Assembly (NCBI GenBank): GCA_013298215.1
Contig: JAAFKE010000010.1
Location: 1-64,000 of the forward strand
Origin: Cytophagales bacterium
Lineage (GTDB): Bacteria > Bacteroidota > Bacteroidia > Cytophagales > Spirosomataceae
Direction: 5' to 3'
Length of the DNA: 64,000 bases
Shown here: one piece after another, positions 1 through 64,000 of the stretch
Numbering within the stretch: position 1 is the first letter of the stretch
How the letters are laid out: every line of letters begins with the position of its first letter
Notes under the pieces: generated by a model
Told to the model about the DNA's origin: nothing
Seen by the model: the letters and a program-made list of their open reading frames with translations, nothing else
The model's database searches: none
Made by a program: the position numbers and the translations under genes

Positions 1-399
1 AGAAGCAAAAGAAGAGTGGAAACATTTGACCAGTATCGTCAAAATCACCAGTGAACGTACTATCATAGCCAGTAATAAAGTTAGCTTTGAGACTCGATAT
101 TTTATTTGTAGTCAAGCATTTACTGCCGATAAGGTCTTATCAGCGGCTCGTTCGCATTGGGGCATTGAGAACAAGCTCCATTGCAGTCTTGATGTAACAT
201 TTGATGAAGACCGCAGAAGAAACAGAATGGATAATTCTGCGGTCAATATGGCTTTTCTTAGGAGAATAACCCTCAATTTGTTCAAAAAAGAAAGCACTAA
301 AATTTCAATTCAGCACAAAAGAACCAAGGCTAACGGACAAAAAGATTTTTTGCATAAGGTCATCTTCAATGGTACTTGAATTTTAATGCGCTTGCCCTG
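1..399 (+). mobile_element. 3' part of an ISAs1-family insertion sequence, cut by the window edge
   Basis: The transposase tail (stop at 377-379) is followed directly by a terminal sequence at 381-399. Read on the minus strand it begins CAGGGCAAGCG and continues into an A/T-rich stretch, and CAGGG-type ends are usual for ISAs1 elements. The right end of the element is therefore placed at 399. The left end and any target-site duplication lie outside the window or cannot be paired here. The element sits about 70 bases upstream of the promoter of the next gene. Confidence 0.7.
2..379 (+). CDS. ISAs1-family transposase, C-terminal fragment (5' end outside window)
   Basis: The frame is open from base 2, so the gene starts left of the window; about 125 C-terminal residues are present. 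The stretch SHWGIENKLHC...DVTFDEDRRR...N.A.NMAFLRR is the characteristic end of ISAs1/H-repeat transposases (DDE superfamily), including the catalytic-domain Glu of the W-x2-E-type segment (HWGIENKLHCSLDVTF). The protein would cut and join the ends of its own element. Whether the full copy is active cannot be judged from this piece. An internal TTG at 26 could be taken for a start, but the family is much longer and the frame reads through it. Confidence 0.85.
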   Translation, partial: EAKEEWKHLTSIVKITSERTIIASNKVSFETRYFICSQAFTADKVLSAARSHWGIENKLHCSLDVTFDEDRRRNRMDNSAVNMAFLRRITLNLFKKESTKISIQHKRTKANGQKDFLHKVIFNGT

Positions 400-469
400 G
401 CATAAAAAGGGTAATATCCTCATTTTTATAAAAACGTGGGGGTGAGGTTAGGCAATTCCCAACTTTGTA

Positions 470-500
470 TTTGTTCGTTCTACACTTTTAGTTATTTTTG
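470..500 (+). promoter_or_regulatory. Bacteroidota sigma-70 promoter for the O-antigen ligase-like gene
   Basis: TTTG at 470-473, a 19-base spacer, and TATTTTTG at 493-500 fit the consensus TTTG-N19-TAnnTTTG exactly. Transcription would begin near 506. This puts the upstream GTG at 436 outside the transcript and favours the TTG at 523 as the start. Confidence 0.65.
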
Positions 501-522
501 GTACGAACGCCAGCGTACCCAT

Positions 523-1710
523 TTGAAAACTGATACCAAAATAATTTATCGGACGCACACCCTGCTTTTTGCGGCGGGTTTGGTGTTGGTTTCGGCCACC
601 AAATTGCGCTTGGCGGCATCGGTTGGCATCGGCGAAGCCATCTTATTGACGCTGGCTATTTGGGTGTTCTACAAGAAAATCGTGCAAAAAAAACTGCTCA
701 TCGACCGCAAAAGCTACGCCTTTGGGGTATTTGTGCTCGTCTCGGCGGTTGCGCTGACCATGGGAACGGTCACGTCGATGCTGTTGGGCGTTTGGCAGCG
801 CAGTCTGTTTCTGCACGACGGCCTGGCACTGGGTTTTACCTTCGTGTGCGTTTTTCTGAACTGGAGCCAGATTCAAGATCAAGACCAAACACCATTTTTT
901 AGTGCAACATTAGTCTGCTTGTTTGGTTGTTTTAGCTTACTCTATGTGCTATTGTACGTACTTTCGTTTCAGACCGATGCCCTCGACGAGCTGGTTTATG
1001 ACGAGTTTCGCTGGCGGTTTGTGGGGCTGTCGCAAAACCCAAATCAGATTGCGCTCTATCTGTGCTGCCTCCCGTTTTTGATTTTATACCAAAAATACCC
1101 CCTACTAAAACCGAGCGTGGCCGTCTTGCTAAAATCGGCATTGTTGCTCTGCGTTTGGCAGCTGGGGCGGCTCACCCAAAGCGACGCGCTCTACTTGGCG
1201 TGGCAGACGGGCGCGGTGGCGGGCGGGCTTTGTTGGTACTACCGCTCCAAGAGTGCCACCTTTAAGTGGCCTTTGAAATCGGCACTTATTGCCACAATTA
1301 TACTTGCCAGCTACGGCACGTGGGCGGCATACCTGCAAGAAAAATACGACCACGACCAGCAGGGTTGGGAGCGGCTTACCCGCTGGCAATGTGGGCTGAA
1401 AGCATGGGGACAGTCGGTTTTGTGGGGTTTTGGGCCAGGCTCTTTTTCGGGAACCCACGGGGCTTTCGAGGGCGAGGAGGCCCACAATTCGTTCATCGAC
1501 TGGGCCGATGCCACTGGTGCGATAGGCCTTGGTAGCCTGTGCTTTTTTGTTTTTATGGTACTCCAAACATGTTGGCGGCAGCCCATTTTGTGGGCGGCGG
1601 CGGTGTCCCTCCTGGTTTTCAGTTGGTTTCATTATGCACTCAGGCAGCCCGTCTTTTGGGTTTATTTGCTGCTTTTTTGGAGTATAAGGCATCCCGTTCG
1701 TAGATTGTAA
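523..1710 (+). CDS. O-antigen ligase/polymerase-like membrane protein (Wzy_C family)
   Basis: Polytopic inner-membrane protein of about 395 residues with roughly ten hydrophobic segments. The family joins or polymerises lipid-linked glycans on the periplasmic face. Family marks are GLSQNPNQIALYL in the middle and, later, WGFGPGSFSGTHG followed by EEAHNSFIDWADATG, the large periplasmic loop with the conserved His-Asn before the last membrane segments. The frame is open from GTG 436, but a consensus promoter lies at 470-500, so TTG 523 (Leu-Lys-Thr-Asp...) is preferred; no ATG occurs near. An 18-base gap to the histidine kinase suggests one transcript. The glycan substrate cannot be inferred, because no other O-antigen genes are adjacent. 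Confidence 0.7.
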   Translation: MKTDTKIIYRTHTLLFAAGLVLVSATKLRLAASVGIGEAILLTLAIWVFYKKIVQKKLLIDRKSYAFGVFVLVSAVALTMGTVTSMLLGVWQRSLFLHDGLALGFTFVCVFLNWSQIQDQDQTPFFSATLVCLFGCFSLLYVLLYVLSFQTDALDELVYDEFRWRFVGLSQNPNQIALYLCCLPFLILYQKYPLLKPSVAVLLKSALLLCVWQLGRLTQSDALYLAWQTGAVAGGLCWYYRSKSATFKWPLKSALIATIILASYGTWAAYLQEKYDHDQQGWERLTRWQCGLKAWGQSVLWGFGPGSFSGTHGAFEGEEAHNSFIDWADATGAIGLGSLCFFVFMVLQTCWRQPILWAAAVSLLVFSWFHYALRQPVFWVYLLLFWSIRHPVRRL

Positions 1711-1728
1711 GCCAAACAGAATCAATTT

Positions 1729-2829
1729 ATGGCCAACACGTCGGTTCAACAGCGCAGATACCTCCAGATTTTGGCTCACCTCCTGGGCTGGGCGCTGCTG
1801 GTTTTCATCACAACGATGCCCTTTACCGACGATTTCACGATCTCCAACTATTTTTGGGTCAAATACATCCTTCAACTTTCACTGTTGGTCTGCACATTTT
1901 ATTTCAACTCCAACGTACTCATTCCCAACCTTTTGTTTTCGCACAAAAAAACCGTGCAGTACGTTCTTTCCGTGGTTGCGTGCGTGGTGGCGGTGAGTTT
2001 TATCAATTATCGGTTAGACGACCTGCTGGGCTTAGAAAAATTGGTCGAGCAGGCATTCGACCAAATAAAAAAACTCCAGCTGCCCATTAAACACCCCTTG
2101 CCAATTGGCAGCTGGCCATCGCGGGTTTTTCCGGTGGTTTCGAGTCTGGTTATTTTGGGCTTCAGCACCAGCATAACGGTCATCAACAAGTGGTACGAAG
2201 ATGCCGAAGTACAAAAAGAGTTAGAAAAAGAAAAAATCAGCTCCGAACTATCATTCCTGAAAACCCAGATTAACCCACACTTCTTTTTCAATACGCTCAA
2301 CAACATTTATGCCCTCACGCTCATCGACGGCGAACAAGCCCGCGAGGCAATCCATAAATTGTCGCGGTTGATGCGCTACGTGCTCTATGACACCCAGCAC
2401 GAGAGCACCTCGCTCAGTAAAGAAATCGATTTTATGAAAGACTACGTGCAGCTCATGAAATTGCGGCTCAGTAGCAGCGTGGAAGTAAATTTTAGCTACC
2501 CAGCGCACTACCGCGACGTGTCGATTGCCCCCATGATACTGCTGCCATTCGTCGAAAACACCTTCAAACACGGCGTGAGCAACATCGAAAAAAGCCAGAT
2601 CGAAATTAGTTTAGAGCAAACTAACGACACCGTGGTTTTCAGAACCGAAAACAACTTGCTGACCCAAAAAAGTACCTCCGTCGAAGAACCCAACGGTATT
2701 GGCCTCACCAACACCCGCCGCCGTTTAGACCTGCTCTACCCCATGCGCCACCGATTGGAGGTGAGCGAAGACGAAAAAAAGTACCGCGTCCGATTAGAAA
2801 TAAACACCAACCCGCAAAGCAACCCATGA
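1729..2829 (+). CDS. LytS-type sensor histidine kinase (His_kinase, PF06580)
   Basis: Membrane sensor kinase of 366 residues. Hydrophobic segments lie at about 15-30, 44-70, 76-94 and 133-152. A short coiled coil (KELEKEKISSEL) leads into the phosphoacceptor motif INPHFFFNTLN, with His184 as the likely phosphorylated residue. The HATPase_c part follows, with LLPFVENTFKHG (N box) and GIGLTNTRRRL (G box). It lacks an extracytoplasmic sensor domain, so the signal is probably sensed in or at the membrane. The stop overlaps the start of the response regulator by four bases (ATGA), which implies translational coupling. It lies in line with the upstream ligase-like gene. Confidence 0.9.
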   Translation: MANTSVQQRRYLQILAHLLGWALLVFITTMPFTDDFTISNYFWVKYILQLSLLVCTFYFNSNVLIPNLLFSHKKTVQYVLSVVACVVAVSFINYRLDDLLGLEKLVEQAFDQIKKLQLPIKHPLPIGSWPSRVFPVVSSLVILGFSTSITVINKWYEDAEVQKELEKEKISSELSFLKTQINPHFFFNTLNNIYALTLIDGEQAREAIHKLSRLMRYVLYDTQHESTSLSKEIDFMKDYVQLMKLRLSSSVEVNFSYPAHYRDVSIAPMILLPFVENTFKHGVSNIEKSQIEISLEQTNDTVVFRTENNLLTQKSTSVEEPNGIGLTNTRRRLDLLYPMRHRLEVSEDEKKYRVRLEINTNPQSNP

Positions 2830-3551
2830 AAATCAGGTGCATGGCCGTAGATGACGAACCGCTGGCGTTGGCCCTGGTTTGTAATTATATCGAGAAAACG
2901 CCTTTTTTGGAACTCGTTTCCAAATCGACTGGAGCACTCAATGCCGTCGATTTGCTCAACGAGCGCAACATCGACCTGCTTTTTTTGGACGTTCAGATGC
3001 CCGACCTCACGGGCGTGGAGCTGGCGCGGAGCATTGTAGGGTCGGGGCCGAAGATCGTTTTTACGACTGCTTTCAACAACTTTGCCCTCGAAGGCTTTAA
3101 ACTCGACGCGCTCGATTATTTACTGAAACCTTTTAGTTACGAAGAGTTTTTGCGCACCGCCAACAAAGCCAAAAAGCACTTCGACTTGGTTCAAAAAGCC
3201 AGCGAACCCGCTGCGTTGGAGGGTAAAAACGACTACATTTTTGTCAAATCAGAACACCAACTCATCAAAATACAGTTCGACGACGTGTTGTATATCGAGG
3301 GACTAAAAGACTACGTTAAGATTTATTTGACCAGTCAGCCGCGCCCCGTTCTGTCGCTGATGAGCCTCAAAACACTCGAGGATCGCCTGCCGTCGGCTCA
3401 GTTCATGCGCGTACATCGGTCGTACATTGTGTCGTTGGGTAAAATAAAAACGGTTTACCGCAACCAAATCAATTTTGGCCGCGACGAGTTCGTTCCCATC
3501 AGTGCGCAATACAAAGACGAATTTGGGGCTTTTGTAGAAAAAAAATTGTAA
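2826..3551 (+). CDS. LytTR-family response regulator
   Basis: Partner of the kinase it overlaps. The receiver domain (about 1-120) carries the acidic pair Asp9-Asp10, the phosphorylation site Asp55 in LLFLDVQMPD, the Thr/Ser switch region (VFTTAF) and the conserved Lys in LLKPF. The LytTR DNA-binding domain (about 140-241) is recognised from YIFVKSEH, ...VLYIEGLKDYVKI and MRVHRSYIVSLGKI. LytTR proteins bind direct repeats upstream of target promoters. The targets are not known here; the co-transcribed envelope-glycan gene is one possible link. The gene ends 34 bases before the convergent thioesterase gene, without an obvious hairpin terminator between them. Confidence 0.9.
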   Translation: MKIRCMAVDDEPLALALVCNYIEKTPFLELVSKSTGALNAVDLLNERNIDLLFLDVQMPDLTGVELARSIVGSGPKIVFTTAFNNFALEGFKLDALDYLLKPFSYEEFLRTANKAKKHFDLVQKASEPAALEGKNDYIFVKSEHQLIKIQFDDVLYIEGLKDYVKIYLTSQPRPVLSLMSLKTLEDRLPSAQFMRVHRSYIVSLGKIKTVYRNQINFGRDEFVPISAQYKDEFGAFVEKKL

Positions 3552-3585
3552 GTTCAATCAACACAACCAGACACGCTGCCGAATT

Positions 3586-4107
3586 TTATCCGAGCTCAAA
3601 CAAGGCGCGTAGTTCGACCGCCTCGGCTGGTTTCATGCGCCCCGCCAAAACCAGCCTTAACTGCCGGCGGCGAAGCGCACTGGCAAAGAGTTCCTTCTCT
3701 TCGTCGGTTTCGGCGGTGGCCTGGGGCACTTCAATGGGCCTGCCGCTCTGATCCACGGCTACAAAAGTATAAAAAGCCGAGTTGGTTTTGGTGGCTGCCT
3801 CGCCCGCCGAAATGTTTTGCGCCCATACCTTAATATACACCTCCATCGACGAGTTAAAGGCCCGAGTCACCTTGGCCTCCATCGTCACGATGTCGCCCAG
3901 TTGAATGGCCTCCACAAACGACACGCTATCGACCGAGGCCGTCACCACGATGCGGTTGGCGTGTTTTTGGGCGGCTATGGCGGCGCAAATGTCCATCCAG
4001 TGCAGCAACCGCCCGCCCATCAGGTTGTTGAGCGTGTTGGTGTCGTTGGGCAGCACCATTTCGGTCATGGTGGTTAGGCTCTGGTGGGCAGCTTTGGCTT
4101 TTGGCAT
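3586..4107 (-). CDS. Acyl-CoA thioesterase, hotdog fold (acyl-CoA hydrolase/YciA-like)
   Basis: 173-residue single hotdog-domain protein expected to hydrolyse acyl-CoA to free acid and CoA in the cytoplasm. The helix segment LMGGRLLHWMDICAAIAA, with catalytic Asn/Asp context (PNDTNTLNNLMGG...WMD), and VDSVSFVEAIQLGDIVTMEAKV match the acyl-CoA hydrolase group used for medium- and long-chain CoA esters. Full length for single-domain members. It follows the outer-membrane barrel gene by 26 bases on the same strand, so it may be read from that transcript, although the products share no obvious pathway. Confidence 0.85.
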   Translation of the reverse strand: MPKAKAAHQSLTTMTEMVLPNDTNTLNNLMGGRLLHWMDICAAIAAQKHANRIVVTASVDSVSFVEAIQLGDIVTMEAKVTRAFNSSMEVYIKVWAQNISAGEAATKTNSAFYTFVAVDQSGRPIEVPQATAETDEEKELFASALRRRQLRLVLAGRMKPAEAVELRALFELG

Positions 4108-4133
4108 TTTTAGGGAACGTGCTTAGAATAGAT

Positions 4134-4988
4134 TTACTTGGGGCAACGCAACCCTCGGCCGTATTGGCGGGGCTGGCGCGGGCCAAACTGGTACTCAACT
4201 TTGATTCGGGTTAGGTAATAACCATCGTTTTTGTTGGGATTGCCGCGCTGGGCTCCCGCTGGGCGCGGAGCCTCGCCGATCTCGGGGCCGCGGTCGGCCA
4301 GCGCCACGGCAATGGCACTACCCAGTTTGTCGCTCCCCACAAAAGCTCTACTCACGTCGTCTATGTAATCCGAGAAAACGTAGGTGTAGTTCAGTTCTAC
4401 CCCCGCGCTCCAACGCCTACTAAGTTTTTGTACAAAACCAACGCCAAACGGAACAATTACTGGCCATCGGTTGTATTTGACACCTTCGGTAAGCAGTGGC
4501 GGCAAACTATACCACTGGCCTTGGTAGTTGGCCCCGGGGTTTATGTAGGTCGTGCCCAAACCCGCGAACAGGTAGCTTCTGAGTCCTATTTTTTCAAACT
4601 GCAAAATATCGTACCCAGCCATCACCGCCACGTCGAAAGTACGCGCCCGGAAAGATAAGTTCAAAAAACTGTTTCGGGAATTTTGGTGGCTTCCGTTGAG
4701 TTGGTAGTAGTTAAAGTCGCCGCGAACAAAAAAGCGATCCGTAACATTGTGCGACACTCCCACGTTGAAAGTCGGCCCCAAGCGGAGCTGCGAAAACTTT
4801 ATTTCTTGCATGTCGCCGTTGTAGTAGGCCACTCCCACGCCAATGTTTATTTTGGTCACGCCCCACGCATCGAAGGCGTCGCGGCGGGTTGATTGCGCAG
4901 CAGAATGAAAACTCAAAACCAACAAAAACAGACCCTGCACCAGCTGCCGCGCCCACCTACGAGCAAACCAACCATGAACACCAGGCAC
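4134..4988 (-). CDS. Outer-membrane beta-barrel protein, DUF6089-like (second paralog)
   Basis: Secreted barrel protein of about 284 residues from the proposed GTG start at 4988. The hydrophobic stretch LVQGLFLLVLSFHSAAQ is a signal peptide ending in AAQ. The mature part alternates aromatic/hydrophobic strands with polar turns (GVGVAYYNGDMQ, DRFFVRGDFNYYQLNG, YVFSDYIDDVSRAFVG). It is paralogous to the next gene upstream: both share WGV/LGVIKL-I-G-G-YY-GD, SDYMDDVS and RGPEIG/RRPEIG followed by RGNP. A longer frame from 5075 exists, but a promoter-like element at 5034-5066 lies inside it. The specific function is unknown; DUF6089 members are assigned only as outer-membrane proteins. Confidence 0.7.
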   Translation of the reverse strand: MPGVHGWFARRWARQLVQGLFLLVLSFHSAAQSTRRDAFDAWGVTKINIGVGVAYYNGDMQEIKFSQLRLGPTFNVGVSHNVTDRFFVRGDFNYYQLNGSHQNSRNSFLNLSFRARTFDVAVMAGYDILQFEKIGLRSYLFAGLGTTYINPGANYQGQWYSLPPLLTEGVKYNRWPVIVPFGVGFVQKLSRRWSAGVELNYTYVFSDYIDDVSRAFVGSDKLGSAIAVALADRGPEIGEAPRPAGAQRGNPNKNDGYYLTRIKVEYQFGPRQPRQYGRGLRCPK

Positions 4989-5033
4989 AAAAAAGGGCTT
5001 TATTCTCAAAACGTTGTTGTTTATACACGCCAA

Positions 5034-5066
5034 CAAAAGTACGGGTTTTGCCGATAATTTATTCAA
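5034..5066 (-). promoter_or_regulatory. Probable promoter of the second barrel gene
   Basis: On the minus strand TACTTTTG (5041 to 5034) fits the -7 consensus, with TTG at 5066-5064 and a 22-base spacer. It overlaps the end of the upstream paralog, so the two barrel genes can be expressed separately. It also shows that the start must lie below about 5028. Confidence 0.45.
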
Positions 5067-5896
5067 TATGAACATCTAAGTTTTCGTTTGGCGCGTGCCT
5101 GGGCGCGGTTTGCTAAAAGATACTCGGCCTTTATGCTTAAAAAAATGTAAGAATCTTTTGCCTTCGGATTGCCCCGAATGAACCCAGGCTGGTTGGCTCC
5201 CAGCCCAATTTCGGGGCGGCGGTCCGACAGCGCCAACGCCCGCTCGGTCATGCCAGCGGGGTCTGGGTAAACGGTGCTCACGTCGTCCATGTAGTCCGAA
5301 GTCGAGAAGTTATTGCTTAGTTCTACCCCAAAATTCCAACGTTCGGCCACCTGGTACGACACGCCCGCTCCCGCCAGCAGCACCAGCGTAGTGCGGGCGT
5401 AGGCTACTTTTTCGGTTTGTAACGGAGGCAAACTTACCCACTCGTTTTTGTAAGGTGCCTTCGGCGATAAATACGTAACCCCCACACCACCAAACAGATA
5501 GTAGTTTGTGCGCGGGCGGTCGTTGAAGCGGCGTAGGTCTACCTGGGCCGCCACGTAGCCGTCTGGATTGTCGGACCGGAACGAAAGATTGTTGGTATTA
5601 GCCACATTGGTGGGTTGGCTGCCCGAAATACGATAAAAACGCAACTCCGAGCGCACCGAAACGCGTTCGGTGAGGCGGTACGAAACCCCAAAACCAACCT
5701 GGGGTTCGATGTGAGTGAGGTCGTTGGTCTTTCTGACATCGCCCTGATAGTACGAAAGGCCGCCGCCGCCAATGAGTTTTATGACGCCCAGTGGTGGTAT
5801 TTCGCGCCCAGCTTGCCACCGCGCCCGGCGGACTTGGCCAGCCGATCGCTCGGCCATGAGTGCCGCTAATAAAAACAGTAGGTAGCTTTTTTTCAT
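5063..5896 (-). CDS. Outer-membrane beta-barrel protein, DUF6089-like (first paralog)
   Basis: 277 residues from ATG 5896, which opens a clean signal peptide (MKKSYLLFLLAALMAERSAGQ); a longer frame to 5995 adds residues without a plausible leader. The mature region keeps PLGVIKLIGGGGLSYYQGD at the N-terminus, strand-rich repeats, and SDYMDDVSTVYPDPAGM and DRRPEIGLGANQPG near the C-terminus. It ends with a basic tail after LSIKAEYLL. It is clearly related to the following gene in order and motif positions, so the pair arose by tandem duplication. It probably sits in the outer membrane; no enzymatic residues are recognised. Confidence 0.75.
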   Translation of the reverse strand: MKKSYLLFLLAALMAERSAGQVRRARWQAGREIPPLGVIKLIGGGGLSYYQGDVRKTNDLTHIEPQVGFGVSYRLTERVSVRSELRFYRISGSQPTNVANTNNLSFRSDNPDGYVAAQVDLRRFNDRPRTNYYLFGGVGVTYLSPKAPYKNEWVSLPPLQTEKVAYARTTLVLLAGAGVSYQVAERWNFGVELSNNFSTSDYMDDVSTVYPDPAGMTERALALSDRRPEIGLGANQPGFIRGNPKAKDSYIFLSIKAEYLLANRAQARAKRKLRCSY

Positions 5897-6012
5897 TAAA
5901 CCAAGATCACTTCCAGCCATGAAACGAAAAATTGTGCAAAAATTGTGTCTATCCGAATACTTCACGGAAACGATTTTCGATGACCACAACGCCAAAAATT
6001 ATGTCCGTAATG

Positions 6013-6043
6013 TTTCAATAGTTAAAAAAAAATCTTAAATTTG
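6013..6043 (+). promoter_or_regulatory. Promoter of the yceD-rpmF unit
   Basis: TAAATTTG at 6036-6043 matches the -7 consensus, with TTTC at 6013-6016 at a 19-base spacing. Predicted transcription start near 6050, some 23 bases before the GTG start at 6073. Confidence 0.55.
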
Positions 6044-6072
6044 CGACCCGTTTCAAGTATATATTACACACA

Positions 6073-6621
6073 GTGAAAGAGTTAAGGAAGTATGACATTG
6101 AAATATCGGGCTTAGAAAGCAAGCAATACACCTACCAGTTTGAGTCGGGTGGTGCGTTTTTTGAGGAGTATGAGCAGTCGATGATCGAGAAAGGCTTTTT
6201 TAGTGTTGCGATGATCTTAGACCGGTCTTCGACAATGATTCAGCTAAGTTTTAAGATCAACGGCTCGGTAAGTTTGGTTTGCGACCGAAGTTTAGAACCC
6301 TACGACGAGGCCATCGACATTGAAGAGCGGATTATTCTGAAGTTTGCCGACCGAGACGAGGAGCTGACCGACGAGATTGTGCTCGTGAACCGAAACCGTG
6401 GAAGCATAAACGTGGCCACGTACATTTTTGATTTTATTGCGCTTACGCTCCCGATGAAAAAAATACATCCAAGCCTGCGCCAAGAAGAAGACACGTTCGA
6501 TTTTGAGGACGAAGACGGGATACTGGTCTACTCGTCGGCCAAACAAGACGAAACAAGCGACCAAGCAGAAAACCTGGACATTGACCCACGGTGGACGGCC
6601 TTGACAAATTTTAAAAAATAA
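6073..6621 (+). CDS. yceD: YceD/DUF177 family protein (23S rRNA accumulation protein)
   Basis: 182-residue acidic cytoplasmic protein. YceD proteins are needed for normal 23S rRNA levels and nearly always precede rpmF, as here. The segment SLVCDRSLEPYDEAIDIEERIILKF keeps the C-DRSLEP core of the family, and EIDLTDEIVLVNRN-like residues follow (EELTDEIVLVNRNRG). The C-terminal tail is strongly acidic. The start is GTG 6073 (Val-Lys-Glu-Leu-Arg-Lys), set by the promoter and by the lack of an upstream ATG. It forms a two-gene unit with rpmF, closed by the hairpin at 6901-6949. Confidence 0.85.
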   Translation: MKELRKYDIEISGLESKQYTYQFESGGAFFEEYEQSMIEKGFFSVAMILDRSSTMIQLSFKINGSVSLVCDRSLEPYDEAIDIEERIILKFADRDEELTDEIVLVNRNRGSINVATYIFDFIALTLPMKKIHPSLRQEEDTFDFEDEDGILVYSSAKQDETSDQAENLDIDPRWTALTNFKK

Positions 6622-6689
6622 TTTTTCTCCAAGCAATTCCGCCGCCGAGAAGCACACAGTAAAAGATAAATTACGATAATTATACTAAA

Positions 6690-6878
6690 ATGGCACATCC
6701 AAAACGCAGACATTCGACTACCCGCAGAGACAAACGCAGAACGCACGACTCATTGACGGGCAAACAACTGGCAACCGACCCAACTACGGGCGAGGTACAT
6801 CTCTTCCACCGCGCCCACGTGAGCGAGGGCAATCTGTTTTACAAAGGCCGCGTCATTATTGAGAATTATGCGTCTTAA
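6690..6878 (+). CDS. rpmF: 50S ribosomal protein L32, form without zinc-binding cysteines
   Basis: 62-residue ribosomal protein of the large subunit. The N-terminus [20 protein letters not shown] is the conserved rRNA-binding part of L32. The zinc ribbon region, normally C-x2-C...C-x2-C, reads [17 protein letters not shown]...GN with no cysteine at all, so this is a zinc-free form. It sits 68 bases after yceD, the standard arrangement, and is followed by a strong terminator. Only one L32 is visible in the window. Confidence 0.95.
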
Positions 6879-6900
6879 CTAAAATAAGATTCTAATCCTG

Positions 6901-6949
6901 AAAAGCATTTCATAACAATTTCGATAAGTTGTTGTGAAATGCTTTTTTT
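6901..6949 (+). terminator. Rho-independent terminator after rpmF
   Basis: A near-perfect inverted repeat pairs AAAAGCATTTCATAACAA with TTGTTGTGAAATGCTTTT (one G-T pair). The loop is about ten bases, and a run of seven T follows. It separates the yceD-rpmF unit from plsX. Confidence 0.8.
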
Positions 6950-6965
6950 GGTACGTCATTAGGCG

Positions 6966-6973
6966 TAATTTTG
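6966..6973 (+). promoter_or_regulatory. -7 element of the plsX-fabH-efp-accBC operon
   Basis: TAATTTTG matches TAnnTTTG. The nearest TTTG upstream (6947-6950, end of the terminator T-run) is only 15 bases away, so the -33 element is weak or absent. Start of transcription is expected near 6980, about 35 bases before the plsX ATG. Confidence 0.5.
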
Positions 6974-7014
6974 CTCCCACTTTTTTTCTTAACGCCAGTC
7001 AAAACCAGAAGATT

Positions 7015-7953
7015 ATGAAAATTGGAGTAGACGCAATGGGCGGAGATTTTGCGCCGCGTGCCGTTGTAGCGGGAGCCATCAGTGCCACTGAGCATCTGCC
7101 CACTGAATCGCAGATTGTATTGGTTGGTAGGGAGCAAATAATAAAAACCCTCCTACAAGAATACAGCTACGCTGGCACCCAAATTGAGGTCGTACACGCC
7201 GAAGAGGTGGTAGAAATGAGCGAACACCCCACCAAGGCTCTTTCTCAGAAACCAAATTCGAGCATTGGTATTGGATTTAAGTTACTGAAAGACAGAAAGT
7301 TAGATATTTTTTGCGGGGCTGGAAACACTGGTGCCATGCACGTGGGCGCGTTGTTTAGCATCGGAGCCATTGAGGGAGTGCTGCGGCCCTGCATTGCGGG
7401 CTTTGTGCCGCAGCTCGGTGGCCAACACGCCGTAATGCTCGATATTGGCGCAAATGCCGACTGCAAACCCGAAGTCTTGGCGCAATTTGGCGAAATTGGC
7501 TCTATATTTGCCCGCCATACCTTTGGCATCGAGAGTCCCCGCGTGGCGCTCATGAACATCGGCGAAGAAGAGCAAAAAGGTTCTTTGGCGGCTCAGGCGG
7601 CGTACCAGATACTGAAAACAAACAAAAAAATTAATTTTATCGGCAATATAGAAGGCAGTGAGGTGTTCACAGGGGCGGCTGATGTAATAATTACCGATGG
7701 TTTTACGGGCAACGTGGTCTTTAAGTTGGGAGAGTCGCTCTACGACATTGCAACCAAACGGGGCCTGAAAGATGGCTTCTTTGATAAAACAAACTACGAA
7801 GCCATCGGCGGCAGTCCCATTGTGGGTGTGAACGGAAACGTGATGATCGCCCACGGTAAATCTACCGCCTTGGCCATCCAAAGTATGGTTTCGTGGGCAG
7901 TCCGCCAAGTAGAAGCCAATGCCTACCAAAAAATTGCGCAAGCATTCAATTAG
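7015..7953 (+). CDS. plsX: Phosphate acyltransferase PlsX
   Basis: 312-residue cytoplasmic enzyme that turns acyl-ACP and phosphate into acyl-phosphate, the acyl donor for PlsY in phospholipid synthesis. The N-terminal [14 protein letters not shown] is the family signature. Further marks are [40 protein letters not shown]-like [12 protein letters not shown], and [16 protein letters not shown] near the C-terminus. Length is normal. ATG 7015 opens directly on the signature, so the longer frame from 6934 is rejected. fabH starts four bases after the stop, so the two are translationally close and co-transcribed. Confidence 0.97.
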
Positions 7954-7957
7954 ATTT

Positions 7958-8944
7958 ATGAGTATAACCGCTGCTATTACGGGTGTTTGTGGATACTTAC
8001 CCGACTACGTTTTGACCAACGCCGAGTTGGCAACCATGGTAGATACCAACGATGAGTGGATTATGTCCCGAACGGGCATTAAAGAACGCCGAATTTTGAA
8101 AGGCGAGGGAAAAGCTACCTCAGACATGGCCGTGGAGGCCGTGAAAGGGTTGCTCGAAAAAACCAATACCGACGCATCAGAAATTGACCTGTTGATCTGT
8201 GCAACGGTGACACCCGATTATTTTTTTCCCTCCACGGCAAATATCATTTGCGACAAAGTTGGGATTCCGAACATCGGTAGTTTCGACATTTTGGCTGCCT
8301 GCTCTGGATTTTTGTATGCCCTCACCACGGGGACGCAGTACATCGAAACGGGAAAATATAAAAAGGTTATTGTGGTGGGGGCCGACAAAATGTCGTCGAT
8401 CGTAGATTATACCGACCGCACAACCTGCATTTTGTTTGGCGACGGCGCAGCGGCAGTGCTGCTCGAACCCAATACCGAGGGTTTTGGTGTGATCGATTCT
8501 ATTATCGGATCCGACGGCTCGGGCGCAAAACACCTCATCATGCACGGCGGCGGGAGCCTGAACCCGCCCACCCACCAGACCGTAGATAACCGAATGCACA
8601 CTATTTTTCAGGACGGGCCGTGGGTTTTTAAGTTTGCCGTCACTAAAATGGCCGAGGTAGCCGCCCAAATAATGGAGCAAAACCACCTGACGGGCGACGA
8701 CGTGGCGTATCTTGTGCCCCACCAGGCCAACAAACGAATTATTGAAGCCACCGCCCGGCGCATGGGCGTAGGCATGGACAAAATCATGCTCAATATTCAT
8801 AAATACGGCAACACCACCGCCGCCACCATTCCGCTGTGCTTGTGGGACTACGAATCGAAACTAAAAAAAGGGGATAACCTCGTCTTTGCTGCCTTTGGTG
8901 GGGGCTTCACTTGGGGGGCCTCCTACGTAAAATGGGCATACTAA
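7958..8944 (+). CDS. fabH: Beta-ketoacyl-ACP synthase III FabH
   Basis: 328 residues; condenses acetyl-CoA with malonyl-ACP to start fatty-acid chains. The triad is complete: Cys115 in [13 protein letters not shown], His255 in [11 protein letters not shown] and Asn285 in HKYGNTTAA. The Gly-rich C-terminus ([19 protein letters not shown]) is typical. ATG 7958 opens at [21 protein letters not shown], matching other FabH starts. It follows plsX by four bases and precedes efp, a common Bacteroidota order, and depends on malonyl-CoA made with the AccB/AccC encoded downstream. Confidence 0.97.
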
Positions 8945-8990
8945 GGTCTGCCTGCAACAACAATAATAAATTACTTAGACACATACAAAA

Positions 8991-9554
8991 ATGGCTTCAA
9001 CCGCAGACATCAGAAACGGATTAGTGATTAACTACAACACCGATCTGTACCAGATTGTGGAGTTTCTACACGTGAAACCCGGCAAAGGAAACGCCTTTGT
9101 TCGTACCAAATTAAAGAGTCTCACCACGGGTAAAGTCGTCGATAATACCTTTACGTCTGGGGCCAACATTAGCCCCGTGCGCGTAGAACGCCGCAAATTT
9201 CAGTTTTTGTACAAAGACGAAAGTGGCTATAATTTCATGGACAATGAGTCGTTCGACCAGATTACGATCGACCAAAAATTGATCGAGTCGGCCGACCTCA
9301 TGAAAGAAGGCCAAGAGGTGGAGGTACTCATAAATACCGAAAACGACGCGCCGCTCACCTGCGAACTGCCCTCATTTGTGGAACTGGAGGTGACTTACTC
9401 CGAACCTGGCACGCGCGGCGACACCGCCAACAGCCCCCGCAAACCAATTGAAGTAGAGACCGGTGCGCGCATTATGGTTCCGCTGTTTATTGAGCAGGGT
9501 CAAAAAATAAAGGTCGATACGCGCACTTACGATTACGTGGAGCGGGTAAAATAA
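8991..9554 (+). CDS. efp: Translation elongation factor P
   Basis: 187 residues, the normal length, with the three beta-barrel domains of EF-P. It relieves ribosome stalling at polyproline stretches. The loop that reaches the peptidyl-transferase centre reads HVKPGKGNAFVRTK, with Lys32 at the tip where other species carry a modification. C-terminal markers include TGARIMVPLFIEQGQKIKVDTRTYDYVERVK, the usual end. No EpmA/EpmB-type modification genes are visible in the window. It lies between fabH and accB, an arrangement common in this phylum. Confidence 0.96.
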   Translation: MASTADIRNGLVINYNTDLYQIVEFLHVKPGKGNAFVRTKLKSLTTGKVVDNTFTSGANISPVRVERRKFQFLYKDESGYNFMDNESFDQITIDQKLIESADLMKEGQEVEVLINTENDAPLTCELPSFVELEVTYSEPGTRGDTANSPRKPIEVETGARIMVPLFIEQGQKIKVDTRTYDYVERVK

Positions 9555-9602
9555 AATTGAACCAACCGTTGCTGAACGCCTAACCACTAACGACCAAAAA
9601 AT

Positions 9603-10082
9603 ATGGAAACCAAAGAAATCCAAAAACTGATCGATTTTATTGCTCACTCGGGTTTAGACGAGGTCAATATCGAAACCAACGAGCTAAAGATCAGCGTGAA
9701 GCGATATAGCGGCACGGCCGCCGCGCCCGTGGTGTATCAGCAACCAGCACCCGCGCCACCAGCTGCGCCAGCTGTAGTAACCCCTGCGGCAGCAGTACCT
9801 GCAGCGGTTAGTGCGGCAGCCCCGAAGGTTGAGGAGTCTAATCTGGTCGTCATAAAATCGCCCATGATCGGCACTTTTTACCGAACGCCAAACCCCGAAA
9901 AACCCGTTTTTGTAGAAGTTGGCGACAATATTGAGTTGGGCCAGCCAATATGCATTATAGAGGCCATGAAATTGTTTAACGAAATTGAAGCCGACGTGGC
10001 GGGTAAAATCGTCAAGATTTTGGTCGCAAACGCTACTCCCGTCGAGTACGACCAGCCGCTTTTCTTAGTTGAACCCGCGTAA
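9603..10082 (+). CDS. accB: Acetyl-CoA carboxylase biotin carboxyl carrier protein
   Basis: 159 residues in three parts. An N-terminal helical segment ([21 protein letters not shown]) is followed by an Ala/Pro-rich mobile linker at about 40-75 and a C-terminal biotinyl domain. Lys123 in [11 protein letters not shown] is the biotinylation site (usual EAMK). [23 protein letters not shown] is the opening of the biotinyl domain in AccB, including the thumb-forming region. It carries carboxybiotin from AccC to the carboxyltransferase. It is 17 bases upstream of accC in one operon; accA/accD are not in the window. Confidence 0.97.
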
Positions 10083-10099
10083 AGTCATCCCCAGAAACG

Positions 10100-11443
10100 A
10101 TGTTTAAAAAAATACTCATTGCCAATCGCGGAGAAATCGCCCTGCGGATAATCCGTACTTGCCGCGAAATGGGCATTAAAACGGTGGCCGTTTACTCGAC
10201 CGCCGACCGCGAAAGCCTGCACGTGCGTTTTGCCGACGAGTCGGTTTGCATTGGCCCGCCCGCCAGCCGGCAGTCGTACCTCGACGTGAAGAGCATTATC
10301 TCGGCAGCCGAAGTAACGGGCGCCGACGCGATCCATCCTGGCTACGGTTTTTTGTCCGAAAACGCCGAATTTTCGCGCGTTTGCGCCGAATATGGCATTA
10401 AGTTCATTGGCGCAACCGCCGAGCAAATTAACCAAATGGGCGACAAAGCCACCGCCAAAGCTACCATGCGGGCGGCGGGCGTGCCAGTTATCCCTGGTTC
10501 GGACGGATTGTTGGATTCGGTGGAGGAAGGCAAAGTACTGGCCGCCGAAATGGGCTACCCAGTCATCGTAAAAGCCACGGCGGGCGGTGGCGGGCGCGGT
10601 ATGCGGGTTATTAACTCCGCCGACGAGTTTCAGAAAGCCTGGGACGATGCCCGCCAAGAATCTGGGGCGGCTTTTGGAAACGATGCGCTGTACCTCGAAA
10701 AATTTATTGAAGAACCCCGCCACATCGAAGTCCAGATTGTGGGCGACCAGTTCGGGCGGGTTTGCCACTTGTCGGAGCGCGATTGCTCGATCCAACGCCG
10801 CCACCAAAAATTAGTAGAAGAAACGCCTTCGCCCATTATTACCGCCGAACTGCGCGACCAAATGGGGGCGGCGGCCATCAAAGGCGCGTCGTCGATTGGC
10901 TACGAGGGTGCGGGAACAATTGAGTTTCTGGTCGATAAGCACGGTAAGTTCTACTTCATGGAAATGAACACCCGCATTCAGGTCGAGCACCCCATTACGG
11001 AAGAAGTAACCAATTTTGACCTCATCAAAGAGCAAATAAAGGTGGCCGCTGGCGAGCCCATCTCGGGCAAAAACTACTACCCAAAGGTGTTTGCCATGGA
11101 GTGCCGGATCAACGCCGAAGACCCCGCCCATAATTTTAGGCCGTCGCCTGGCAAAATTACCTCCCTGCACTTTCCTGGCGGCCACGGAATACGAATCGAC
11201 AGCCACGTGTACGCTGGCTACACCATTCCGCCAAACTACGACTCGATGATCGCGAAGTTAATCGTGAGCGGCCAAAGTCGCGAGGAGGTCATCACCCGAA
11301 TGAAACGTGCATTGCAAGAGTTTGTAATCGAGGGCATCAAAACAACCATCCCGTTTCACATTAGACTCATGGACGACCCGAGTTTTAAGGAGGGCAATTT
11401 TACGACCAAGTTTTTGGAATCCTTCGATTTTTCGGGGCTGTAA
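10100..11443 (+). CDS. accC: Acetyl-CoA carboxylase biotin carboxylase subunit
   Basis: 447 residues, full length. An ATP-grasp enzyme that carboxylates the biotin on AccB. It begins [25 protein letters not shown], and has the Gly-rich ATP loop [12 protein letters not shown], the HIEVQIVGD and [15 protein letters not shown] segments, and the metal/active-site motif [11 protein letters not shown]. The C-terminal biotin carboxylase domain includes NAEDP and RPSPGKI. Last gene of the plsX operon by spacing. It shares fold and sequence with the N-terminal third of the pyruvate carboxylase at 41.5-44.9 kb, but it is a separate subunit here. Confidence 0.97.
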
Positions 11444-11521
11444 ACCGCAGTGCTTTCGTTTTATACTGACACTTGGGTACGAGCGTTTACGTGTCGGACG
11501 AAACCCAACATAAAAAACCAA

Positions 11522-11959
11522 ATGAAAAAAATCGTATTTTTTGCCTCGCTGTTGCTGATCTCGGTGGCCTCTTTTGCCCAAACCACTGGAGACCCCACCC
11601 AAAACCCGACTGATTGCGCCAACGCATTTTTTAAATCAATGCTCGACGAAGACGCGGCGCTGATGGGCAAAATTCTGGCCGACGATTTCTCAATCGTCAG
11701 TTTCGACGGCGCGTCGGTAGATCGCGACCTTATTTTGCAAGCCCTCAGCGGTGGGTACGTGGCCACCGAAACGGGCACTACATCGGCCACCAGAACCCGC
11801 ACCTACAACGACAACGCCGCCGTGGTGACTTGTAATTGGAAAGCCAAAGGCAGTATTCAAGGAAATGCCTTCGATACTGAGGTGGCCGTGGGCGTGGTGT
11901 GCGTAAAGCTGGGGGGCGTATGGAAAATCTCAAACGTACAGTTTACGCCGTTTAAATAA
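11522..11959 (+). CDS. Secreted NTF2-like/SnoaL-type (DUF4440-like) protein
   Basis: 145 residues from ATG 11522, which opens a signal peptide (MKKIVFFASLLLISVASFAQ). The mature 125 residues look like a cone-shaped NTF2-like fold: a helix with paired acidic residues (FFKSMLDEDAALMGKILADDFSIVSFDG), then strands ending in GGVWKISNVQFTPFK. Such domains bind small molecules or act as enzymes; no catalytic residues can be assigned. It is 78 bases after accC on the same strand but lacks a pathway link. It converges with the peptidase gene, with only eight bases between stops. Confidence 0.6.
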   Translation: MKKIVFFASLLLISVASFAQTTGDPTQNPTDCANAFFKSMLDEDAALMGKILADDFSIVSFDGASVDRDLILQALSGGYVATETGTTSATRTRTYNDNAAVVTCNWKAKGSIQGNAFDTEVAVGVVCVKLGGVWKISNVQFTPFK

Positions 11960-11967
11960 TAATCTTG

Positions 11968-14088
11968 CTACTCTTTCAAACCCACTAAGTTCATCATAAA
12001 GGCGTACTCGAGGGCTACTTCTTTGAGGGCCGTGAACCGCCCCGACGCGCCCCCGTGGCCAGCGTCCATGTTTGTGTGGAGCAATAATTGGTTAGCATCC
12101 GTTTTTAGGTCGCGGAGCTTGGCCACCCACTTGGCGGGCTCCCAGTACTGCACCTGCGAGTCGTTGAGCCCAGTAGTAACCAATAAATTGGGGTATGCCT
12201 TGGCTGCCACTTGGTCGTAGGGCGAGTAGGAGAGCATGTATTCGTAAGAATCCTTGTTTTTTGGGTTTCCCCACTCTTCAAACTCGCCAGTGGTCAGCGG
12301 AATGGTTTCGTCGAGCATCGTCGTCACCACGTCCACAAACGGAACTGCCGCCACAATGCCCCGGTACAGATCTGGGCGCAAATTTGCCACTGCACCCATC
12401 AGCAAGCCACCCGCGCTGCCGCCCATGGCAAATAGTTTGGCCGACGAGGTGTATTTTTTGGCAACCAAAAACTCCGCGCAGTCGATAAAATCGGTGAACG
12501 TGTTTTTTTTCTTGAACATTTTGCCGTCTTCGTACCAGCTACGTCCCATTTCTTGGCCGCCCCGTATGTGGCAAACCGCGTAAACAAAGCCCCGGTTGAG
12601 TAAGCTCAACCGATTGGAACTAAAAGTGGCATCGGACGAGTACCCGTATGAACCGTAAGAATACTGCAACAAGGGCGCGGTGCCGTCGAGTTTGGTGCCT
12701 TTTTTATAGACAATCGAGATCGGCACTTGCACGCCGTCGCGGGCGGTGGCATAGACGCGTTCGCTGGTGTATTGCGCCGCGTCGAAGCCCCCTAAAACTT
12801 GCTGTTGCTTTTTGAGTTTTTTGGTGCGGGTGTCCATGTTATAATCAAAAACAGTGTTTGGCGTGGTGAACGACGTATAGCCAAAACGCAGCAATTTGGC
12901 GTTAAAATCGGGGTTGTACGACACGCTGGCGGTGTAGGTTGGCTCGCCAAAGTTGATGTAATGATCCGACTTATCCACAAAATTTATGACCCGTATTTGT
13001 AACAAGCCTTCTTTTCGCTCGCTCAAAACCAAGTGATTTTTAAAGACCTCCATGCCTTCCAAAAATACGTTCGGGCGGTGGGCAATCACCTCTTTCCAGG
13101 CCGCCCGATCGGCAAATGCCTGATCTTCTGATACTTCCATGAGCCTATAATTGGATGCCTGCCAGTTGGTACGAACATAAAATCGGTCGTTGAAGTGCTG
13201 CAGTTGGTACTCGTGGCCGCGCTCGCGCTTGCAAAAAGACCTAAACGTACCCGTCGGGTTTTGGGCATTGAGTAGCTGGTATTCGGTGGCCACACCGTTG
13301 TGGTCTGACACAATGGCGATGTATTTTTTGGATTTTGTTCGGTACAAACCCATGTAATATTGGTTGTCTTTTTCTTCGTAGATCAACACATCGCGGGTGG
13401 GCTCGGTGTTTAGTTCGTGCCGCCACACCTGGTAGCCGAGGAGCGTTTTAGGGTTTCTTAGCACGTAAAAAAGCGTCTTATTGTCGCTTGCCCAGGCGTA
13501 GCTGCCGCCCTCGGTATTGGGTATTTCTTCGGGATATACCTGCCCTGTTTTGAGGTTTTTGAAACGCAACGTGTACATTCGGCGGCTCACGGTGTCTTCG
13601 CCAAAAGCCGCTATTTGGTTGTTGTCCGATACTTCGTAGCCACCCAAATCGTGGTAACTCAACCCCTTGGCCATCTCGTTGCCGTCGAAAAGCACCTCTT
13701 CGGCAGCCTTGAGCGTACCCTTTTTACGGCAATAAATGGGATACTCGCCGCCTTTCACAAACCGCGCGTAGTAATAATACCCGTTTTCTTTGTAGGGCAA
13801 ACTCTCGTCTTGTTCTTTTATTCGCGCCTTCATCTCGTCGAACAACTTGGTTTGCAGGCCGTTTGTGGCAGCCAAAGTCTGCTTAGTGTAGGCGTTTTCG
13901 GCGTTCAAATAGTCAATCACTTCGGGGTTTTCGCGGTCGTTGAGCCAATAATAATTATCAATCCGCGTTTGGCCGTGGATGTTTAATTCTTTTGTTTTTT
14001 TGGCCGCTCGGGGCGGTTGTTGCGGTTGTGCCAAGCTCATAGAAAGGGCTGTTAGGTAAATAAAAGGCGTGAAAGCTAAAATCTTCAT
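11968..14088 (-). CDS. ptrB: Oligopeptidase B-like prolyl oligopeptidase (S9A)
   Basis: 706 residues. A likely signal peptide (MKILAFTPFIYLTALSMSLAQ) points to export. The N-terminal beta-propeller part contains HGQTRIDNYYWLNDRENPEVIDYL and KGGEYPIYCRKK, typical of oligopeptidase B. The C-terminal alpha/beta hydrolase domain has Ser558 in GGSAGGLLMG, Asp643 in GLNDSQVQYWEP and His678 in DAGHGGASGR. Members cut short peptides after basic residues. Nearby ETIPLTTGEFEEWGNP is another conserved stretch. It is divergent from the epimerase gene across about 120 bases, and no clear promoter is visible for it there. Confidence 0.92.
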   Translation of the reverse strand: MKILAFTPFIYLTALSMSLAQPQQPPRAAKKTKELNIHGQTRIDNYYWLNDRENPEVIDYLNAENAYTKQTLAATNGLQTKLFDEMKARIKEQDESLPYKENGYYYYARFVKGGEYPIYCRKKGTLKAAEEVLFDGNEMAKGLSYHDLGGYEVSDNNQIAAFGEDTVSRRMYTLRFKNLKTGQVYPEEIPNTEGGSYAWASDNKTLFYVLRNPKTLLGYQVWRHELNTEPTRDVLIYEEKDNQYYMGLYRTKSKKYIAIVSDHNGVATEYQLLNAQNPTGTFRSFCKRERGHEYQLQHFNDRFYVRTNWQASNYRLMEVSEDQAFADRAAWKEVIAHRPNVFLEGMEVFKNHLVLSERKEGLLQIRVINFVDKSDHYINFGEPTYTASVSYNPDFNAKLLRFGYTSFTTPNTVFDYNMDTRTKKLKKQQQVLGGFDAAQYTSERVYATARDGVQVPISIVYKKGTKLDGTAPLLQYSYGSYGYSSDATFSSNRLSLLNRGFVYAVCHIRGGQEMGRSWYEDGKMFKKKNTFTDFIDCAEFLVAKKYTSSAKLFAMGGSAGGLLMGAVANLRPDLYRGIVAAVPFVDVVTTMLDETIPLTTGEFEEWGNPKNKDSYEYMLSYSPYDQVAAKAYPNLLVTTGLNDSQVQYWEPAKWVAKLRDLKTDANQLLLHTNMDAGHGGASGRFTALKEVALEYAFMMNLVGLKE

Positions 14089-14197
14089 CGTTCCAACAAG
14101 TTTTAGAATCCGCTAAAATAACGCTTAGTCTGTCATATTAGGCCCTGAATGGACTAAATTTTAATCAGAAATGGTTTTACGGCACTTCAATTGACGT

Positions 14198-14205
14198 TAG
14201 CTTTG
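14198..14205 (+). promoter_or_regulatory. -7 element very close to the epimerase start
   Basis: TAGCTTTG fits TAnnTTTG; TTTT at 14175-14178 lies 19 bases upstream as a partial -33. The element ends six bases before the ATG at 14212, so the mRNA would have little or no leader. Confidence 0.45.
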
Positions 14206-14211
14206 TGCGAT

Positions 14212-15360
14212 ATGAACCTGCTGCCGATCCATAAACTATACCAAGCCGAAATTTTGCGGGTAGCCCAACCGTGGACCAAACGCGTTGAAGACCAGCTCCA
14301 CGGCGGTTTCTTTGAATCGCTCGCCACCGACGGCACCGTATTCGACTCCAATAAGCACACCGTTTTTCAGGCCCAAACCACTTGGGCTTTTGCGCATTTG
14401 TACCAACACACCGAAGCCCAGCCCGATTGGCTGCGTTTGGCACAGCACGGCGCGGATTTTTTGGTAAAACGCGCCCTCGACAAGAAATATAGCTGCTCGG
14501 CCGCCACCGATCGAATGGGCAATTTGATTTTGGAGGCAACCGATGCCCTACCCGCCGCCTACTCGGCCATGGCACTCGGAAAACTTCACAAAATTAGCCC
14601 CGACGCGGCCGTGGCCGATGCGGCAAAAAAAACGCTGCTCGCAGCAATTAAAACACGCGAAAAAAAACTCAAAAAATGGCAGGATGACATACTGGGAGAG
14701 CAAAAGCTAAAAAATATTGGGGAACTTACCGTGCTGCTTGAAGCCGTTTTAGAAAACGAAACGCTCCTCGGAAAAGACTTTAAGACCCTGACGGCGGCCA
14801 TCGTGAACGAGATAATGACGCATTTTTACGACCGACGCGGCGACATTATGCTCATAAATGTGTTTGCCGAGGGTGGTTTTGTTGAAAGCCACGCGGGCCG
14901 CGAAATAAACGCGGGACTGATCTTTGAAACTTGCAACGCCTTGATCGAAGCCTCCGAAAAAATCAAAAAGAATAAACTCACCAACCAACTGTGCCAACTC
15001 GTGCAGTACGTGGCCACTGCCGCCTGGGACAAAATTAACGGCGGGTTTTACCTGCGCCTCGACCTGAAAGGCCACCCAGTGGTGCAAACGGACTGGTCGC
15101 AGAAAGTGGCGCGCGTTCATTTTGAGGCGCTCTCAGCGTTGTTTCGCTGCCACCTGCACCAGCCCAGTGCTGGGCTTTTTGGTCTTTTTGAGAAAGTGCA
15201 TGACTACACGGTAAGAAATTTTTTTGCCGACGATCTCGCTGGCGACTGGCCAGAAAACCTAACTCGGCAGGGCAACCGAATAGAATCGTACTGGACTGGG
15301 CCAGCAAAAAATCCGTATTATGCCATTCGTAACTTGACGCGCTGCACCCAAATGGTATAA
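14212..15360 (+). CDS. AGE-family sugar 2-epimerase (N-acylglucosamine 2-epimerase-like)
   Basis: About 382 residues, the normal size for a single (alpha/alpha)6-barrel enzyme. These enzymes interconvert sugars at C2, such as N-acylglucosamine/N-acylmannosamine, or glucose and mannose units in disaccharides. Visible marks are HGGFFESLATDGTVFDSNKHTVFQAQ, with the Arg/Lys-His and Gln-rich wall. GGFVESHAGREINAG and AWDKINGGFYLRLD are repeated helix-end motifs, and RIESYWTGPAKNPYYAIRNLTRC lies at the end. The substrate cannot be chosen by sequence alone. ATG 14212 is preferred over TTG 14191, which lies upstream of the predicted transcript. Confidence 0.8.
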   Translation: MNLLPIHKLYQAEILRVAQPWTKRVEDQLHGGFFESLATDGTVFDSNKHTVFQAQTTWAFAHLYQHTEAQPDWLRLAQHGADFLVKRALDKKYSCSAATDRMGNLILEATDALPAAYSAMALGKLHKISPDAAVADAAKKTLLAAIKTREKKLKKWQDDILGEQKLKNIGELTVLLEAVLENETLLGKDFKTLTAAIVNEIMTHFYDRRGDIMLINVFAEGGFVESHAGREINAGLIFETCNALIEASEKIKKNKLTNQLCQLVQYVATAAWDKINGGFYLRLDLKGHPVVQTDWSQKVARVHFEALSALFRCHLHQPSAGLFGLFEKVHDYTVRNFFADDLAGDWPENLTRQGNRIESYWTGPAKNPYYAIRNLTRCTQMV

Positions 15361-15465
15361 AAATAATCGTCTTCACGATGCATACGTAGTTGCAGAAATT
15401 AGATATTTTTGTGCTTGGGTATCACACTATTTTACTTTCTAATCACCAAATCCCAATTTATTAAT

Positions 15466-15924
15466 ATGAAAAAATGGATATTTCTGGCACTAACCCTGTT
15501 CATTGTGGGCGGAGGGTTGTACTACCTAACCTTTGGCTATTACAGCGACGGAACTCGGGTAGGCTCGCTCATTAAACTCAGCAAGCGCGGCTACGTGTTC
15601 AAAACCTACGAAGGGCAAATAAACGTGGGCGGAATGTCGGATGGAACGGGTTCTCTTAACTCGACCCAGTGGGATTTTTCGGTTGATGAAGACAACGAAA
15701 CCGTGGTGAATAACCTGGAGCAGGCCATGAAAATGGGGCAGCGGGTGTCGCTACACTACGAGGAGAAGTTTTTTCAATTGCCTTGGAACGGCGACACAAA
15801 ATATTTCATCATCAGTGTCGAACTCATCCCCGTGGTTTTGCCCCCAATGCCCCAAGTTGCGCCCCAGCCTGCCGCCCCAGCCCCTGCGGCTGTTGCACCA
15901 GCAGACACGACGGGCGTGCGTTGA
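15466..15924 (+). CDS. Conserved membrane-anchored protein of unknown function
   Basis: 152 residues from ATG 15466. One N-terminal membrane segment (KKWIFLALTLFIVGGGLYYLTFGYY) is followed by an extracytoplasmic domain opening SDGTRVGSLIKLSKRGYVFKTYEG, recognisable as a small Bacteroidota family. The C-terminal tail is Pro/Ala-rich (15850-15910). I know of no assigned function; database names such as 6-phosphogluconate dehydrogenase for relatives are not supported by this sequence. The stop overlaps the next ATG in TGATG, so the glycosyltransferase is translationally coupled to it. TATTTTTG at 15404-15411 could be its -7 element. Confidence 0.65.
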   Translation: MKKWIFLALTLFIVGGGLYYLTFGYYSDGTRVGSLIKLSKRGYVFKTYEGQINVGGMSDGTGSLNSTQWDFSVDEDNETVVNNLEQAMKMGQRVSLHYEEKFFQLPWNGDTKYFIISVELIPVVLPPMPQVAPQPAAPAPAAVAPADTTGVR

Positions 15925-17048
15925 TGAAAATCGGCTTCGATGCCAAGCGAGCGTTTCATAACCGTACTGGCTTGGGCAACTACGCCCGTTTTGTGCTCAA
16001 CGCCTTGGCCCAGCACGCCCCAACTGAGCACCTGTGCCTTTATACGCCGAGCATCGGCACGCAATTGTCCAACGGCGGAACTCCGCTGTTGGACTTTGCG
16101 CGTTTGCCCCCAACGGGGTTTCAGCAAAAACTCCACCCCATTTGGCGCAGTTTTTGGGTGGTCGATCAACTCAAAAAAGACCAAATCGAAGTTTTCCACG
16201 GTTTGAGCAACGAGCTACCCGTAGGCTTGCAGCGACGCGGAATTAAGTCGGTGGTCACGATCCACGACTTGATCTTTGAGCGTTATCCGCAGTTGTTTCC
16301 CGCCATAGATCGTTTTTTTTACCGCCAAAAATTCAAGGCGGCCTGCTCCCAAGCCGACATTGTGGTGGCCGTAAGCCAGCAAACCAAACGCGACATTGTG
16401 GCCTACTACGGCATTGCGCCCGAACGCATTAAGGTTATCTATCAAGACTGCAACGATATTTTTAAACAGCGGCTGTCGGAAAACGAACTGGTGGCCGTTA
16501 AGCAAAAGTACGCCCTCACCGACCCGTATATTTTGAGCGTTGGCAGCATCGAAACCCGCAAAAACCAGCTTCAACTGGTGCGCGCTTTCAGGGCCGCCAA
16601 CCTGGCCAACGCCCAACTGGTTTTGGTTGGCAGGGCTACGGGCTACCAGGCTCAGATCGAAAAATACATCGGAGAGCATAAACTCGGGCAGCGCGTCAAG
16701 ATACTCAACGGCGTAGCGTTTGCCGACTTGCCCGCGCTCTACCAAGCCGCCAAGCTGGCGGCCTACGTGTCTATTTTTGAAGGTTTCGGTATTCCGGTGG
16801 TGGAGGCACTCCACAGCGGCGTGCCAGTTTTGGCGGCCACGGGGTCGTGTCTCGAAGAAGCGGGCGGCGGCGGCGGCCTGTATGCAGACCCTTTAAACGA
16901 AGCTGACGTGGCTCAGAAACTACAACAACTTTGGAACGACGCTGCATTTCGGCAGCAATTAGTGGCCGATGGCCAGCGCCACGTGGCGCAGTTTGCCGCG
17001 CCGCTCGTGGCCGCTCAATTGGTAAAATTATACCGTTCGTTGGGTTAA
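15924..17048 (+). CDS. Glycosyltransferase family 4 (GT-B fold)
   Basis: 374 residues. MKIGFDAKRAFHNRTGLGNYARFVL is the donor/acceptor loop of GT4 enzymes. The C-terminal half has SVGSIETRKNQLQLVRAF (nucleotide-sugar binding) and the E-x7-E element EGFGIPVVEALHSGVPVLA. Members transfer a sugar with retention of configuration, usually in envelope polysaccharide synthesis or protein/lipid glycosylation. The acceptor is unknown. The start overlaps the upstream stop (TGATG). The stop overlaps the stop of the convergent M1 peptidase by four bases, leaving no room for a separate terminator. Confidence 0.9.
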   Translation: MKIGFDAKRAFHNRTGLGNYARFVLNALAQHAPTEHLCLYTPSIGTQLSNGGTPLLDFARLPPTGFQQKLHPIWRSFWVVDQLKKDQIEVFHGLSNELPVGLQRRGIKSVVTIHDLIFERYPQLFPAIDRFFYRQKFKAACSQADIVVAVSQQTKRDIVAYYGIAPERIKVIYQDCNDIFKQRLSENELVAVKQKYALTDPYILSVGSIETRKNQLQLVRAFRAANLANAQLVLVGRATGYQAQIEKYIGEHKLGQRVKILNGVAFADLPALYQAAKLAAYVSIFEGFGIPVVEALHSGVPVLAATGSCLEEAGGGGGLYADPLNEADVAQKLQQLWNDAAFRQQLVADGQRHVAQFAAPLVAAQLVKLYRSLG

Positions 17049-19603
17049 AAATCCCTAAATTGGGTGTACATTTCGCGCAATTTTGGGTCTTGTTCGCTGG
17101 CTCGGAGGTCTTTTCGCATGGCCTTAACTCCCTCAATGTCAGTCAATAAGCCCAATACTTGATACGCCCCAAAACGCACAAAATACGCGCTGTGGTTGCG
17201 GGCGGTGGTTTCGAGCAGTGGCAGCGCGCGCCGCTGAATGTCTTGGTTTGATTTTACCAAGTACTTGCCAAAAACCTGTAAAAAGTTGTAGTATTCCGCC
17301 GATTTCATGCGCTCCATTTTAGCCAAAAACCAATCGTAGCGTTCGGGTTGGGCCAAGCCCGCGTAGTAATTGGCCACCGCCGTGATGATGTCGTTGTTGG
17401 GCGAGGTCTCGAACTTGGCCGTCACCTCGGTGGCATCGTCGGGTTTACTAATCAAGTAGGCATCGAGTGCCGAGGTCACAACCATAAACGACGAGTCGTT
17501 GAGTGCCTCCCTAAACAGCGGGTCGTTCGAGTTGTCTCCAAACGAAGCCAGCGTAATAAGTGCCTCGGCCCGCACCGCCGATTTTTCATCGACCCGCGCT
17601 TTGCTTTGCAGCGCCCGCTCCACCTGGTTGAAACCCAGCCCGTCGTATTCCGAAAAATTGGCAATGGCCAGCTGCCGAATGCGCCAAAACGGATCCGACA
17701 TGGCATCCATCATCAACTTTCGCGCGGTGGTGTCGGCCAATTGATTTTCTAAGCCCGTCACGGCATCGTATTTGGTCAAATATTTGTCGGTATTGTAGTA
17801 CTGAAACACCAACTCTTGCTTGGTCTTTTTGTAGTCGATTACGGCCAGTAGTTGTTTTTCTGCGTCAAAATCTACCAAGTCGGGCCGCTCGGTGGCTGGG
17901 AACTCAAACGTTTGGCGTGCCCTGTTGATAGTCACGTCATAACGTTGGCGTTGGCCTTTCACCCACACGTCTATTTTAAGGGGCAATTTGTAAATAGGCG
18001 TGTAGGTAGAATCTTGCAACTGACTGATTTTAAGCACTACTTTACTACTTTTGGGATCGTAGCTGTTTTCTATTTTCAAGTTTGGATGCCCCGCCCGCAT
18101 AAACCACTGGTCAAAAAACCAGTTCATGTCTTGACCCGTTACTTCCTCAACCGCAGTTCGGAGGTCGGGAATTTCGGCAGTTTTGAACTTGCTTTTTTCT
18201 AAGTATAGTTTCATCGACAAAAAGAATGCCTCGTCGCCCAGGTAGCGTCGGAGCATGTGCAGCACCCGCCCGCCCTTGGCGTAGGAATGGTTGTCGAACA
18301 TATTTTCTTTGTCGGCATAAAAAAACCGGATCAGCGGCTCTTGCTTGGTTTCGGCCTCCCCAAAATACTGGTTCATTTCGCCCTGTGCGAGGCGGTCGGC
18401 CTCCAAAACACCGTGCTTGTGTTCGTTCCAGAGGTACTCCGAATAGTTGGCAAATGCTTCGTTGAGCGGTAGCTGCCCCCATTCTTCGCAGGTTACTAAA
18501 TTACCAAACCAGTGGTGCGACAGTTCGTGGGCAATAACATCGTCAGAATTGCCGTCGGTCAGTGCCCGCGAGTCCATCTGTACGTCTTCGCCGTGGACGG
18601 TGGCGGTGGTGTTTTCCATGGCTCCCGACACAAAATCGCGCACGCATATTTGGGCGTATTTTTCCCACGCATACTTCACGCCGAAGGTCTTCTCAAAAAA
18701 CGAAATCATCTCGCGGGTACGGCCAAAAATTGCCTGGGCGTGGGAGGCATACTCGGGTTCGACGTAGTATTCTAAGGGCAGGCCGCTGGCGGTAGAGTCT
18801 CGCAGGAGCGCAAAGTCGCCGACGGCGATCATCGTCAGGTACGGCGCGTGGGGCAGCCGCTGCCGCCAGTAGTCGGTGCGGGTAGAGTCGGGGTTGGTTT
18901 TGGAGTCAATCAGCAGTCCGTTCGACAGCGTTCGGTACTGGTTATCGACGGTTATAAAAACCTCCTGCGTCATTTTTTCGTTGGGCGAATCGACCGTCGG
19001 AAACCAGCAGGAGTTGTTCTCGGTCTCGCCCTGCGTCCAAATTTGGCGCGGTTTATTGGTTTCGAGGCCATCGGCATTAATAAAATAAAGTCCTTTTCTA
19101 TCAACGCCGCGCAGGTCTTCGGGCAGTTCGTTGGGTTTGGCCACGTAGTCAATTTGCACGTGGAGGGTGTCGAAACGGGAGTAGTTTCGGCGGAGTTTTA
19201 GGTTGAGCGTTCGGCGGTTGTAGGTATATTCGAGCGTGTCGGCAACGAACTCCGTGATCGTTTTTTGTTGGGTCGAGTCGTAGCGGTTGAGCGTATCTAA
19301 CTGAACGACCGATTTTATGTCAAAGCCTTTCGCGTCGAGTTCGAGGGTGTTTTGGGCGTAGAAATAGGGCTTAAAGGCAATGGTGGCCGTGCCGAGTACG
19401 TGCTGGCGCAACCAGTCGAACCGCAGTTGGAGTTTGGTGTGAATAACATCGTTTTTGAGCGAACGCGTGGGGCGGTAAGGCCCTTTTTTAGCAGCCCAGG
19501 CGGGCCGTTGGAGCGAGTCGGGGCGACTGCCAAACGATGTATGTTGAAAAAAAAGGAGAAAAACCAAGCCCAAACACGCGGGCCGCCAGACAGACTGCAA
19601 CAT
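17045..19603 (-). CDS. M1-family aminopeptidase with HEAT-like C-terminal domain
   Basis: 852-residue secreted zinc aminopeptidase. The signal peptide is MLQSVWRPACLGLVFLLFFQHTSFG. The exopeptidase motif GAMEN is at 327-331. The zinc site is HELSH at 359-363 with the third ligand Glu382 in LNEAFANYSEY. The N-terminal domain (about 50-250) is the saddle-shaped domain of M1 enzymes. After the catalytic domain comes a helical-repeat region (VERALQSKARVDEKSAVRAEALITLASFGD), which resembles HEAT repeats. It probably trims peptides in the periplasm for uptake. A well-formed promoter lies at 19650-19682. Confidence 0.93.
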   Translation of the reverse strand: MLQSVWRPACLGLVFLLFFQHTSFGSRPDSLQRPAWAAKKGPYRPTRSLKNDVIHTKLQLRFDWLRQHVLGTATIAFKPYFYAQNTLELDAKGFDIKSVVQLDTLNRYDSTQQKTITEFVADTLEYTYNRRTLNLKLRRNYSRFDTLHVQIDYVAKPNELPEDLRGVDRKGLYFINADGLETNKPRQIWTQGETENNSCWFPTVDSPNEKMTQEVFITVDNQYRTLSNGLLIDSKTNPDSTRTDYWRQRLPHAPYLTMIAVGDFALLRDSTASGLPLEYYVEPEYASHAQAIFGRTREMISFFEKTFGVKYAWEKYAQICVRDFVSGAMENTTATVHGEDVQMDSRALTDGNSDDVIAHELSHHWFGNLVTCEEWGQLPLNEAFANYSEYLWNEHKHGVLEADRLAQGEMNQYFGEAETKQEPLIRFFYADKENMFDNHSYAKGGRVLHMLRRYLGDEAFFLSMKLYLEKSKFKTAEIPDLRTAVEEVTGQDMNWFFDQWFMRAGHPNLKIENSYDPKSSKVVLKISQLQDSTYTPIYKLPLKIDVWVKGQRQRYDVTINRARQTFEFPATERPDLVDFDAEKQLLAVIDYKKTKQELVFQYYNTDKYLTKYDAVTGLENQLADTTARKLMMDAMSDPFWRIRQLAIANFSEYDGLGFNQVERALQSKARVDEKSAVRAEALITLASFGDNSNDPLFREALNDSSFMVVTSALDAYLISKPDDATEVTAKFETSPNNDIITAVANYYAGLAQPERYDWFLAKMERMKSAEYYNFLQVFGKYLVKSNQDIQRRALPLLETTARNHSAYFVRFGAYQVLGLLTDIEGVKAMRKDLRASEQDPKLREMYTQFRDF

Positions 19604-19649
19604 AGCTACTATTTATGGTTGTGGACTTACGGAACGCGTCCCTTGACCA

Positions 19650-19682
19650 CAAAGATACATTTTTCGGTTACTAAACCACAAA
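19650..19682 (-). promoter_or_regulatory. Promoter of the M1 aminopeptidase gene
   Basis: Minus-strand TTTG (19682-19679), a 21-base spacer and TATCTTTG (19657-19650) match the Bacteroidota consensus. Predicted start near 19644, about 40 bases before the ATG at 19603. Confidence 0.65.
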
Positions 19683-19701
19683 ACAGCGGCCACAAGTGGT
19701 G

Positions 19702-21360
19702 CTAACCGAGGCTCACTTGGGCGTATCGGCGGTAAAAAGCGTAGGCCAGCAGTGCCGCAAAGGGTATCAGCCCCGCCACCGCGTACTTCACGTTGCTCAA
19801 CGCCCAGTGGCTAAGGCCCACGCCCAACAGAATGATACCAAAAGTGAGCCCGCGCACAAAATTACCGCCCTTGCTGTTGCCAGTAGCCTCGACTGAGAAC
19901 GGCAGTTTTTTATCGAACAACAAACACGCCACCAAATCAATGGCCAAATTGGCGAAAAGCCCCAGCAAAAGGTCGTCGATGACAGTTGGCCCCCAGATGA
20001 AAATAATGGGCACGGATGCCAACAAAAAGAGGGGGAGGGTGAAGTGAAAAAACAATGATTTGTACATTCCAGTCAGGATTTGGGCAGGGCGGTCTATCGG
20101 GATTACTTCGTAGATCCAGGCCGCCTTAAATTGGTCGGAATAAACGGCGGCGTTGCGAACAGTGGTTGCACTGAGGGCAGTGGCATAGATGAAAAATACG
20201 TAGAGCGACGAGTTGCCGATGTCTCCCAAAGTCCTACTGCTATCGTCCCCAAAAATAGAGATTGGAAAAACGAGCAAAAAATAAGCCAACGACGGATACA
20301 CGGCCAGCTTGAACTTGCGGTCGCGGGCGGTCATTTTCCAAACAAACTCAAATACGCTGCGCTCCACGGCACTCGCAGATACGAAGCCCGCCAGCGTGGA
20401 TAGCCAACTTGCCTGCGATGTTTGGGAAGGTTTATCGGCAGTTTTGGTGCGGATGGCGTTGTCTAAGCCAGCAATTTTTTGGTTGAAAACGGGCGCAAAA
20501 ACTTTGTTCATCACCAAAATAGCCACCACTGGCACCACCAACGTGAGCGCAATGCCCACAACATTGCCCAGACCCAGGGTTCCGCTCACGGCAGTTTCCA
20601 TGGTTTTGGCCATCCAAACGGGCGGCAAAAAATAGTACCACCACTTGAATACCAGTGCGTTGCCGCTAAAAATAGAGAGCTGGCCAAAGCTGCTCACCAG
20701 GCGGTAGCCGCCCATAAAAAACAGCGTGAGTACAATCTGAAAATAATTAATCACGTCCCGTAGTTTTTCTTCGCTCGTAAAGCGCATCAAACCCAAATAG
20801 AGCAGGTTGGTTATGAAAACCACCAAAAAAGTAGCCAAAACAGCCACAATCAAAAAGACCACGCCCGCCACTATACCGTATTTGACCCCCGTAAAAACCA
20901 TCGGAAAAAAACCGAGTGCCAGCATCATTGAGATTAGGTAACTAAGGACGTGCACGGTGCGGGCGGTGAGCAGCGTGTTGTCGTCCACGGGGCGGGTTAG
21001 GATGATGGCGTTGTCGTTGGAGTCTAAAATAACACTCGAAAAATCGGTGATGAGCGTCATGGCCATCATAAACATGAGGTACGCAAACACAATGAGCATG
21101 GTACCGAGTAGGTTGTCGATGCCCAACACCATAAAGCCGATAAGAAGCCCAAAAAAAGCGTAGAGGGCCAGCGTGAGCACGAACGAGTTTTTGGCGGGCT
21201 TGGCCGTTTGTTGTTGCCCAAAGCCAGCACCGGCGCGGGTGCGGCGGTTGTCCATGGTGAGTTTTACGCTCACAATGGCCTTGAGCTGCTCGAAGTTTAT
21301 GCCCTGCGCCACAAAAAACGGGCGGAGCCAATCCAATAGTTTAAGTACGACGACGGTCAT
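19702..21360 (-). CDS. Polytopic membrane protein, ABC-2-like permease without an ATPase neighbour
   Basis: 552 residues with about twelve to fourteen hydrophobic segments in two sets (about 60-270 and 345-550), separated by a polar stretch with KTADKPSQTSQASW. The opening LKAIVSVKLTMDNRRTRA and segments such as FSSVILDSNDNAIILTRPVDDNTLLTARTVHVLSYL resemble putative ABC-2 type export permeases (PF16949-like). That assignment is from general pattern and not certain. No ABC ATPase gene is adjacent. It starts 15 bases after the M20 gene on the same strand, so the two are probably co-transcribed. Confidence 0.6.
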   Translation of the reverse strand: MTVVVLKLLDWLRPFFVAQGINFEQLKAIVSVKLTMDNRRTRAGAGFGQQQTAKPAKNSFVLTLALYAFFGLLIGFMVLGIDNLLGTMLIVFAYLMFMMAMTLITDFSSVILDSNDNAIILTRPVDDNTLLTARTVHVLSYLISMMLALGFFPMVFTGVKYGIVAGVVFLIVAVLATFLVVFITNLLYLGLMRFTSEEKLRDVINYFQIVLTLFFMGGYRLVSSFGQLSIFSGNALVFKWWYYFLPPVWMAKTMETAVSGTLGLGNVVGIALTLVVPVVAILVMNKVFAPVFNQKIAGLDNAIRTKTADKPSQTSQASWLSTLAGFVSASAVERSVFEFVWKMTARDRKFKLAVYPSLAYFLLVFPISIFGDDSSRTLGDIGNSSLYVFFIYATALSATTVRNAAVYSDQFKAAWIYEVIPIDRPAQILTGMYKSLFFHFTLPLFLLASVPIIFIWGPTVIDDLLLGLFANLAIDLVACLLFDKKLPFSVEATGNSKGGNFVRGLTFGIILLGVGLSHWALSNVKYAVAGLIPFAALLAYAFYRRYAQVSLG

Positions 21361-21375
21361 GGGCGGGTGGGTGTA

Positions 21376-22563
21376 TTATTTGTGGCGAAGTTCTTCGAGG
21401 GCCAACCAAGCCATGAGACCTGGCCCCGTTTCGAGGGCCGCCTCGTCGATGTCGAAAGTTGGCGTGTGTACGCCCGACGTTATGCCCCTGGCCTCGTTGC
21501 GCGTGCCGAGGCGGTAGAAACACGAATCTACGATCTGAGAGTAGAACGCGAAGTCTTCGCCGGCGAGCCACAGGTCGAGATCGACCACGTTTTGAGCACC
21601 CACGTAGGCGGTGGCGGCAGCGCGCGAGCGGCGCGTGAGTTCGGGGTGATTCTTAAGAAACGGGTAGCCCTTTCGGATTTCGACCTCGCAACTTCCCCCC
21701 ATGGCTTCGGCTATTCCCTGCGCCATTTTTGTGATGCGCCGCCAACCCTCCTCGCGCCATTCCTCGTCCATGCACCTAAACGTTCCTTCTATATAAACCT
21801 CGTTGGGCACCACGTTCGTAACGCCGTTGGCAATGACCTTGCCAAACGACAACACCGACGGATTGGCGGGCTTGCGGTTGCGGCTAATGACCTGCTGCAA
21901 GCCCACAATAATGTGCGACGCAATCAGAATGGGGTCGATGAGCGTGTCGGGCATGGCACCGTGGCCGCCCTTGCCTTTTACAACCAAGTAAAGCTCGTCG
22001 GTGCTGGCCATGTACATTCCTTCTCTGAAACCAATTTTGCTAACTGGAATATTGGTGGCCACGTGCTGGCCCAGCATGGCGACAGGAACGGGGTTTTGCA
22101 GCACTCCTTCTTTAATCATGAGCGATGCCCCGCCAGGTATTTTTTCTTCGCCAGGCTGGAAAACCAGCTTCACCGAACCCTCAAAATCGTGGCGGAGTTG
22201 GTACAAAATGTGGGCCGTGCCAATGAGCGATGCCGTGTGGGCATCGTGGCCGCAGGCGTGCATCACGCCCTCCACCCGAGATTTGTACGGCACGTCGTTG
22301 GCCTCGCGAATGGGCAGCGCGTCCATGTCGGCCCGCAGTGCCACTACCCTACTTTGGGGGTTTCGGCCTTCGATCAGCGCCACCACGCCCGTGTTGGCCA
22401 CGCCCTCCTGGGGGGTCAGGCCAATGTCGGTGAGTTGTTTGGCCACAAATTTGGCCGTATTAAACTCCAAAAAAGAAAGCTCTGGGTTTGCGTGCAGGTG
22501 GCGGCGGTTGGCCACGGCATCGGCGGCAACGGTCCTGGCCAACGCCTTTATTTTATCGATCAT
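21376..22563 (-). CDS. M20-family amidohydrolase (hippurate/IAA-amino-acid hydrolase-like)
   Basis: 395 residues, cytoplasmic. Hydrolyses N-acyl amino acids or similar amides with two metal ions. Characteristic sequences are RRHLHANPELSFLEFNTAKFV at the N-terminus, the metal site MHACGHDAHTA, the general-base Glu pair in VFQPGEEKIPGGA, and LAGEDFAFYSQ near the C-terminus. The lid domain is the expected size. The exact substrate (amino-acid conjugate, diaminopimelate derivative or peptide) is open. TACATTTG at 22594-22601 is the likely -7 element. It lies ahead of the ABC-2-like membrane gene. Confidence 0.9.
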   Translation of the reverse strand: MIDKIKALARTVAADAVANRRHLHANPELSFLEFNTAKFVAKQLTDIGLTPQEGVANTGVVALIEGRNPQSRVVALRADMDALPIREANDVPYKSRVEGVMHACGHDAHTASLIGTAHILYQLRHDFEGSVKLVFQPGEEKIPGGASLMIKEGVLQNPVPVAMLGQHVATNIPVSKIGFREGMYMASTDELYLVVKGKGGHGAMPDTLIDPILIASHIIVGLQQVISRNRKPANPSVLSFGKVIANGVTNVVPNEVYIEGTFRCMDEEWREEGWRRITKMAQGIAEAMGGSCEVEIRKGYPFLKNHPELTRRSRAAATAYVGAQNVVDLDLWLAGEDFAFYSQIVDSCFYRLGTRNEARGITSGVHTPTFDIDEAALETGPGLMAWLALEELRHK

Positions 22564-22593
22564 GGTGCTTATACGTTGTATTTTTTAGGTACA

Positions 22594-22601
22594 CAAATGT
22601 A
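22594..22601 (-). promoter_or_regulatory. -7 element of the M20 amidohydrolase gene
   Basis: Minus-strand TACATTTG matches TAnnTTTG; no good -33 partner is seen at 18-22 bases. It lies 31 bases before the ATG at 22563 within a 135-base AT-richer gap. Confidence 0.45.
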
Positions 22602-22698
22602 GCTGCATTAGCCCAAAAATTTATTTGGTAGCTCATATTGTTTTTTAATTCAGCTGGTCGAATAATTGTACAAAAACCAAGGCACTTGCGGCCGGAGT

Positions 22699-23547
22699 TT
22701 ATTTTTTTCGCCTCACCAAATACATTCCGCGCTGCTCATTCGTAACGACAAAATCGGTGTTGTTCACAAACACGATTGCCTCAGTTTGTAGTTTGGCCAC
22801 CTTAATGCACTGCCTGGGGCGTTTGAAATTGATCTGGTCGTCGATGACATCAAACAAAAAAACTTTTCCGTAAGACACCAACGCCAGCGTGCGGGTGTCG
22901 GGGCTCAGTGCCGCGCCCGTAATCATCGACTTCAAAAAGATACTGTCTTTGGGTGCAACCTCATAGCTCCCCGCCCGCGCTGGCATTTCGTAGAGGCGCA
23001 CGCGTTTGTTGATACTACTTTGGTTTTTGGAGAAAAGATAGAGTTTTTCGTTGAGATAAACCATTGCTTCGCAGTCGAAATTGCGGAGCTTGGCGGGCGG
23101 CGGAAACGCCGTTTGATCGCGGTACGCAAAAGTTATTTTTTCGGGACTATCGGGTTGTGCGGGGTCTATTTTGTAGATCGCCAGGTCGCGGCGGGTGTTG
23201 TCGTTGTTGCCAAAATCGCCGATGAACAACTGCCCGTCTGGGTGCTGGGTCATGTCCTCCCAGTCGGTGTTTTGGAGTTTTGGGAGTTTCAGCACCGCCA
23301 CTATTTTGCCCGTGTTGTCTATCTCAAAAAGTTCGGGGGTGTTTCCGCCGTCGTTGTGGGTCCAGAACGTTTTTTTGTTACTAACCCGCGCCAAACCAGA
23401 ACTTTCGGATATTACGGCGGGAAGTTTACCGATTTTAATAACTTTGTAGTTGGTTCTGCCGCGCTCAAAGCCACTGATCCGCCGCTCGGAGTGGCAATCG
23501 CAAAAAGTTGTTTTGAGGGCAAACCACAAATAGACAAATTTCAGCAT
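22699..23547 (-). CDS. Beta-propeller-like protein (SdiA-regulated/esterase-like phytase type), probably exported
   Basis: 282 residues from ATG 23547. The hydrophobic start (MLKFVYLWFALKTTF) may act as a leader or anchor. The body has repeated blade-like units: SSGLARVSNKKTFWTHNDGGNTPELFEID, TDWEDMTQHPDGQLFIGDFGNND, FDCEAMVYLNEKLYLFSKNQ, and ISGAALSPDTRTLALVSYGKVFLFD. The spacing of W-E-D-M, G-D-F-G-N-N and D-C-E-A-M acidic motifs resembles SdiA-regulated and esterase-like phytase propellers that bind calcium. No enzyme function can be proved. The ATG lies four bases from the divergent transporter's ATG, so its promoter lies inside that gene. Confidence 0.6.
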   Translation of the reverse strand: MLKFVYLWFALKTTFCDCHSERRISGFERGRTNYKVIKIGKLPAVISESSGLARVSNKKTFWTHNDGGNTPELFEIDNTGKIVAVLKLPKLQNTDWEDMTQHPDGQLFIGDFGNNDNTRRDLAIYKIDPAQPDSPEKITFAYRDQTAFPPPAKLRNFDCEAMVYLNEKLYLFSKNQSSINKRVRLYEMPARAGSYEVAPKDSIFLKSMITGAALSPDTRTLALVSYGKVFLFDVIDDQINFKRPRQCIKVAKLQTEAIVFVNNTDFVVTNEQRGMYLVRRKK

Positions 23548-23551
23548 CGTT

Positions 23552-24667
23552 ATGGAAATTAAAATCGGTTTCACGGCAAAGTTAGCACTCACACTTGTTT
23601 CTGTGCTCATTATCGTCTATATCCTGTTTGTTCTGCAAGATATTCTGGTTCCGCTTACGTTCTCGGTCTTGTTTGCTATTTTGTTGCTGCCCCTTTGCCG
23701 GCGTTTAGAGCGTTGGCGGGTGCCCCGGGTGTGGGCCATCACAATCTGCATTATTTTGGTCATTGCCCTGCTCACGGGCCTGATCTACCTGGCGTCGGCC
23801 CAAATTGCGAGCCTCACCAACGAATTGCCCAACCTGAACACCAAAATAACCCGTTGGACGAGTAAACTGCAAAGTTTCGTTTCCAACAACTTTCACGTCA
23901 GCCGCGCCAAGCAAGCCAACGAGGTGCAAAAATACGTGACCGATGCCCTAAAAAACTCAGCCTCCACGATCTCAGACATTTTTGCCACCACCACCAACAC
24001 CCTGGCAAATGTGGCCCTCATTCCCATCTTTATATTTTTCTTTTTGTTGTACCGCGATTTTTTTCGGAGCTTTTTCTACCAACTTTTCTCCGACCAATCC
24101 AAAGACCTATTAGACGGCGTATTCAAAAAAGTGTATGACGTTGTGCAGAGCTACATGCTCGGCTTGGTGTTGGTCATTGGCGTGGTGGGCGTTCTCAACA
24201 CCATCGGGTTGGTGGCCTTGGGCGTGGACTATGCCGTATTTTTTGGATTTTTCGCCGCATTTCTTATCCTGATCCCCTACATTGGCCTGCTGATCGGCTC
24301 GGTGCTTCCCGCCCTGATGACGCTCATCACCCACGAGTCTCCGTGGACGGCGGTGGGCGTATTGGGGGTTTTTGCGTTTGTGCAAATCTTAGAGGGCAAC
24401 TTTATAACGCCCAACATTGTGGGTTCCAAGATCAGTATCAACCCGCTGGCGGCCATGATTGTGCTCATTTTGGGTGGCCAAATATGGGGCATCTCGGGTT
24501 TGATACTATCTTTGCCACTCACGGCGATTCTGAAAGTTATTTTCGATGCCGTCGAACCCCTCAAACCCTTCGGATTTTTGTTGGGCGAGGCCGAGTCGCC
24601 ACAGCCCCCAGTCTTGAACGTAAAAAGCGTGGTGAGCGGGCGAGCAACAAAGAAAGTACTTAGATAA
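23552..24667 (+). CDS. AI-2E family transporter (PF01594)
   Basis: 371-residue inner-membrane protein with about eight transmembrane segments. The N-terminal pair of segments is followed by a long periplasmic coil-like region (ASAQIASLTNELPNLNTKITRWTSKL). The C-terminal core contains LVLVIGVVGVLNTIGL, FLILIPYIGLLIGSVLPAL and the family signature ILEGNFITPNIVGSKISINPLAAMIVLILGGQIWGI. Members export varied small molecules or ions; autoinducer-2 export is known only for some. The ATG is four bases from the divergent ATG. The uridine kinase gene follows after 11 bases. Confidence 0.92.
   Translation: MEIKIGFTAKLALTLVSVLIIVYILFVLQDILVPLTFSVLFAILLLPLCRRLERWRVPRVWAITICIILVIALLTGLIYLASAQIASLTNELPNLNTKITRWTSKLQSFVSNNFHVSRAKQANEVQKYVTDALKNSASTISDIFATTTNTLANVALIPIFIFFFLLYRDFFRSFFYQLFSDQSKDLLDGVFKKVYDVVQSYMLGLVLVIGVVGVLNTIGLVALGVDYAVFFGFFAAFLILIPYIGLLIGSVLPALMTLITHESPWTAVGVLGVFAFVQILEGNFITPNIVGSKISINPLAAMIVLILGGQIWGISGLILSLPLTAILKVIFDAVEPLKPFGFLLGEAESPQPPVLNVKSVVSGRATKKVLR
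23577..23584 (-). promoter_or_regulatory. -7 element of the propeller gene, inside the divergent transporter gene
   Basis: Minus-strand TAACTTTG (23584 to 23577) fits TAnnTTTG. It lies 30 bases before the ATG at 23547 and within codons 9-11 of the opposite gene. The -33 position is weak. Confidence 0.45.
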
Positions 24668-24678
24668 TCTAATCAAAA

Positions 24679-25290
24679 ATGAAGCCTTACATAGTCGGAA
24701 TAACGGGCGGAAGCGCGTCGGGAAAAACGTTTTTTTTAAACAGTCTCACCAACGCTTTCTCGGCAGACGAACTCTGTTTGGTGTCGCAAGACAACTACTA
24801 TCGGACACTGCGCGAAGTACCCGTGGACGAAAACGGCGTGCACAACTTTGACCTGCCGCAGGCCATCAACCACAAGCTATACGCCGAACACATCCTCGAA
24901 CTCCGCGAAGGCCGCGCCATTCAGCAGCCCGAATACTTGTTCAATAATCCGCTGGCAACGCCCAATGTTATTACTTTCAAACCCGCGCCCATCATTGTGG
25001 TCGAGGGCATATTTGTGTTCTATTTCAAGGAAATTGCCAACCTGCTCGACCTCAAAATATTTATTGATGCCAAAGAACACATTAAACTAAAACGCCGGAT
25101 AATCCGCGACCAAATGGAGCGTGGCTACGACCTAACCGACGTGCTTTACCGCTGGGAAAACCACGTTTTTCCGACCTTCGAGCAGTTTATAAAGCCCACC
25201 AAAGTGGAGGCCGACCTGGTGATTCCGAACAACAAAAACTTTAAATTGGGACTCGAAGTAGTCACGTCATTTCTGCGTACCAAATTGTAG
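24679..25290 (+). CDS. udk: Uridine kinase
   Basis: 203 residues, normal length. Phosphorylates uridine and cytidine with NTP in pyrimidine salvage. The P-loop GITGGSASGKT lies at the N-terminus, followed by SQDNYYRTL (substrate loop), FDLPQAINHKL, and VVEGIFVFYFKEI (Walker B-like). RRIIRDQMERGYDLTDVLYRW is the lid region with the conserved arginines. It closes a probable two-gene unit with the AI-2E transporter. Downstream sequence turns AT-rich and no hairpin terminator is evident. Confidence 0.94.
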   Translation: MKPYIVGITGGSASGKTFFLNSLTNAFSADELCLVSQDNYYRTLREVPVDENGVHNFDLPQAINHKLYAEHILELREGRAIQQPEYLFNNPLATPNVITFKPAPIIVVEGIFVFYFKEIANLLDLKIFIDAKEHIKLKRRIIRDQMERGYDLTDVLYRWENHVFPTFEQFIKPTKVEADLVIPNNKNFKLGLEVVTSFLRTKL

Positions 25291-25557
25291 TTCAAGGTCT
25301 TGCAGCTTTTTATTTGTGTGAAAAACTGACATATTTCCAAGCCAACAAAACCGAGTAAAAGTACAAATATTGAGTTTAGCGTAATTCAAGCCAGGGCAAA
25401 AGTCAATGTTAGACAAAGTACAAGATAATAAGCCAATTTTGAAGTTTGTCAAGGGAGACCGTTAGCGAATCCAAACTACGCAGGCCGAATTGGAAGCCTA
25501 AAAGCTCTACCAACAGGTAAGGCTTAGCCTTTCTATTCACCAACATCACTATCACTT
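25291..25557. other. Gene-free left border of the AT-rich islet
   Basis: 267 bases without a convincing gene. A short open stretch on the plus strand, about 25.40-25.46 kb, reads ...SMLDKVQDNKPILKFVKGDR before a stop and might be a gene remnant, but nothing identifies it. AAGGCTTAGCCTT near 25520 is a short palindrome without a T-run. Composition falls from here to about 28.3 kb. Confidence 0.4.
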
Positions 25558-26112
25558 CTACTTTTGGGGTTTTGTTGCCATCACACTGTCTATTTGGCTG
25601 TATAGTTGGGTCGTGTCACTGGGTCTTTTGGCATTTCTGACGACGATATTTCCCAATCTATCCGCAATAAAATACCTTGGAATAACCACTTCGTTGTCTT
25701 TTGAACCCACTACCTGATTAAAAATAACACTATAATCTTCTAAGTTTTCAAAGGAAAGATGGTATCCCGTCATTTTTTGGGAGGCGATTAACTCCTTCCA
25801 TTTGCCCAATACTTTTTTATTGAAATTGATGGAAACGTAGAGAAAAACGAGATTATCATTGTTGGCATACCGTTCCTTGAGCGCGGGGGTATAATTTTTA
25901 AGTTCTTCTAAGCACGGCCTACAATTGGCTCCCCACATATCACCGTAAACAACTTTGCCTTTAAATTCCTTTGAAGCCAATATTTCAGTAATCGATTTTT
26001 TGTTTTTTAATACCACAATTCCTTTATTGTCAGTTACTTGCCCTTTTACCTGCAAGCTAAAAAAGGTTGTTATGATAAAAACAAATGCCTTGGTTTTGAG
26101 AAGATTATTCAT
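25558..26112 (-). CDS. TlpA-like periplasmic thioredoxin-fold protein
   Basis: 184 residues from ATG 26112. The leader is MNNLLKTKAFVFIITTFFSLQVKGQ. The thioredoxin-like domain carries the redox motif WGANCRPC (Cys64, Cys67), with the strand-helix order VVYGDMWGANCRPCLEELKNY and a cis-Pro candidate in EVVIPRYFIADRLGNIV. Such proteins reduce or relay disulfides outside the cytoplasm. The codon composition is strongly AT-rich compared with flanking housekeeping genes. Its ATG overlaps the last codons of the preceding reading frame (ending at 26105), which suggests they were once translated together. This is the only apparently intact gene of the islet. Confidence 0.8.
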   Translation of the reverse strand: MNNLLKTKAFVFIITTFFSLQVKGQVTDNKGIVVLKNKKSITEILASKEFKGKVVYGDMWGANCRPCLEELKNYTPALKERYANNDNLVFLYVSINFNKKVLGKWKELIASQKMTGYHLSFENLEDYSVIFNQVVGSKDNEVVIPRYFIADRLGNIVVRNAKRPSDTTQLYSQIDSVMATKPQK

Positions 26113-26870
26113 GTTTAGTTGGATTGGGAATACTATTTGAGACCAATCGAATTTTCCCATCACTAACAATTACGAATGTAGGATAGTATCGTGTAACTGA
26201 TCTTATAGAATCAATATCTATTGGAAATATATTGAAATTTGGTTCATAATCAAGTTTGTAATCAGCAACTACCGAAAGGTTGGTATTTGATGGGTAAAGG
26301 CCAATTATTCTCTCGTAGTTGTTCTTTTTAAATAATCTTTTAACCTCTGCTGTTACTAATTTACAGTGGTCACAATCTGGCCTAAAGATAAATATGAGAG
26401 ATTCATTATGAGAGTTCCATTTTTTAGAAATGTTGCACTTATATCAGTATTTTGAATGTATTTTATTGGTCTATAGTCATTTATAATTTCTTCGGAAGCT
26501 ACGCCAAATGATATTACACCCAAAAATAAGGCAGCTACCAGTCTGGAATTTGGTAGCCAATAAAACTGTGTGTCATTATATTTTATAAAAATCAAATCCC
26601 AAGTGCTACAATGTTTTTTATAACAGTTGAAGAGGGACTCAATTTGATCAAATCACCAAAGCAACCACAATCTTTAATATTGTAAAAGAAATAGCCGTAT
26701 AAATATATCAATGTGAATATGAGCAAAATAATAATGGATATTAGGGCCGAAATCCTAATCTTTGAGAGAAATAAGAATAAAAAACCTAACGTAATTTCTC
26801 CACCAACAATAAATGGGGATAAGAACGCTATTTGGGGATGATACAAAGATAATAAGTCTGCAAATGGTCT
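26105..26870 (-). pseudogene. Broken MauE/DoxX-like membrane domain fused to a thioredoxin domain (two frameshifts, 5' truncated)
   Basis: Three adjoining frames together spell one known domain order. Frame 1 (to 26592) has membrane segments and the KDCGCFGD motif of MauE-like redox membrane proteins (SPFIVGGEITLGFLFLF, IKNIVALGI). Frame 2 (26595 to about 26430) continues with RLVAALFLGVISFGVAS and a linker. Frame 3 (about 26450 to 26105) reads KKWNSHNESLIFIFRPDCDHCK...YYPTFVIVSDGKIRLVSN, a thioredoxin-like domain with a CDHC motif. One missing T near 26593 and one missing A in the A-run near 26422 would restore a single protein. The first membrane helix is absent. Either decay or homopolymer sequencing errors could explain the shifts; the missing start argues for decay. 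Confidence 0.7.
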
Positions 26871-26875
26871 AATTT

Positions 26876-28276
26876 TTATTTATTGTTATTCTTGTTAAAA
26901 TAATTCCCAAAGAATTTATTTTTTTCAAATTCTTTTATGTCGGCTTCTAGCATAGATCCTCGTTTAATTACAGTATTATCTTTCCAGAAATACTCATCGT
27001 ATGGAACTTCCTTAATCAAATCTAAATCGCTTCTGACAAAAGAAGATTTTAGGTTTGGAGTCATTGTTAAATTCTCGTATGAAATAATACTTATATTTTC
27101 TGTAAACTTCCGAACTCCTAAGCCGACGTAAGTCATAACCAAACTGTATTGAAAATTCGCACTTTTAAAGGAACTTTTTTTCTCTATTGATTCTTCAAAA
27201 TTTATTGTCATTTTTATTTTATTTCTTTTAAATGAAACTATGTCGAAAGATCCCTCAGAATCTTTGAGATGGTACACTCCTTCGATTTTTACAATATTAT
27301 CATACTTTGGTTTTATATATATTTTCCCTGAAAAATAGGATATTTTTGTGCTTTTAGGAATGCAACTAATGATTACTATCTCATCATCTGAGGATTCATT
27401 TATGTAGCCATCAATCGTATATCTATAGTTCATTTCAATATTTTTAGCATTATTTGGTAAATATCTATTGTTAGTTATCACCCCTGATAAATTAAAAACA
27501 AGTGCTGTTATATTTCTAAATTGATACTGAGATGGTTTTTCTGCATATCTCGCATTGGTAGGGTTCCACAACTTTAAACCAAATACTGACCATCCCCCGT
27601 CAAAAAAAATTTCGTGTATCGAATTTGTTTCACTACCCCCTTTAGCAACTTTTTGATAGAAGAACTTGCTGTATATTTTTTCTAATGAATCACCTTCAGC
27701 CTTATTGATGGCTGCATTTAAAATGAGGCTTGCTCTATTTCCAGTACTCACTTCGGCCAAATCTATTAGAGTATGTTTTGGATTTTCAAACTGTTGACAA
27801 TCAATGTTTTAATATATTTTCTTTGCAGATATTTATTTTTTTCGCTTTCAGAATTGAGTAGAAACACGCTACCGGAAAATATTTTGCATTTATCAGATTG
27901 TCAGAGGCTTAAAATTAATAGAAAAATCGTAATTTATTCATTATCAATGAGTTATAATTTCAAAACAAACTCTTATAGCCTCATTTAAATATATTGTATA
28001 AAATTTCTGTTCAGTAACTACAAACGTAGTCTTTTTGTAGGATATATGATTAAAGGATAAGTTAGAAGGTAGGTTTTCAATTTTAAATTCAAATTCCCCT
28101 ATTTCATTAGTAATTGTAGTTTTGTTAGAACCTTGTTCAATCACACTTAAAAAAGGGATTGGCTCATTAGTCCTCTTGTCAAGTACAATTCCTGAAATTA
28201 GAATACTTTTCTGGGCGTAACCGAATTTTGTTAAAAACGTTGCGACAACAAAAAATAGAATAATGTGTAGTTTCAT
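26876..28276 (-). pseudogene. Interrupted carboxypeptidase-regulatory-domain protein
   Basis: The 5' part (28276-27944) encodes a signal peptide (MKLHIILFFVVATFLTKFGYAQ) and a CarboxypepD_reg-like domain: ISGIVLDKRTNEPIPFLSV, TITNEIGEFEFKI, SFNHISYKKTTFVV. It stops after EAIRVCFEIITH. The 3' part (about 27808-26876) matches the usual later region of such Bacteroidota proteins: EIFFDGGWSVFGLKLWNPTNARYAEK, SGKIYIKPKYDNIVKIEGVYHLKD. The roughly 140 bases between have stops in all three minus frames, so I treat it as one broken gene. Two independent short genes remain possible. The sequence is very AT-rich. It precedes the MauE-thioredoxin remnant in the same direction. Confidence 0.55.
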
Positions 28277-28473
28277 TGCATTTTATTTTGCGTAAAACGA
28301 TAGAGAGTAACCCTCAAAATTCGGTTGGCCACGTAGGTAAAGATGTTGTGTCTAATCAGCAAGATTTTGAAAAAGAGCGGGAGGTTTGGAAAGCGTTAGA
28401 AAAAAGTCTGAGGGAGTTGATAGACACAAAAGATGTGGTTATTAGGATGTTGCAAGAAACCGTTGAGCGCTAA
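28276..28473 (+). pseudogene. Possible 3' remnant of a helix-turn-helix regulator gene
   Basis: The frame gives about 65 codons without an ATG near its left end. The C-terminal half, DFEKEREVWKALEKSLRELIDTKD, then VVIRMLQETVER, is a coiled-coil helix like the tails of XRE-type regulators in this phylum. No DNA-binding part is present upstream, where the sequence is the AT-rich islet. Composition here returns to that of the chromosome, so the right border of the islet probably lies close to 28.28 kb. Identification rests on one helix and is weak. Confidence 0.3.
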
Positions 28474-28558
28474 AAAAAGTCGATGAATCATAAATAATGC
28501 GTGCAACGCACCTTATTTTAAAACGAGTGTTTAACTTTACGAAAACAAACTAAAAAAT

Positions 28559-28861
28559 ATGTCATTACCAACCCTTACCGACCGCCTTCGTGGCATTGTG
28601 GCCAATGGAACCACCGATTTGAAAGCAACCGTGAAATTTGCTACCAATGAAGGCACAGTATTTATCGATGGCAACCAAACGCCACCAACCGTTACCAACG
28701 ACGACAATGACGCTGATTGCGTATTGGAAATAACGATGCAAAACGCCCTAAAAATGCTCGACGGCGACCTGAACCCGATGATGGCTTACATGATGGGGCA
28801 ACTCAAAATTAAGGGCGACATGGGTCTGGCCATGAAAATTGGCCAGGCTTTCGGAAGTTAG
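28559..28861 (+). CDS. SCP2 sterol-binding-domain protein
   Basis: 100 residues, one SCP2 domain (binds lipids or fatty-acyl groups in a hydrophobic tunnel). Seen are LKATVKFATNEGTVFIDGNQTPP, DADCVLEITMQNALKMLDGDLNPMMAYMMGQLKIKGDMGLAMKI, the usual core with the L-x-G-x-L-K-I-K-G-D motif. No signal peptide, so cytoplasmic. Precise ligand unknown. TAACTTTA at 28532-28539 is an imperfect -7 element. It lies 58 bases before the ornithine aminotransferase. Confidence 0.85.
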   Translation: MSLPTLTDRLRGIVANGTTDLKATVKFATNEGTVFIDGNQTPPTVTNDDNDADCVLEITMQNALKMLDGDLNPMMAYMMGQLKIKGDMGLAMKIGQAFGS

Positions 28862-28908
28862 GCACTGCCCTGGTTCAAGATCATACTGCGTGTTTCGGTA
28901 ATAAATCG

Positions 28909-28916
28909 TACTTTTG
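28909..28916 (+). promoter_or_regulatory. -7 element abutting the ornithine aminotransferase start
   Basis: TACTTTTG fits TAnnTTTG, with CTG at 28886-28888 as a poor -33 at 20 bases. It ends three bases before the ATG at 28920. Confidence 0.35.
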
Positions 28917-28919
28917 AGC

Positions 28920-30158
28920 ATGGAAACTCTGACACTATCGGCCAGCCAAGCGGCCATTAATTTAGAAAAAAAGTACGGTGCCTACAACTACAAACCCGTT
29001 CCGGTGGTGCTTCATCGGGGGCAGGGTGTGTATCTTTGGGACGTGGAAGGCAAACAGTATTTCGACTTTTTGTCGGCGTATAGTGCTGTAAATCAAGGAC
29101 ATTGCCACGAGCGTATCGTGCGCGTACTCACCGAACAAGCCCAAAGGCTCTCGCTCACTTCGCGGGCTTTTCACAACGACCAACTTGGTATTTGCGAGCA
29201 GTTTTTGTGCGACTATTTTGGCTACGAGCGCGTTTTGATGATGAACTCGGGGGCAGAAGGCGGCGAAACCGCCCTGAAATTGACCCGCAAGTGGGCGTAT
29301 CTCGTCAAGGGAGTGCCCAAAGACGAGGCCAAGGTTGTGTTTGCCTCGGGCAATTTCTGGGGGCGTACAATGGCGGCCATTTCGTCGTCCGACGACCCCG
29401 ACAGCACTGACGATTACGGGCCGTTTTTGCCAGGCTATCTCAACGTACCCTACAACGACTTGGCCGCCCTCGAAGCGGTCTTCAAGGCCGACCCCAACGT
29501 GGCGGGCTTCATGGTAGAGCCCATTCAGGGAGAGGCTGGCGTGGTAGTGCCCACCGACGGCTACCTGCGCGGCGTGCGCGAGCTTTGCACAAAATACAAC
29601 GTACTTTTCATCGCCGACGAAGTTCAGACGGGAATAGCCCGCACGGGCAAACGCCTGGCCTGCGACCACGAAGACGTGAAACCCGACATTCTGGTGCTCG
29701 GAAAAGCGCTTTCGGGCGGAATGTATCCAGTGTCTTGCGTGTTGGCATCGAGCCAAATTATGCTCACCATAAAACCTGGTCAGCACGGCTCCACCTACGG
29801 CGGCAACCCGCTGGCCTGCGCCGTTACGATGGAGGCACTGCGTGTGGTGACGGACGAGGGATTGTCAGAAAACGCCGAAAAAATGGGGGTTTACTTCCGC
29901 CAGCGCATGAGCGCACTGATGCAAAAAAGCGGCTTAGTCACCACCGTGCGCGGAAAAGGACTGCTGAACGCCATCGTGATCGATTCGAGCGAGGAGAGTA
30001 GTTTGGGCTGGGAGCTTTGCCTGCAAATGAAAGAGCACGGCCTGCTGTGCAAGCAAACCCACGGCAACAAAATACGCTTTGCCCCGCCACTGGTCATCAA
30101 CGAATCTCAGATGGACGAGGCTTGCGCAATTATCGAAAAAGTAATTTTAATGCACTAA
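28920..30158 (+). CDS. rocD: Ornithine--oxo-acid aminotransferase
   Basis: 412-residue PLP enzyme of the class III aminotransferases. Converts ornithine and 2-oxoglutarate into glutamate semialdehyde and glutamate. Key sequences are [43 protein letters not shown], the PLP-binding Asp233 in [15 protein letters not shown], and Lys262 in [14 protein letters not shown] (Schiff base). [12 protein letters not shown] completes the site. Length and order agree with OAT rather than acetylornithine aminotransferase. The start is ATG 28920; TTG 28914 is inside the predicted -7 element. The 3' end overlaps the convergent Rrf2 gene by 12 bases. Confidence 0.93.
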
Positions 30159-30590
30159 CGCTGCGGCTGGTTCGGCACTTTTGTGGGCCAAAGCAGTGAG
30201 GTTGGTGTTGGCATATACCGATAGATTTGCATCTCTGACGGCCTCCATAATAGGTCGCAGGGTGCAAGTTTCTTCGCTTTCGCAATCGTCGCATTTTACG
30301 TAAAAATTCAGCGATACGCAAGGCGTGGGCGCAATGGGCCCGTCGATGATCCTGATTATCTGCACCAAATTAATCTTTTCGGGTTCCACCCTGAGCGCGT
30401 AGCCGCCGCCTTTGCCTTTCTGGCTTTGCAGCACCCCTTGGTTGCGGAGTTCCAACAAAATAGCCTCCAAGAATTTTTTCGGGATGCGCTCCCGTTCGGC
30501 AATGTAAGAAATAAGTATTGGCCCTTTACCAAATTCCTCGGTGAGGACTTTTAACGCCTTGAGGGCATATTTTGCTTTTTTCGAGATCAT
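30147..30590 (-). CDS. Rrf2-family transcriptional regulator
   Basis: 147 residues from ATG 30590. The winged-helix N-terminus reads [16 protein letters not shown]...[42 protein letters not shown], the standard Rrf2 DNA-binding region. The C-terminal half holds four cysteines (PTPC, VKC, DDC, ETC) spaced C-x8-C-x2-C-x5-C, which could bind an iron-sulfur cluster as in IscR/RsrR-type proteins, though the spacing is not that of IscR. It probably senses redox or iron-sulfur status, or cysteine metabolism. No fitting target gene is adjacent. A longer frame to 30632 lacks support. Confidence 0.88.
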
Positions 30591-30694
30591 AGTTTTCTTA
30601 TATGTTGAGTATGATGTATAAAAGATGGGCAAAGTAGCGTAGTTGGCGCCGATTTTCCAAATTATTACCAGCTTGAATACGGTATTCTAAAAGG

Positions 30695-31555
30695 TTAGCG
30701 CAACGACGCCGATAAAAAAGGCCTTATAACATCGGCAATAATCTGAGCCCCACGGGTGTTGAAATGAAGGTTGTCGTGCGATAGCGCATTACCCACCGAG
30801 TCCGAAATACGATCCCAACTGGTGCCTACCAAATAATGGCGCAAAACGGCCATATTGACCAACGTGGTGGTTTTGGCGTAGGAAGTACCCATTTTTTTTG
30901 GGTTATGTTTCAAATAATCCTTCATTGCCTCGCGCACGGGCAGGTAGGTGAGTTGTTGTTGGGCGCACAGGTCTTTCAGAAATGCACTGTATCGGTCGGC
31001 GTTTAGGTTGATCTGGTGCGCCAAATCTTCGCCAATGATCGGAATGGAGCAAACGCCAATTTGGGCGTTGGTTTGGGTTTTTAGCTGGTCAATAATTTGT
31101 TTATAATTGGCGCAAAATGTATCAAAATTTGGTATTTCGGTAGCAGATATTTTTTTCAATTGTCGGTATGTTTTCAGCGCGCGCGCATCCATGGCGGCGT
31201 TTAGGTCGTTGGCTCCGATGAGCAGAGTAACGTAACTCGGCTGGGTGGCCACCACATCGTTTATGCGCCGCAGAAGCGTGAAAGTCAGGTCGGCGTTTAT
31301 TCCAGCGTTAAAAAAATAGTAGTCCTCCGCTTGCAACGAACCTCTGAGCATGGCCACGTAGTCAGCTCCCATGTTGCCGTGCGTTATGCTGTCGCCGGCG
31401 CATACCACCACCGTTTTGTGGTCGAGCGTGCCCGCGTCCAGCTGGCCGCCAGCAGGATACCCGTCGGGCTTGCTCTCCAACACTTTAATGCGGATGAACC
31501 AGTACACCCCCGTACCAAACGCCACCAACAACATCAACCCGCAAAACCAAATCAT
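30695..31555 (-). CDS. Membrane-anchored SGNH/GDSL hydrolase
   Basis: 286 residues from ATG 31555. One N-terminal membrane segment (MIWFCGLMLLVAFGTGVYWFI) precedes the SGNH domain. The nucleophile is Ser56 in CAGDSITHG (block I). Block II is FFNAGINAD, block III is LLIGANDLNA, and the catalytic Asp261/His264 lie in DNLHFNTRGA (block V). It should hydrolyse ester or acetyl groups outside the cytoplasm; a lipid or sugar-acetyl substrate cannot be told apart. A longer frame starts at TTG 31612, almost at the divergent gene; ATG 31555 fits the anchor better. Confidence 0.82.
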   Translation of the reverse strand: MIWFCGLMLLVAFGTGVYWFIRIKVLESKPDGYPAGGQLDAGTLDHKTVVVCAGDSITHGNMGADYVAMLRGSLQAEDYYFFNAGINADLTFTLLRRINDVVATQPSYVTLLIGANDLNAAMDARALKTYRQLKKISATEIPNFDTFCANYKQIIDQLKTQTNAQIGVCSIPIIGEDLAHQINLNADRYSAFLKDLCAQQQLTYLPVREAMKDYLKHNPKKMGTSYAKTTTLVNMAVLRHYLVGTSWDRISDSVGNALSHDNLHFNTRGAQIIADVIRPFLSASLR

Positions 31556-31563
31556 CTTTTGTA

Positions 31564-31592
31564 TTGTGTTTTTTATTAATTTTATATTTTTG
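31564..31592 (+). promoter_or_regulatory. Promoter of the second M1 peptidase gene
   Basis: TTG at 31564-31566, an 18-base spacer and TATTTTTG at 31585-31592. Predicted start near 31598, about 20 bases before the ATG at 31619. Confidence 0.6.
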
Positions 31593-31618
31593 TTGCCACG
31601 CTCATTAAACAACTAACG

Positions 31619-34012
31619 ATGTCGAATCTACCCAAAAACAGCACTTATTTACATTCGTTTACATTTTTTTTACTTTTTTCGTTGGGATATTCACCGAAAC
31701 TATTTGCCCAAAATCGGCCCGCTGGGCAAGTAGCCAACGACAAATTTGAGCAACTGGGCCCTCAACTACCCACGCCAAACACCACCCGGGCGGCATCGGG
31801 CGCACCTGGCCGCGATTATTGGCAGCAACGCGCCGACTACGACATAAAAGTAGAACTCGACGATGCCACTCAGACCCTGACGGGCAGCGAAACGGTGACG
31901 TATTTCAACAATTCGCCCGATGCGCTGAGGTTTATGTGGTTGCAATTAGACCAAAATATATTTAAGAAAGGAGCAGCACGCTCGGTTCTTAAAACGGGCA
32001 ACCTGCAGCCCAACATGACCGTAGCCACGATGAAGGCCGTTTCTGAGATGGGCTACGGCGAGCAGGGAACGGGCTACGAGATTTTGGGCGTAAAAGACAA
32101 GGCGGGCAAACCGCTCGTTTTTACGATCAACAACACCATGATGCGCGTCGAAATACCAACGCCAGTGGCGGCGGGGCAAACGTTTTCTTTTTCGGTGGAG
32201 TGGAAATTTAAGGTCATCGAATTTGCCAACGGTGGCCGGCGCACGGGCTACGAACACTTTGCCTCCGACGGCAATAATATTTATGAAATGGCGCAGTTTT
32301 TTCCGCGTATGTGCGTGTACGACGACGTGAACGGCTGGCAAAACAAGCAGTACATTGAACAGGGCGAGTTTGCGCTCACTTTTGGGAACTACAAAGTGGC
32401 CATAACCGTACCGGCCGACCACGTTTTGGGGGCCACCGGCGAGCTGCAAAATACGGCGCAGGTACTATCGCCGACGCAGCTCAAACGCTGGGAAACGGCC
32501 AAGACAGCCAGCAATCCCGTCGAAATTGTGACGCAGGCCGAGGCCGAAACCGCCGAAAAACAAAAATCGACCCAGAAAAAAACGTGGGTGTTCAAGGCCG
32601 ACAACGTGCGCGATTTTGCCTTTGCCACCAGCCGAAAATACATCTGGGACGCCATGGCCATCGACCAAGCGGGCCGCCGGGTCATGTGTATGTCGTTTTA
32701 CCCAAAAGAAGGCAACCCGCTCTGGGGCAAATACAGCACCCGCGCCGTGGCGCACACCATAAAGAGCTACTCGGCTACCACCATCGACTACCCCTACCCC
32801 ACGGCCATATCTTGCAATGGCCCCGTGGGCGGCATGGAGTACCCGATGATCTGTTTCAACGGGCCGCGCCCCGAAACCGACGGCACGTACTCAGAGGCCA
32901 CCAAATATGGCCTCATCAGCGTGGTGATTCACGAGGTGGGGCATAATTTTTTTCCGATGATTATAAACAACGACGAGCGCCAGTGGATGTGGATGGACGA
33001 GGGACTCAACACTTTTTGCCAGTACATTGCCGAAAAACAGTGGGACTACAACTACCCCAGCCGCCGGGGCGAGGCCCAGTACATAACCGACTACATGAAG
33101 TCTGACCCCAACACGCTGGTGCCGATTATGACCACCTCCGACCTGCTTATTAGTGCTGGCAACAGTGCCTACGCCAAGCCCGCCACGGCACTCAATATTT
33201 TGCGCGAGACAATTATGGGGCGCGAGCTCTTCGACTATGCCTTCAAAGAATATGCCCGCCGGTGGGCATTTAAGCACCCAAGCCCCGTCGACTTTTTCAG
33301 AACCATGGAAGACGCTTCGGGCATGGATTTAGACTGGTTTTGGAAGGGCTGGTTCTACGGCAAGCAACCCGTGGATCAGAGTTTGGGGGAGGTCGAGTGG
33401 TTTCGGATCAATACCCAAAACCCCGACGTGGAAAAACCACTCGAAAAAGCCGAGGCCAACCGCAAAGCCCAAACCATGAGCGCACTGCGCGACGAAAAAA
33501 CCAACACAGTGGTGAACAACGACCCCACAATGAAGGATTTTTATGACTCCTACGACCCCAGCAAAATAACCAAAGCCGACCGCGACAAGTATGCCAACTA
33601 CCTAACCAGCCTGCTGCCCGAAGAAAGGGCGTTGGTGGAGGGCAATTCCAATTTTTACGTTTTAAACATAAAAAACGAAAGCGACAACGTGATGCCCGTC
33701 ATCGTCAGAATGCAGTTTGAGGACGGGACGGATTCGGTGGCGCGTTTCCCCGCCGAAATCTGGCGTTTCAATGCCAAGACAGCCAAAAAAGTGATCTCTA
33801 CGCCCAAAAAGGTGGTTCAGTGGACGCTCGACCCATTCTCCGAAATTGCCGATATTAACCCCGAAAACAACAGTTTCCCTCGGGTTCAAACGCCAACTCG
33901 TTTTCAATTGTTCAAGCAGCAGGGGTCGGTTTTTGGCACGCGCGGCCCTAACCCCATGCAGCTACAACGCGCCGCCACGCCCGCCAAGCAAGGCGGCGGT
34001 GGGCGAAACTAA
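31619..34012 (+). CDS. Secreted M1-family metallopeptidase (Bacteroidota type)
   Basis: 797 residues. The leader MSNLPKNSTYLHSFTFFLLFSLGYSPKLFAQ is followed by DYDIKVELDDATQTLTGSETVTYFNNSPDALRFMWLQLDQN, the M1 N-terminal domain. In place of GAMEN it has GGMEYP (404-409). The zinc site is HEVGH (438-442), with Glu461 in WMWMDEGLNTFCQY. The C-terminal third is a strand-rich domain (PVIVRMQFEDGTDSVARFPAEIWRFNAKT) rather than the HEAT-like part of the other M1 gene, so the two are not close paralogs. Likely periplasmic or outer-membrane associated peptide degradation. Ends in a perfect hairpin terminator. Confidence 0.9.
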   Translation: MSNLPKNSTYLHSFTFFLLFSLGYSPKLFAQNRPAGQVANDKFEQLGPQLPTPNTTRAASGAPGRDYWQQRADYDIKVELDDATQTLTGSETVTYFNNSPDALRFMWLQLDQNIFKKGAARSVLKTGNLQPNMTVATMKAVSEMGYGEQGTGYEILGVKDKAGKPLVFTINNTMMRVEIPTPVAAGQTFSFSVEWKFKVIEFANGGRRTGYEHFASDGNNIYEMAQFFPRMCVYDDVNGWQNKQYIEQGEFALTFGNYKVAITVPADHVLGATGELQNTAQVLSPTQLKRWETAKTASNPVEIVTQAEAETAEKQKSTQKKTWVFKADNVRDFAFATSRKYIWDAMAIDQAGRRVMCMSFYPKEGNPLWGKYSTRAVAHTIKSYSATTIDYPYPTAISCNGPVGGMEYPMICFNGPRPETDGTYSEATKYGLISVVIHEVGHNFFPMIINNDERQWMWMDEGLNTFCQYIAEKQWDYNYPSRRGEAQYITDYMKSDPNTLVPIMTTSDLLISAGNSAYAKPATALNILRETIMGRELFDYAFKEYARRWAFKHPSPVDFFRTMEDASGMDLDWFWKGWFYGKQPVDQSLGEVEWFRINTQNPDVEKPLEKAEANRKAQTMSALRDEKTNTVVNNDPTMKDFYDSYDPSKITKADRDKYANYLTSLLPEERALVEGNSNFYVLNIKNESDNVMPVIVRMQFEDGTDSVARFPAEIWRFNAKTAKKVISTPKKVVQWTLDPFSEIADINPENNSFPRVQTPTRFQLFKQQGSVFGTRGPNPMQLQRAATPAKQGGGGRN

Positions 34013-34043
34013 CGCAACCGTTTATTGTGCAATGATTGCAGTT

Positions 34044-34090
34044 GCCAACAAAAAAGCCCAGATCAAGCTGATCTGGGCTTTTTTGTTGGC
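34044..34090. terminator. Bidirectional terminator
   Basis: Perfect 22-base inverted repeat around a three-base AGC loop. The GC-rich core is GCCCAGATCA/TGATCTGGGC, flanked by A6 on one side and T6 on the other. It can stop transcription from both the M1 peptidase gene and the convergent pseudouridine synthase gene. Confidence 0.9.
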
Positions 34091-34105
34091 ATTTATTACA
34101 ACTTA

Positions 34106-35950
34106 TTAGGACAAAAATTTGAGCTTAATCACCTCCCTTTCGGTCAGGAAACGCCATTTGCCGCGCGGCAGGGTTTTCTTGTCGAGGCCCGCAAAAACGG
34201 TACGATCCAATTTGCTTACCTCGTACCCGAAGTGCTCAAACATTCGGCGCACAATGCGGTTACGCCCGCTGTGAATCTCAATGCCGATCACCTCGGCATC
34301 TGGCGTTACTAAGGCCAGCGAGTCTGGTTTTGCTACGCCGTCTTCCAGTTCCACACCCGCCTTCATAGCCTCAAAGTGTTCGTTGGTCATGGGCTTGTCC
34401 AACTCCACCTGGTATATTTTATGCGTTTCGTAGGACGGATGCGTGAGCTTTTCGGCCAGTTCGCCGTCGTTTGTCAGCAGCAGCAGGCCCGTGGTGTTGC
34501 GGTCGAGCCGCCCAACTGGGTACACGCGTTCGTCGCAAGCACCGGCAATGAGTTCCATAATTGTGTGTCGGTCTTGCGGGTCGTCGGTGGTGGTTATGTA
34601 ATCTTTGGGCTTGTTGAGCAGGATGTAAACCATTTTCTGGCCATTCAGCACCTTGTTTCCATATTTAACCACATCGCTCATGGCCACGCGGTAGCCCATC
34701 TCGCTCACTACTTTGCCATTTACCGTAATCTGCCCCGCCTCAATGAGCCCATCGGCCTCGCGCCGCGAACACACCCCCGCGTTGGCAATAAACCGATTTA
34801 GGCGTATCTCGTCCGTATTCGACCGCTCAATTTTGGCGCGTTTTTTTGGTGGCAACGTAGCCTCCATCCGCTCGAAATCATAATTGGGGGCATATTTTAT
34901 GTCTCCAACTCGGCGGTCGGGTTTTTCGGATCGGTTGGGTCTTTCGGCCCCAAACTCGCGGCGGTTTGGCCGCTCGGCGGGCTCAGAGTCCTTTTTTTTT
35001 TCGTCAGAATCGCCCTGCGCTTCACCATCAACTTGTGCCGCCGCCCGGCTGTCGCGCTCACTTTTGCGTTCGTCGTAGGGTTTGCGTTCGCCACCGCCGT
35101 AGGGCTTGCGCGGTCTTTCAAACGGTTTGCTTCCAGCGTCATAAGGTATGCGCTGGCCGTCGGTTTCTTGGTTGTCTAATCGGCTGTTCCAATCGCGGTC
35201 TTCGTTGGGTTGCACATTGTCCGCGCCCCTGTCGTTCTGGCGGCGGTTAAAAGTCTCCCGCTGGTCGTTTGGTGCTTCGCCACGTTTAATATACCCGCCT
35301 GGCTTGCTAAAACCCTCACTGCGTTTTGGGTAACTGCGGTCGCCGTAGGGTTTACGCTCGCCGCCGTAGCTGCTGCCGCCGCTGCGCTCGCTGTATGGTT
35401 TGCGCTCGCCGTCGAAAGGCTTGCGGTCGCCGTAGGGTTTGCGGTCGCCGCCGTAGCTGCTGCCGCCGCTGCGCTCGCTGTTGTATGGTTTACGCTCGCC
35501 GTCGAAAGGCTTGCGGTCGCCGTAGGGTTTGCGGTCGCCGCCGTAGCTGCTGCCACCGCTGCGCTCGCTGTTGTATGGTTTGCGCTCACCGTCGAAAGGC
35601 TTGCGGTCGCCGTAGGGTTTGCGCTCGCCGCCGTAGCTGCTGCCACCGCTGCGCTCGCTGTATGGTTTACGCTCACCGTCGAAAGGCTTGCGGTCGCCGT
35701 ATGGTTTGCGCTCGCCACCGTAGCTGCTGCCACCGCTGCGCTCGCCGTAGGGCTTTTTGTAGCCTCCTTCTCGTGGCCCGCGCCCATCGTCTCGACGGTC
35801 GTTTCCACTGCTGCGGTCGTATCCGCCGCGCTCGTTACTCCCCGAAGGTTTATCTTTCATAAACTTTCCGAAGCCACTTTCACTCGATCCTTGCGGGCCA
35901 CGTCTTTGGCGGCCTGGCGAATCGGATGATTTTTTAAAATCCTTTTTCAT
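34106..35950 (-). CDS. rluB: 23S rRNA pseudouridine synthase (RluB/RsuA family) with long repetitive N-terminal tail
   Basis: 614 residues. Positions up to about 370 are a low-complexity, charged tail: Arg/Lys/Gly/Asp/Ser/Tyr, with four full 29-30-residue repeats built from SGGSSYGG-ERKPYGDRKPF-DGERKPY. An S4 RNA-binding domain follows (IRLNRFIANAGVCSRREADGLIEAG), then the catalytic domain with the nucleophilic Asp in GRLDRNTTGLLLLTNDGELA. KDYITTTDDPQDRHTIMELI and GRNRIVRRMFEHFG are further family marks. The enzyme isomerises a uridine in the 23S peptidyl-transferase region. The basic tail probably adds RNA binding or phase-separation behaviour. Its convergent end shares the terminator at 34044-34090. 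Confidence 0.88.
   Translation of the reverse strand: MKKDFKKSSDSPGRQRRGPQGSSESGFGKFMKDKPSGSNERGGYDRSSGNDRRDDGRGPREGGYKKPYGERSGGSSYGGERKPYGDRKPFDGERKPYSERSGGSSYGGERKPYGDRKPFDGERKPYNSERSGGSSYGGDRKPYGDRKPFDGERKPYNSERSGGSSYGGDRKPYGDRKPFDGERKPYSERSGGSSYGGERKPYGDRSYPKRSEGFSKPGGYIKRGEAPNDQRETFNRRQNDRGADNVQPNEDRDWNSRLDNQETDGQRIPYDAGSKPFERPRKPYGGGERKPYDERKSERDSRAAAQVDGEAQGDSDEKKKDSEPAERPNRREFGAERPNRSEKPDRRVGDIKYAPNYDFERMEATLPPKKRAKIERSNTDEIRLNRFIANAGVCSRREADGLIEAGQITVNGKVVSEMGYRVAMSDVVKYGNKVLNGQKMVYILLNKPKDYITTTDDPQDRHTIMELIAGACDERVYPVGRLDRNTTGLLLLTNDGELAEKLTHPSYETHKIYQVELDKPMTNEHFEAMKAGVELEDGVAKPDSLALVTPDAEVIGIEIHSGRNRIVRRMFEHFGYEVSKLDRTVFAGLDKKTLPRGKWRFLTEREVIKLKFLS
35338..35757 (-). repeat. Tandem coding repeat, about four and a half units of 87-90 bp
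   Basis: The landmark GTCGAAAGGC recurs at 35411, 35501, 35591 and 35678, i.e. at 90, 90 and 87 bases. Units are nearly identical in sequence and encode the Arg/Gly/Tyr-rich repeats of the pseudouridine synthase tail. Unit lengths are multiples of three, so gain or loss of copies keeps the frame. Confidence 0.9.
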
Positions 35951-36286
35951 TTACTGAATGTTATCCGTTATTGATTTTACTTTGCAACCCACTAAAAATT
36001 GTAACCGCCCGATTTAGGTAGTAGAACCAGCCGAAAAGCGGCGACAAAACTCCCTGTGAGCACTTTAGCCCCTTTTTTTGAACGGAAAATTACTTAAAAC
36101 AGTGTAGTTGACAAAAGCCTGCAAAGTTACAAAGTTTAAATCGGTAAGTTTTTTTTTTATTAAAATATATAAACCTGATTGCCAACTGGTTGGGGTTAAA
36201 TAGGGCAGTCGCTTTATTTTTTATACCCAAATTCAGTACCTTCGCGTCGATTGTAGTCTCATCAAAAAAGATTTACACCCACTGCC
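35951..36286. other. 336-base divergent intergenic region
   Basis: No gene is seen. On the minus strand TAACTTTG (36129 to 36122) could be the -7 element of the pseudouridine synthase gene, giving a leader of about 165 bases. On the plus strand TACCTTCG (36237-36244), with TTTA at 36213-36216 and a 20-base spacer, is a likely promoter for the gene at 36287. The stretch 36140-36180 is very AT-rich with a run of ten T. Confidence 0.5.
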
Positions 36287-37735
36287 ATGGTATTGCACGA
36301 CAAGAATTTGGGCACAAAGCAAAAAGCCCTTCGCATCAATTTAAACTCGGCCATTTACGGCTCTTTTGCCGAGATCGGGGCGGGGCAAGAAACGGCCTCC
36401 CAGTTTTTTAAGGCGGGCGGTTCGTCGGGAACCATTGCTAAAACAATGTCGGCCTACGACATGACTTTCTCGGATGCTATCTACGGCCCCGAAGAAAGCG
36501 GCCGCTACGTGTGCGAGTCGCGGCTTGCAAAAATGCTCCACAAAGAATATACCCTCTTGGAACAACGACTCGGCGAACAGCGCGGCGAAAACAGTACTTT
36601 TTTTGCCTTCGCAAACACGGTGTCGGCACTCAACTACAAAAAAACCAACGAAGGCCACGGCTGGTTGGGCGTGCGGTTTCAGCTCGCGCCCAATGCCCCC
36701 CACAACGACGTGGTGGTGCACGTTCGGATGCACGACAACGACAATGTGCTCCAGCAGAATGCCCTGGGGGTGATCGGTGTAAACTTACTCTACGCCTGCT
36801 TCTACTACAACAACTCCGCCGAGGTGCTGTTAGACTCGCTGATGGACGACCTGAACCGCGACCGCGTTGAGATTGATATGATTCGGGTGAGTGGCCCCGA
36901 CTTTGAGCACATCGACAACCGCCTGTTGAGCCTCCGTTTGGTGAGCCGAAATTTTACGGACGCGGCCCTGTTTGGCCCCGACGGAGGTGTTTTGCAACCC
37001 TCGGAGGCGCTCTACAAAAAGCATATTTTGCTCATGCGCGGGCGGTTGCGCCCCATCACGAACATCCATTTAGACATGATCGACAACGGCCTCAAACAGT
37101 TTAGGGCCGAACCCGACGTGGACGAAAGCAAGCTGGTGATGGTTTCTGAGCTGACGCTCAACAACCTGTCGGCGGTGCAAAACGAGATCGACGAAAAGGA
37201 TTTTTTAGACCGGGTTGATATTCTGTGTTCGCTGGGACAAACGGTGATGATCTCTAATTTTTTAGAATATTTCCGCTTGGTGGCGTACCTGTCGAAGGTA
37301 ACGCGCCTCAAAACGGGGCTCATCTTGGGCATTCCAAACTTAGAATATATTTTTGAGGAAACGCACTACTCTAACTTGACTGGCGGTATTTTAGAGTCGT
37401 TTTCGACGCTGTTTAGCCGTAAAATAAAACTGTTCGTTTACCCAACGCTCTCCCGAACCCAAAATGAGATCGTCAATTGCACCAATTTCGAACTACCTGC
37501 TCACCTGCAACCCCTCTACCAGTACCTACTTCTGAACGACAAACTCGAAGATATTAAAGACTACAACGAAGCCAACTTGCACATTTCGACCGACCGCGTG
37601 CTCGACATGATTAAGCACGCGGAGCCAGGATGGGAGGAGTTTGTTCCCGACTCGGTGGTCGAAATGATAAAAGACCGCTGCCTTTTTGGGTTTCCGTGCG
37701 TGGTCATTCCGCAGGCGGGCTTTACCCCCGCATAA
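36287..37735 (+). CDS. Conserved soluble protein of unknown function (often mislabelled TonB-dependent receptor)
   Basis: 482 residues, no signal peptide, no membrane segments, so cytoplasmic. I recognise a widely distributed family from its opening LGTKQKALRINLNSAIYGSFAEIGAGQE. Other conserved stretches are AKTMSAYDMTFSDAIYG, ESGRYVCESRL, EGHGWLGVRFQL, VEIDMIRVSGPDFEHIDNRL, ALFGPDGGVLQPSEALYKKHILLMRGR and DRCLFGFPC at the end. Members are often annotated as TonB-dependent receptors; nothing here resembles a beta-barrel, plug or TonB box. The many invariant His/Asp/Arg residues suggest an enzyme, but no fold or reaction is assigned. It stands alone between a promoter region and a bidirectional terminator, so context gives no clue. 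Confidence 0.75.
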   Translation: MVLHDKNLGTKQKALRINLNSAIYGSFAEIGAGQETASQFFKAGGSSGTIAKTMSAYDMTFSDAIYGPEESGRYVCESRLAKMLHKEYTLLEQRLGEQRGENSTFFAFANTVSALNYKKTNEGHGWLGVRFQLAPNAPHNDVVVHVRMHDNDNVLQQNALGVIGVNLLYACFYYNNSAEVLLDSLMDDLNRDRVEIDMIRVSGPDFEHIDNRLLSLRLVSRNFTDAALFGPDGGVLQPSEALYKKHILLMRGRLRPITNIHLDMIDNGLKQFRAEPDVDESKLVMVSELTLNNLSAVQNEIDEKDFLDRVDILCSLGQTVMISNFLEYFRLVAYLSKVTRLKTGLILGIPNLEYIFEETHYSNLTGGILESFSTLFSRKIKLFVYPTLSRTQNEIVNCTNFELPAHLQPLYQYLLLNDKLEDIKDYNEANLHISTDRVLDMIKHAEPGWEEFVPDSVVEMIKDRCLFGFPCVVIPQAGFTPA

Positions 37736-37738
37736 AAC

Positions 37739-37776
37739 AAACAGACCCGCCCAGAAAATTCTGAACGGGCCTGTTT
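37739..37776. terminator. Bidirectional terminator
   Basis: Hairpin of AAACAGACCCGCCCAGAA and TTCTGAACGGGCCTGTTT around AA/TT, with a few mismatches or G-T pairs. It lies between the convergent unknown gene and the DUF2911 gene. Confidence 0.7.
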
Positions 37777-37793
37777 AGGGTGTTTACAGAACC

Positions 37794-38687
37794 TTATCCC
37801 TTCTTCTTTTTCATGCCTGGAATAGACACGGGTAGCGCTGGGATTTTAGAGGTGAAGTCGCTGATACCGCCCTCAATGGCCGTTTTCATGAACGGGAAGC
37901 CCGCATCGCCCGAGGCTTGGCCCAACGAAAGTGCTTTTTGTGCCAACGGAAGGGCATCGGTAAATTTGCCGAGTTTACCCAAAATCTGTGCTTTCAACCA
38001 CACATTACGGAAAGTTTCTTTGACACCGATGGCCTTGTCGGCCAACGAAAGTGCTTGGTCCATTTTACCTTGGTTCATGGCAAAGTTGGCAGCGGTTTGC
38101 AAAACGGCGGGGTCTTCGGGCTTGTCGGCCAGTGCTTTGTTTACGTTGGCTTCGGCGTTGGCTTTTGTATCGACTACGATGGGCGTTGCCACGCTAAATT
38201 TGTCCCAACTGATCTCTAAATGCGCCGAGCTGTCGGTCAAATTTGAAAAACCAATGGTCATTGTTTGCACCGAACTACCCAGAGCGGTTGGCTTAACGGC
38301 CACCCGCACCACGTCGTCGGCCTGTTTGTAGGCTTCGGGCGACGTAGCGACAGATTTATTGATAATAACTTGCCACTCGTTTTCGCCAGGCATCGAATAC
38401 AAGAAATACTTGCCCGCTGGCACTTTTTGGCCGCCCACCATTACGTCGGTCGAGAACTCAATATTGGTGGCTTGGTTTGCGCCCGTGCGCCAAAATTCGC
38501 CGTATTTCAATACAGTAGGGAAAACTTCGCGGCCTTTGAGGCTTGGGCGCGAGTACTTAACAGTTACGTCGGTTACGCCAATGGTTTGCATGACCGATGC
38601 GCCTGGGCTGGGCTGTGGCAACCGCTGGGCAACACTGGCCGTGGCCAACACGGCCACAAAGAGGGAACTTAAAAGGAATTTCTTCAT
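37794..38687 (-). CDS. Secreted DUF2911-domain protein with TPR-like tail
   Basis: 297 residues from ATG 38687, which opens the signal peptide MKKFLLSSLFVAVLATASVAQ. The DUF2911 domain reads QPSPGASVMQTIGVTDVTVKYSRPSLKGREVF, FWRTGANQATNIEFSTDVMVGGQKVPAGKYFLYSMP and WQVIINKSVA, a typical arrangement. From about 190 a helical region with TPR-like spacing follows (ANVNKALADKPEDPAVLQTAANFAMNQGKMDQALSLADKAI). The function of the family is unknown. TAATTTCG (38727 to 38720, minus) is a plausible -7 element. It is divergent from the Nudix gene. Confidence 0.85.
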   Translation of the reverse strand: MKKFLLSSLFVAVLATASVAQRLPQPSPGASVMQTIGVTDVTVKYSRPSLKGREVFPTVLKYGEFWRTGANQATNIEFSTDVMVGGQKVPAGKYFLYSMPGENEWQVIINKSVATSPEAYKQADDVVRVAVKPTALGSSVQTMTIGFSNLTDSSAHLEISWDKFSVATPIVVDTKANAEANVNKALADKPEDPAVLQTAANFAMNQGKMDQALSLADKAIGVKETFRNVWLKAQILGKLGKFTDALPLAQKALSLGQASGDAGFPFMKTAIEGGISDFTSKIPALPVSIPGMKKKKG

Positions 38688-38736
38688 GGTTTTTGAAAAA
38701 TTAGTTTGAAATTTGAAAGCGAAATTAATAAAAAAT

Positions 38737-39288
38737 ATGCAACCAAAACGTTTTCTTGATTTATTAACCCAACACCAAGCCGCCGACGCTGCCGAAAGCC
38801 AGATGCTTGCCCAGACGATTTTATTTGTTGAAAATAATTTCAATTGTTTTGACCGACAATTGCAAATCGGTCACATTACGGGTTCGGCGTGGGTGGTGAA
38901 CCCCAGCCGCACCCACGCCCTGCTGATGCACCACCGCAAGCTCGGGCGTTGGTTCCAGCCAGGCGGCCACGCCGATGGCCTGCCCGATGTGCTGAAAGTG
39001 GCCCTGCAAGAAGCCCACGAAGAAACGGGGCTCACCCAAATACGGGCCGTGAGCGACGCTATCTTTGACGTGGACGTGCATCAAATTCCGGCCAATGCCA
39101 AAGAACCCGCCCATTTGCACTACGACATTCGTTTTTTGGTTGAGGCCGATCCAGCAGAAAAACTCATTATTAATTCGGAGTCCAAAGATTTACTGTGGGT
39201 ACGCCTCGGAGATGTTGCCCAGTACAACGGCGATGAATCGATGGCAAGAATGGTTCAAAAAACGCTCTCACTCCCAAAAAATGCTTAA
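38737..39288 (+). CDS. Nudix hydrolase
   Basis: 183 residues from ATG 38737. Nudix box in the form GGHADGLPDVLKVALQEAHEETG. The REUxEE core is present as QEAHEE; the first conserved Glu is replaced, as in the GGHADG-type subgroup. It hydrolyses a nucleoside-diphosphate-linked compound; the substrate cannot be named. The stop overlaps the meaB start by eight bases, so the two are translationally coupled. Confidence 0.85.
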   Translation: MQPKRFLDLLTQHQAADAAESQMLAQTILFVENNFNCFDRQLQIGHITGSAWVVNPSRTHALLMHHRKLGRWFQPGGHADGLPDVLKVALQEAHEETGLTQIRAVSDAIFDVDVHQIPANAKEPAHLHYDIRFLVEADPAEKLIINSESKDLLWVRLGDVAQYNGDESMARMVQKTLSLPKNA

Positions 39289-40258
39289 AAGACTGGATGC
39301 AGATGCGTACACAAAGGGGGTTCTGGGGGGCGACAGAGTAGTTTTGAGCCGGGCAATTACCTTGATAGAGAGCCACTTAGAGGCCGATAAGCCACTTGCC
39401 CAGGAGGTGCTCGAAAATATTTTACCCCACACGGGCGGTAGCGTGCGGGTAGGCATTACGGGCGTGCCCGGGGTCGGGAAGAGCACCTTTATTGAGGTGT
39501 TTGGCGGTTTTGTGACGGCACTGAACAAAAAAATAGCGGTGCTGGCAGTAGATCCAACCAGCCAGCTGACCAAGGGAAGCATCATGGGCGACAAAACACG
39601 GATGGAACAACTGGCCCACAACCCGCTGGCCTACATCAGGCCCTCGCCGTCGCGGCAAACTTTGGGGGGCGTGGCCCACAAAACCCGTGAGACGATCCTG
39701 CTCTGCGAAGCCGCTGGTTTTGAGGTTATTGTGGTAGAAACAGTGGGCGTGGGGCAGTCGGAAACGGTGGTGAAAAACATGACCGATTTTTTTCTGCTGC
39801 TCATGCTGGCGGGTGCTGGCGACGAGTTGCAGGGAATAAAACGCGGCATTATGGAAATGGCCGATGCCATTGCCATTACCAAGGCCGACGGCAACAACGT
39901 GGCGGCATCTAAACTGGCGGCATTAGACTACCAAAACGCGCTGCATCTGTATCCTCCCAACGGTTCGGGGTGGTTTGCGCCCGTACTGACGTGTTCGGCC
40001 GTGAACCAAACTGGTATAGCAGACCTTTGGAAAATCATTGAGAAACACCAAGAAGTTACGAAAGAGAACGGTTTCTACGACCGCAACCGCCAAAATCAGA
40101 ACTTAGAGTGGATGCACAGCCACATTAAACAGGTTTTAGAAGACCGATTTTACGAAAACAAAAATGTAAAAAACTGGCTCATCAGCATCGAAAACGCCGT
40201 GCGAGATGGAAGTGTTTTGCCGCTGAGAGCCGCCATTGAGGCACTCGCCGTTTGCTAA
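39281..40258 (+). CDS. meaB: MeaB/ArgK-type G3E P-loop GTPase
   Basis: 325 residues from ATG 39281. GTPase chaperone that protects and loads adenosylcobalamin-dependent acyl-CoA mutases. Visible: Walker A GVPGVGKSTFIE, the MeaB-specific VDPTSQLTKGSIMGDKTRM, SPSRQTLGGVAHKTRE, Walker B/switch VIVVETVGVGQSE, base-recognition ITKADGNN (N/TKxD) and the C-terminal dimerisation region. No methylmalonyl-CoA mutase gene is visible in the window, so its client must lie elsewhere. It is coupled to the upstream Nudix gene by an eight-base overlap. Confidence 0.93.
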   Translation: MLKRLDADAYTKGVLGGDRVVLSRAITLIESHLEADKPLAQEVLENILPHTGGSVRVGITGVPGVGKSTFIEVFGGFVTALNKKIAVLAVDPTSQLTKGSIMGDKTRMEQLAHNPLAYIRPSPSRQTLGGVAHKTRETILLCEAAGFEVIVVETVGVGQSETVVKNMTDFFLLLMLAGAGDELQGIKRGIMEMADAIAITKADGNNVAASKLAALDYQNALHLYPPNGSGWFAPVLTCSAVNQTGIADLWKIIEKHQEVTKENGFYDRNRQNQNLEWMHSHIKQVLEDRFYENKNVKNWLISIENAVRDGSVLPLRAAIEALAVC

Positions 40259-40296
40259 GTTTCGGGCAAGGCCATAGGATCACTTCATTTTTGTTG

Positions 40297-40304
40297 TAAT
40301 TTTG
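40297..40304 (+). promoter_or_regulatory. -7 element of the MutT-like gene
   Basis: TAATTTTG fits TAnnTTTG, 21 bases before the ATG at 40326. No clear -33 element. Confidence 0.45.
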
Positions 40305-40325
40305 CGGCGAAATTAATTTCATCCC

Positions 40326-40778
40326 ATGGATAACGCCCTACCCCATCGCTCAAAAGTAATCGTTAAAGTACCCTGTGCCATTATCGAACACGAGGGCCGA
40401 ATACTGGCCGCCCAGCGCGCCGAAGGAATGTCGCTGTCGCTGAAATGGGAGTTTCCTGGCGGAAAAATAGACGGCGACGAAACCGAGATCGAAGCGTTAG
40501 TGAGGGAGATCAGGGAGGAGTTAGACGTAGAAATTAGCATTGGAGCGCGTCAATCAGAAGTGTACAAAGACGACACCCACCGGGTAATTTGCCTCATTCC
40601 CTACATTTGTGAACTCATAACCACCCAAATAACCCTCACCGAACACCGCCAGTACAAGTGGCTTACGGCCGAAGAACTCCCCAACTTAGACTGGGCCGAA
40701 GCCGACATTGTGGTGCTGAACAACTACCTAAAACTAATCAAGACGCAGCCGCAACAAGCTGGCTCTGCACCCGCTTAA
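40326..40778 (+). CDS. MutT-like (deoxy)nucleoside triphosphate pyrophosphohydrolase
   Basis: 150 residues with a complete Nudix box: GGKIDGDETEIEALVREIREELDVEI. The opening VIVKVPCAIIEHEGRILAAQRAEGMSLSLKWEFPGG is typical of MutT/CTP-pyrophosphohydrolase-like proteins that remove 8-oxo-dGTP or other damaged nucleotides. The C-terminal VVLNNYLK is usual. The last 41 bases overlap the convergent hypothetical gene at 40738. Confidence 0.9.
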   Translation: MDNALPHRSKVIVKVPCAIIEHEGRILAAQRAEGMSLSLKWEFPGGKIDGDETEIEALVREIREELDVEISIGARQSEVYKDDTHRVICLIPYICELITTQITLTEHRQYKWLTAEELPNLDWAEADIVVLNNYLKLIKTQPQQAGSAPA

Positions 40779-41073
40779 TGAGCATATTGACCACGCGTCG
40801 GTTGAGTTCGTCGTCGAGGGCGGCGTAGGCTGGCCACTGCTCGGCCGACAGCTGACCCACAACCAACCCAACAAAAAAGTTGCGCAGCACTTGGTCTTTT
40901 CGGAACGCATTCTGGATAAATTCGAGCCGAGCGTCGGCGTTCATCTTCTCAAAATTTACTTTTCGCTTCTGCAAGTAATGCCCGAACACGCCCAAAATTA
41001 GCTCGTTTTGGGCTTTGAGAATGGGGCGGAGAATTTCGTTTTGGTACTGTTCGGCGGGCGACGATTCGTTCAT
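40738..41073 (-). CDS. Small conserved protein of unknown function
   Basis: 111 residues, helical and charged, no signal or membrane segment. Pattern NEILRPILKAQNELILGVFGHYLQKRKVNFEKM, then FIQNAFRKDQVLRNFFVGLVVGQLSAEQWPAY, then LNRRVVNMLIKRVQSQL resembles a small Bacteroidota family that I cannot link to a function. The 3' end overlaps the mutT-like gene by 41 bases on the opposite strand, long enough that the last 13 codons of each are constrained by the other. Confidence 0.6.
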   Translation of the reverse strand: MNESSPAEQYQNEILRPILKAQNELILGVFGHYLQKRKVNFEKMNADARLEFIQNAFRKDQVLRNFFVGLVVGQLSAEQWPAYAALDDELNRRVVNMLIKRVQSQLVAAAS

Positions 41074-41315
41074 TGGTTACGGGATGTATTATTGAGCGGT
41101 ATTAAAAAAATACTGCGCTATGCTAACTGTTCATAAAATCGATTGCTGGATAATTAAGCATATAAATGTTGTTGCATTTAAAGTAGCGGGTGGTATAAAT
41201 CCAAACAAAGGCGGGCAACGTACCTATTTTGCGTTCTACGATAAAACACGTATTTCTACGCTAAAACGTAAAATTGTTACCTCTTATATTTGTCATCACA
41301 AACATCGTTAAGACC

Positions 41316-41477
41316 ATGAACTCGAATCGCAATCGGAAATTGCTGGTGATAAACCGCAAAAGTGGTGGGTATTTGCTCGACCAAACTACGCTGCTCGGCA
41401 CGCTATCGTTCATTATTTTGGGCTACATCGTGCTGCAATTCGTCTATCCACTCATCAACAAGGGCTTACTGTGGTAA
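41316..41477 (+). CDS. Small single-pass membrane protein
   Basis: 53 residues from ATG 41316. Basic N-terminus (MNSNRNRKLLVINRKSGGYLLDQ), then one hydrophobic segment (TLLGTLSFIILGYIVLQFVYPLI) and a short end. TATATTTG at 41285-41292 is an exact -7 element 23 bases before the ATG, which supports a real gene. It overlaps the end of the pyruvate carboxylase gene by 12 bases on the opposite strand. Function unknown. Confidence 0.55.
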   Translation: MNSNRNRKLLVINRKSGGYLLDQTTLLGTLSFIILGYIVLQFVYPLINKGLLW

Positions 41478-44400
41478 TGCACTTAGTTGCAGAACGCAAT
41501 CGTCTTGCTCTACCACCGAGCCCTCGCGCAGCACAATCTGGCCTACGCTACCTGCTTGGGTAGCGGCCACGATCGATTCCATCTTCATGGCCTCGATCAC
41601 AAATAGCGGCGTATTTTTTTTCACTTCATCGCCCGTTTTTACCAATATTTTGGCCAAACGCCCCTGCAACGGTGCGCCCACGTCGCCCACTTTGGTTGCT
41701 TTTGCGTTCTGAGACTTGGTGGCTTTTTGGCTGCGGTCGCGCACGCGCACCTGGCGGCTCTGCCCGTTTAGTTCAAAAGTAACGGTTCGCATACCGAGGT
41801 CGTCGGCGTTCGACACAAAGAGCAAGCGCACCAAAATATTTTTTCCCTCCGCAATTTCGATCAAAATCTCCTCGTCGGGCTTCAGGCCGTACAAAAACGC
41901 ATTGGTCGGAATAATCGACACATCGCCGTATATCTCGCGGGCGGCGTAGAAATCTTCATAGACCTTTGGGTACATTTTATAGGAAAGGTATTCCAAAAAC
42001 CCTTCGCTGTGCGGAAACTGGGCCTGAAAATCGGCAAACTCCACCTCAAAATCGGCGGGTGGCATATTGTCGTTGGGGCGGGCGGTCATGGGCTGTTCGC
42101 CTTTTAAAATAACCGCCTGCAACTGAGCCGGAAAGCCCCCAACTGGCTGCCCCAAACCGCCGCGCATAAAATCTTTGACCGATTCGGGAAACGACAGCGA
42201 GTCGCCGCGCGTCAGTATGTCGTGGGGGCTGAGGTGGTTGGAGGTCATAAAAAGGGCCATGTCGCCTACTACCTTCGACGACGGTGTCACCTTCACGATG
42301 TCGCCAAACATTTCGTTTACGACCGCGTAGTTTTGTTTTAGCGTCTCAAACTGCGCACCCAACCCCAGCGCAATGGCCTGCGGTTTGAGGTTTGAGTACT
42401 GCCCACCAGGAATCTCGTTTTGGTACACCTCCGCGTTGCCAGCCTTCATGCCGCTCTCGAAGGGGTAGTACATCTCGCGCACGTCTTCCCAATAGTTAGA
42501 ATAAGCGTTCAATGAATGCAGGTCGAAAGCCCCCTCGCGGGCGTGGCCCTGCATCATGGCCACCACCGAGTTGAAATTGGGCTGGGAGGTGAGCCCCGAC
42601 AACGCACCGAGGGCGCAGTCTATCACGTCCACGCCCGCTTCGATGGCCTTCAAATAGGTCGATGACTGAATAGAAGAGGTGTCGTGGGTGTGCAAATGAA
42701 TCGGGATGCTCACGGCCTTTTTGAGCTCGCGCACCAGTACTTCGGCGGCGTAGGGTTTTAGAAGGCCCGCCATGTCTTTGATGGCCAATATGTGCGCCCC
42801 TTCGTCTTCGAGCTGCCGCGCCATGTCCAAATAATATTGGAGCGAATATTTGGTGGTTTTGCCAGTTTGCTGGGTCTGCATAAAGTCGCCGGTGTAGCAA
42901 ATAGCGGCTTCGGCCACCGCGTTGGTGCGCTCTCGCACGGCGCGGATGCTCACTTTCATGGCCTCGACCCAGTTGAGTGAGTCAAAAATTCGGAATATAT
43001 CAATGCCGTTCTCCCAGCTTTTTTCCACAAATTTTTCGATCAAATTGTCTGGATACGCCGAGTATCCAACCGCATTAGACCCCCGAAAGAGCATTTGCAG
43101 GAGCATATTTGGCATGGCCTGGCGAAAGTCTTGGAGGCGCGTCCAGGGGCTTTCGCCCAAAAAACGCATCGCCACGTCGAAGGTAGCCCCGCCCCAAACT
43201 TCCATCGACAACAACTGGGGATGCGCCTTGGCGAAACCTTCGGCCACTTTGAGCATATCTTGGGTGCGCACGCGCGTAGCCAGCAAAGACTGGTGGCCAT
43301 CGCGGAAGGTGGTGTCGGTGTAGAGTATTTGTTTTTGGTCTTTGACCCAACGCGCAAACTTTTCGGGGCCCAAGTCAGTGAGGCGTTGTTTGTTGCCGTT
43401 GGGGTAGGCGGCATACTGGTCAAAGACGGGTGCTATTGGCGTTCTTAGGGCGCGGTCATCTTTTATTTTTACTTCGGGATTTCCGTTCACCACCACTTCG
43501 GCCAGGTATTTGAGCACCCGCGTCGAACGGTCTTTGGGCTTGCGTAGGTTAAAAAGTTCGGGGTGTTTTTCGATAAACGACACGCGGGCGTTGCCTTCCA
43601 CAAAAACGGGGTGGGCTATCACGTTCCACAAAAAGGGAATATTTGTTTTCACGCCCCTGATTCTGTACTCGACCAACGCGCGGTGAAGACGCTGGGTGGC
43701 TCCTTTGAGGGTACGGCCCCGGGCGGTTACTTTCACGATCATGGAGTCGAAATAAGGCGAAATCCGCGCACCCGCGTAGGCCGAGCCTTCGTCTAATCGA
43801 ATACCAAAACCCGCCGCGTTGCGGTAGGCAGTGAGCGTGCCAAAGTCGGGCTTGAAACCATTGGCGGGGTCTTCGGTCGTGATCCGGCACTGAATGGCGT
43901 AGCCGCTGCAAGTCACATCGTCTTGGTGGTTGATGTAAATGCCATTATCGGACAGTTTGTAGCCCATCGCAATCAGAATCTGAGTCCTGACGATGTCGAT
44001 CCCCGTGATTTCTTCGGTAATTGTGTGTTCGACTTGGATGCGGGGGTTCACTTCAATAAAAAAGATATTTTCTTGCTGGTCCACCAAAAACTCAACCGTA
44101 CCCGCGTTCGAGTAGTCGGCGGCTCTGCCAATTCGGAGGGCATATTCGTAGAGTTTGTCGCGGGTTTGTTGTTTCAAACCCACCGACGGAGCCACCTCGA
44201 CTACTTTCTGAAAACGCCGCTGCACCGAGCAGTCGCGTTCGTAGAGGTGAACGAGGTTTCCGTGGGTGTCGCCCAGCAATTGTACTTCGAGGTGTTTGGG
44301 GTCTTCAATAAATTTTTCGAGAAATATTGTATCGTCGCCGAAGGCATTTTTGGCCTCGTTTTTGGCTTCGCTGAATGCCTTCGTAAATTCTTCTTCGACC

Positions 44401-44936
44401 CGCACCACGCGCATACCGCGCCCGCCTCCGCCAGCGGCGGCTTTAACCATGATCGGAAAACCAATGCGCTTGGCCTCCGAAAGCGCAAAGTTTTGGTCCG
44501 AAATATCGGCTCGGCTGTCGGGAATCATCGGTACGTCGGCAATGGTGGCCAAGTTTTTGGCGGCCACTTTGTCGCCCAATTTATTCATTGCTTCGGGCGT
44601 TGGCCCCACAAAAATAATGCCCTCCTCGCGGCAGCGCTTGGCCAGCCGAACGTTTTCTGACAAAAAACCGTAGCCTGGGTGAACGGCATCAATGCGTTTG
44701 TGTTTGGCCAACTGAATGATGCCTTCCACGTCGAGATACGGTTTGAGGGCCTCGTCTTGGCGGCCAATCTGGTAGGCTTCGTCGGCCTTGTAGCGGTGGA
44801 GCGAATAGCGGTCTTCGTAGGTATAAACGGCCACCGTAGTGATACCCAACTCGGTGCCAGCACGCATAATGCGAATGGCGATCTCACCGCGATTAGCAAC
44901 CAATAAACGCTTGATGGGCTTGACGTAGCTTTGCAT
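41466..44936 (-). CDS. pyc: Pyruvate carboxylase
   Basis: 1156 residues, full length for the single-chain enzyme that makes oxaloacetate from pyruvate, bicarbonate and ATP. Order: biotin carboxylase ([42 protein letters not shown]), carboxyltransferase (TTFRDGHQSLLATRVR; FEVWGGATFDVAMRFL-like MEVWGGATFD; HTHDTSS metal ligands), allosteric domain, then biotinyl domain with Lys1118 in VIEAMKMES. ATG 44936 opens on MQSYVKPIKRLLVANRGE. It probably serves anaplerosis. No promoter consensus is visible in the 120 bases before it. Confidence 0.97.
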   Translation of the reverse strand: MQSYVKPIKRLLVANRGEIAIRIMRAGTELGITTVAVYTYEDRYSLHRYKADEAYQIGRQDEALKPYLDVEGIIQLAKHKRIDAVHPGYGFLSENVRLAKRCREEGIIFVGPTPEAMNKLGDKVAAKNLATIADVPMIPDSRADISDQNFALSEAKRIGFPIMVKAAAGGGGRGMRVVRVEEEFTKAFSEAKNEAKNAFGDDTIFLEKFIEDPKHLEVQLLGDTHGNLVHLYERDCSVQRRFQKVVEVAPSVGLKQQTRDKLYEYALRIGRAADYSNAGTVEFLVDQQENIFFIEVNPRIQVEHTITEEITGIDIVRTQILIAMGYKLSDNGIYINHQDDVTCSGYAIQCRITTEDPANGFKPDFGTLTAYRNAAGFGIRLDEGSAYAGARISPYFDSMIVKVTARGRTLKGATQRLHRALVEYRIRGVKTNIPFLWNVIAHPVFVEGNARVSFIEKHPELFNLRKPKDRSTRVLKYLAEVVVNGNPEVKIKDDRALRTPIAPVFDQYAAYPNGNKQRLTDLGPEKFARWVKDQKQILYTDTTFRDGHQSLLATRVRTQDMLKVAEGFAKAHPQLLSMEVWGGATFDVAMRFLGESPWTRLQDFRQAMPNMLLQMLFRGSNAVGYSAYPDNLIEKFVEKSWENGIDIFRIFDSLNWVEAMKVSIRAVRERTNAVAEAAICYTGDFMQTQQTGKTTKYSLQYYLDMARQLEDEGAHILAIKDMAGLLKPYAAEVLVRELKKAVSIPIHLHTHDTSSIQSSTYLKAIEAGVDVIDCALGALSGLTSQPNFNSVVAMMQGHAREGAFDLHSLNAYSNYWEDVREMYYPFESGMKAGNAEVYQNEIPGGQYSNLKPQAIALGLGAQFETLKQNYAVVNEMFGDIVKVTPSSKVVGDMALFMTSNHLSPHDILTRGDSLSFPESVKDFMRGGLGQPVGGFPAQLQAVILKGEQPMTARPNDNMPPADFEVEFADFQAQFPHSEGFLEYLSYKMYPKVYEDFYAAREIYGDVSIIPTNAFLYGLKPDEEILIEIAEGKNILVRLLFVSNADDLGMRTVTFELNGQSRQVRVRDRSQKATKSQNAKATKVGDVGAPLQGRLAKILVKTGDEVKKNTPLFVIEAMKMESIVAATQAGSVGQIVLREGSVVEQDDCVLQLSALPQ

Positions 44937-45056
44937 GAAAAACAATATTTTGTTATTCTGCAATAATACGCATAATCCTACGGTTGGATAAAATTTTAGG
45001 TAAAGAAAATTTTGTTTAATCTGAATAATTCAATGGCAGTGGCCGCTGCGTTCAAA

Positions 45057-46646
45057 TTAAGCCTCCAGCTTAAACTCCGACGTAAAGTGAAATTTAATAT
45101 CGGGGTTATTGGTCATATTCATGCGGAGAATCCAGTCCGAATCGGCCAAAAACACGGGGTTTTGGTCTTTGTCATAGCCAATCTGCATTCCTTTTAGGCG
45201 GATAAACTCGTCTAATTTACCTTTGTCGTCGGAGGTCAGCCAACAGGCCTTGGTCATACTCATGGCATCGAAACGGCATTTGGCACTGTATTCGTGTTCT
45301 AAGCGGTACTGAATAACCTCAAACTGGAGCTCACCAACGGTGCCGACTACCTTTCGGCTACCAGGCTGGAGGGTAAACAACTGCGCCACGCCCTCGTCGG
45401 TAAGCTGCTGAATACCTTTCTCCAATTGTTTCGATTTCATGGGATCGAGGTTCACGAGCTCTTTAAAAATCTCGGGCGAAAAACTCGGAATACCCGTAAA
45501 TTGTAGGTTCTCGCCCTCGGTCAGGGTGTCGCCGATCTTAAAACTACCCGTGTCGTAGAGTCCCACCACGTCGCCAGGGAATCCTTCTTCCAGGATCGCC
45601 TTGGAGTCGGCCATGAAACTAAACGGGCTCGAAAACCGCACATCCTTGCCCGACCGCGTGTGGCGGTAGAACTTACCCCGCTCAAAAACGCCCGAGCAAA
45701 TTCTCAAAAAAGCAATCCTGTCGCGGTGGCGCGGGTCTAAATTGGCGTGAATTTTAAAGACAAATCCGCTAAATTTACTTTCGTTGGGTTCTACCACGCG
45801 CACGTTGGTGGGCCTGTGTACGGGTCTCGGCGACACCTCGCAGAAAGCATCGAGTAGTTCTTTAACCCCAAAATTATTGATTGCGCTGCCAAAAAACACG
45901 GGCGCGATTTTGCCCGCCAAGTACTCCTGGCGGTCGAAGGCATCGTACACGCCCTCGATCAGTTCTACGTCTTCGCGCAGTTGGGCGGCATCGCGCGCGC
46001 CCACTTTTTGTTCCAACAGTGCATCGTCGAGCTTTATTTTTAGCACATCGCTTTCGATCTTGGTCTTGTTGCTCTTAAAAAAATACAGTTGTTCTTCGTA
46101 CAGGCTATAGACTCCCTTAAAGTCGGCTCCCATGTTCACGGGCCAGGTCAGGGGGCGGGTTTTGATGTTGAGTTGCTGCTCCAGTTCGTCCAAAAGATCA
46201 AACGGATTCTGGCCCTCGCGGTCCATCTTGTTGATAAAAATAATCACTGGCGTGTCGCGCATCCGGCACACCTCCATGAGGCGTTTGGTCTGCTCTTCTA
46301 CGCCTTTCACGCAGTCGATCACGAGAATTACACTGTCCACGGCCGTGAGGGTTCGGTAGGTGTCTTCGGCAAAATCTTTGTGTCCGGGCGTATCTAATAT
46401 ATTGATTTTCATGTGATTATACTCAAACGTCATCACCGAAGTGGCCACCGAGATACCGCGCTGTTTTTCGATCTCCATGAAATCGGAAGTAGCCGTTTTT
46501 TTAATTTTGTTCGACTTCACCGCTCCCGCCGTTTGAATGGCCCCACCAAAGAGCAGTAGTTTTTCGGTGAGGGTAGTTTTGCCTGCATCGGGGTGGCTTA
46601 TGATGGCAAAAGTGCGGCGTTTGTTTATTTCTTGTTCGAGATTCAT
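45057..46646 (-). CDS. prfC: Peptide chain release factor 3
   Basis: 529-residue translational GTPase that recycles RF1/RF2 after termination. G1 is [16 protein letters not shown], the switch region is [16 protein letters not shown]3 is [16 protein letters not shown]4 is FINKMDREG. The RF3-specific C-terminal part includes [26 protein letters not shown]. Length normal. A good promoter lies 22-51 bases upstream, back to back with the SixA promoter. Confidence 0.96.
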
Positions 46647-46667
46647 CTTTTACTGGTTTCAAAACGC

Positions 46668-46697
46668 AAAAGTAGCCACAAAGCAACTGGTAATCAA
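46668..46697 (-). promoter_or_regulatory. Promoter of prfC
   Basis: Minus-strand TTG (46697-46695), a 19-base spacer and TACTTTTG (46675-46668). Predicted start near 46662, a leader of about 16 bases. Confidence 0.65.
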
Positions 46698-46717
46698 TCT
46701 ACAATAAAAAACTTGGC

Positions 46718-46725
46718 TATATTTG
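46718..46725 (+). promoter_or_regulatory. -7 element of the SixA-like gene
   Basis: TATATTTG matches TAnnTTTG. The -33 region is weak and overlaps the prfC promoter zone. The leader to ATG 46817 would be about 85 bases. Confidence 0.45.
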
Positions 46726-46816
46726 TGGGCCAACAAACGCGCGTAGCATCACCGTGATCGACGAACGCGGAATTTGCGCCGTAGATATGGGAGCCCAACA
46801 AACACAATTAGAATCT

Positions 46817-47320
46817 ATGAAACGTTATCTGTACCTCGTTCGCCACGCCAAAGCAGAGGACTACGCCGCCACCTCGCGTGACTTTGACCGCGAGCTAACC
46901 GCCCAGGGCATCATGTCGGCCGCTCGAATGGGGCGGTTTTTGAAAGAAAAGGGTTTGGTGGCGCACTTAATGGTAAGCAGCCAGGCCGCCCGCGCCTACC
47001 AAACTGCCAAAGTTATGGCCGAACAACTGGACTACAACGTCGACACCATCGAGAACAATCCGTTTATGTATGAGGGCGGGGCGCGTGCGTATTTGGCCGC
47101 CGTCAATGCCTTAGACAACGCCCACACCCACGTCATGCTGTTTGGCCACAATCCCGATATTAGCTTTTTTGCAGAATACCTTACAAATCAACACGTTGGG
47201 TCGATGGGAAAGGGCAGCGTAGCGGTGGTTGAGTTTGACGCGGAAGTGACCTGGGACATGGTTTCGCAGCGCTCGGGGAGGCTACTCAGCTACGAATCGC
47301 CCAAGAGTTTGGCTCAATAA
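46817..47320 (+). CDS. SixA-type histidine phosphatase
   Basis: 167 residues from ATG 46817. The histidine-phosphatase signature LVRHAKAE is followed by DRELTAQGIMSAARMGRFL, SSQAARAYQTAKVMAEQL and LFGHNPDISFF (second catalytic His). SixA enzymes dephosphorylate phospho-histidine on phosphotransfer proteins or carry out related reactions. The frame extends upstream to 46754, but the leader would lack family similarity. It abuts the convergent moxR gene with no gap. Confidence 0.88.
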   Translation: MKRYLYLVRHAKAEDYAATSRDFDRELTAQGIMSAARMGRFLKEKGLVAHLMVSSQAARAYQTAKVMAEQLDYNVDTIENNPFMYEGGARAYLAAVNALDNAHTHVMLFGHNPDISFFAEYLTNQHVGSMGKGSVAVVEFDAEVTWDMVSQRSGRLLSYESPKSLAQ

Positions 47321-48277
47321 CTACCGATTAATGGCTACCTTGCGCAGAATAGAATCAATCACCATCCGCGACGTAATGCCGTCGGCCTCGGCTTCGTAGT
47401 TTAGCATCAGGCGGTGGTTGAAAACATCGGGAGCGATCTCTTTAATGTCTTCGGGCAGCACGTAGTCGCGGCCATCGAAATAGGCCAGTGCTTTGGCCGC
47501 CAAATTGAGTTTGATCGTGCCGCGCGGCGACACGCCGTACTGAATATACTTCGACTCCTCGCGCAGGTTGTATTCGAGGGGGCGGCGGGTGGCAAAAACC
47601 AGCTCTACAATATACCGCTCCAAACTCTCCGAAATATTAACGTTGTTGATGGCCTCCCGCACGAGCTGTACGTCTTCTTTGGTGAGCAGGGCCTTGGTTT
47701 GGTGCTTAAAATCCATGTTAGCCATTCGACGCATAACCTGCAGCTCCTCCTCTTTGCTGAGGTAATCCACAAATATTTTCATCATAAAACGGTCTAACTG
47801 CGCCTCGGGAAGCGGGTAAGTGCCCTCTTGCTCGACGGGGTTTTGGGTGGCAAGTACCAAAAACGGAGTGTCGAGTTGGTAGGTAATGTCGCCAATGGTA
47901 ACTTGCTTTTCTTGCATGGCCTCCAGCAAGGCCGACTGCACCTTGGCGGGCGAACGATTCACTTCATCGGCCAGAATAATATTGGCAAAAATCGGTCCTT
48001 TCTTAACTTCGTAGTCGCCCAGTTTGGGTTTATAAATCATTGTCCCGATCAAATCGGCGGGTAGCAGGTCGGGCGTGAACTGAATGCGGCGAAAATCGAG
48101 CTGCAAAATTTTGGTTAGTGTATTAACCATCAGCGTTTTAGCCAGTCCAGGCATTCCTTCCAACAGCAAATGCCCCCCCGTAAAGAGACCCACCAGCAGG
48201 CGGTTGAGCAGTTTTTCTTGCCCCACCACTACCTGTTGCATTTCGTCGATAACTTGTTTTATCTTGGGTAAATACAT
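47321..48277 (-). CDS. MoxR-type AAA+ ATPase
   Basis: 318 residues from ATG 48277. AAA+ chaperone class that helps load metals or mature protein complexes, often beside VWA and DUF58 genes. Walker A GMPGLAKT, Walker B ILADEVNRSPAKVQSALLEAM, sensor ATQNPVEQEGTYPLPEAQLDRF. The C-terminal lid has GVSPRGTIKLNLAAKALAYFDGRDYVLPEDIKEIA. The usual DUF58/VWA partners are not adjacent here. It follows prmC by 11 bases and is probably co-transcribed with it. Confidence 0.92.
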   Translation of the reverse strand: MYLPKIKQVIDEMQQVVVGQEKLLNRLLVGLFTGGHLLLEGMPGLAKTLMVNTLTKILQLDFRRIQFTPDLLPADLIGTMIYKPKLGDYEVKKGPIFANIILADEVNRSPAKVQSALLEAMQEKQVTIGDITYQLDTPFLVLATQNPVEQEGTYPLPEAQLDRFMMKIFVDYLSKEEELQVMRRMANMDFKHQTKALLTKEDVQLVREAINNVNISESLERYIVELVFATRRPLEYNLREESKYIQYGVSPRGTIKLNLAAKALAYFDGRDYVLPEDIKEIAPDVFNHRLMLNYEAEADGITSRMVIDSILRKVAINR

Positions 48278-48288
48278 GGAGCGTGGGT

Positions 48289-49134
48289 TTACATTTGCGC
48301 CTTTATGAAGCGGTTTTTTCCGTTGATGTCGTGCACCAACTGGATTTGGGAGAACCCGCGCTCGCTGAAAACCTGCACAGTTTCGGCTCCGAAATGCTCG
48401 TTTATTTCTACGTAGCAAGCACCGCCCGGCGCAAGTTGCTTGACGCTAAAATCGGCAATGGCCTTATAGAAAAGCAGCGGGTCTTCGTCTTCCACAAACA
48501 GGGCCAAGTGGGGTTCGAAACGCAGCACATTGGGGCGCATCTCGCTGGCCTCCGCAAAAGTAACGTAGGGCGGGTTGCTCACTATGCAGTCGAACTTGGT
48601 GTTTGTGGTGGCCTGGTTGAGAATATCTTGTTTTTCAAAAATAACCTCCGACAGCAACTGGCGGGCGTTTTCTTGGGCTACCGACAGCGCATCGTCCGAC
48701 ACGTCCCAAGCGTATACGTCGGCGTGGGGCAAAAACCGCGACAGTACAATGGCTATGCAGCCGCTGCCCGTGCCAATGTCTACCATGTTTATTGATCTTT
48801 CTACGTCGGCAAAATCGCTGGCAATGAGCCGAACAAGCTCTTCGGTTTCGGGGCGCGGAATCAGCACCGACGGCGACACCTTGAAGTCTAACCCACAAAA
48901 AAACGCCGAGCCAATGATGTGCTGCACGGGCTCGTTTTGGTTGAGGCGTTCAACGATTTTGTTCCAGTCGGGCTGCAGCTGGCTCTCAGGAATGGGCCTG
49001 TCCACGAGCACATCCACGTTGCGGATTCTCATAAAATGCTCGAGCATCATGAAGACCAGTGCACGGGTTTCGCGCGGGGGATAGACCGTGATCTGACCGA
49101 CCAGGGAATCAAAAAGTTTTTTGGCGGAAGTCAT
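48289..49134 (-). CDS. prmC: Release factor N5-glutamine methyltransferase PrmC
   Basis: 281 residues from ATG 49134. Methylates the Gln of the GGQ motif of RF1 and RF2. SAM-binding region VDIGTGSGCIAIVLSRF, catalytic IVSNPPYVTFAEASEMRPNVLRFEPHLALF, and the N-terminal helical domain with VQHIIGSAFFCGLDFKVSPSVLIPRPETEELV. Standard length. A GTG at 49140 gives two more residues but falls on the last base of the predicted -7 element. First gene of a unit with moxR; functionally matched by prfC nearby. Confidence 0.94.
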   Translation of the reverse strand: MTSAKKLFDSLVGQITVYPPRETRALVFMMLEHFMRIRNVDVLVDRPIPESQLQPDWNKIVERLNQNEPVQHIIGSAFFCGLDFKVSPSVLIPRPETEELVRLIASDFADVERSINMVDIGTGSGCIAIVLSRFLPHADVYAWDVSDDALSVAQENARQLLSEVIFEKQDILNQATTNTKFDCIVSNPPYVTFAEASEMRPNVLRFEPHLALFVEDEDPLLFYKAIADFSVKQLAPGGACYVEINEHFGAETVQVFSERGFSQIQLVHDINGKNRFIKAQM

Positions 49135-49139
49135 AGACA

Positions 49140-49147
49140 CAAAATTA
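49140..49147 (-). promoter_or_regulatory. -7 element abutting the prmC start
   Basis: Minus-strand TAATTTTG (49147 to 49140) ends five bases before the ATG at 49134. A TTTG at 49177-49174 is 26 bases away, longer than usual. Confidence 0.45.
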
Positions 49148-49191
49148 GTGTTTTTTTTAGGGATTTACGCATCCAAAAATGATTTCTGATT

Positions 49192-49221
49192 TTTGATGTA
49201 TAACAGAATTGTATACTTTTG
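49192..49221 (+). promoter_or_regulatory. Promoter of the lipoprotein/outer-membrane protein pair
   Basis: TTTG at 49192-49195, an 18-base spacer and TACTTTTG at 49214-49221. Predicted start near 49227, a leader of about 22 bases to ATG 49249. Confidence 0.65.
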
Positions 49222-49248
49222 TTATTATACAGCACAACACAAATTTTT

Positions 49249-49722
49249 ATGACTACTCGCCCGCTCATTATCTGCCTTATTGGCCTGCTCTGTTTGGGTC
49301 TGACTGCCTGCGAACAGTGTGGTATTGATCGCGAACCCACCGCGCAGCTATCGTTTTTTAGTCCCGTGCCCAAATTCCAAAAAATTCGTGTTTTGGGTTC
49401 TCCCAAAGACACGCTGTCGCGACGCGAACTGCTTTTTGCGAACTTCATTACCGGGCCCCTTAACCTACATAGCAACCAAACCACCTATGTTTTCGAGCGT
49501 GCCAACCGAACAGATACGCTCACGGTTTTTTACCAACAAAAAATCTACAACGCCAGCAGCACCTGCAACTACGTTCTCGACTTAGAGGCTCCCGCCAGAG
49601 GCGTGCTGTTCAAATCTACCTTCAAAGAGGTGTCGGTGCAGTACAACTCGCTCTATTCCAAAGGAGGGTGGGGTGGGGGTGGTGCCGAAACCTCAATAAC
49701 CATAATAGTATCGGAGCCATGA
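49249..49722 (+). CDS. Lipoprotein of unknown function
   Basis: 157 residues from ATG 49249. Lipoprotein leader MTTRPLIICLIGLLCLGLTAC with Cys at 21. The mature domain is strand-rich (LNLHSNQTTYVFERANRTDTLTVFYQQKIYN; YVLDLEAPARGVLFKSTFKEVSVQYN) and ends with a Gly-rich stretch (GGWGGGG). Similar lipoproteins with a QCG-type opening and YxFxxxxxxDTLxVxY pattern occur beside a partner outer-membrane protein in this phylum. The stop overlaps the next ATG by four bases, so the two are likely partners in the envelope. Confidence 0.7.
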   Translation: MTTRPLIICLIGLLCLGLTACEQCGIDREPTAQLSFFSPVPKFQKIRVLGSPKDTLSRRELLFANFITGPLNLHSNQTTYVFERANRTDTLTVFYQQKIYNASSTCNYVLDLEAPARGVLFKSTFKEVSVQYNSLYSKGGWGGGGAETSITIIVSEP

Positions 49723-50375
49723 AAAAAACAACCCTTTTTGCCCTACTTTTTATGGTTTGCTGCGCGGGCGTTTTTGGCCAAAGCAAACCCAACAGCGTGA
49801 GCTCCGTTGGCATAGACGTGGCTAAAAACGTGCCTTACTTGTTTTTTCCGACCTTTTTTGGGGGCAAAAACGCCCTTGTCATCGAGCCAACCCTGCAACT
49901 CACCACCCTCAAACCAAATCGGTTTATCAACCTCACGCTGGGCTACACCCAAATTGACCAAGAGCGCGGCAACAACGGCAGAACGGTGCACTTTTTGAAG
50001 GGTTTTCACGCCCAAGTCATGCACGAAATACAATCCACCGACGGGCAAGTGTTTTGGGCTTACGGTGGCATGGTGGCGGTGGGCTACGGCGGGGGTGCAA
50101 TTCAGATCAAAGGCGATTTTTTTCCTACCTACTTAGCACCGTTGCCCGCCTTCTCGGGGGCGGGGGCTGGCCTAAAAATTCAGGCGGGGATATACGCAAA
50201 AGTAGCCAAACGCTGGCGGCTACGTTCGTCCATCAATCTGGGCCTGAATACCTTCGACTACGGCTCGGCCAATCCAGCGTATTTACCAGGTGCGGGGCCA
50301 TTTTGGGGACTCAACGCGAGGCATTTTGCCCAAACGGCTGGCCTGAACTTGCAGGTTTTTTATCTGACCAAATAA
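49719..50375 (+). CDS. Predicted outer-membrane protein of unknown function
   Basis: 218 residues from ATG 49719. Leader MKKTTLFALLFMVCCAGVFGQ, then a strand-rich body with many aromatic ends (FINLTLGYTQIDQERG, MHEIQSTDGQVFWAYGGMVAVGYGG, AKRWRLRSSINLGLNTFDYG), ending in LNLQVFYLTK. Probably a small barrel. Coupled to the preceding lipoprotein gene by ATGA overlap. No family with a known function is recognised. Confidence 0.65.
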   Translation: MKKTTLFALLFMVCCAGVFGQSKPNSVSSVGIDVAKNVPYLFFPTFFGGKNALVIEPTLQLTTLKPNRFINLTLGYTQIDQERGNNGRTVHFLKGFHAQVMHEIQSTDGQVFWAYGGMVAVGYGGGAIQIKGDFFPTYLAPLPAFSGAGAGLKIQAGIYAKVAKRWRLRSSINLGLNTFDYGSANPAYLPGAGPFWGLNARHFAQTAGLNLQVFYLTK

Positions 50376-50378
50376 CCT

Positions 50379-50571
50379 TTACTCTTCTCTCAAAACACCA
50401 TCTTCTACGTACCAGTGTCGTTGCAAAATCGTTGTTTTGGTGGGCTTCCAAGTAGGTACGCTGCCAAGCATTTTCGCCATCGGCTGGCTTGGCCGCCGCA
50501 ACGGGCGTTTGCTGGGTGCAAGACGTTTCCGTTAAAAAACAAAATAGACACAGAACGGTGAATAGTCTCAT
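50379..50571 (-). pseudogene. Small lipoprotein gene, probably frame-shifted
   Basis: From ATG 50571 the frame gives a lipoprotein-like leader (MRLFTVLCLFCFLTETSC), then QQTPVAAAKPADGENAW. The same frame then runs 65 bases antisense into the neighbouring gene, ending at 50311. One base away, the alternative frame reads MAKMLGSVPTWKPTKT, then TILQRHWYVEDGVLREE, and stops at 50379, just clear of the neighbour. That looks more like a genuine C-terminus. I infer one gene of about 64 codons with a one-base shift between about 50440 and 50490, by mutation or sequencing error. Alternatively only the short second frame is real. Confidence 0.4.
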
Positions 50572-50720
50572 AAAATCTTGCTTGGGAGTAGTGGCATTTG
50601 CGCGTTTTTTTACCTTTAATCCAAATTTATGAAAATTAAAATTCTACATTCATACCTTTGCCAAAATAATTGTGCTGCCGAAGAGGCGGTTTTTGGCGTA
50701 ATCAACTCAATACTTTACCT

Positions 50721-51800
50721 ATGTTTTCATACGAAACACTTTTTTTTGCGGGCTTTGCTATTTTTGTAATTTTCGTTATGTTGCTCGATTTGGGCTTTTT
50801 TTCCAAACAAAAGAGCCACGAAGTTAGCTTTAAGGAGGCTGGTATTTGGAGTGCCATTTGGGTAGTATTAGCAATAAGTTTCTATTTTTTCTTAAAGCAG
50901 TTCGGCTACCTCGTCCATGGCATTGTCGATTTTGCCCACCTGCAAGAAATCAGAGACCAGTACGCCAAACACGTAGAACTCACTGCGGGCAATTTTGAAG
51001 TCAGCCTGCAGCGTTTTCAAAACAACATGGCCTTGGAATACATTACGGGTTATTTGGTAGAGTATTCGCTCTCGGCCGACAATATTTTTGTGTTCATTCT
51101 GATCCTCAACTCGTTTGGGGTACACAAACGGTACTACAAAAAAATTCTGGTTTGGGGCATTTTGGGGGCCATTGTTCTGCGCTTTGTGTTCATTTTTGTG
51201 GGAGCCGCCCTCCTCGAACGCTTCGACTGGATCATCTATATTTTTGGGGCGTTTCTGGTTTACACGGGCGTGAAACTATTTTTTGGCAACGACGAAGACG
51301 AGGCCATCGAACCGTCCTCTCATCCCGTTGTGCGGGTGGTGTCGAAGTATTTTAATGTGTACAAGCGCAACATAACCGATCATTTTTTGATCTACCACCG
51401 TGGGTTCAAAAAGTGGTTCGTAACGCCCCTTTTCATTGTCGTTATGGTTATTGCTTTCACCGACGTGGTCTTCGCCGTCGATTCGATCCCTGCCATTTTT
51501 TCGATCACCAAAGACCCCTACATTGTGTTTTTCTCCAATGTTTTCGCCATCATGGGGCTTCGGTCAATGTTCTTTTTCTTGTCGAGTATCATGGGAATGT
51601 TCCGTTTTTTGAAGGTTGGGTTGGCCATTTTACTCACCTACATTGGCCTAAAAATGATCTTCCACCACTATTTGGAGGCTTGGGGTTTCAAAACAGAATA
51701 TTCGCTCTACGTCATTTTGCTCATTTTGGGCGGTAGTATCGGCCTCAGTATGTTGTTTCCGAAGCAAGAAAACGTCGATTCAAACACCCACGTTAAATAA
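50721..51800 (+). CDS. TerC/Alx-family membrane protein
   Basis: 359 residues from ATG 50721, with about nine membrane segments. Family marks are the acidic membrane motifs VEYSLSADNIFVFILIL and FTDVVFAVDSIPAIFSIT, and SNVFAIMGLRSMFFFLSSIM. TerC/Alx proteins are linked to manganese export and metal loading of secreted proteins. An exact -7 element TACCTTTG lies at 50653-50660; TTTA at 50626-50629 is a loose -33. A small hairpin (AATCGTT/AACGATT, 51815-51836) follows without a T-run. Confidence 0.93.
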   Translation: MFSYETLFFAGFAIFVIFVMLLDLGFFSKQKSHEVSFKEAGIWSAIWVVLAISFYFFLKQFGYLVHGIVDFAHLQEIRDQYAKHVELTAGNFEVSLQRFQNNMALEYITGYLVEYSLSADNIFVFILILNSFGVHKRYYKKILVWGILGAIVLRFVFIFVGAALLERFDWIIYIFGAFLVYTGVKLFFGNDEDEAIEPSSHPVVRVVSKYFNVYKRNITDHFLIYHRGFKKWFVTPLFIVVMVIAFTDVVFAVDSIPAIFSITKDPYIVFFSNVFAIMGLRSMFFFLSSIMGMFRFLKVGLAILLTYIGLKMIFHHYLEAWGFKTEYSLYVILLILGGSIGLSMLFPKQENVDSNTHVK

Positions 51801-51814
51801 CTTCGACAAAGTCT

Positions 51815-51836
51815 AATCGTTTGTTAATCAACGATT
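51815..51836. other. Short hairpin after the TerC gene
   Basis: Seven-base arms AATCGTT and AACGATT with an eight-base loop; no T-run follows, so termination is doubtful. The rest of 51801-51976 shows no gene. Confidence 0.3.
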
Positions 51837-51976
51837 TAAGGTTACGAAAAATAACTTTCGATTTTGTTGAGTGGCGTGAGTCGAACAGGGTTCCGTGGAG
51901 ATGTGGAAATGTAATCGCAGCGGCGTACAGTGTCCACCTCATTTGCTACAAACCACTGTTGGGTACAGTAGCTTTT

Positions 51977-52825
51977 TTAGAGCTTCTTGATTTCCTCCTG
52001 TGATAATCCTGTCAGTTTTGCTATGTCAGAGGTCGAAAGTCCCATTTGCTTTGCTCGTTTAGCGATTTCAATTTTTCCCTCAATTTTTCCCTCAATTTTT
52101 CCCTCGTCAAATGCTGTATCTATTGTATTTTTATAATCTCTGTAAACTTTCAAACTATTTTCGTACAAACTAAGATCAGTTTGTCCAAGTTTTGATAATT
52201 CGGCTTTCTCAAATGCTTGTTCAAATACGTCGTCCGAAAAAATGGTTGGCATACTCTGAAAGTCCTCTAAATGTTTAATGAAATACAGCCACTTATCTAA
52301 ACGAGTTTCTAATTTTGTCTCCGATTTAGCAAAATTGGGCATTTCCAGATAAACATAAGTCAGTTTATCGTAGAATACTTTCCCATGTTGGTTTTTGAGT
52401 TTTATCGTATGTAAATATTCGCTTCGTTCAGTTTCTGTTTCGTAATCGTCAAAAGTGAAGTCTAAAATTCCGATGCAATAAACTGCCGTTAAATTGTAAT
52501 TCCAGTTCCCTTTTTCCGCTTGCTCCCTGATTGGGAAAGTTGAATAATAAATGGTTCTCTCCTTAAAATAGTTTTGCTTTGCTTTTTGAAGTTCTACTAT
52601 AAATTTTTCTCCCTTATCGTTTTCACAATAAATGTCATAGATGGCCTTTCTGTCCAACTCAGTCGTTCCGAGTTGTTCGTTGTTTTTAAAAGTAAGGTTA
52701 ACAATTTTATTTTTTTCGGGCAACAATGAGTTTAAGAAGTCAATAAGTTGGGGCTTACTTACTTCTTCGCCAAATATCTTTTTAAAACCGAAGTCGGTAT
52801 ATGGATTTATATATTTTGCCTTCAT
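51977..52825 (-). CDS. Rpn-family/PDDEXK_2 nuclease (transposase-like)
   Basis: 282 residues. MKAKYINPYTDFGFKKIFGEEVSKPQLIDFLNSLL is the standard start of this family. The PD-(D/E)xK core is seen in RKAIYDIYCENDKGEKFIVELQKAKQ, with the Asp and the Glu-x-Gln pair. The family contains Rpn recombination-promoting nucleases and relatives tied to mobile DNA or phage defence. The C-terminus carries three EGKI units and a helix-turn-helix-like end (MGLSTSDIAKLTGLSQEEIKKL). The gene is AT-rich compared with its neighbours, a sign of transfer. TAACTTTG (52858 to 52851) could be its -7 element. Confidence 0.88.
   Translation of the reverse strand: MKAKYINPYTDFGFKKIFGEEVSKPQLIDFLNSLLPEKNKIVNLTFKNNEQLGTTELDRKAIYDIYCENDKGEKFIVELQKAKQNYFKERTIYYSTFPIREQAEKGNWNYNLTAVYCIGILDFTFDDYETETERSEYLHTIKLKNQHGKVFYDKLTYVYLEMPNFAKSETKLETRLDKWLYFIKHLEDFQSMPTIFSDDVFEQAFEKAELSKLGQTDLSLYENSLKVYRDYKNTIDTAFDEGKIEGKIEGKIEIAKRAKQMGLSTSDIAKLTGLSQEEIKKL
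52069..52104 (-). repeat. Three 12-bp tandem repeats within the Rpn-type gene
   Basis: CAATTTTTCCCT occurs three times head to tail on the plus strand, encoding Gly-Lys-Ile-Glu units on the minus strand. Copy-number changes would keep the reading frame and vary the linker length. Confidence 0.9.
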
Positions 52826-53002
52826 GTATTTGTCTTTAAAAGTAATTCCACAAAGTTACTCATTTTTGACTTTATGTTTGGTGATTTGTCAATGTTGAAG
52901 TGACCCATCCTGCCGCCTATTCATTCAAAACGGGCACGGTACTGATTCAATATTATTACTCAAAGTGGTATTTAGTACAAATTTTTATTTACTTTGTACC
53001 AA

Positions 53003-53596
53003 ATGCTATTCAACTTTATTGATACCGACCAGCAACTACTGGCTCGAATTGCCACTGGCGACAACCTGGCGTTTGAGCTGCTATACCGGCGGTATTTCTC
53101 GAAACTCTACGGATCGGTCTATAAACGCCTTCAAGACCGACCGCAAACTGAGGAGGTTATCCAAGAGTTGTTTGTGTCTTTGTGGGAGCGGCGGGCGCAA
53201 CTAACAACCATCGAAAACACCGAAGGGTACCTTTTCGGTGCGGCAAAATACCTGGTCATCGCGCGTTTTAAACAAAACAGTCTGCTCGAAAAATACGGCA
53301 CCAACGGGACTGACCCCGACGGCGGCGGTAATTTTACCGAGCAGACTGTTGCTTTCGATGAACTCAATGAGGCCTACGCCCAGGCTCTTTTGCAGCTTCC
53401 AGGGCGTTGTCGCGAAGTTTTTGTGTTGAGCAGATCTGGGTTGTCGCAGCGCGAAATTTCGGAGCAGTTAGCTATTTCACAAAAAACGGTGGAGAGCCAA
53501 ATCTCCAAAGCCCTCCGGATACTCCGCCAACTACTGCGACACTACACCGTACTCCTTTGTATCTTAGTGAACTTCTACTTGCATTGGTATTCGTAA
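53003..53596 (+). CDS. ECF-type RNA polymerase sigma factor
   Basis: 197 residues from ATG 53003. Region 2 is ELLYRRYFSKLYGSVYKRL...EEVIQELFVSLWERRAQL, region 4 is LLQLPGRCREVFVLSRSGLSQREISEQLAISQKTVESQISKALRIL. This is the type usually paired with FecR anti-sigma factors and SusC/TonB-dependent receptors in Bacteroidota, but no such genes are adjacent. A hydrophobic end (HYTVLLCILVNFYLHWYS) follows region 4. The last 22 bases overlap the convergent lipoprotein gene. Its regulon is unknown; the nearby carbohydrate genes are candidates only by position. Confidence 0.9.
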   Translation: MLFNFIDTDQQLLARIATGDNLAFELLYRRYFSKLYGSVYKRLQDRPQTEEVIQELFVSLWERRAQLTTIENTEGYLFGAAKYLVIARFKQNSLLEKYGTNGTDPDGGGNFTEQTVAFDELNEAYAQALLQLPGRCREVFVLSRSGLSQREISEQLAISQKTVESQISKALRILRQLLRHYTVLLCILVNFYLHWYS

Positions 53597-54396
53597 TTGT
53601 AAGTTGTAACGCGGCCAGCGGTGTCGGTGGCAGACCGTAGTTTTACGACGGCCTCGGTGGGCAGCCCTTTTTGGTTATACAAATAATTGACCGTTCCGTT
53701 TTGGTTATTGGCCCTAAAAGCGGTCGGATTGTGGCGATTGGGCGCGTTGCCGAGCATCAAGTTCAGCAGTTGCATGGCCCTTGCCGCCGTGTAAACGTTG
53801 GGTTTGCCATCGAAAGCCGTAAAGATCGCCAGCGTACTGTCGATTGTAGTACCTGGCAAGCGCGCCGAAAACTTAGTGGCGTTTCTGGTGCTGTCGTAGT
53901 CCCACAGATAAGTTAGGCCGCGTTGCGGTGCAAACTTAACAACGCGTTTTTGAGCGTCGTAATCAACCGTAATCGTGTCGTCGGCGCGTGCGCCAGAGTT
54001 TAGAATTCGGTACGACTTGACGGTCTTCATCAGCTTAGTGTCGGCATCGTACTCAATTTCGTACTGGAAACTCTGGTCGCGGACGGCCAAGTTAGTCTCT
54101 CTAAATTTAGTGAGCAGTTTAGCCGCGTCGTACTCGAAGGTATAACGTTTGAGGAGCCGATTGCTCGAATCAGCCGAAAACTCGAACACCCGGTTGAGTT
54201 GCCCAGTGGTATCGAACTGATAGCTCCGGAAGATGACACCGTTTATTTTTTCGGTAACCAGCAAACAACCCTGCGCCGCCATGGCCGTAGAATCTACAAC
54301 CTGCGGGTCGGGTTCTGCTCCCGATTTGGGCTTGCAGGCATTGAACTGCAAGGTAATTACCACCAGAATAGTTAGAAAGGCGATAAATTTTTTCAT
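53575..54396 (-). CDS. Lipoprotein with YD-repeat-like beta-strand domain
   Basis: 273 residues from ATG 54396. Lipoprotein leader MKKFIAFLTILVVITLQFNAC. The mature part repeats strand pairs of the form YxFDTTGQLNRVFEFSADS, YTFEYDAAKLLTKFRET, YEIEYDADTKLMKTVKSY and YLYNQKGLPTEAVVKL, similar to RHS/YD-repeat or DUF4595-type proteins. It likely sits on the outer membrane. Function unknown. It converges on the sigma factor gene with a 22-base overlap and diverges from the rhamnosidase. Confidence 0.7.
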   Translation of the reverse strand: MKKFIAFLTILVVITLQFNACKPKSGAEPDPQVVDSTAMAAQGCLLVTEKINGVIFRSYQFDTTGQLNRVFEFSADSSNRLLKRYTFEYDAAKLLTKFRETNLAVRDQSFQYEIEYDADTKLMKTVKSYRILNSGARADDTITVDYDAQKRVVKFAPQRGLTYLWDYDSTRNATKFSARLPGTTIDSTLAIFTAFDGKPNVYTAARAMQLLNLMLGNAPNRHNPTAFRANNQNGTVNYLYNQKGLPTEAVVKLRSATDTAGRVTTYNYEYQCK

Positions 54397-54576
54397 AGTA
54401 TTGAACAATTGAGATGGGTTATTTCTTTTCCAAACAAACCCATTACAAATACCGTACCAATTTTAAAACAAACACGACCGAGGCACCGAAACAGAGATCA
54501 GCGGCCAAATAAGGAGATTCACGGGCGCTTTATCTTTCGCAGTATGACAATAGCAACTTCTCAACTCTTTTTAACG

Positions 54577-57333
54577 ATGAAACACTACCCCCACTTTCTC
54601 ATCTTCAATTTAATATTTTTAGGGCTAATGACGGCCACGCGCGGTTTGAGCCAAAAAAGCAATGTGACGGCCACGGCCCTGAGCTGCGAGCACAAAACCG
54701 ACCCCGTGGGCATAGACACGCCCGCCCCGCGCCTGAGTTGGAAGCTACAAACCACTACCCGAAACCAAAAACAGACCGCCTACCAAATAAAAGTGGCTAC
54801 TTCGGCTACATTCGACAAAAAAAGTTTGGTGTGGGATTCTAACAAAAAAATAGCTGCCACATCGGTGCTGCTGCCCTACGAAGGCATGACACTCCGAAGC
54901 GGCACACGGTATTTTTGGCAAGTTAAAATTTGGGACGCGCAAGGCGTTGAGTCGGCTTGGAGTGCTGTATCATTTTGGGAAATGAGCCTACTTACGGCTT
55001 CCGACTGGAAAGCAAAATGGATAGAACCCGCCCTCCAGCAAATAGCCAAGGAGGAGGATTCGCCCGCGTCGATGCTGCGTAAATCGTTTGTCATCAAATC
55101 AAAAATAACCTCGGCGCGGGCCTACGTGACCAGCCACGGTTTTTATGAACTGCACCTAAACGGCCAAAAAGTGGGCAACGAAGAGCTGACCCCTGGCTGG
55201 ACGTCGTACCACAAAAGGATTCAGTACCAAACCTACGACGTAACAGCCCAACTGCGCACGGGGGCAAACGCCGTCGGGGCGTTTCTGGGCGAAGGCTGGT
55301 ATCGGTCGCCGTTGGGCTGGGAAGATAACATAGCCTACTACGGCAAGCGGCTGGGGTTGCTCTGCCAGATCCACGTAAAATACGCCAATGGTTCGGAAGA
55401 AACGATTGGCAGCGATGACACTTGGAAGTATACCACCGACGGCCCAATACGGATCAACGAACTCTACGACGGCGAAGCTTACGATGCCACCCGCGAAATG
55501 AAAGGCTGGGATGAGGCCAGCTTCGACGACTCCAAATGGGCAGCCGTACAAATAGCCAACTTCGACAACAACGTGCTCATTGCTCCCCAGGGTGTGCCAA
55601 CCAAACGTATCGAAGAAATAAAGCCTATTAAGGTTTTTAGAACACCAAAAGGCTTACTCGTGGCCGACATGGGACAGAACATGGTTGGCTGGATACGGCT
55701 CAAAATCAGCGGCCCGCGCGGCACAAAAATAACCTTGCGCCACGCCGAAGTATTAGATAAATTCGGTGATTTTTATTTGGACAACCTCCGTTCAGCAAAG
55801 GCAAAGGCCACCTACACGCTCAAAGGCGATGGCCAAGAAACCTTCGAGCCGCGCTTTACTTTCATGGGGTTTAGGTATGTGAGCATTGAAGGTGCACCAA
55901 CCGAGATTAATGCCGAGAATTTGACGGGCGTGGTGGTTCACTCTGACATGAAACCCACCGGGACTTTCGATTGCTCGAACCCCTTAGTGAACCAACTGCA
56001 ACGTAATATTCTGTGGGGCCAGAAAGGAAATTTTGTGGACGTGCCCACCGACTGCCCCCAACGCGACGAACGCCTCGGCTGGACGGGCGACGCGCAGGCG
56101 TTTTGCCGAACGGCGGCCTATAACATGAACGTGGCGGCTTTTTTCACAAAATGGCTCAAAGACCTGGCCGCCGACCAACGCCCCGATGGTAGCGTGCCGT
56201 TTGTGTCGCCAGATATAATCAATAAAATGGGTGGAAACTCCGTACCCGTTTCGGCGGGCTGGGCCGACGTGGCCGTGATTGCCCCTTGGACGATTTACCA
56301 AGTATATGGCGACAAACGCCTGCTGGAAACCCAGTACCCGAGCATGAAGGCCTACGTAGAATACCAGCGCAAAAAATCGGTGAATTATCTCTGGAAAAAC
56401 GGCAGCGTGTTTGGCGATTGGCTCTTTTATAAGCCAGCGATGAACAGCCACACCGAAGCCGATGGTTTTACGAACCGAGACTATATTTGTGCGGCTTTTT
56501 TCGGGTATTCGACCAGCCTACTGACCGAGGCAGCACGGGCCTTGGGCAAAACCGAAGACGTGGCGCAGTACGGCGCATTGTTTGAAAATATAAAAAAATC
56601 GTTTAATGCGCAGTACGTTACACCAGAGGGACGCATTGCACCCGACTCTCAAACGGCCTACGTACTGGCCCTTATGTTTGACCTGCTGCCCGAAAACCTC
56701 CGATCTAAAGCTACCAACTATTTGGTTGAGGACATCGAAGGCCGAAAAAACCACCTATCGACGGGCTTTTTGGGCACACCGTATCTGTGCCACGTTTTGA
56801 GCCAAAATGGCCGCGCCGATGTAGGCTACGATCTGCTGCTGCAAGAAACCTACCCGTCGTGGTTGTATCCCGTAAAAATGGGAGCAACCACCATCTGGGA
56901 GCGCTGGGATGGCCAGAAACCCGATAGTACGTTTCAGGATAAGGGCATGAACTCTTTCAATCATTACGCCTACGGAGCCATCGGCGACTGGATGTATCGG
57001 GTGGTGGCGGGTATAGAAATTGACCCGAACAAACCTGGCTACCAGCACTTTTTTGTTCAACCCCAACCTACCAATAAACTCTCGTATGCCAAGGCCACGT
57101 TTGAGTCGAACTACGGGGAGATTGCAGCAGGCTGGCAGCGCCAAAACGGCAAAATGAAAATGACCGTGAAAGTGCCCGCCAATACTACGGCTACAATTAA
57201 GATTCCGCACGGCACAGTTGCGGGCATAACCGAGAGCGGCAGCCCGCTCAAAGACGGGTTTCCCGATGCAAAAGCCACCAAAGGCGTTGTTGAACTTGTG
57301 GTTGGTTCGGGAGATTATATTTTTGAGTTCTAA
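54577..57333 (+). CDS. Secreted alpha-L-rhamnosidase (GH78)
   Basis: 918 residues from ATG 54577; the frame is open from 54409. TATCTTTC at 54531-54538 is a likely -7 element, so the upstream starts would not be transcribed. Leader MKHYPHFLIFNLIFLGLMTATRGLSQ. Fibronectin-like N-terminal domain (DTPAPRLSWKLQ, GTRYFWQVKIWDAQG), rhamnosidase N domain (YVTSHGFYELHLNGQKVG), then the (alpha/alpha)6 catalytic barrel. The catalytic region is VDVPTDCPQRDERLGWTGDAQAFCRTA, with the acid Glu, and GATTIWERWDG carries the second conserved Glu. It removes terminal L-rhamnose from plant glycosides or pectin. A strong terminator follows. Confidence 0.93.
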   Translation: MKHYPHFLIFNLIFLGLMTATRGLSQKSNVTATALSCEHKTDPVGIDTPAPRLSWKLQTTTRNQKQTAYQIKVATSATFDKKSLVWDSNKKIAATSVLLPYEGMTLRSGTRYFWQVKIWDAQGVESAWSAVSFWEMSLLTASDWKAKWIEPALQQIAKEEDSPASMLRKSFVIKSKITSARAYVTSHGFYELHLNGQKVGNEELTPGWTSYHKRIQYQTYDVTAQLRTGANAVGAFLGEGWYRSPLGWEDNIAYYGKRLGLLCQIHVKYANGSEETIGSDDTWKYTTDGPIRINELYDGEAYDATREMKGWDEASFDDSKWAAVQIANFDNNVLIAPQGVPTKRIEEIKPIKVFRTPKGLLVADMGQNMVGWIRLKISGPRGTKITLRHAEVLDKFGDFYLDNLRSAKAKATYTLKGDGQETFEPRFTFMGFRYVSIEGAPTEINAENLTGVVVHSDMKPTGTFDCSNPLVNQLQRNILWGQKGNFVDVPTDCPQRDERLGWTGDAQAFCRTAAYNMNVAAFFTKWLKDLAADQRPDGSVPFVSPDIINKMGGNSVPVSAGWADVAVIAPWTIYQVYGDKRLLETQYPSMKAYVEYQRKKSVNYLWKNGSVFGDWLFYKPAMNSHTEADGFTNRDYICAAFFGYSTSLLTEAARALGKTEDVAQYGALFENIKKSFNAQYVTPEGRIAPDSQTAYVLALMFDLLPENLRSKATNYLVEDIEGRKNHLSTGFLGTPYLCHVLSQNGRADVGYDLLLQETYPSWLYPVKMGATTIWERWDGQKPDSTFQDKGMNSFNHYAYGAIGDWMYRVVAGIEIDPNKPGYQHFFVQPQPTNKLSYAKATFESNYGEIAAGWQRQNGKMKMTVKVPANTTATIKIPHGTVAGITESGSPLKDGFPDAKATKGVVELVVGSGDYIFEF

Positions 57334-57372
57334 AAAAAAAGCGTGCGGAGGTTTGCTCCGCACGCTTTTTTT
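57332..57372. terminator. Bidirectional terminator after the rhamnosidase gene
   Basis: Stem GCGTGCGGAG/CTCCGCACGC with a five-base loop GTTTG, preceded by nine A and followed by seven T. It can end transcripts from both sides. Confidence 0.92.
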
Positions 57373-57391
57373 GTTGGGCATCAACGCCGCT

Positions 57392-57850
57392 TTACTTGGG
57401 GCAAGTGCCCGTGCCACGGAAGTTTTCTACCTTAATTTTCACTTCTTTGCCTCCCTGCGTGGCGGCATCCAACGTGCGGTTGCCCGCCAGTTCGTCGCAT
57501 TTGGCATCTTTCTCAACGTGCAACCACGCGTCCGTGCCGTTTTTGGGGTTACGAACAACCTTAAACTCCAATTTTTTGTCGAAGTCCTTCGTCGAAACGT
57601 CCACGCTGAAAGTGCCATCGGCCTGCTTCATCAGCGTTGTTGTAGACTTGTCTGGAGTCCAAGCATCTTTGGTGAAGCTCCCCGCCAATACAAAAACATC
57701 GGAGGCCATAATGGTGGTGGGCATCGTTACGATTACCCGCACTTGCTCGCTCGTTGGCCCTGCGGCGGCAGCAACCATTGTGGAGTCTTTGCTACAGCCG
57801 AAGACAGCTACCAGGCCGCCTACGACGATCAAACTCAATACTCTTTTCAT
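57392..57850 (-). CDS. Lipoprotein with a starch-binding-like (CBM20-type) domain
   Basis: 152 residues. Lipoprotein leader MKRVLSLIVVGGLVAVFGC. The mature domain, VRVIVTMPTTIMASDVFVLAGSFTKDAWTPDKSTTTLMKQADGTFSVDVS, then KLEFKVVRNPKNGTDAWLHVEKD, has the W-x-P and strand pattern of carbohydrate-binding Ig-like domains that recognise alpha-glucans. The assignment is by pattern only. It diverges from the amylase gene with back-to-back promoters in the 129-base gap, which suggests shared use of starch or maltodextrin at the cell surface. Confidence 0.65.
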   Translation of the reverse strand: MKRVLSLIVVGGLVAVFGCSKDSTMVAAAAGPTSEQVRVIVTMPTTIMASDVFVLAGSFTKDAWTPDKSTTTLMKQADGTFSVDVSTKDFDKKLEFKVVRNPKNGTDAWLHVEKDAKCDELAGNRTLDAATQGGKEVKIKVENFRGTGTCPK

Positions 57851-57903
57851 TTTAAATAGCGTTTTTTGGTGTTAAATAATTTGACTTGATAACAAAACGG
57901 CTA

Positions 57904-57935
57904 CAAAATTAAAGAATCGTGTTTTTTTTACCAAA
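57904..57935 (-). promoter_or_regulatory. Promoter of the starch-binding-like lipoprotein gene
   Basis: Minus-strand TTTG (57935-57932), a 20-base spacer and TAATTTTG (57911-57904). Predicted start near 57898, leader about 48 bases. Confidence 0.7.
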
Positions 57936-57942
57936 TAGGTAC

Positions 57943-57950
57943 TACTTTCG
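57943..57950 (+). promoter_or_regulatory. -7 element of the amylase gene
   Basis: TACTTTCG, one base from TAnnTTTG, with a T-run about 19 bases upstream. It lies within ten bases of the divergent promoter, so one regulator could control both. Leader of about 23 bases to ATG 57980. Confidence 0.45.
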
Positions 57951-57979
57951 TAATCGATTACTTATCCAAGCAACTTGTC

Positions 57980-60790
57980 ATGAAACAGCTATTACTCTCC
58001 CTTGCGTTCTTGTTTTCAGTACTTTCGAACGCCTCGGGGCAGGCCGTAACGACCAACCCTGCGTTCCCAAATCCCGATGCCGACCTCACCATCACGATAG
58101 ACCTCAAACAGGCCAAGTCGTCGTCGGCGGGTTTATTGGGCAAAACTGATGTTTTTTTGTGGGCTTGGGGCGGCACCGACCTACGAAACTTAAAGGCCGA
58201 GTTCGGGCCAACTGGCCAAAACAACTTCAATATGGCCTTTGAGCCCGGCAAAATGACCCCACTCGGCAACGACGTTTGGAGTATAAAACTAAAGCCAGCG
58301 GCCTACCTGCCCGTGCCAGCGGGCAAAAAGCTGGCTTGGATGGGCGTTTTGGCCAAAAATACCAACGGATCGGCCCAAACCGAAGACTTTATCATCAATA
58401 TGTTCGACGGCAAGCTCAACGTGTCGTTTATCAGACCTGCACTGCCTAACTTTTTCGTCGATGCAAACGCCAAGATTTCGGTGCTGGCACGAGCGTCGAG
58501 TGCGGCAACTTTGGCAATAAGTCTCGACGGCATACCTGTATCTACCGTCACCAACCGAGATTCCGTTGCGCTCGAAATAAACGTGGGCAGCACCCGTGGC
58601 GTAAAACGCACCGTGCGGGCCACCGCCACCACCGCCACCGAAACCGCCACCACCGAGTTTAGTTTTACCATCAAACCCGAGCCAGTGGTGGCCGCTTTGC
58701 CCGCTGGCATTAAAGACGGCATCAATTACTTGTCGGACAGCCGGGTGGTATTGTCGCTTTTTGCTCCCAACAAAAGTTTTGTGTACGCGGTCGGGGAGTT
58801 CAACGATTTTGCAACCAACCCCAGTTCTTTGATGCGCCGCACGCCCGACGGCAATCGGTACTGGTTAGAGATCAACAACTTGGTGCCGAGGCAGGAGTAC
58901 GCTTTTCAGTATTTGGTCGATGGCATCATTGGCGTGGGCGATCCTTACGCCGAGTTGATTTTAGACCGCAACAACGACAAAGGTATTCCTGCAACGGCCA
59001 ACACAACCATCAAACCTTTTCCAGAACGTGCCACCGGCGACATCGTGTCGGTGCTTCAAACTGCCCAAACCCCCTACCCTTGGAAGGTAACCAATTTTAA
59101 GCGCCCCGCCAACGAAGACCTGGTTATCTACGAGCTGCTGGTCAGAGATTTTATAGCTACTCAAAGCTACAAAACCCTCGCCGATTCGCTGGGCTACCTC
59201 AAACGAATGGGGATCAATTGCCTCGAACTCATGCCCATCATGGAGTTTACCAACAACGATTCGTGGGGCTACAACCCCATTTATTACCAAGCCGTTGACA
59301 AAGCCTACGGAACCCGCAACGACCTGAAAGCATTGATCGACAAATGCCACCAAAATGGAATGTCGGTGGTGCTGGACATGGTGCTCAACCAAGCCGATTT
59401 CGAGTTTCCATACGTGAAAATGTACTGGAACGGCAGCCAGCCCAGCAAAGATAGCCCCATGTTCAACGAAACGGCCACGCATCCTTTCAACGTGTTTTTT
59501 GATTTTAACCACGAAAGCCAAGCCACCCGCGACTACGTAGACAGGGTATGCGAGTTTTGGATCAAAGAGTTCAAGTTCGACGGCTACCGCTTCGATTTAT
59601 CAAAGGGTTTTACGCAGGTAAACAGCGGCAGCGACGTGAACCGCTGGGGCAACTACGATGCCAGCCGGGTGGCCATTTGGAAACGAATTTATGACAAAAT
59701 TAGAACCTACGACGCAACTGCCCACGTGATCTTAGAACACTTCGGGGGTATGCAGGAAGAAAAAGAACTGTCGGACTACGGAATGTTGTTTTGGAGCAAC
59801 TCAAACGGCGACTTCAGAAACGCCGTGCGCGGCGGCAGCGGTAGTTTCCAGTGGTTGTCTTACAAGAGCCATACTTTTACCAAACCAGCCGCCATCGGTT
59901 TCATGGAAAGCCACGACGAAGAACGGGTTATGTTCGATGCGCTCAACAAAGGTTTGCAGGGCAACAACGGCACTTACAACGTGCGCGATTTGCCCAACGC
60001 CATGAACCGCGCCAAGGCTGCTGCGGCTTTTATGCTTGCCGTGCCTGGCCCAAAACTAATCTGGCAATTTGGCGAACTTGGGTACGATGTGTCGATTGAC
60101 CAAAACGGACGAACGGGCCGCAAACCCATTAAGTGGGAGTATGCCAGAGACCCCGAGCGCGCAAAGCTGTACAAAGTATATGCCGAGCTCATAAAATTAA
60201 AACTGAACAACCCCGCTTTTAGAAGTGCTGACTTTGAGCTGGTTACGGGCAATCGGTTCAAGACCATCACCATCGACCACCCGAGCATGAAGGTGCATTT
60301 GGTGGGTAATTTCGACACCGACGACGTGCTGGAGCTGCCCAAGTTTCCTAACACAGGGCGGTGGTTCGATTTTTTTACGGGGCAAGAAGTAAACTACGCC
60401 GATGCCAATGAACTGATGGCGTTGAAAGCGGGCGAGTTTCATATTTATACAACCACTAAAATGGCCACCCCAGAGGCCAACTTAGTGCCCTGGGCGGCCT
60501 ACACCAGAGGCGTAATTTTGAGCAATGCCGTAGCCGCCACCAGCCAGTTTACGGTGTCGCCCAACCCCGCCGAGGGTGACATAAATTGGCAAATCGACGA
60601 CGCATATACTGGTGCGGTGCAGGTGCAAATTCGCGACGTGTTGGGGCGGAGTATCAACCACCAAACCTTGCAAAAAGACCAAGGAATACTCCGAAGTACC
60701 ATTGTTTTGCCAAACGCACCGCCAGGTTTATACATCATCGAGGCAACCATGGGCCAGCGGCGTTTGGTGCGGAAGGTACTGAAAAGGTAG
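57980..60790 (+). CDS. Extracellular alpha-amylase-family enzyme (GH13) with type IX secretion sorting domain
   Basis: 936 residues. Leader MKQLLLSLAFLFSVLSNASG. Domains: N-terminal strand-rich region (about 22-235), CBM48-like part (LSLFAPNKSFVYAVGEFNDFATNP), GH13 barrel from about 380. Catalytic residues are Asp539 in FDGYRFDLSKGF, Glu586 in HVILEHFGG and Asp646 in FMESHDEER. Region I reads DMVLNQ, so the usual His after Asn is Gln471. The last 75 residues (FTVSPNPAEGD...PPGLYIIEATMGQRRLVRKVLKR) form a Por secretion C-terminal sorting domain, so the enzyme crosses the outer membrane by the T9SS. It acts on starch-like alpha-glucans. Confidence 0.93.
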   Translation: MKQLLLSLAFLFSVLSNASGQAVTTNPAFPNPDADLTITIDLKQAKSSSAGLLGKTDVFLWAWGGTDLRNLKAEFGPTGQNNFNMAFEPGKMTPLGNDVWSIKLKPAAYLPVPAGKKLAWMGVLAKNTNGSAQTEDFIINMFDGKLNVSFIRPALPNFFVDANAKISVLARASSAATLAISLDGIPVSTVTNRDSVALEINVGSTRGVKRTVRATATTATETATTEFSFTIKPEPVVAALPAGIKDGINYLSDSRVVLSLFAPNKSFVYAVGEFNDFATNPSSLMRRTPDGNRYWLEINNLVPRQEYAFQYLVDGIIGVGDPYAELILDRNNDKGIPATANTTIKPFPERATGDIVSVLQTAQTPYPWKVTNFKRPANEDLVIYELLVRDFIATQSYKTLADSLGYLKRMGINCLELMPIMEFTNNDSWGYNPIYYQAVDKAYGTRNDLKALIDKCHQNGMSVVLDMVLNQADFEFPYVKMYWNGSQPSKDSPMFNETATHPFNVFFDFNHESQATRDYVDRVCEFWIKEFKFDGYRFDLSKGFTQVNSGSDVNRWGNYDASRVAIWKRIYDKIRTYDATAHVILEHFGGMQEEKELSDYGMLFWSNSNGDFRNAVRGGSGSFQWLSYKSHTFTKPAAIGFMESHDEERVMFDALNKGLQGNNGTYNVRDLPNAMNRAKAAAAFMLAVPGPKLIWQFGELGYDVSIDQNGRTGRKPIKWEYARDPERAKLYKVYAELIKLKLNNPAFRSADFELVTGNRFKTITIDHPSMKVHLVGNFDTDDVLELPKFPNTGRWFDFFTGQEVNYADANELMALKAGEFHIYTTTKMATPEANLVPWAAYTRGVILSNAVAATSQFTVSPNPAEGDINWQIDDAYTGAVQVQIRDVLGRSINHQTLQKDQGILRSTIVLPNAPPGLYIIEATMGQRRLVRKVLKR

Positions 60791-60819
60791 GTTTTACGAA
60801 CAGCGCACAAAACGCCCGC

Positions 60820-62241
60820 TTACCACTCGGCCAGGCCAGCCGCAAAGAGCAGCGTTGCCTTCGATTTTTCGTATTTAGCCTTGATGTTTTCGGCTTTTAG
60901 GAGCAGTTCGTTCAATTTTGCCTCGCGCGAGTTCACCAAAAAAAGTGAGCTCTCGCCCATCTCAAATTTTTGGGTTTCGGCGCGAACCAAAATCTCTTGG
61001 TTCGAAACCGCCTTTTGCTGAATGGCCAGTTGAAGCTCCATGTTTTTTACGTCGTTGTAGGCCGCATTTACTTCGTTCAAAATCTCGCGCGATAGCAACT
61101 TTCGTTCAAAATCGGTTTGCAACTGCTTGATTTTTACCAGCTCCAATTTTCCGCGCTCCTTCCGAAGAAACAACGGCATCGAAAAATCGACCCCCAATTT
61201 GTAGTTATCCCGCAGAAACTTTTGCCCCAAATTGGCATCATTAAAAAAGCCGTCGGCGCCAGTTGTGAGGGCAGCCGCATCTACTTTTATTTTGGGCATC
61301 AGCATTTGCCGCGCCAGCAACCTGTCAATGTTCAACTGCTTTTGTTTGAAATCTATCTTGATGAGTTCGGGGTGCTGCTGCCGCGCTCGCTCCAGTAGGT
61401 TGTCTAACGTTTGTGGATTTATGGCCTGGTTGAAAAACGACTGCGGAACGGCAAATTCGGGCAGTTCGAGTGGCTCTCCCGATTCTTTCCAGAGGTAGTT
61501 AGACAGCATGAGGCGGGTGTTTTGCAGTTCGACCGCCGCTTGGTCGCGCTGTACTTGGCGGTCTTGGAGCGTCACCAGGGCTTCGGTCGTATCTACCGCC
61601 GCCAAGTCGCCGATCAACGCCCGCTGCCGCACGGCTCGGAAGCGCACATCGGCCAGGTCGTAGAAATCTTGCAGCAAGCGGTACTGCTGGTACGAATACG
61701 CCCACGACCAGTAGTCTTTGGCGGCGCTCAGAATAATTTTGTTGATGTCCTTTACCTGCTCGGCCTGGGCTATTTTCTGAAAAAGCTGGGCTTGCTTCAC
61801 CGTAGCTCTGCGTGCATCTATCAGAAGGTTTTGGCCAACTGGCAGGCTAAAGCCCACGTAAGAAACCCCCTGAGGCGGTGTCAGAATGTCGGTTCCGAGG
61901 GTCTTGCCCAGGTTGCGCTCGTAGCCTGCTTTGAGGTCGATACCCGCCCACCAAATGGGGACTTTGAGCTGGGTGTCCCAAAAATTAAAATAATTAGTTC
62001 CCTTAAAATCTTTCTGGTCGTAGTTCATTTCGATCTTAGGGTCAAAACTTCCGCGCGCCACCAGAAGCTCTTGTTTGGCACTTTCGGTGAGCAAATTGGC
62101 TTGCTTCACAACGGGGTGGTTTTGAAGTACCACATCGTACAGATCTTTGAACGTAAACACGGCTTTTGGATCTTGCGCCCACCCAAAGCAGGGCCAAAGT
62201 GTGGCAAGAATGACTACGATAAATCGGTGGATTGGCCTCAT
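60820..62241 (-). CDS. TolC-family outer-membrane efflux protein
   Basis: 473 residues from ATG 62241. Leader MRPIHRFIVVILATLWPCFGWAQ. Two related halves of helix-strand-helix-strand with DLYDVVLQNHPVVKQANLL and LLERARQQHPELIKIDFKQKQLNIDRLLARQMLMPKI, the usual OEP pattern (PF02321). It forms the outer-membrane channel of a tripartite exporter. The start overlaps the HlyD stop (ATGA), so the three genes ABC-HlyD-TolC form one operon on the minus strand. The last gene of that operon in this window. Confidence 0.88.
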   Translation of the reverse strand: MRPIHRFIVVILATLWPCFGWAQDPKAVFTFKDLYDVVLQNHPVVKQANLLTESAKQELLVARGSFDPKIEMNYDQKDFKGTNYFNFWDTQLKVPIWWAGIDLKAGYERNLGKTLGTDILTPPQGVSYVGFSLPVGQNLLIDARRATVKQAQLFQKIAQAEQVKDINKIILSAAKDYWSWAYSYQQYRLLQDFYDLADVRFRAVRQRALIGDLAAVDTTEALVTLQDRQVQRDQAAVELQNTRLMLSNYLWKESGEPLELPEFAVPQSFFNQAINPQTLDNLLERARQQHPELIKIDFKQKQLNIDRLLARQMLMPKIKVDAAALTTGADGFFNDANLGQKFLRDNYKLGVDFSMPLFLRKERGKLELVKIKQLQTDFERKLLSREILNEVNAAYNDVKNMELQLAIQQKAVSNQEILVRAETQKFEMGESSLFLVNSREAKLNELLLKAENIKAKYEKSKATLLFAAGLAEW

Positions 62242-63590
62242 TTCTTGTCTCCTTTCTCTGCTTGTTGGTCTTCTACGTAATTGGGTGGAAACCCATTGAG
62301 CTGCCTCCAAATTTCCCACCAAACAGACACGTTATCGAGCATCACCCAGCCGTGCGCACCCGCACCCAACCTGATGGGCTCGGGCCAGGCTTCTTGGTTT
62401 TTGTCGGGCTTTACCAGCAACCGATAATCCCCATTTTTACTCGTTACGCGGTCTATAACCTCGATCGTGCCGCCAAAAGTACCCACCGAAGCCGACGGCC
62501 AGCCCGAAAACTGCAAAGCTGGCCAGCCATCGAACTCCACCCGAACTGGGCGCCCTATGGCCACCAGGGGCAGATCCATGGCTTTTATATACAACTCCAC
62601 GGCCATTCGGGGGTTGTTGGGCTGGAGCGTCACCACCGACTCTCCCTCTTTTATTGTCTCTCCCAAACCAGCCTTCAATGCCTTGACTATGTAGCCGCTT
62701 TGGGGCGAGAGCACGTAATATTTATCGCGCCGAACCTGAATGTTGGCGTACTTATTTTTAAGTTTCGACAGTTCGCCGTCGCCGTCGGCCACGCTCGACA
62801 CCGCCGAGCTGCGGTCGGACATGGCCTTGGCAATATCTTTGCGGTACTCGGCATCGACCGAACTCAGCTCCACTCTCGAGTTGATGAGCTCATTGCGTGA
62901 GATCGCCAGTTTTTGTTCCAACGAAATCACCTTGGCGTTGTCTTCTTGAATTTTCAAACGCCTGGTTTCGAGATCGGTAAGCGAAAAAAGCCCGTCCTTG
63001 TATCCTTTTTCAAACCGCGCCACGCGGTCGGTGGCAATCTCAAAATTGCGGCGTTGTGCCAATAGATCGGTACTGTCTGAGATGACTTTAAAGCGTGCCT
63101 GTCTTACTTTGTTGCGGGCTTTTTGGAGGCTAAAGTCAAGGGCATTTTTGAGGGCAGCCACCTGCTGATCCAACGCCGCAACCTTGTCGTAGTAGGCGTT
63201 TATGCCCGCCTGCTTGGCGTTCATTTGCTCACGGGTTCTTACCAAAATATTGGGGTCAAAGTACTCGTCTTTTACCTCCGTAATGGTCAGCAAGGTATCA
63301 CCTTTGTTCACAAAAGCTCCTTCTTGCACGTACCATTTTTGAATTTGGCCACCCACGGGGTTCTGCACGTTTTGGGGCCGATCTTGCGGGTTGAGGGCCG
63401 TTACAGCACCTTTTCCGTCGATGTTTTGTTGCCACGGCAAAAACATCACAATCACCAGCAGTATCAGAATAATGCGGATCCACCAGGCTAATTTTCGACC
63501 CGTTTTGGGTGTACTAAGGGTTTTGAGCGAATGCAGTTCCAAGTTTTCAAACGCGGTTTTACTGACGCTATTTTTAGATATGTTCAACAT
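62238..63590 (-). CDS. HlyD-family periplasmic adaptor (membrane fusion protein)
   Basis: 450 residues. One N-terminal membrane segment (WWIRIILILLVIVMFLPWQQ), then a barrel-sandwich half motif (VQNPVGGQIQKWYVQEGAFVNKGDTLLTITEVKDEYFDP). A long coiled-coil region (about 120-300) follows, with the second lipoyl half (RDKYYVLSPQSGYIVKALKAGLGETIKEGESVVTLQPN) and a C-terminal strand domain. It links an inner-membrane ABC transporter with TolC. 24 bases after the ABC gene and overlapping the TolC start by four bases. Confidence 0.9.
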   Translation of the reverse strand: MLNISKNSVSKTAFENLELHSLKTLSTPKTGRKLAWWIRIILILLVIVMFLPWQQNIDGKGAVTALNPQDRPQNVQNPVGGQIQKWYVQEGAFVNKGDTLLTITEVKDEYFDPNILVRTREQMNAKQAGINAYYDKVAALDQQVAALKNALDFSLQKARNKVRQARFKVISDSTDLLAQRRNFEIATDRVARFEKGYKDGLFSLTDLETRRLKIQEDNAKVISLEQKLAISRNELINSRVELSSVDAEYRKDIAKAMSDRSSAVSSVADGDGELSKLKNKYANIQVRRDKYYVLSPQSGYIVKALKAGLGETIKEGESVVTLQPNNPRMAVELYIKAMDLPLVAIGRPVRVEFDGWPALQFSGWPSASVGTFGGTIEVIDRVTSKNGDYRLLVKPDKNQEAWPEPIRLGAGAHGWVMLDNVSVWWEIWRQLNGFPPNYVEDQQAEKGDKK

Positions 63591-63614
63591 TTTTTTGCTT
63601 TTAGTGTACCCTAA

Positions 63615-64000
63615 CTACATCACTGCCAACTGAAAAGATGGCTCTTTGATGAGTTCCTTGAAAGTTCCCTGGGCGGCTATTTTACCATCCTCCATCACCA
63701 ACACGCGGTCGCAGGAGGCCATCATAATGGGGTCGTTAGAGATCACAACCAACGACCAGGTGTTGGTTCGGTCGGTCAATACATCAATTAACCGCAGCCG
63801 CTCCTTTTTTTCTATTTCTTGCAACAAATCATCGATCATTAACAATTTGGGCTTTGTAATCATACAGCGCGCCAGGGTTATTTTGGTCACAAAACTTTCG
63901 GCGTACCGGCGGCCACCAGCAATCATTTGGGTGTTGAGACCTTCGGGAAACTTGGCTATTTTGTCGCCGATCTGCAATTTGTCTAACACCCAACGCACGT
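63615..64000 (-). CDS. ABC transporter ATP-binding protein, C-terminal part (gene runs off right edge), degenerate nucleotide site
   Basis: About 128 C-terminal residues; the 5' part lies beyond 64000. The pattern of a T1SS-type ABC ATPase is clear (MIAGGRRYAESFVTKITLARCMITKPKLLMIDD...CDRVLVMEDGKIAAQGTFKEL), but key residues differ from the norm. The LSGGQ signature is replaced by RYAES. The Walker B end is IDD in place of the usual DE, and the switch His is Asn in VISNDP. First gene of the ABC-HlyD-TolC operon. Relatives with S-N-D-P switch segments occur in Bacteroidota, so this is probably a functional variant and not a random mutation. Confidence 0.8.
   Translation of the reverse strand, partial: VRWVLDKLQIGDKIAKFPEGLNTQMIAGGRRYAESFVTKITLARCMITKPKLLMIDDLLQEIEKKERLRLIDVLTDRTNTWSLVVISNDPIMMASCDRVLVMEDGKIAAQGTFKELIKEPSFQLAVM

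Follow-up and report, generated by a model that had tools for sequence, protein, structure and literature searches.

Introduction

The closest described systems to the locus reported here are the MauE and MauD proteins of methylamine utilisation, the HumE and HumF proteins of Streptomyces, the ResA and TlpA proteins, and the BT_3928 family. MauD is thioredoxin-like, and ResA and TlpA have a single membrane anchor at most. According to PMC7794033, MauE and a partner protein are needed for the maturation of methylamine dehydrogenase, help by MauE in disulfide formation is a matter of speculation, and candidate RiPP clusters were found to contain mauE homologues. MauE and MauD are there described as products of separate genes of the mau cluster, whereas the corresponding parts are fused in the family to which our locus belongs. 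HumE, a DoxX-family protein, and HumF, which has a thioredoxin (Trx) domain, were proposed as the makers of the humidimycin disulfides (PMC7168211). This pair resembles our family in combining a DoxX-family membrane protein with a Trx-domain protein, but differs from it in being encoded by separate genes.

Here we analysed a stretch of 64,000 nucleotides from a bacterium of the Cytophagales (Spirosomataceae; contig JAAFKE010000010.1 of assembly GCA_013298215.1), which we call the window. It contains MauE-like and thioredoxin-like coding sequences next to an intact TlpA gene. MauE-Trx is a known type of gene, and the copy in the window is most likely its wreck.

Results

A MauE-Trx gene spread over three reading frames

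A sequence-only reading of the window had proposed a MauE membrane domain with a CGCFGD motif, a linker and a domain with a CDHC motif, divided among three frames and followed by an overlapping TlpA gene with a CRPC motif. All of these parts were found at the locus. Within 25558-28276 on the minus strand, the order in the direction of transcription was an interrupted CarboxypepD-type gene (28276 to 26876), the MauE piece, the linker, the thioredoxin-like piece and TlpA.

The MauE membrane piece (26592-26879 including the stop, coding 26595-26879, minus strand) was defined by Pfam PF07291, by a profile of fused relatives and by alignment. Its CGCFGD motif lies at 26652-26669, and the first start codon listed in it was a TTG at 26846. 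The linker piece (about 26413-26592, minus strand) was delimited by the matched region of the read-through of the three frames, and its frame, the third, ends at 26356. The thioredoxin-like piece (26105-26443, minus strand; stop at 26105-26107, coding from 26108), defined by its reading frame and the fusion profile, holds the CDHC motif at 26363-26374. In the assembly, the three pieces occupy three different minus-strand frames.

The MauE piece matched PF07291 with an E-value of 7.4e-13 and 49.4 bits (cut-off 27), over positions 44-120 of the 128 in the model only. The window piece was thereby short of a complete MauE domain, its N-terminus with the first helix being absent, as the earlier reading had stated. 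About 31 residues including this helix were lost, counted as the 31 alignment columns of the relatives that precede the piece. A hydrophobicity scan gave two hydrophobic stretches in the MauE piece and one in the linker, the latter aligning with the last hydrophobic stretch of intact relatives. The thioredoxin-like piece matched PF00085 with an E-value of 0.0019, below the cut-off of that family. The CGC motif, the linker and the CxHC motif of a MauE-Trx protein were thus all present at the locus but in three frames instead of one, and we therefore regard the window copy as a pseudogene of the MauE-Trx group.

The fusion profile was built from 15 single-frame relatives, excluding the window copy, and compared with the 2202 six-frame segments of the window. 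Among these segments, the MauE piece matched model positions 47-126 of 293 with an E-value of 1e-20, and the thioredoxin-like piece matched positions 187-279 with an E-value of 5e-15; the best other segment had an E-value of 2. The linker piece gave no profile match of its own among the 2202 segments. Its length of about 60 codons agrees with the 60 model positions left between the two matched end pieces. The read-through aligned end to end with 14 of the single-frame relatives except for about 31 N-terminal residues, the fifteenth relative being L100. The three-frame arrangement claimed earlier was thus upheld by the frames themselves and by the profile.

Single-frame relatives

When the phylum was searched with the read-through, 16 of 395 genomes matched at E <= 1e-11, the host among them. 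The 15 matches outside the host comprised 13 single-frame MauE-Trx proteins (L057-L068 and L070) and two proteins of the BT_3928 family (L069, 371 aa; L071, 369 aa). The thioredoxin-like piece as query matched one of 60 other genomes of the family (G024), in a fused protein of 289 aa (L029). L029 was used in turn as query in the order, where at E <= 1e-16 one of 390 genomes matched (G1130; L100, 301 aa), with G024 evidently outside this draw. The read-through, at E <= 1e-15, matched one of 148 genomes of the order, which was the host itself. Its scan of genome contigs gave 66 pattern matches and 0 relatives, the scan with L029 returned one locus, on its own contig, and none of the three queries L029, TlpA and the fusion of L101 matched a plasmid. 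The search with the corrected protein that the sequence-only reading had called for, together with the related searches, thus yielded 15 single-frame fusion homologues. That reading had also named homologues with the two parts as separate genes in the same arrangement as the case that would speak against it, and none were seen in searches that favoured fusions, most of the queries being joined or fused, so that unfused relatives would be under-counted.

The 15 fusions were 289-301 aa long, and each of them contained both the CGC and the CxHC motif. A hydrophobic stretch at about residues 133-166, ahead of the Trx part, was found in 14 of them, L100 being below the scan cut; in total, five stretches were seen in 10 of the 15 and three or four in the remainder. 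Among the 14 relatives of set A1, Pfam gave MauE in all 14 and a thioredoxin family in none at E <= 0.01, and the NCBIfam ResA model matched one (best E 4.3e-5). L100 matched Thioredoxin_8 with an E-value of 0.002, below the cut-off. In the PDB, the A1 profile matched 33 positions of a TXNDC5 chain (E 0.00028) and, with its C-terminal region, three ResA chains over about 108 positions (3c73, E 0.00095; 3c71, E 0.0027; and a third, E 0.094). Judged by family models, the thioredoxin assignment is weak, and the name thioredoxin-like was chosen because of the CxHC motif and the weak similarity to these PDB chains; ResA and TlpA, unlike the fusions, are without a MauE domain. A structure predicted for the intact relative L099 (no alignment) had a mean pLDDT of 43 and was not used. 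Literature titles and abstract openings contained nothing on MauE-Trx fusions among the matches listed.

Longer MauE proteins of the BT_3928 type

When the MauE piece was used as query, 59 of 60 other genomes of the family matched, mostly in proteins that were long by their open-frame length. Against the model of the BT_3928 family (NCBIfam NF045576), the piece itself gave an E-value of 9.8e-18 and 64.4 bits, below the cut-off of 250 bits. The host carries an intact protein of this family on another contig (C63:51340-51768; L004 835-1956), which scored 333.6 bits against the same cut-off and contains CGCFG without a later CxxC. A CGCxG motif was present in all 22 longer MauE proteins compared (L004, L069, L071 and L009-L027; 362-382 aa), and a later CxxC in none; they are BT_3928-family proteins or look-alikes, NF045576 having been run on three of them (L004, L069 and L071). 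The C-terminal part of these three matched no Pfam family above cut-off, and L069 and L071 showed a weak match, below cut-off, to a model of HvfX-type RiPP maturation.

By model matches, the BT_3928 family shares the MauE domain with the window piece and with 14/14 of the A1 fusions. It differs in a length of about 362-382 aa without CxxC, and the window piece and the first A1 member score far below the family cut-off. Since the host keeps an intact BT_3928-family protein, the host could lose the window copy without necessarily losing a core function.

The overlapping TlpA gene

The TlpA/ResA-like thiol-disulfide oxidoreductase gene (25558-26112, minus strand; 184 aa) was recognised as an ORF with an intact frame and by its match to Redoxin (Pfam PF08534; E 1.6e-7, above cut-off), with the CRPC motif at 25912-25923. 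Its scores with the ResA and TlpA models were below their cut-offs, and the export signal was judged by eye. Its best matches outside the host shared 37-40% identity with it and came from a different family of the same class. The overlap described earlier was read directly from the sequence: the ATG start of TlpA (26110-26112) overlaps the end of the thioredoxin-like frame by 8 nt.

The sequence-only reading had called for a search for conserved pairs of MauE-Trx and TlpA. Such pairing was not supported: none of the 15 intact CxHC fusions had a TlpA-like ORF beside it in a phmmer search with the window TlpA, which covered flanks of mostly 1.5 kb, could miss divergent TlpA proteins and in G024 reached a contig end 544 bp past the fusion gene. 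The same search, again with flanks of mostly 1.5 kb, found such an ORF beside two of the 22 longer MauE proteins, which lack CxxC. The pairing of fusion and TlpA was thus shown by gene overlap at the window locus only.

An orphan copy of the 3' end of TlpA (its last 205-220 bp, 95-96% identical) was present on another contig of the host (C12:91224-91443; L003 about 8225-8444). It lies between a DUF2520-like ORF and a hemE-like ORF, both named by eye.

An interrupted CarboxypepD-type gene and a MITE-like element

The first gene of the operon was found in two parts on the minus strand. The 5' part (27973-28276) carries CarbopepD_reg_2 (PF13715, E 1.1e-12) and, by eye, a hydrophobic N-terminus, and the 3' part (26876-27760), whose listed TTG start is internal, is continuous with it once the insert is left out. 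Between them lies a 204-bp element (27769-27972, no strand assigned) with imperfect terminal inverted repeats and TTA/TTA flanks, delimited by its repeat copies and end patterns. Removal of 27766-27972, which is the repeat and one TTA, reduced the in-frame stops from nine to zero and gave a product of 397 aa. Over residues 27-393, the restored frame matched a host paralogue (L078) with 28% identity and an E-value of 3e-47. This paralogue (C12:164808-165704; L078 1204-2400) is intact at 398 aa, and the ORF downstream of it was named TonB-receptor-like by eye. Beyond the host, 394 genomes of the class were searched with the CarboxypepD-type gene, and five contained matches at E <= 1e-6.

Elsewhere in the genome, the 204-bp element recurs in 12 further copies that are nearly full (199-214 bp matched at 72-100% identity) and in shorter ones; the one on contig C5 shares 99.5-100% identity with it. 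Both ends were found by pattern at 10 of 13 loci, and at eight of these 10 the 3-bp flanks matched as TTA or TAA; the three loci missed by the end pattern were one with TTA/TTA, one with TTA/TAA and one with a single end. The largest listed ORF of at least 60 aa that starts inside the element is 71 aa long and extends beyond the element end. The element is therefore short, multi-copy, bounded by terminal inverted repeats and a target duplication, and too short for a transposase, which are the features of a MITE. The TTA/TAA target duplications may point to the IS5/IS1031-type group. Partial copies were also seen near the starts of contigs C33, C60 and C3. A second repeated 18-mer, GAGTATGTTTGGGATTTG, occurred at five sites (C1:276826, C12:104, C20:50475, C21:50161 and C45:139195); it matches the MITE end with two mismatches and is possibly another repeat family.

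Composition of the region

In 500-bp bins, the GC content of 25500-28499 was 28-39%, as against 42-57% before and 44-58% after this region. The AT-rich composition and the sporadic occurrence of the cassette therefore make it look imported and eroding, and the operon was probably imported. In the whole window, 55 chosen ORFs of at least 100 aa covered 92.5% of the sequence, and the sole uncovered stretch of more than 400 bp was 26170-26875. This cover is an indirect measure, as gaps may be filled by chance ORFs. A promoter scan gave 17 promoter-like sites against a mean of 15.2, which is chance level. A terminator scan gave five sites, the mean being 1.8, and no interpretation was placed on this excess.

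An intact relative in a RiPP-like cassette

In G1130 (L101 8485-13962), the intact MauE-Trx gene lies in a RiPP-like cassette, between two small ORFs that each encode two cysteines after a common LFE(V/T)EELEQRLET stretch. At E <= 0.1, neither small ORF had a match among the families of Pfam and NCBIfam. An M50 protease is encoded near the fusion; it has relatives among the daptide and epipeptide proteases and matched the daptide protease model with an E-value of 1.9e-32 and 112.9 bits, below the cut-off of 300. A further protein of the cassette, 705 aa long, is squalene-cyclase-like at its C-terminus. Beside the window cassette, no peptide gene was recognised by eye among ORFs of 60 aa or more.

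Discussion

We are confident that the three-frame stretch is a pseudogene that arose by the usual decay of a gene, and that no new mechanism is at work. The product of the ancestral gene would have consisted of a membrane domain of the MauE type, another hydrophobic stretch and, at the C-terminus, a thioredoxin-like domain with CxHC. It would have stood in the middle of an AT-rich, probably imported operon, between the genes for a CarboxypepD-type protein and TlpA. In the assembly of the host genome, the gene lacks its start and first helix and changes frame twice, and a mobile element splits the operon's first gene. The locus is accordingly not expected to give a fusion product as a single protein, and TlpA alone still looks intact. 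The intact TlpA may mean that selection is still acting on part of the operon, and this may count against the decay reading. Decay, which the sequence-only reading had suspected, is supported as the best account of the locus. Four features described here go beyond that reading: the insertion into the first operon gene, the low-GC island, the stray TlpA fragment and the host's intact protein of the BT_3928 family.

The same reading had placed the two frame shifts at short homopolymers, and this held, with short runs of T and A close to the two sites. Such positions are where assembly or sequencing errors could make a gene that is intact in the organism appear broken, and the assembly consists of 65 contigs. 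This explanation nevertheless appears improbable. The loss of the first 31 residues is not of the homopolymer-error type, a mobile element interrupts the adjacent gene, the genome is 99.97% complete, and the window has, by the indirect measure of ORF cover, a single gap of more than 400 bp. Because the N-terminus is missing, a MITE-like insert lies next door and the window is otherwise well filled, sequencing error is unlikely as the sole cause of the broken frames.

A split but working relay, its pieces translated from three frames through programmed frameshifting or internal starts, would be a very surprising outcome. Every piece is open, the last of them shares 8 nt with the start of TlpA, and the A run at the second junction fits the slippery pattern X XXY YYZ in the upstream frame by eye. 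By the same inspection, no slippery pattern precedes the TGA at the first junction, and the lost first helix would be expected to upset the topology. We rejected programmed frameshifting because every relative found (15/15) is encoded in a single frame.

That the MauE and Trx pieces were always independent small neighbouring genes is hardly credible, since, despite the separate genes described for mauE and mauD (PMC7794033) and for HumE and HumF (PMC7168211) and the preference of joined or fused queries for fusions, the linker is about as long as that of the fused relatives and includes their last hydrophobic stretch, and the lone family genome found by the Trx piece alone carries this part fused.

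Decay of a former MauE-Trx gene thus remains our reading of the window copy, and the thiol relay proposed for it earlier is plausible for its ancestor only; a conserved pairing with TlpA was not supported in the flanks searched. For the intact family, a membrane-to-periplasm thiol relay is plausible. Judged from the order of the hydrophobic stretches, the CGCFG and CxHC pairs would both face the periplasm, and the likely role would be to pass electrons between membrane and periplasmic thiols, with TlpA as a possible partner or client.

The cassette of G1130 suggests secreted peptides as the clients of the fusion there. A broader proposal would be that intact CxHC MauE-Trx is a dedicated periplasmic disulfide relay for the secreted cysteine peptides of the phylum, and that the window operon is the remains of one; we put this forward tentatively, as a rather unlikely idea.

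The low-GC island brings together several independent traces of decay, namely a lost start, two frame changes, a mobile-element insertion and a stray copy of a gene end elsewhere in the genome. The comparison also sets the sporadic CxHC MauE-Trx group apart from the widespread BT_3928-type proteins, in which CxxC was absent in 22 of 22 examined. For the CxHC group, the relative in G1130, which stands beside small cysteine peptides, provides a client that can be tested.
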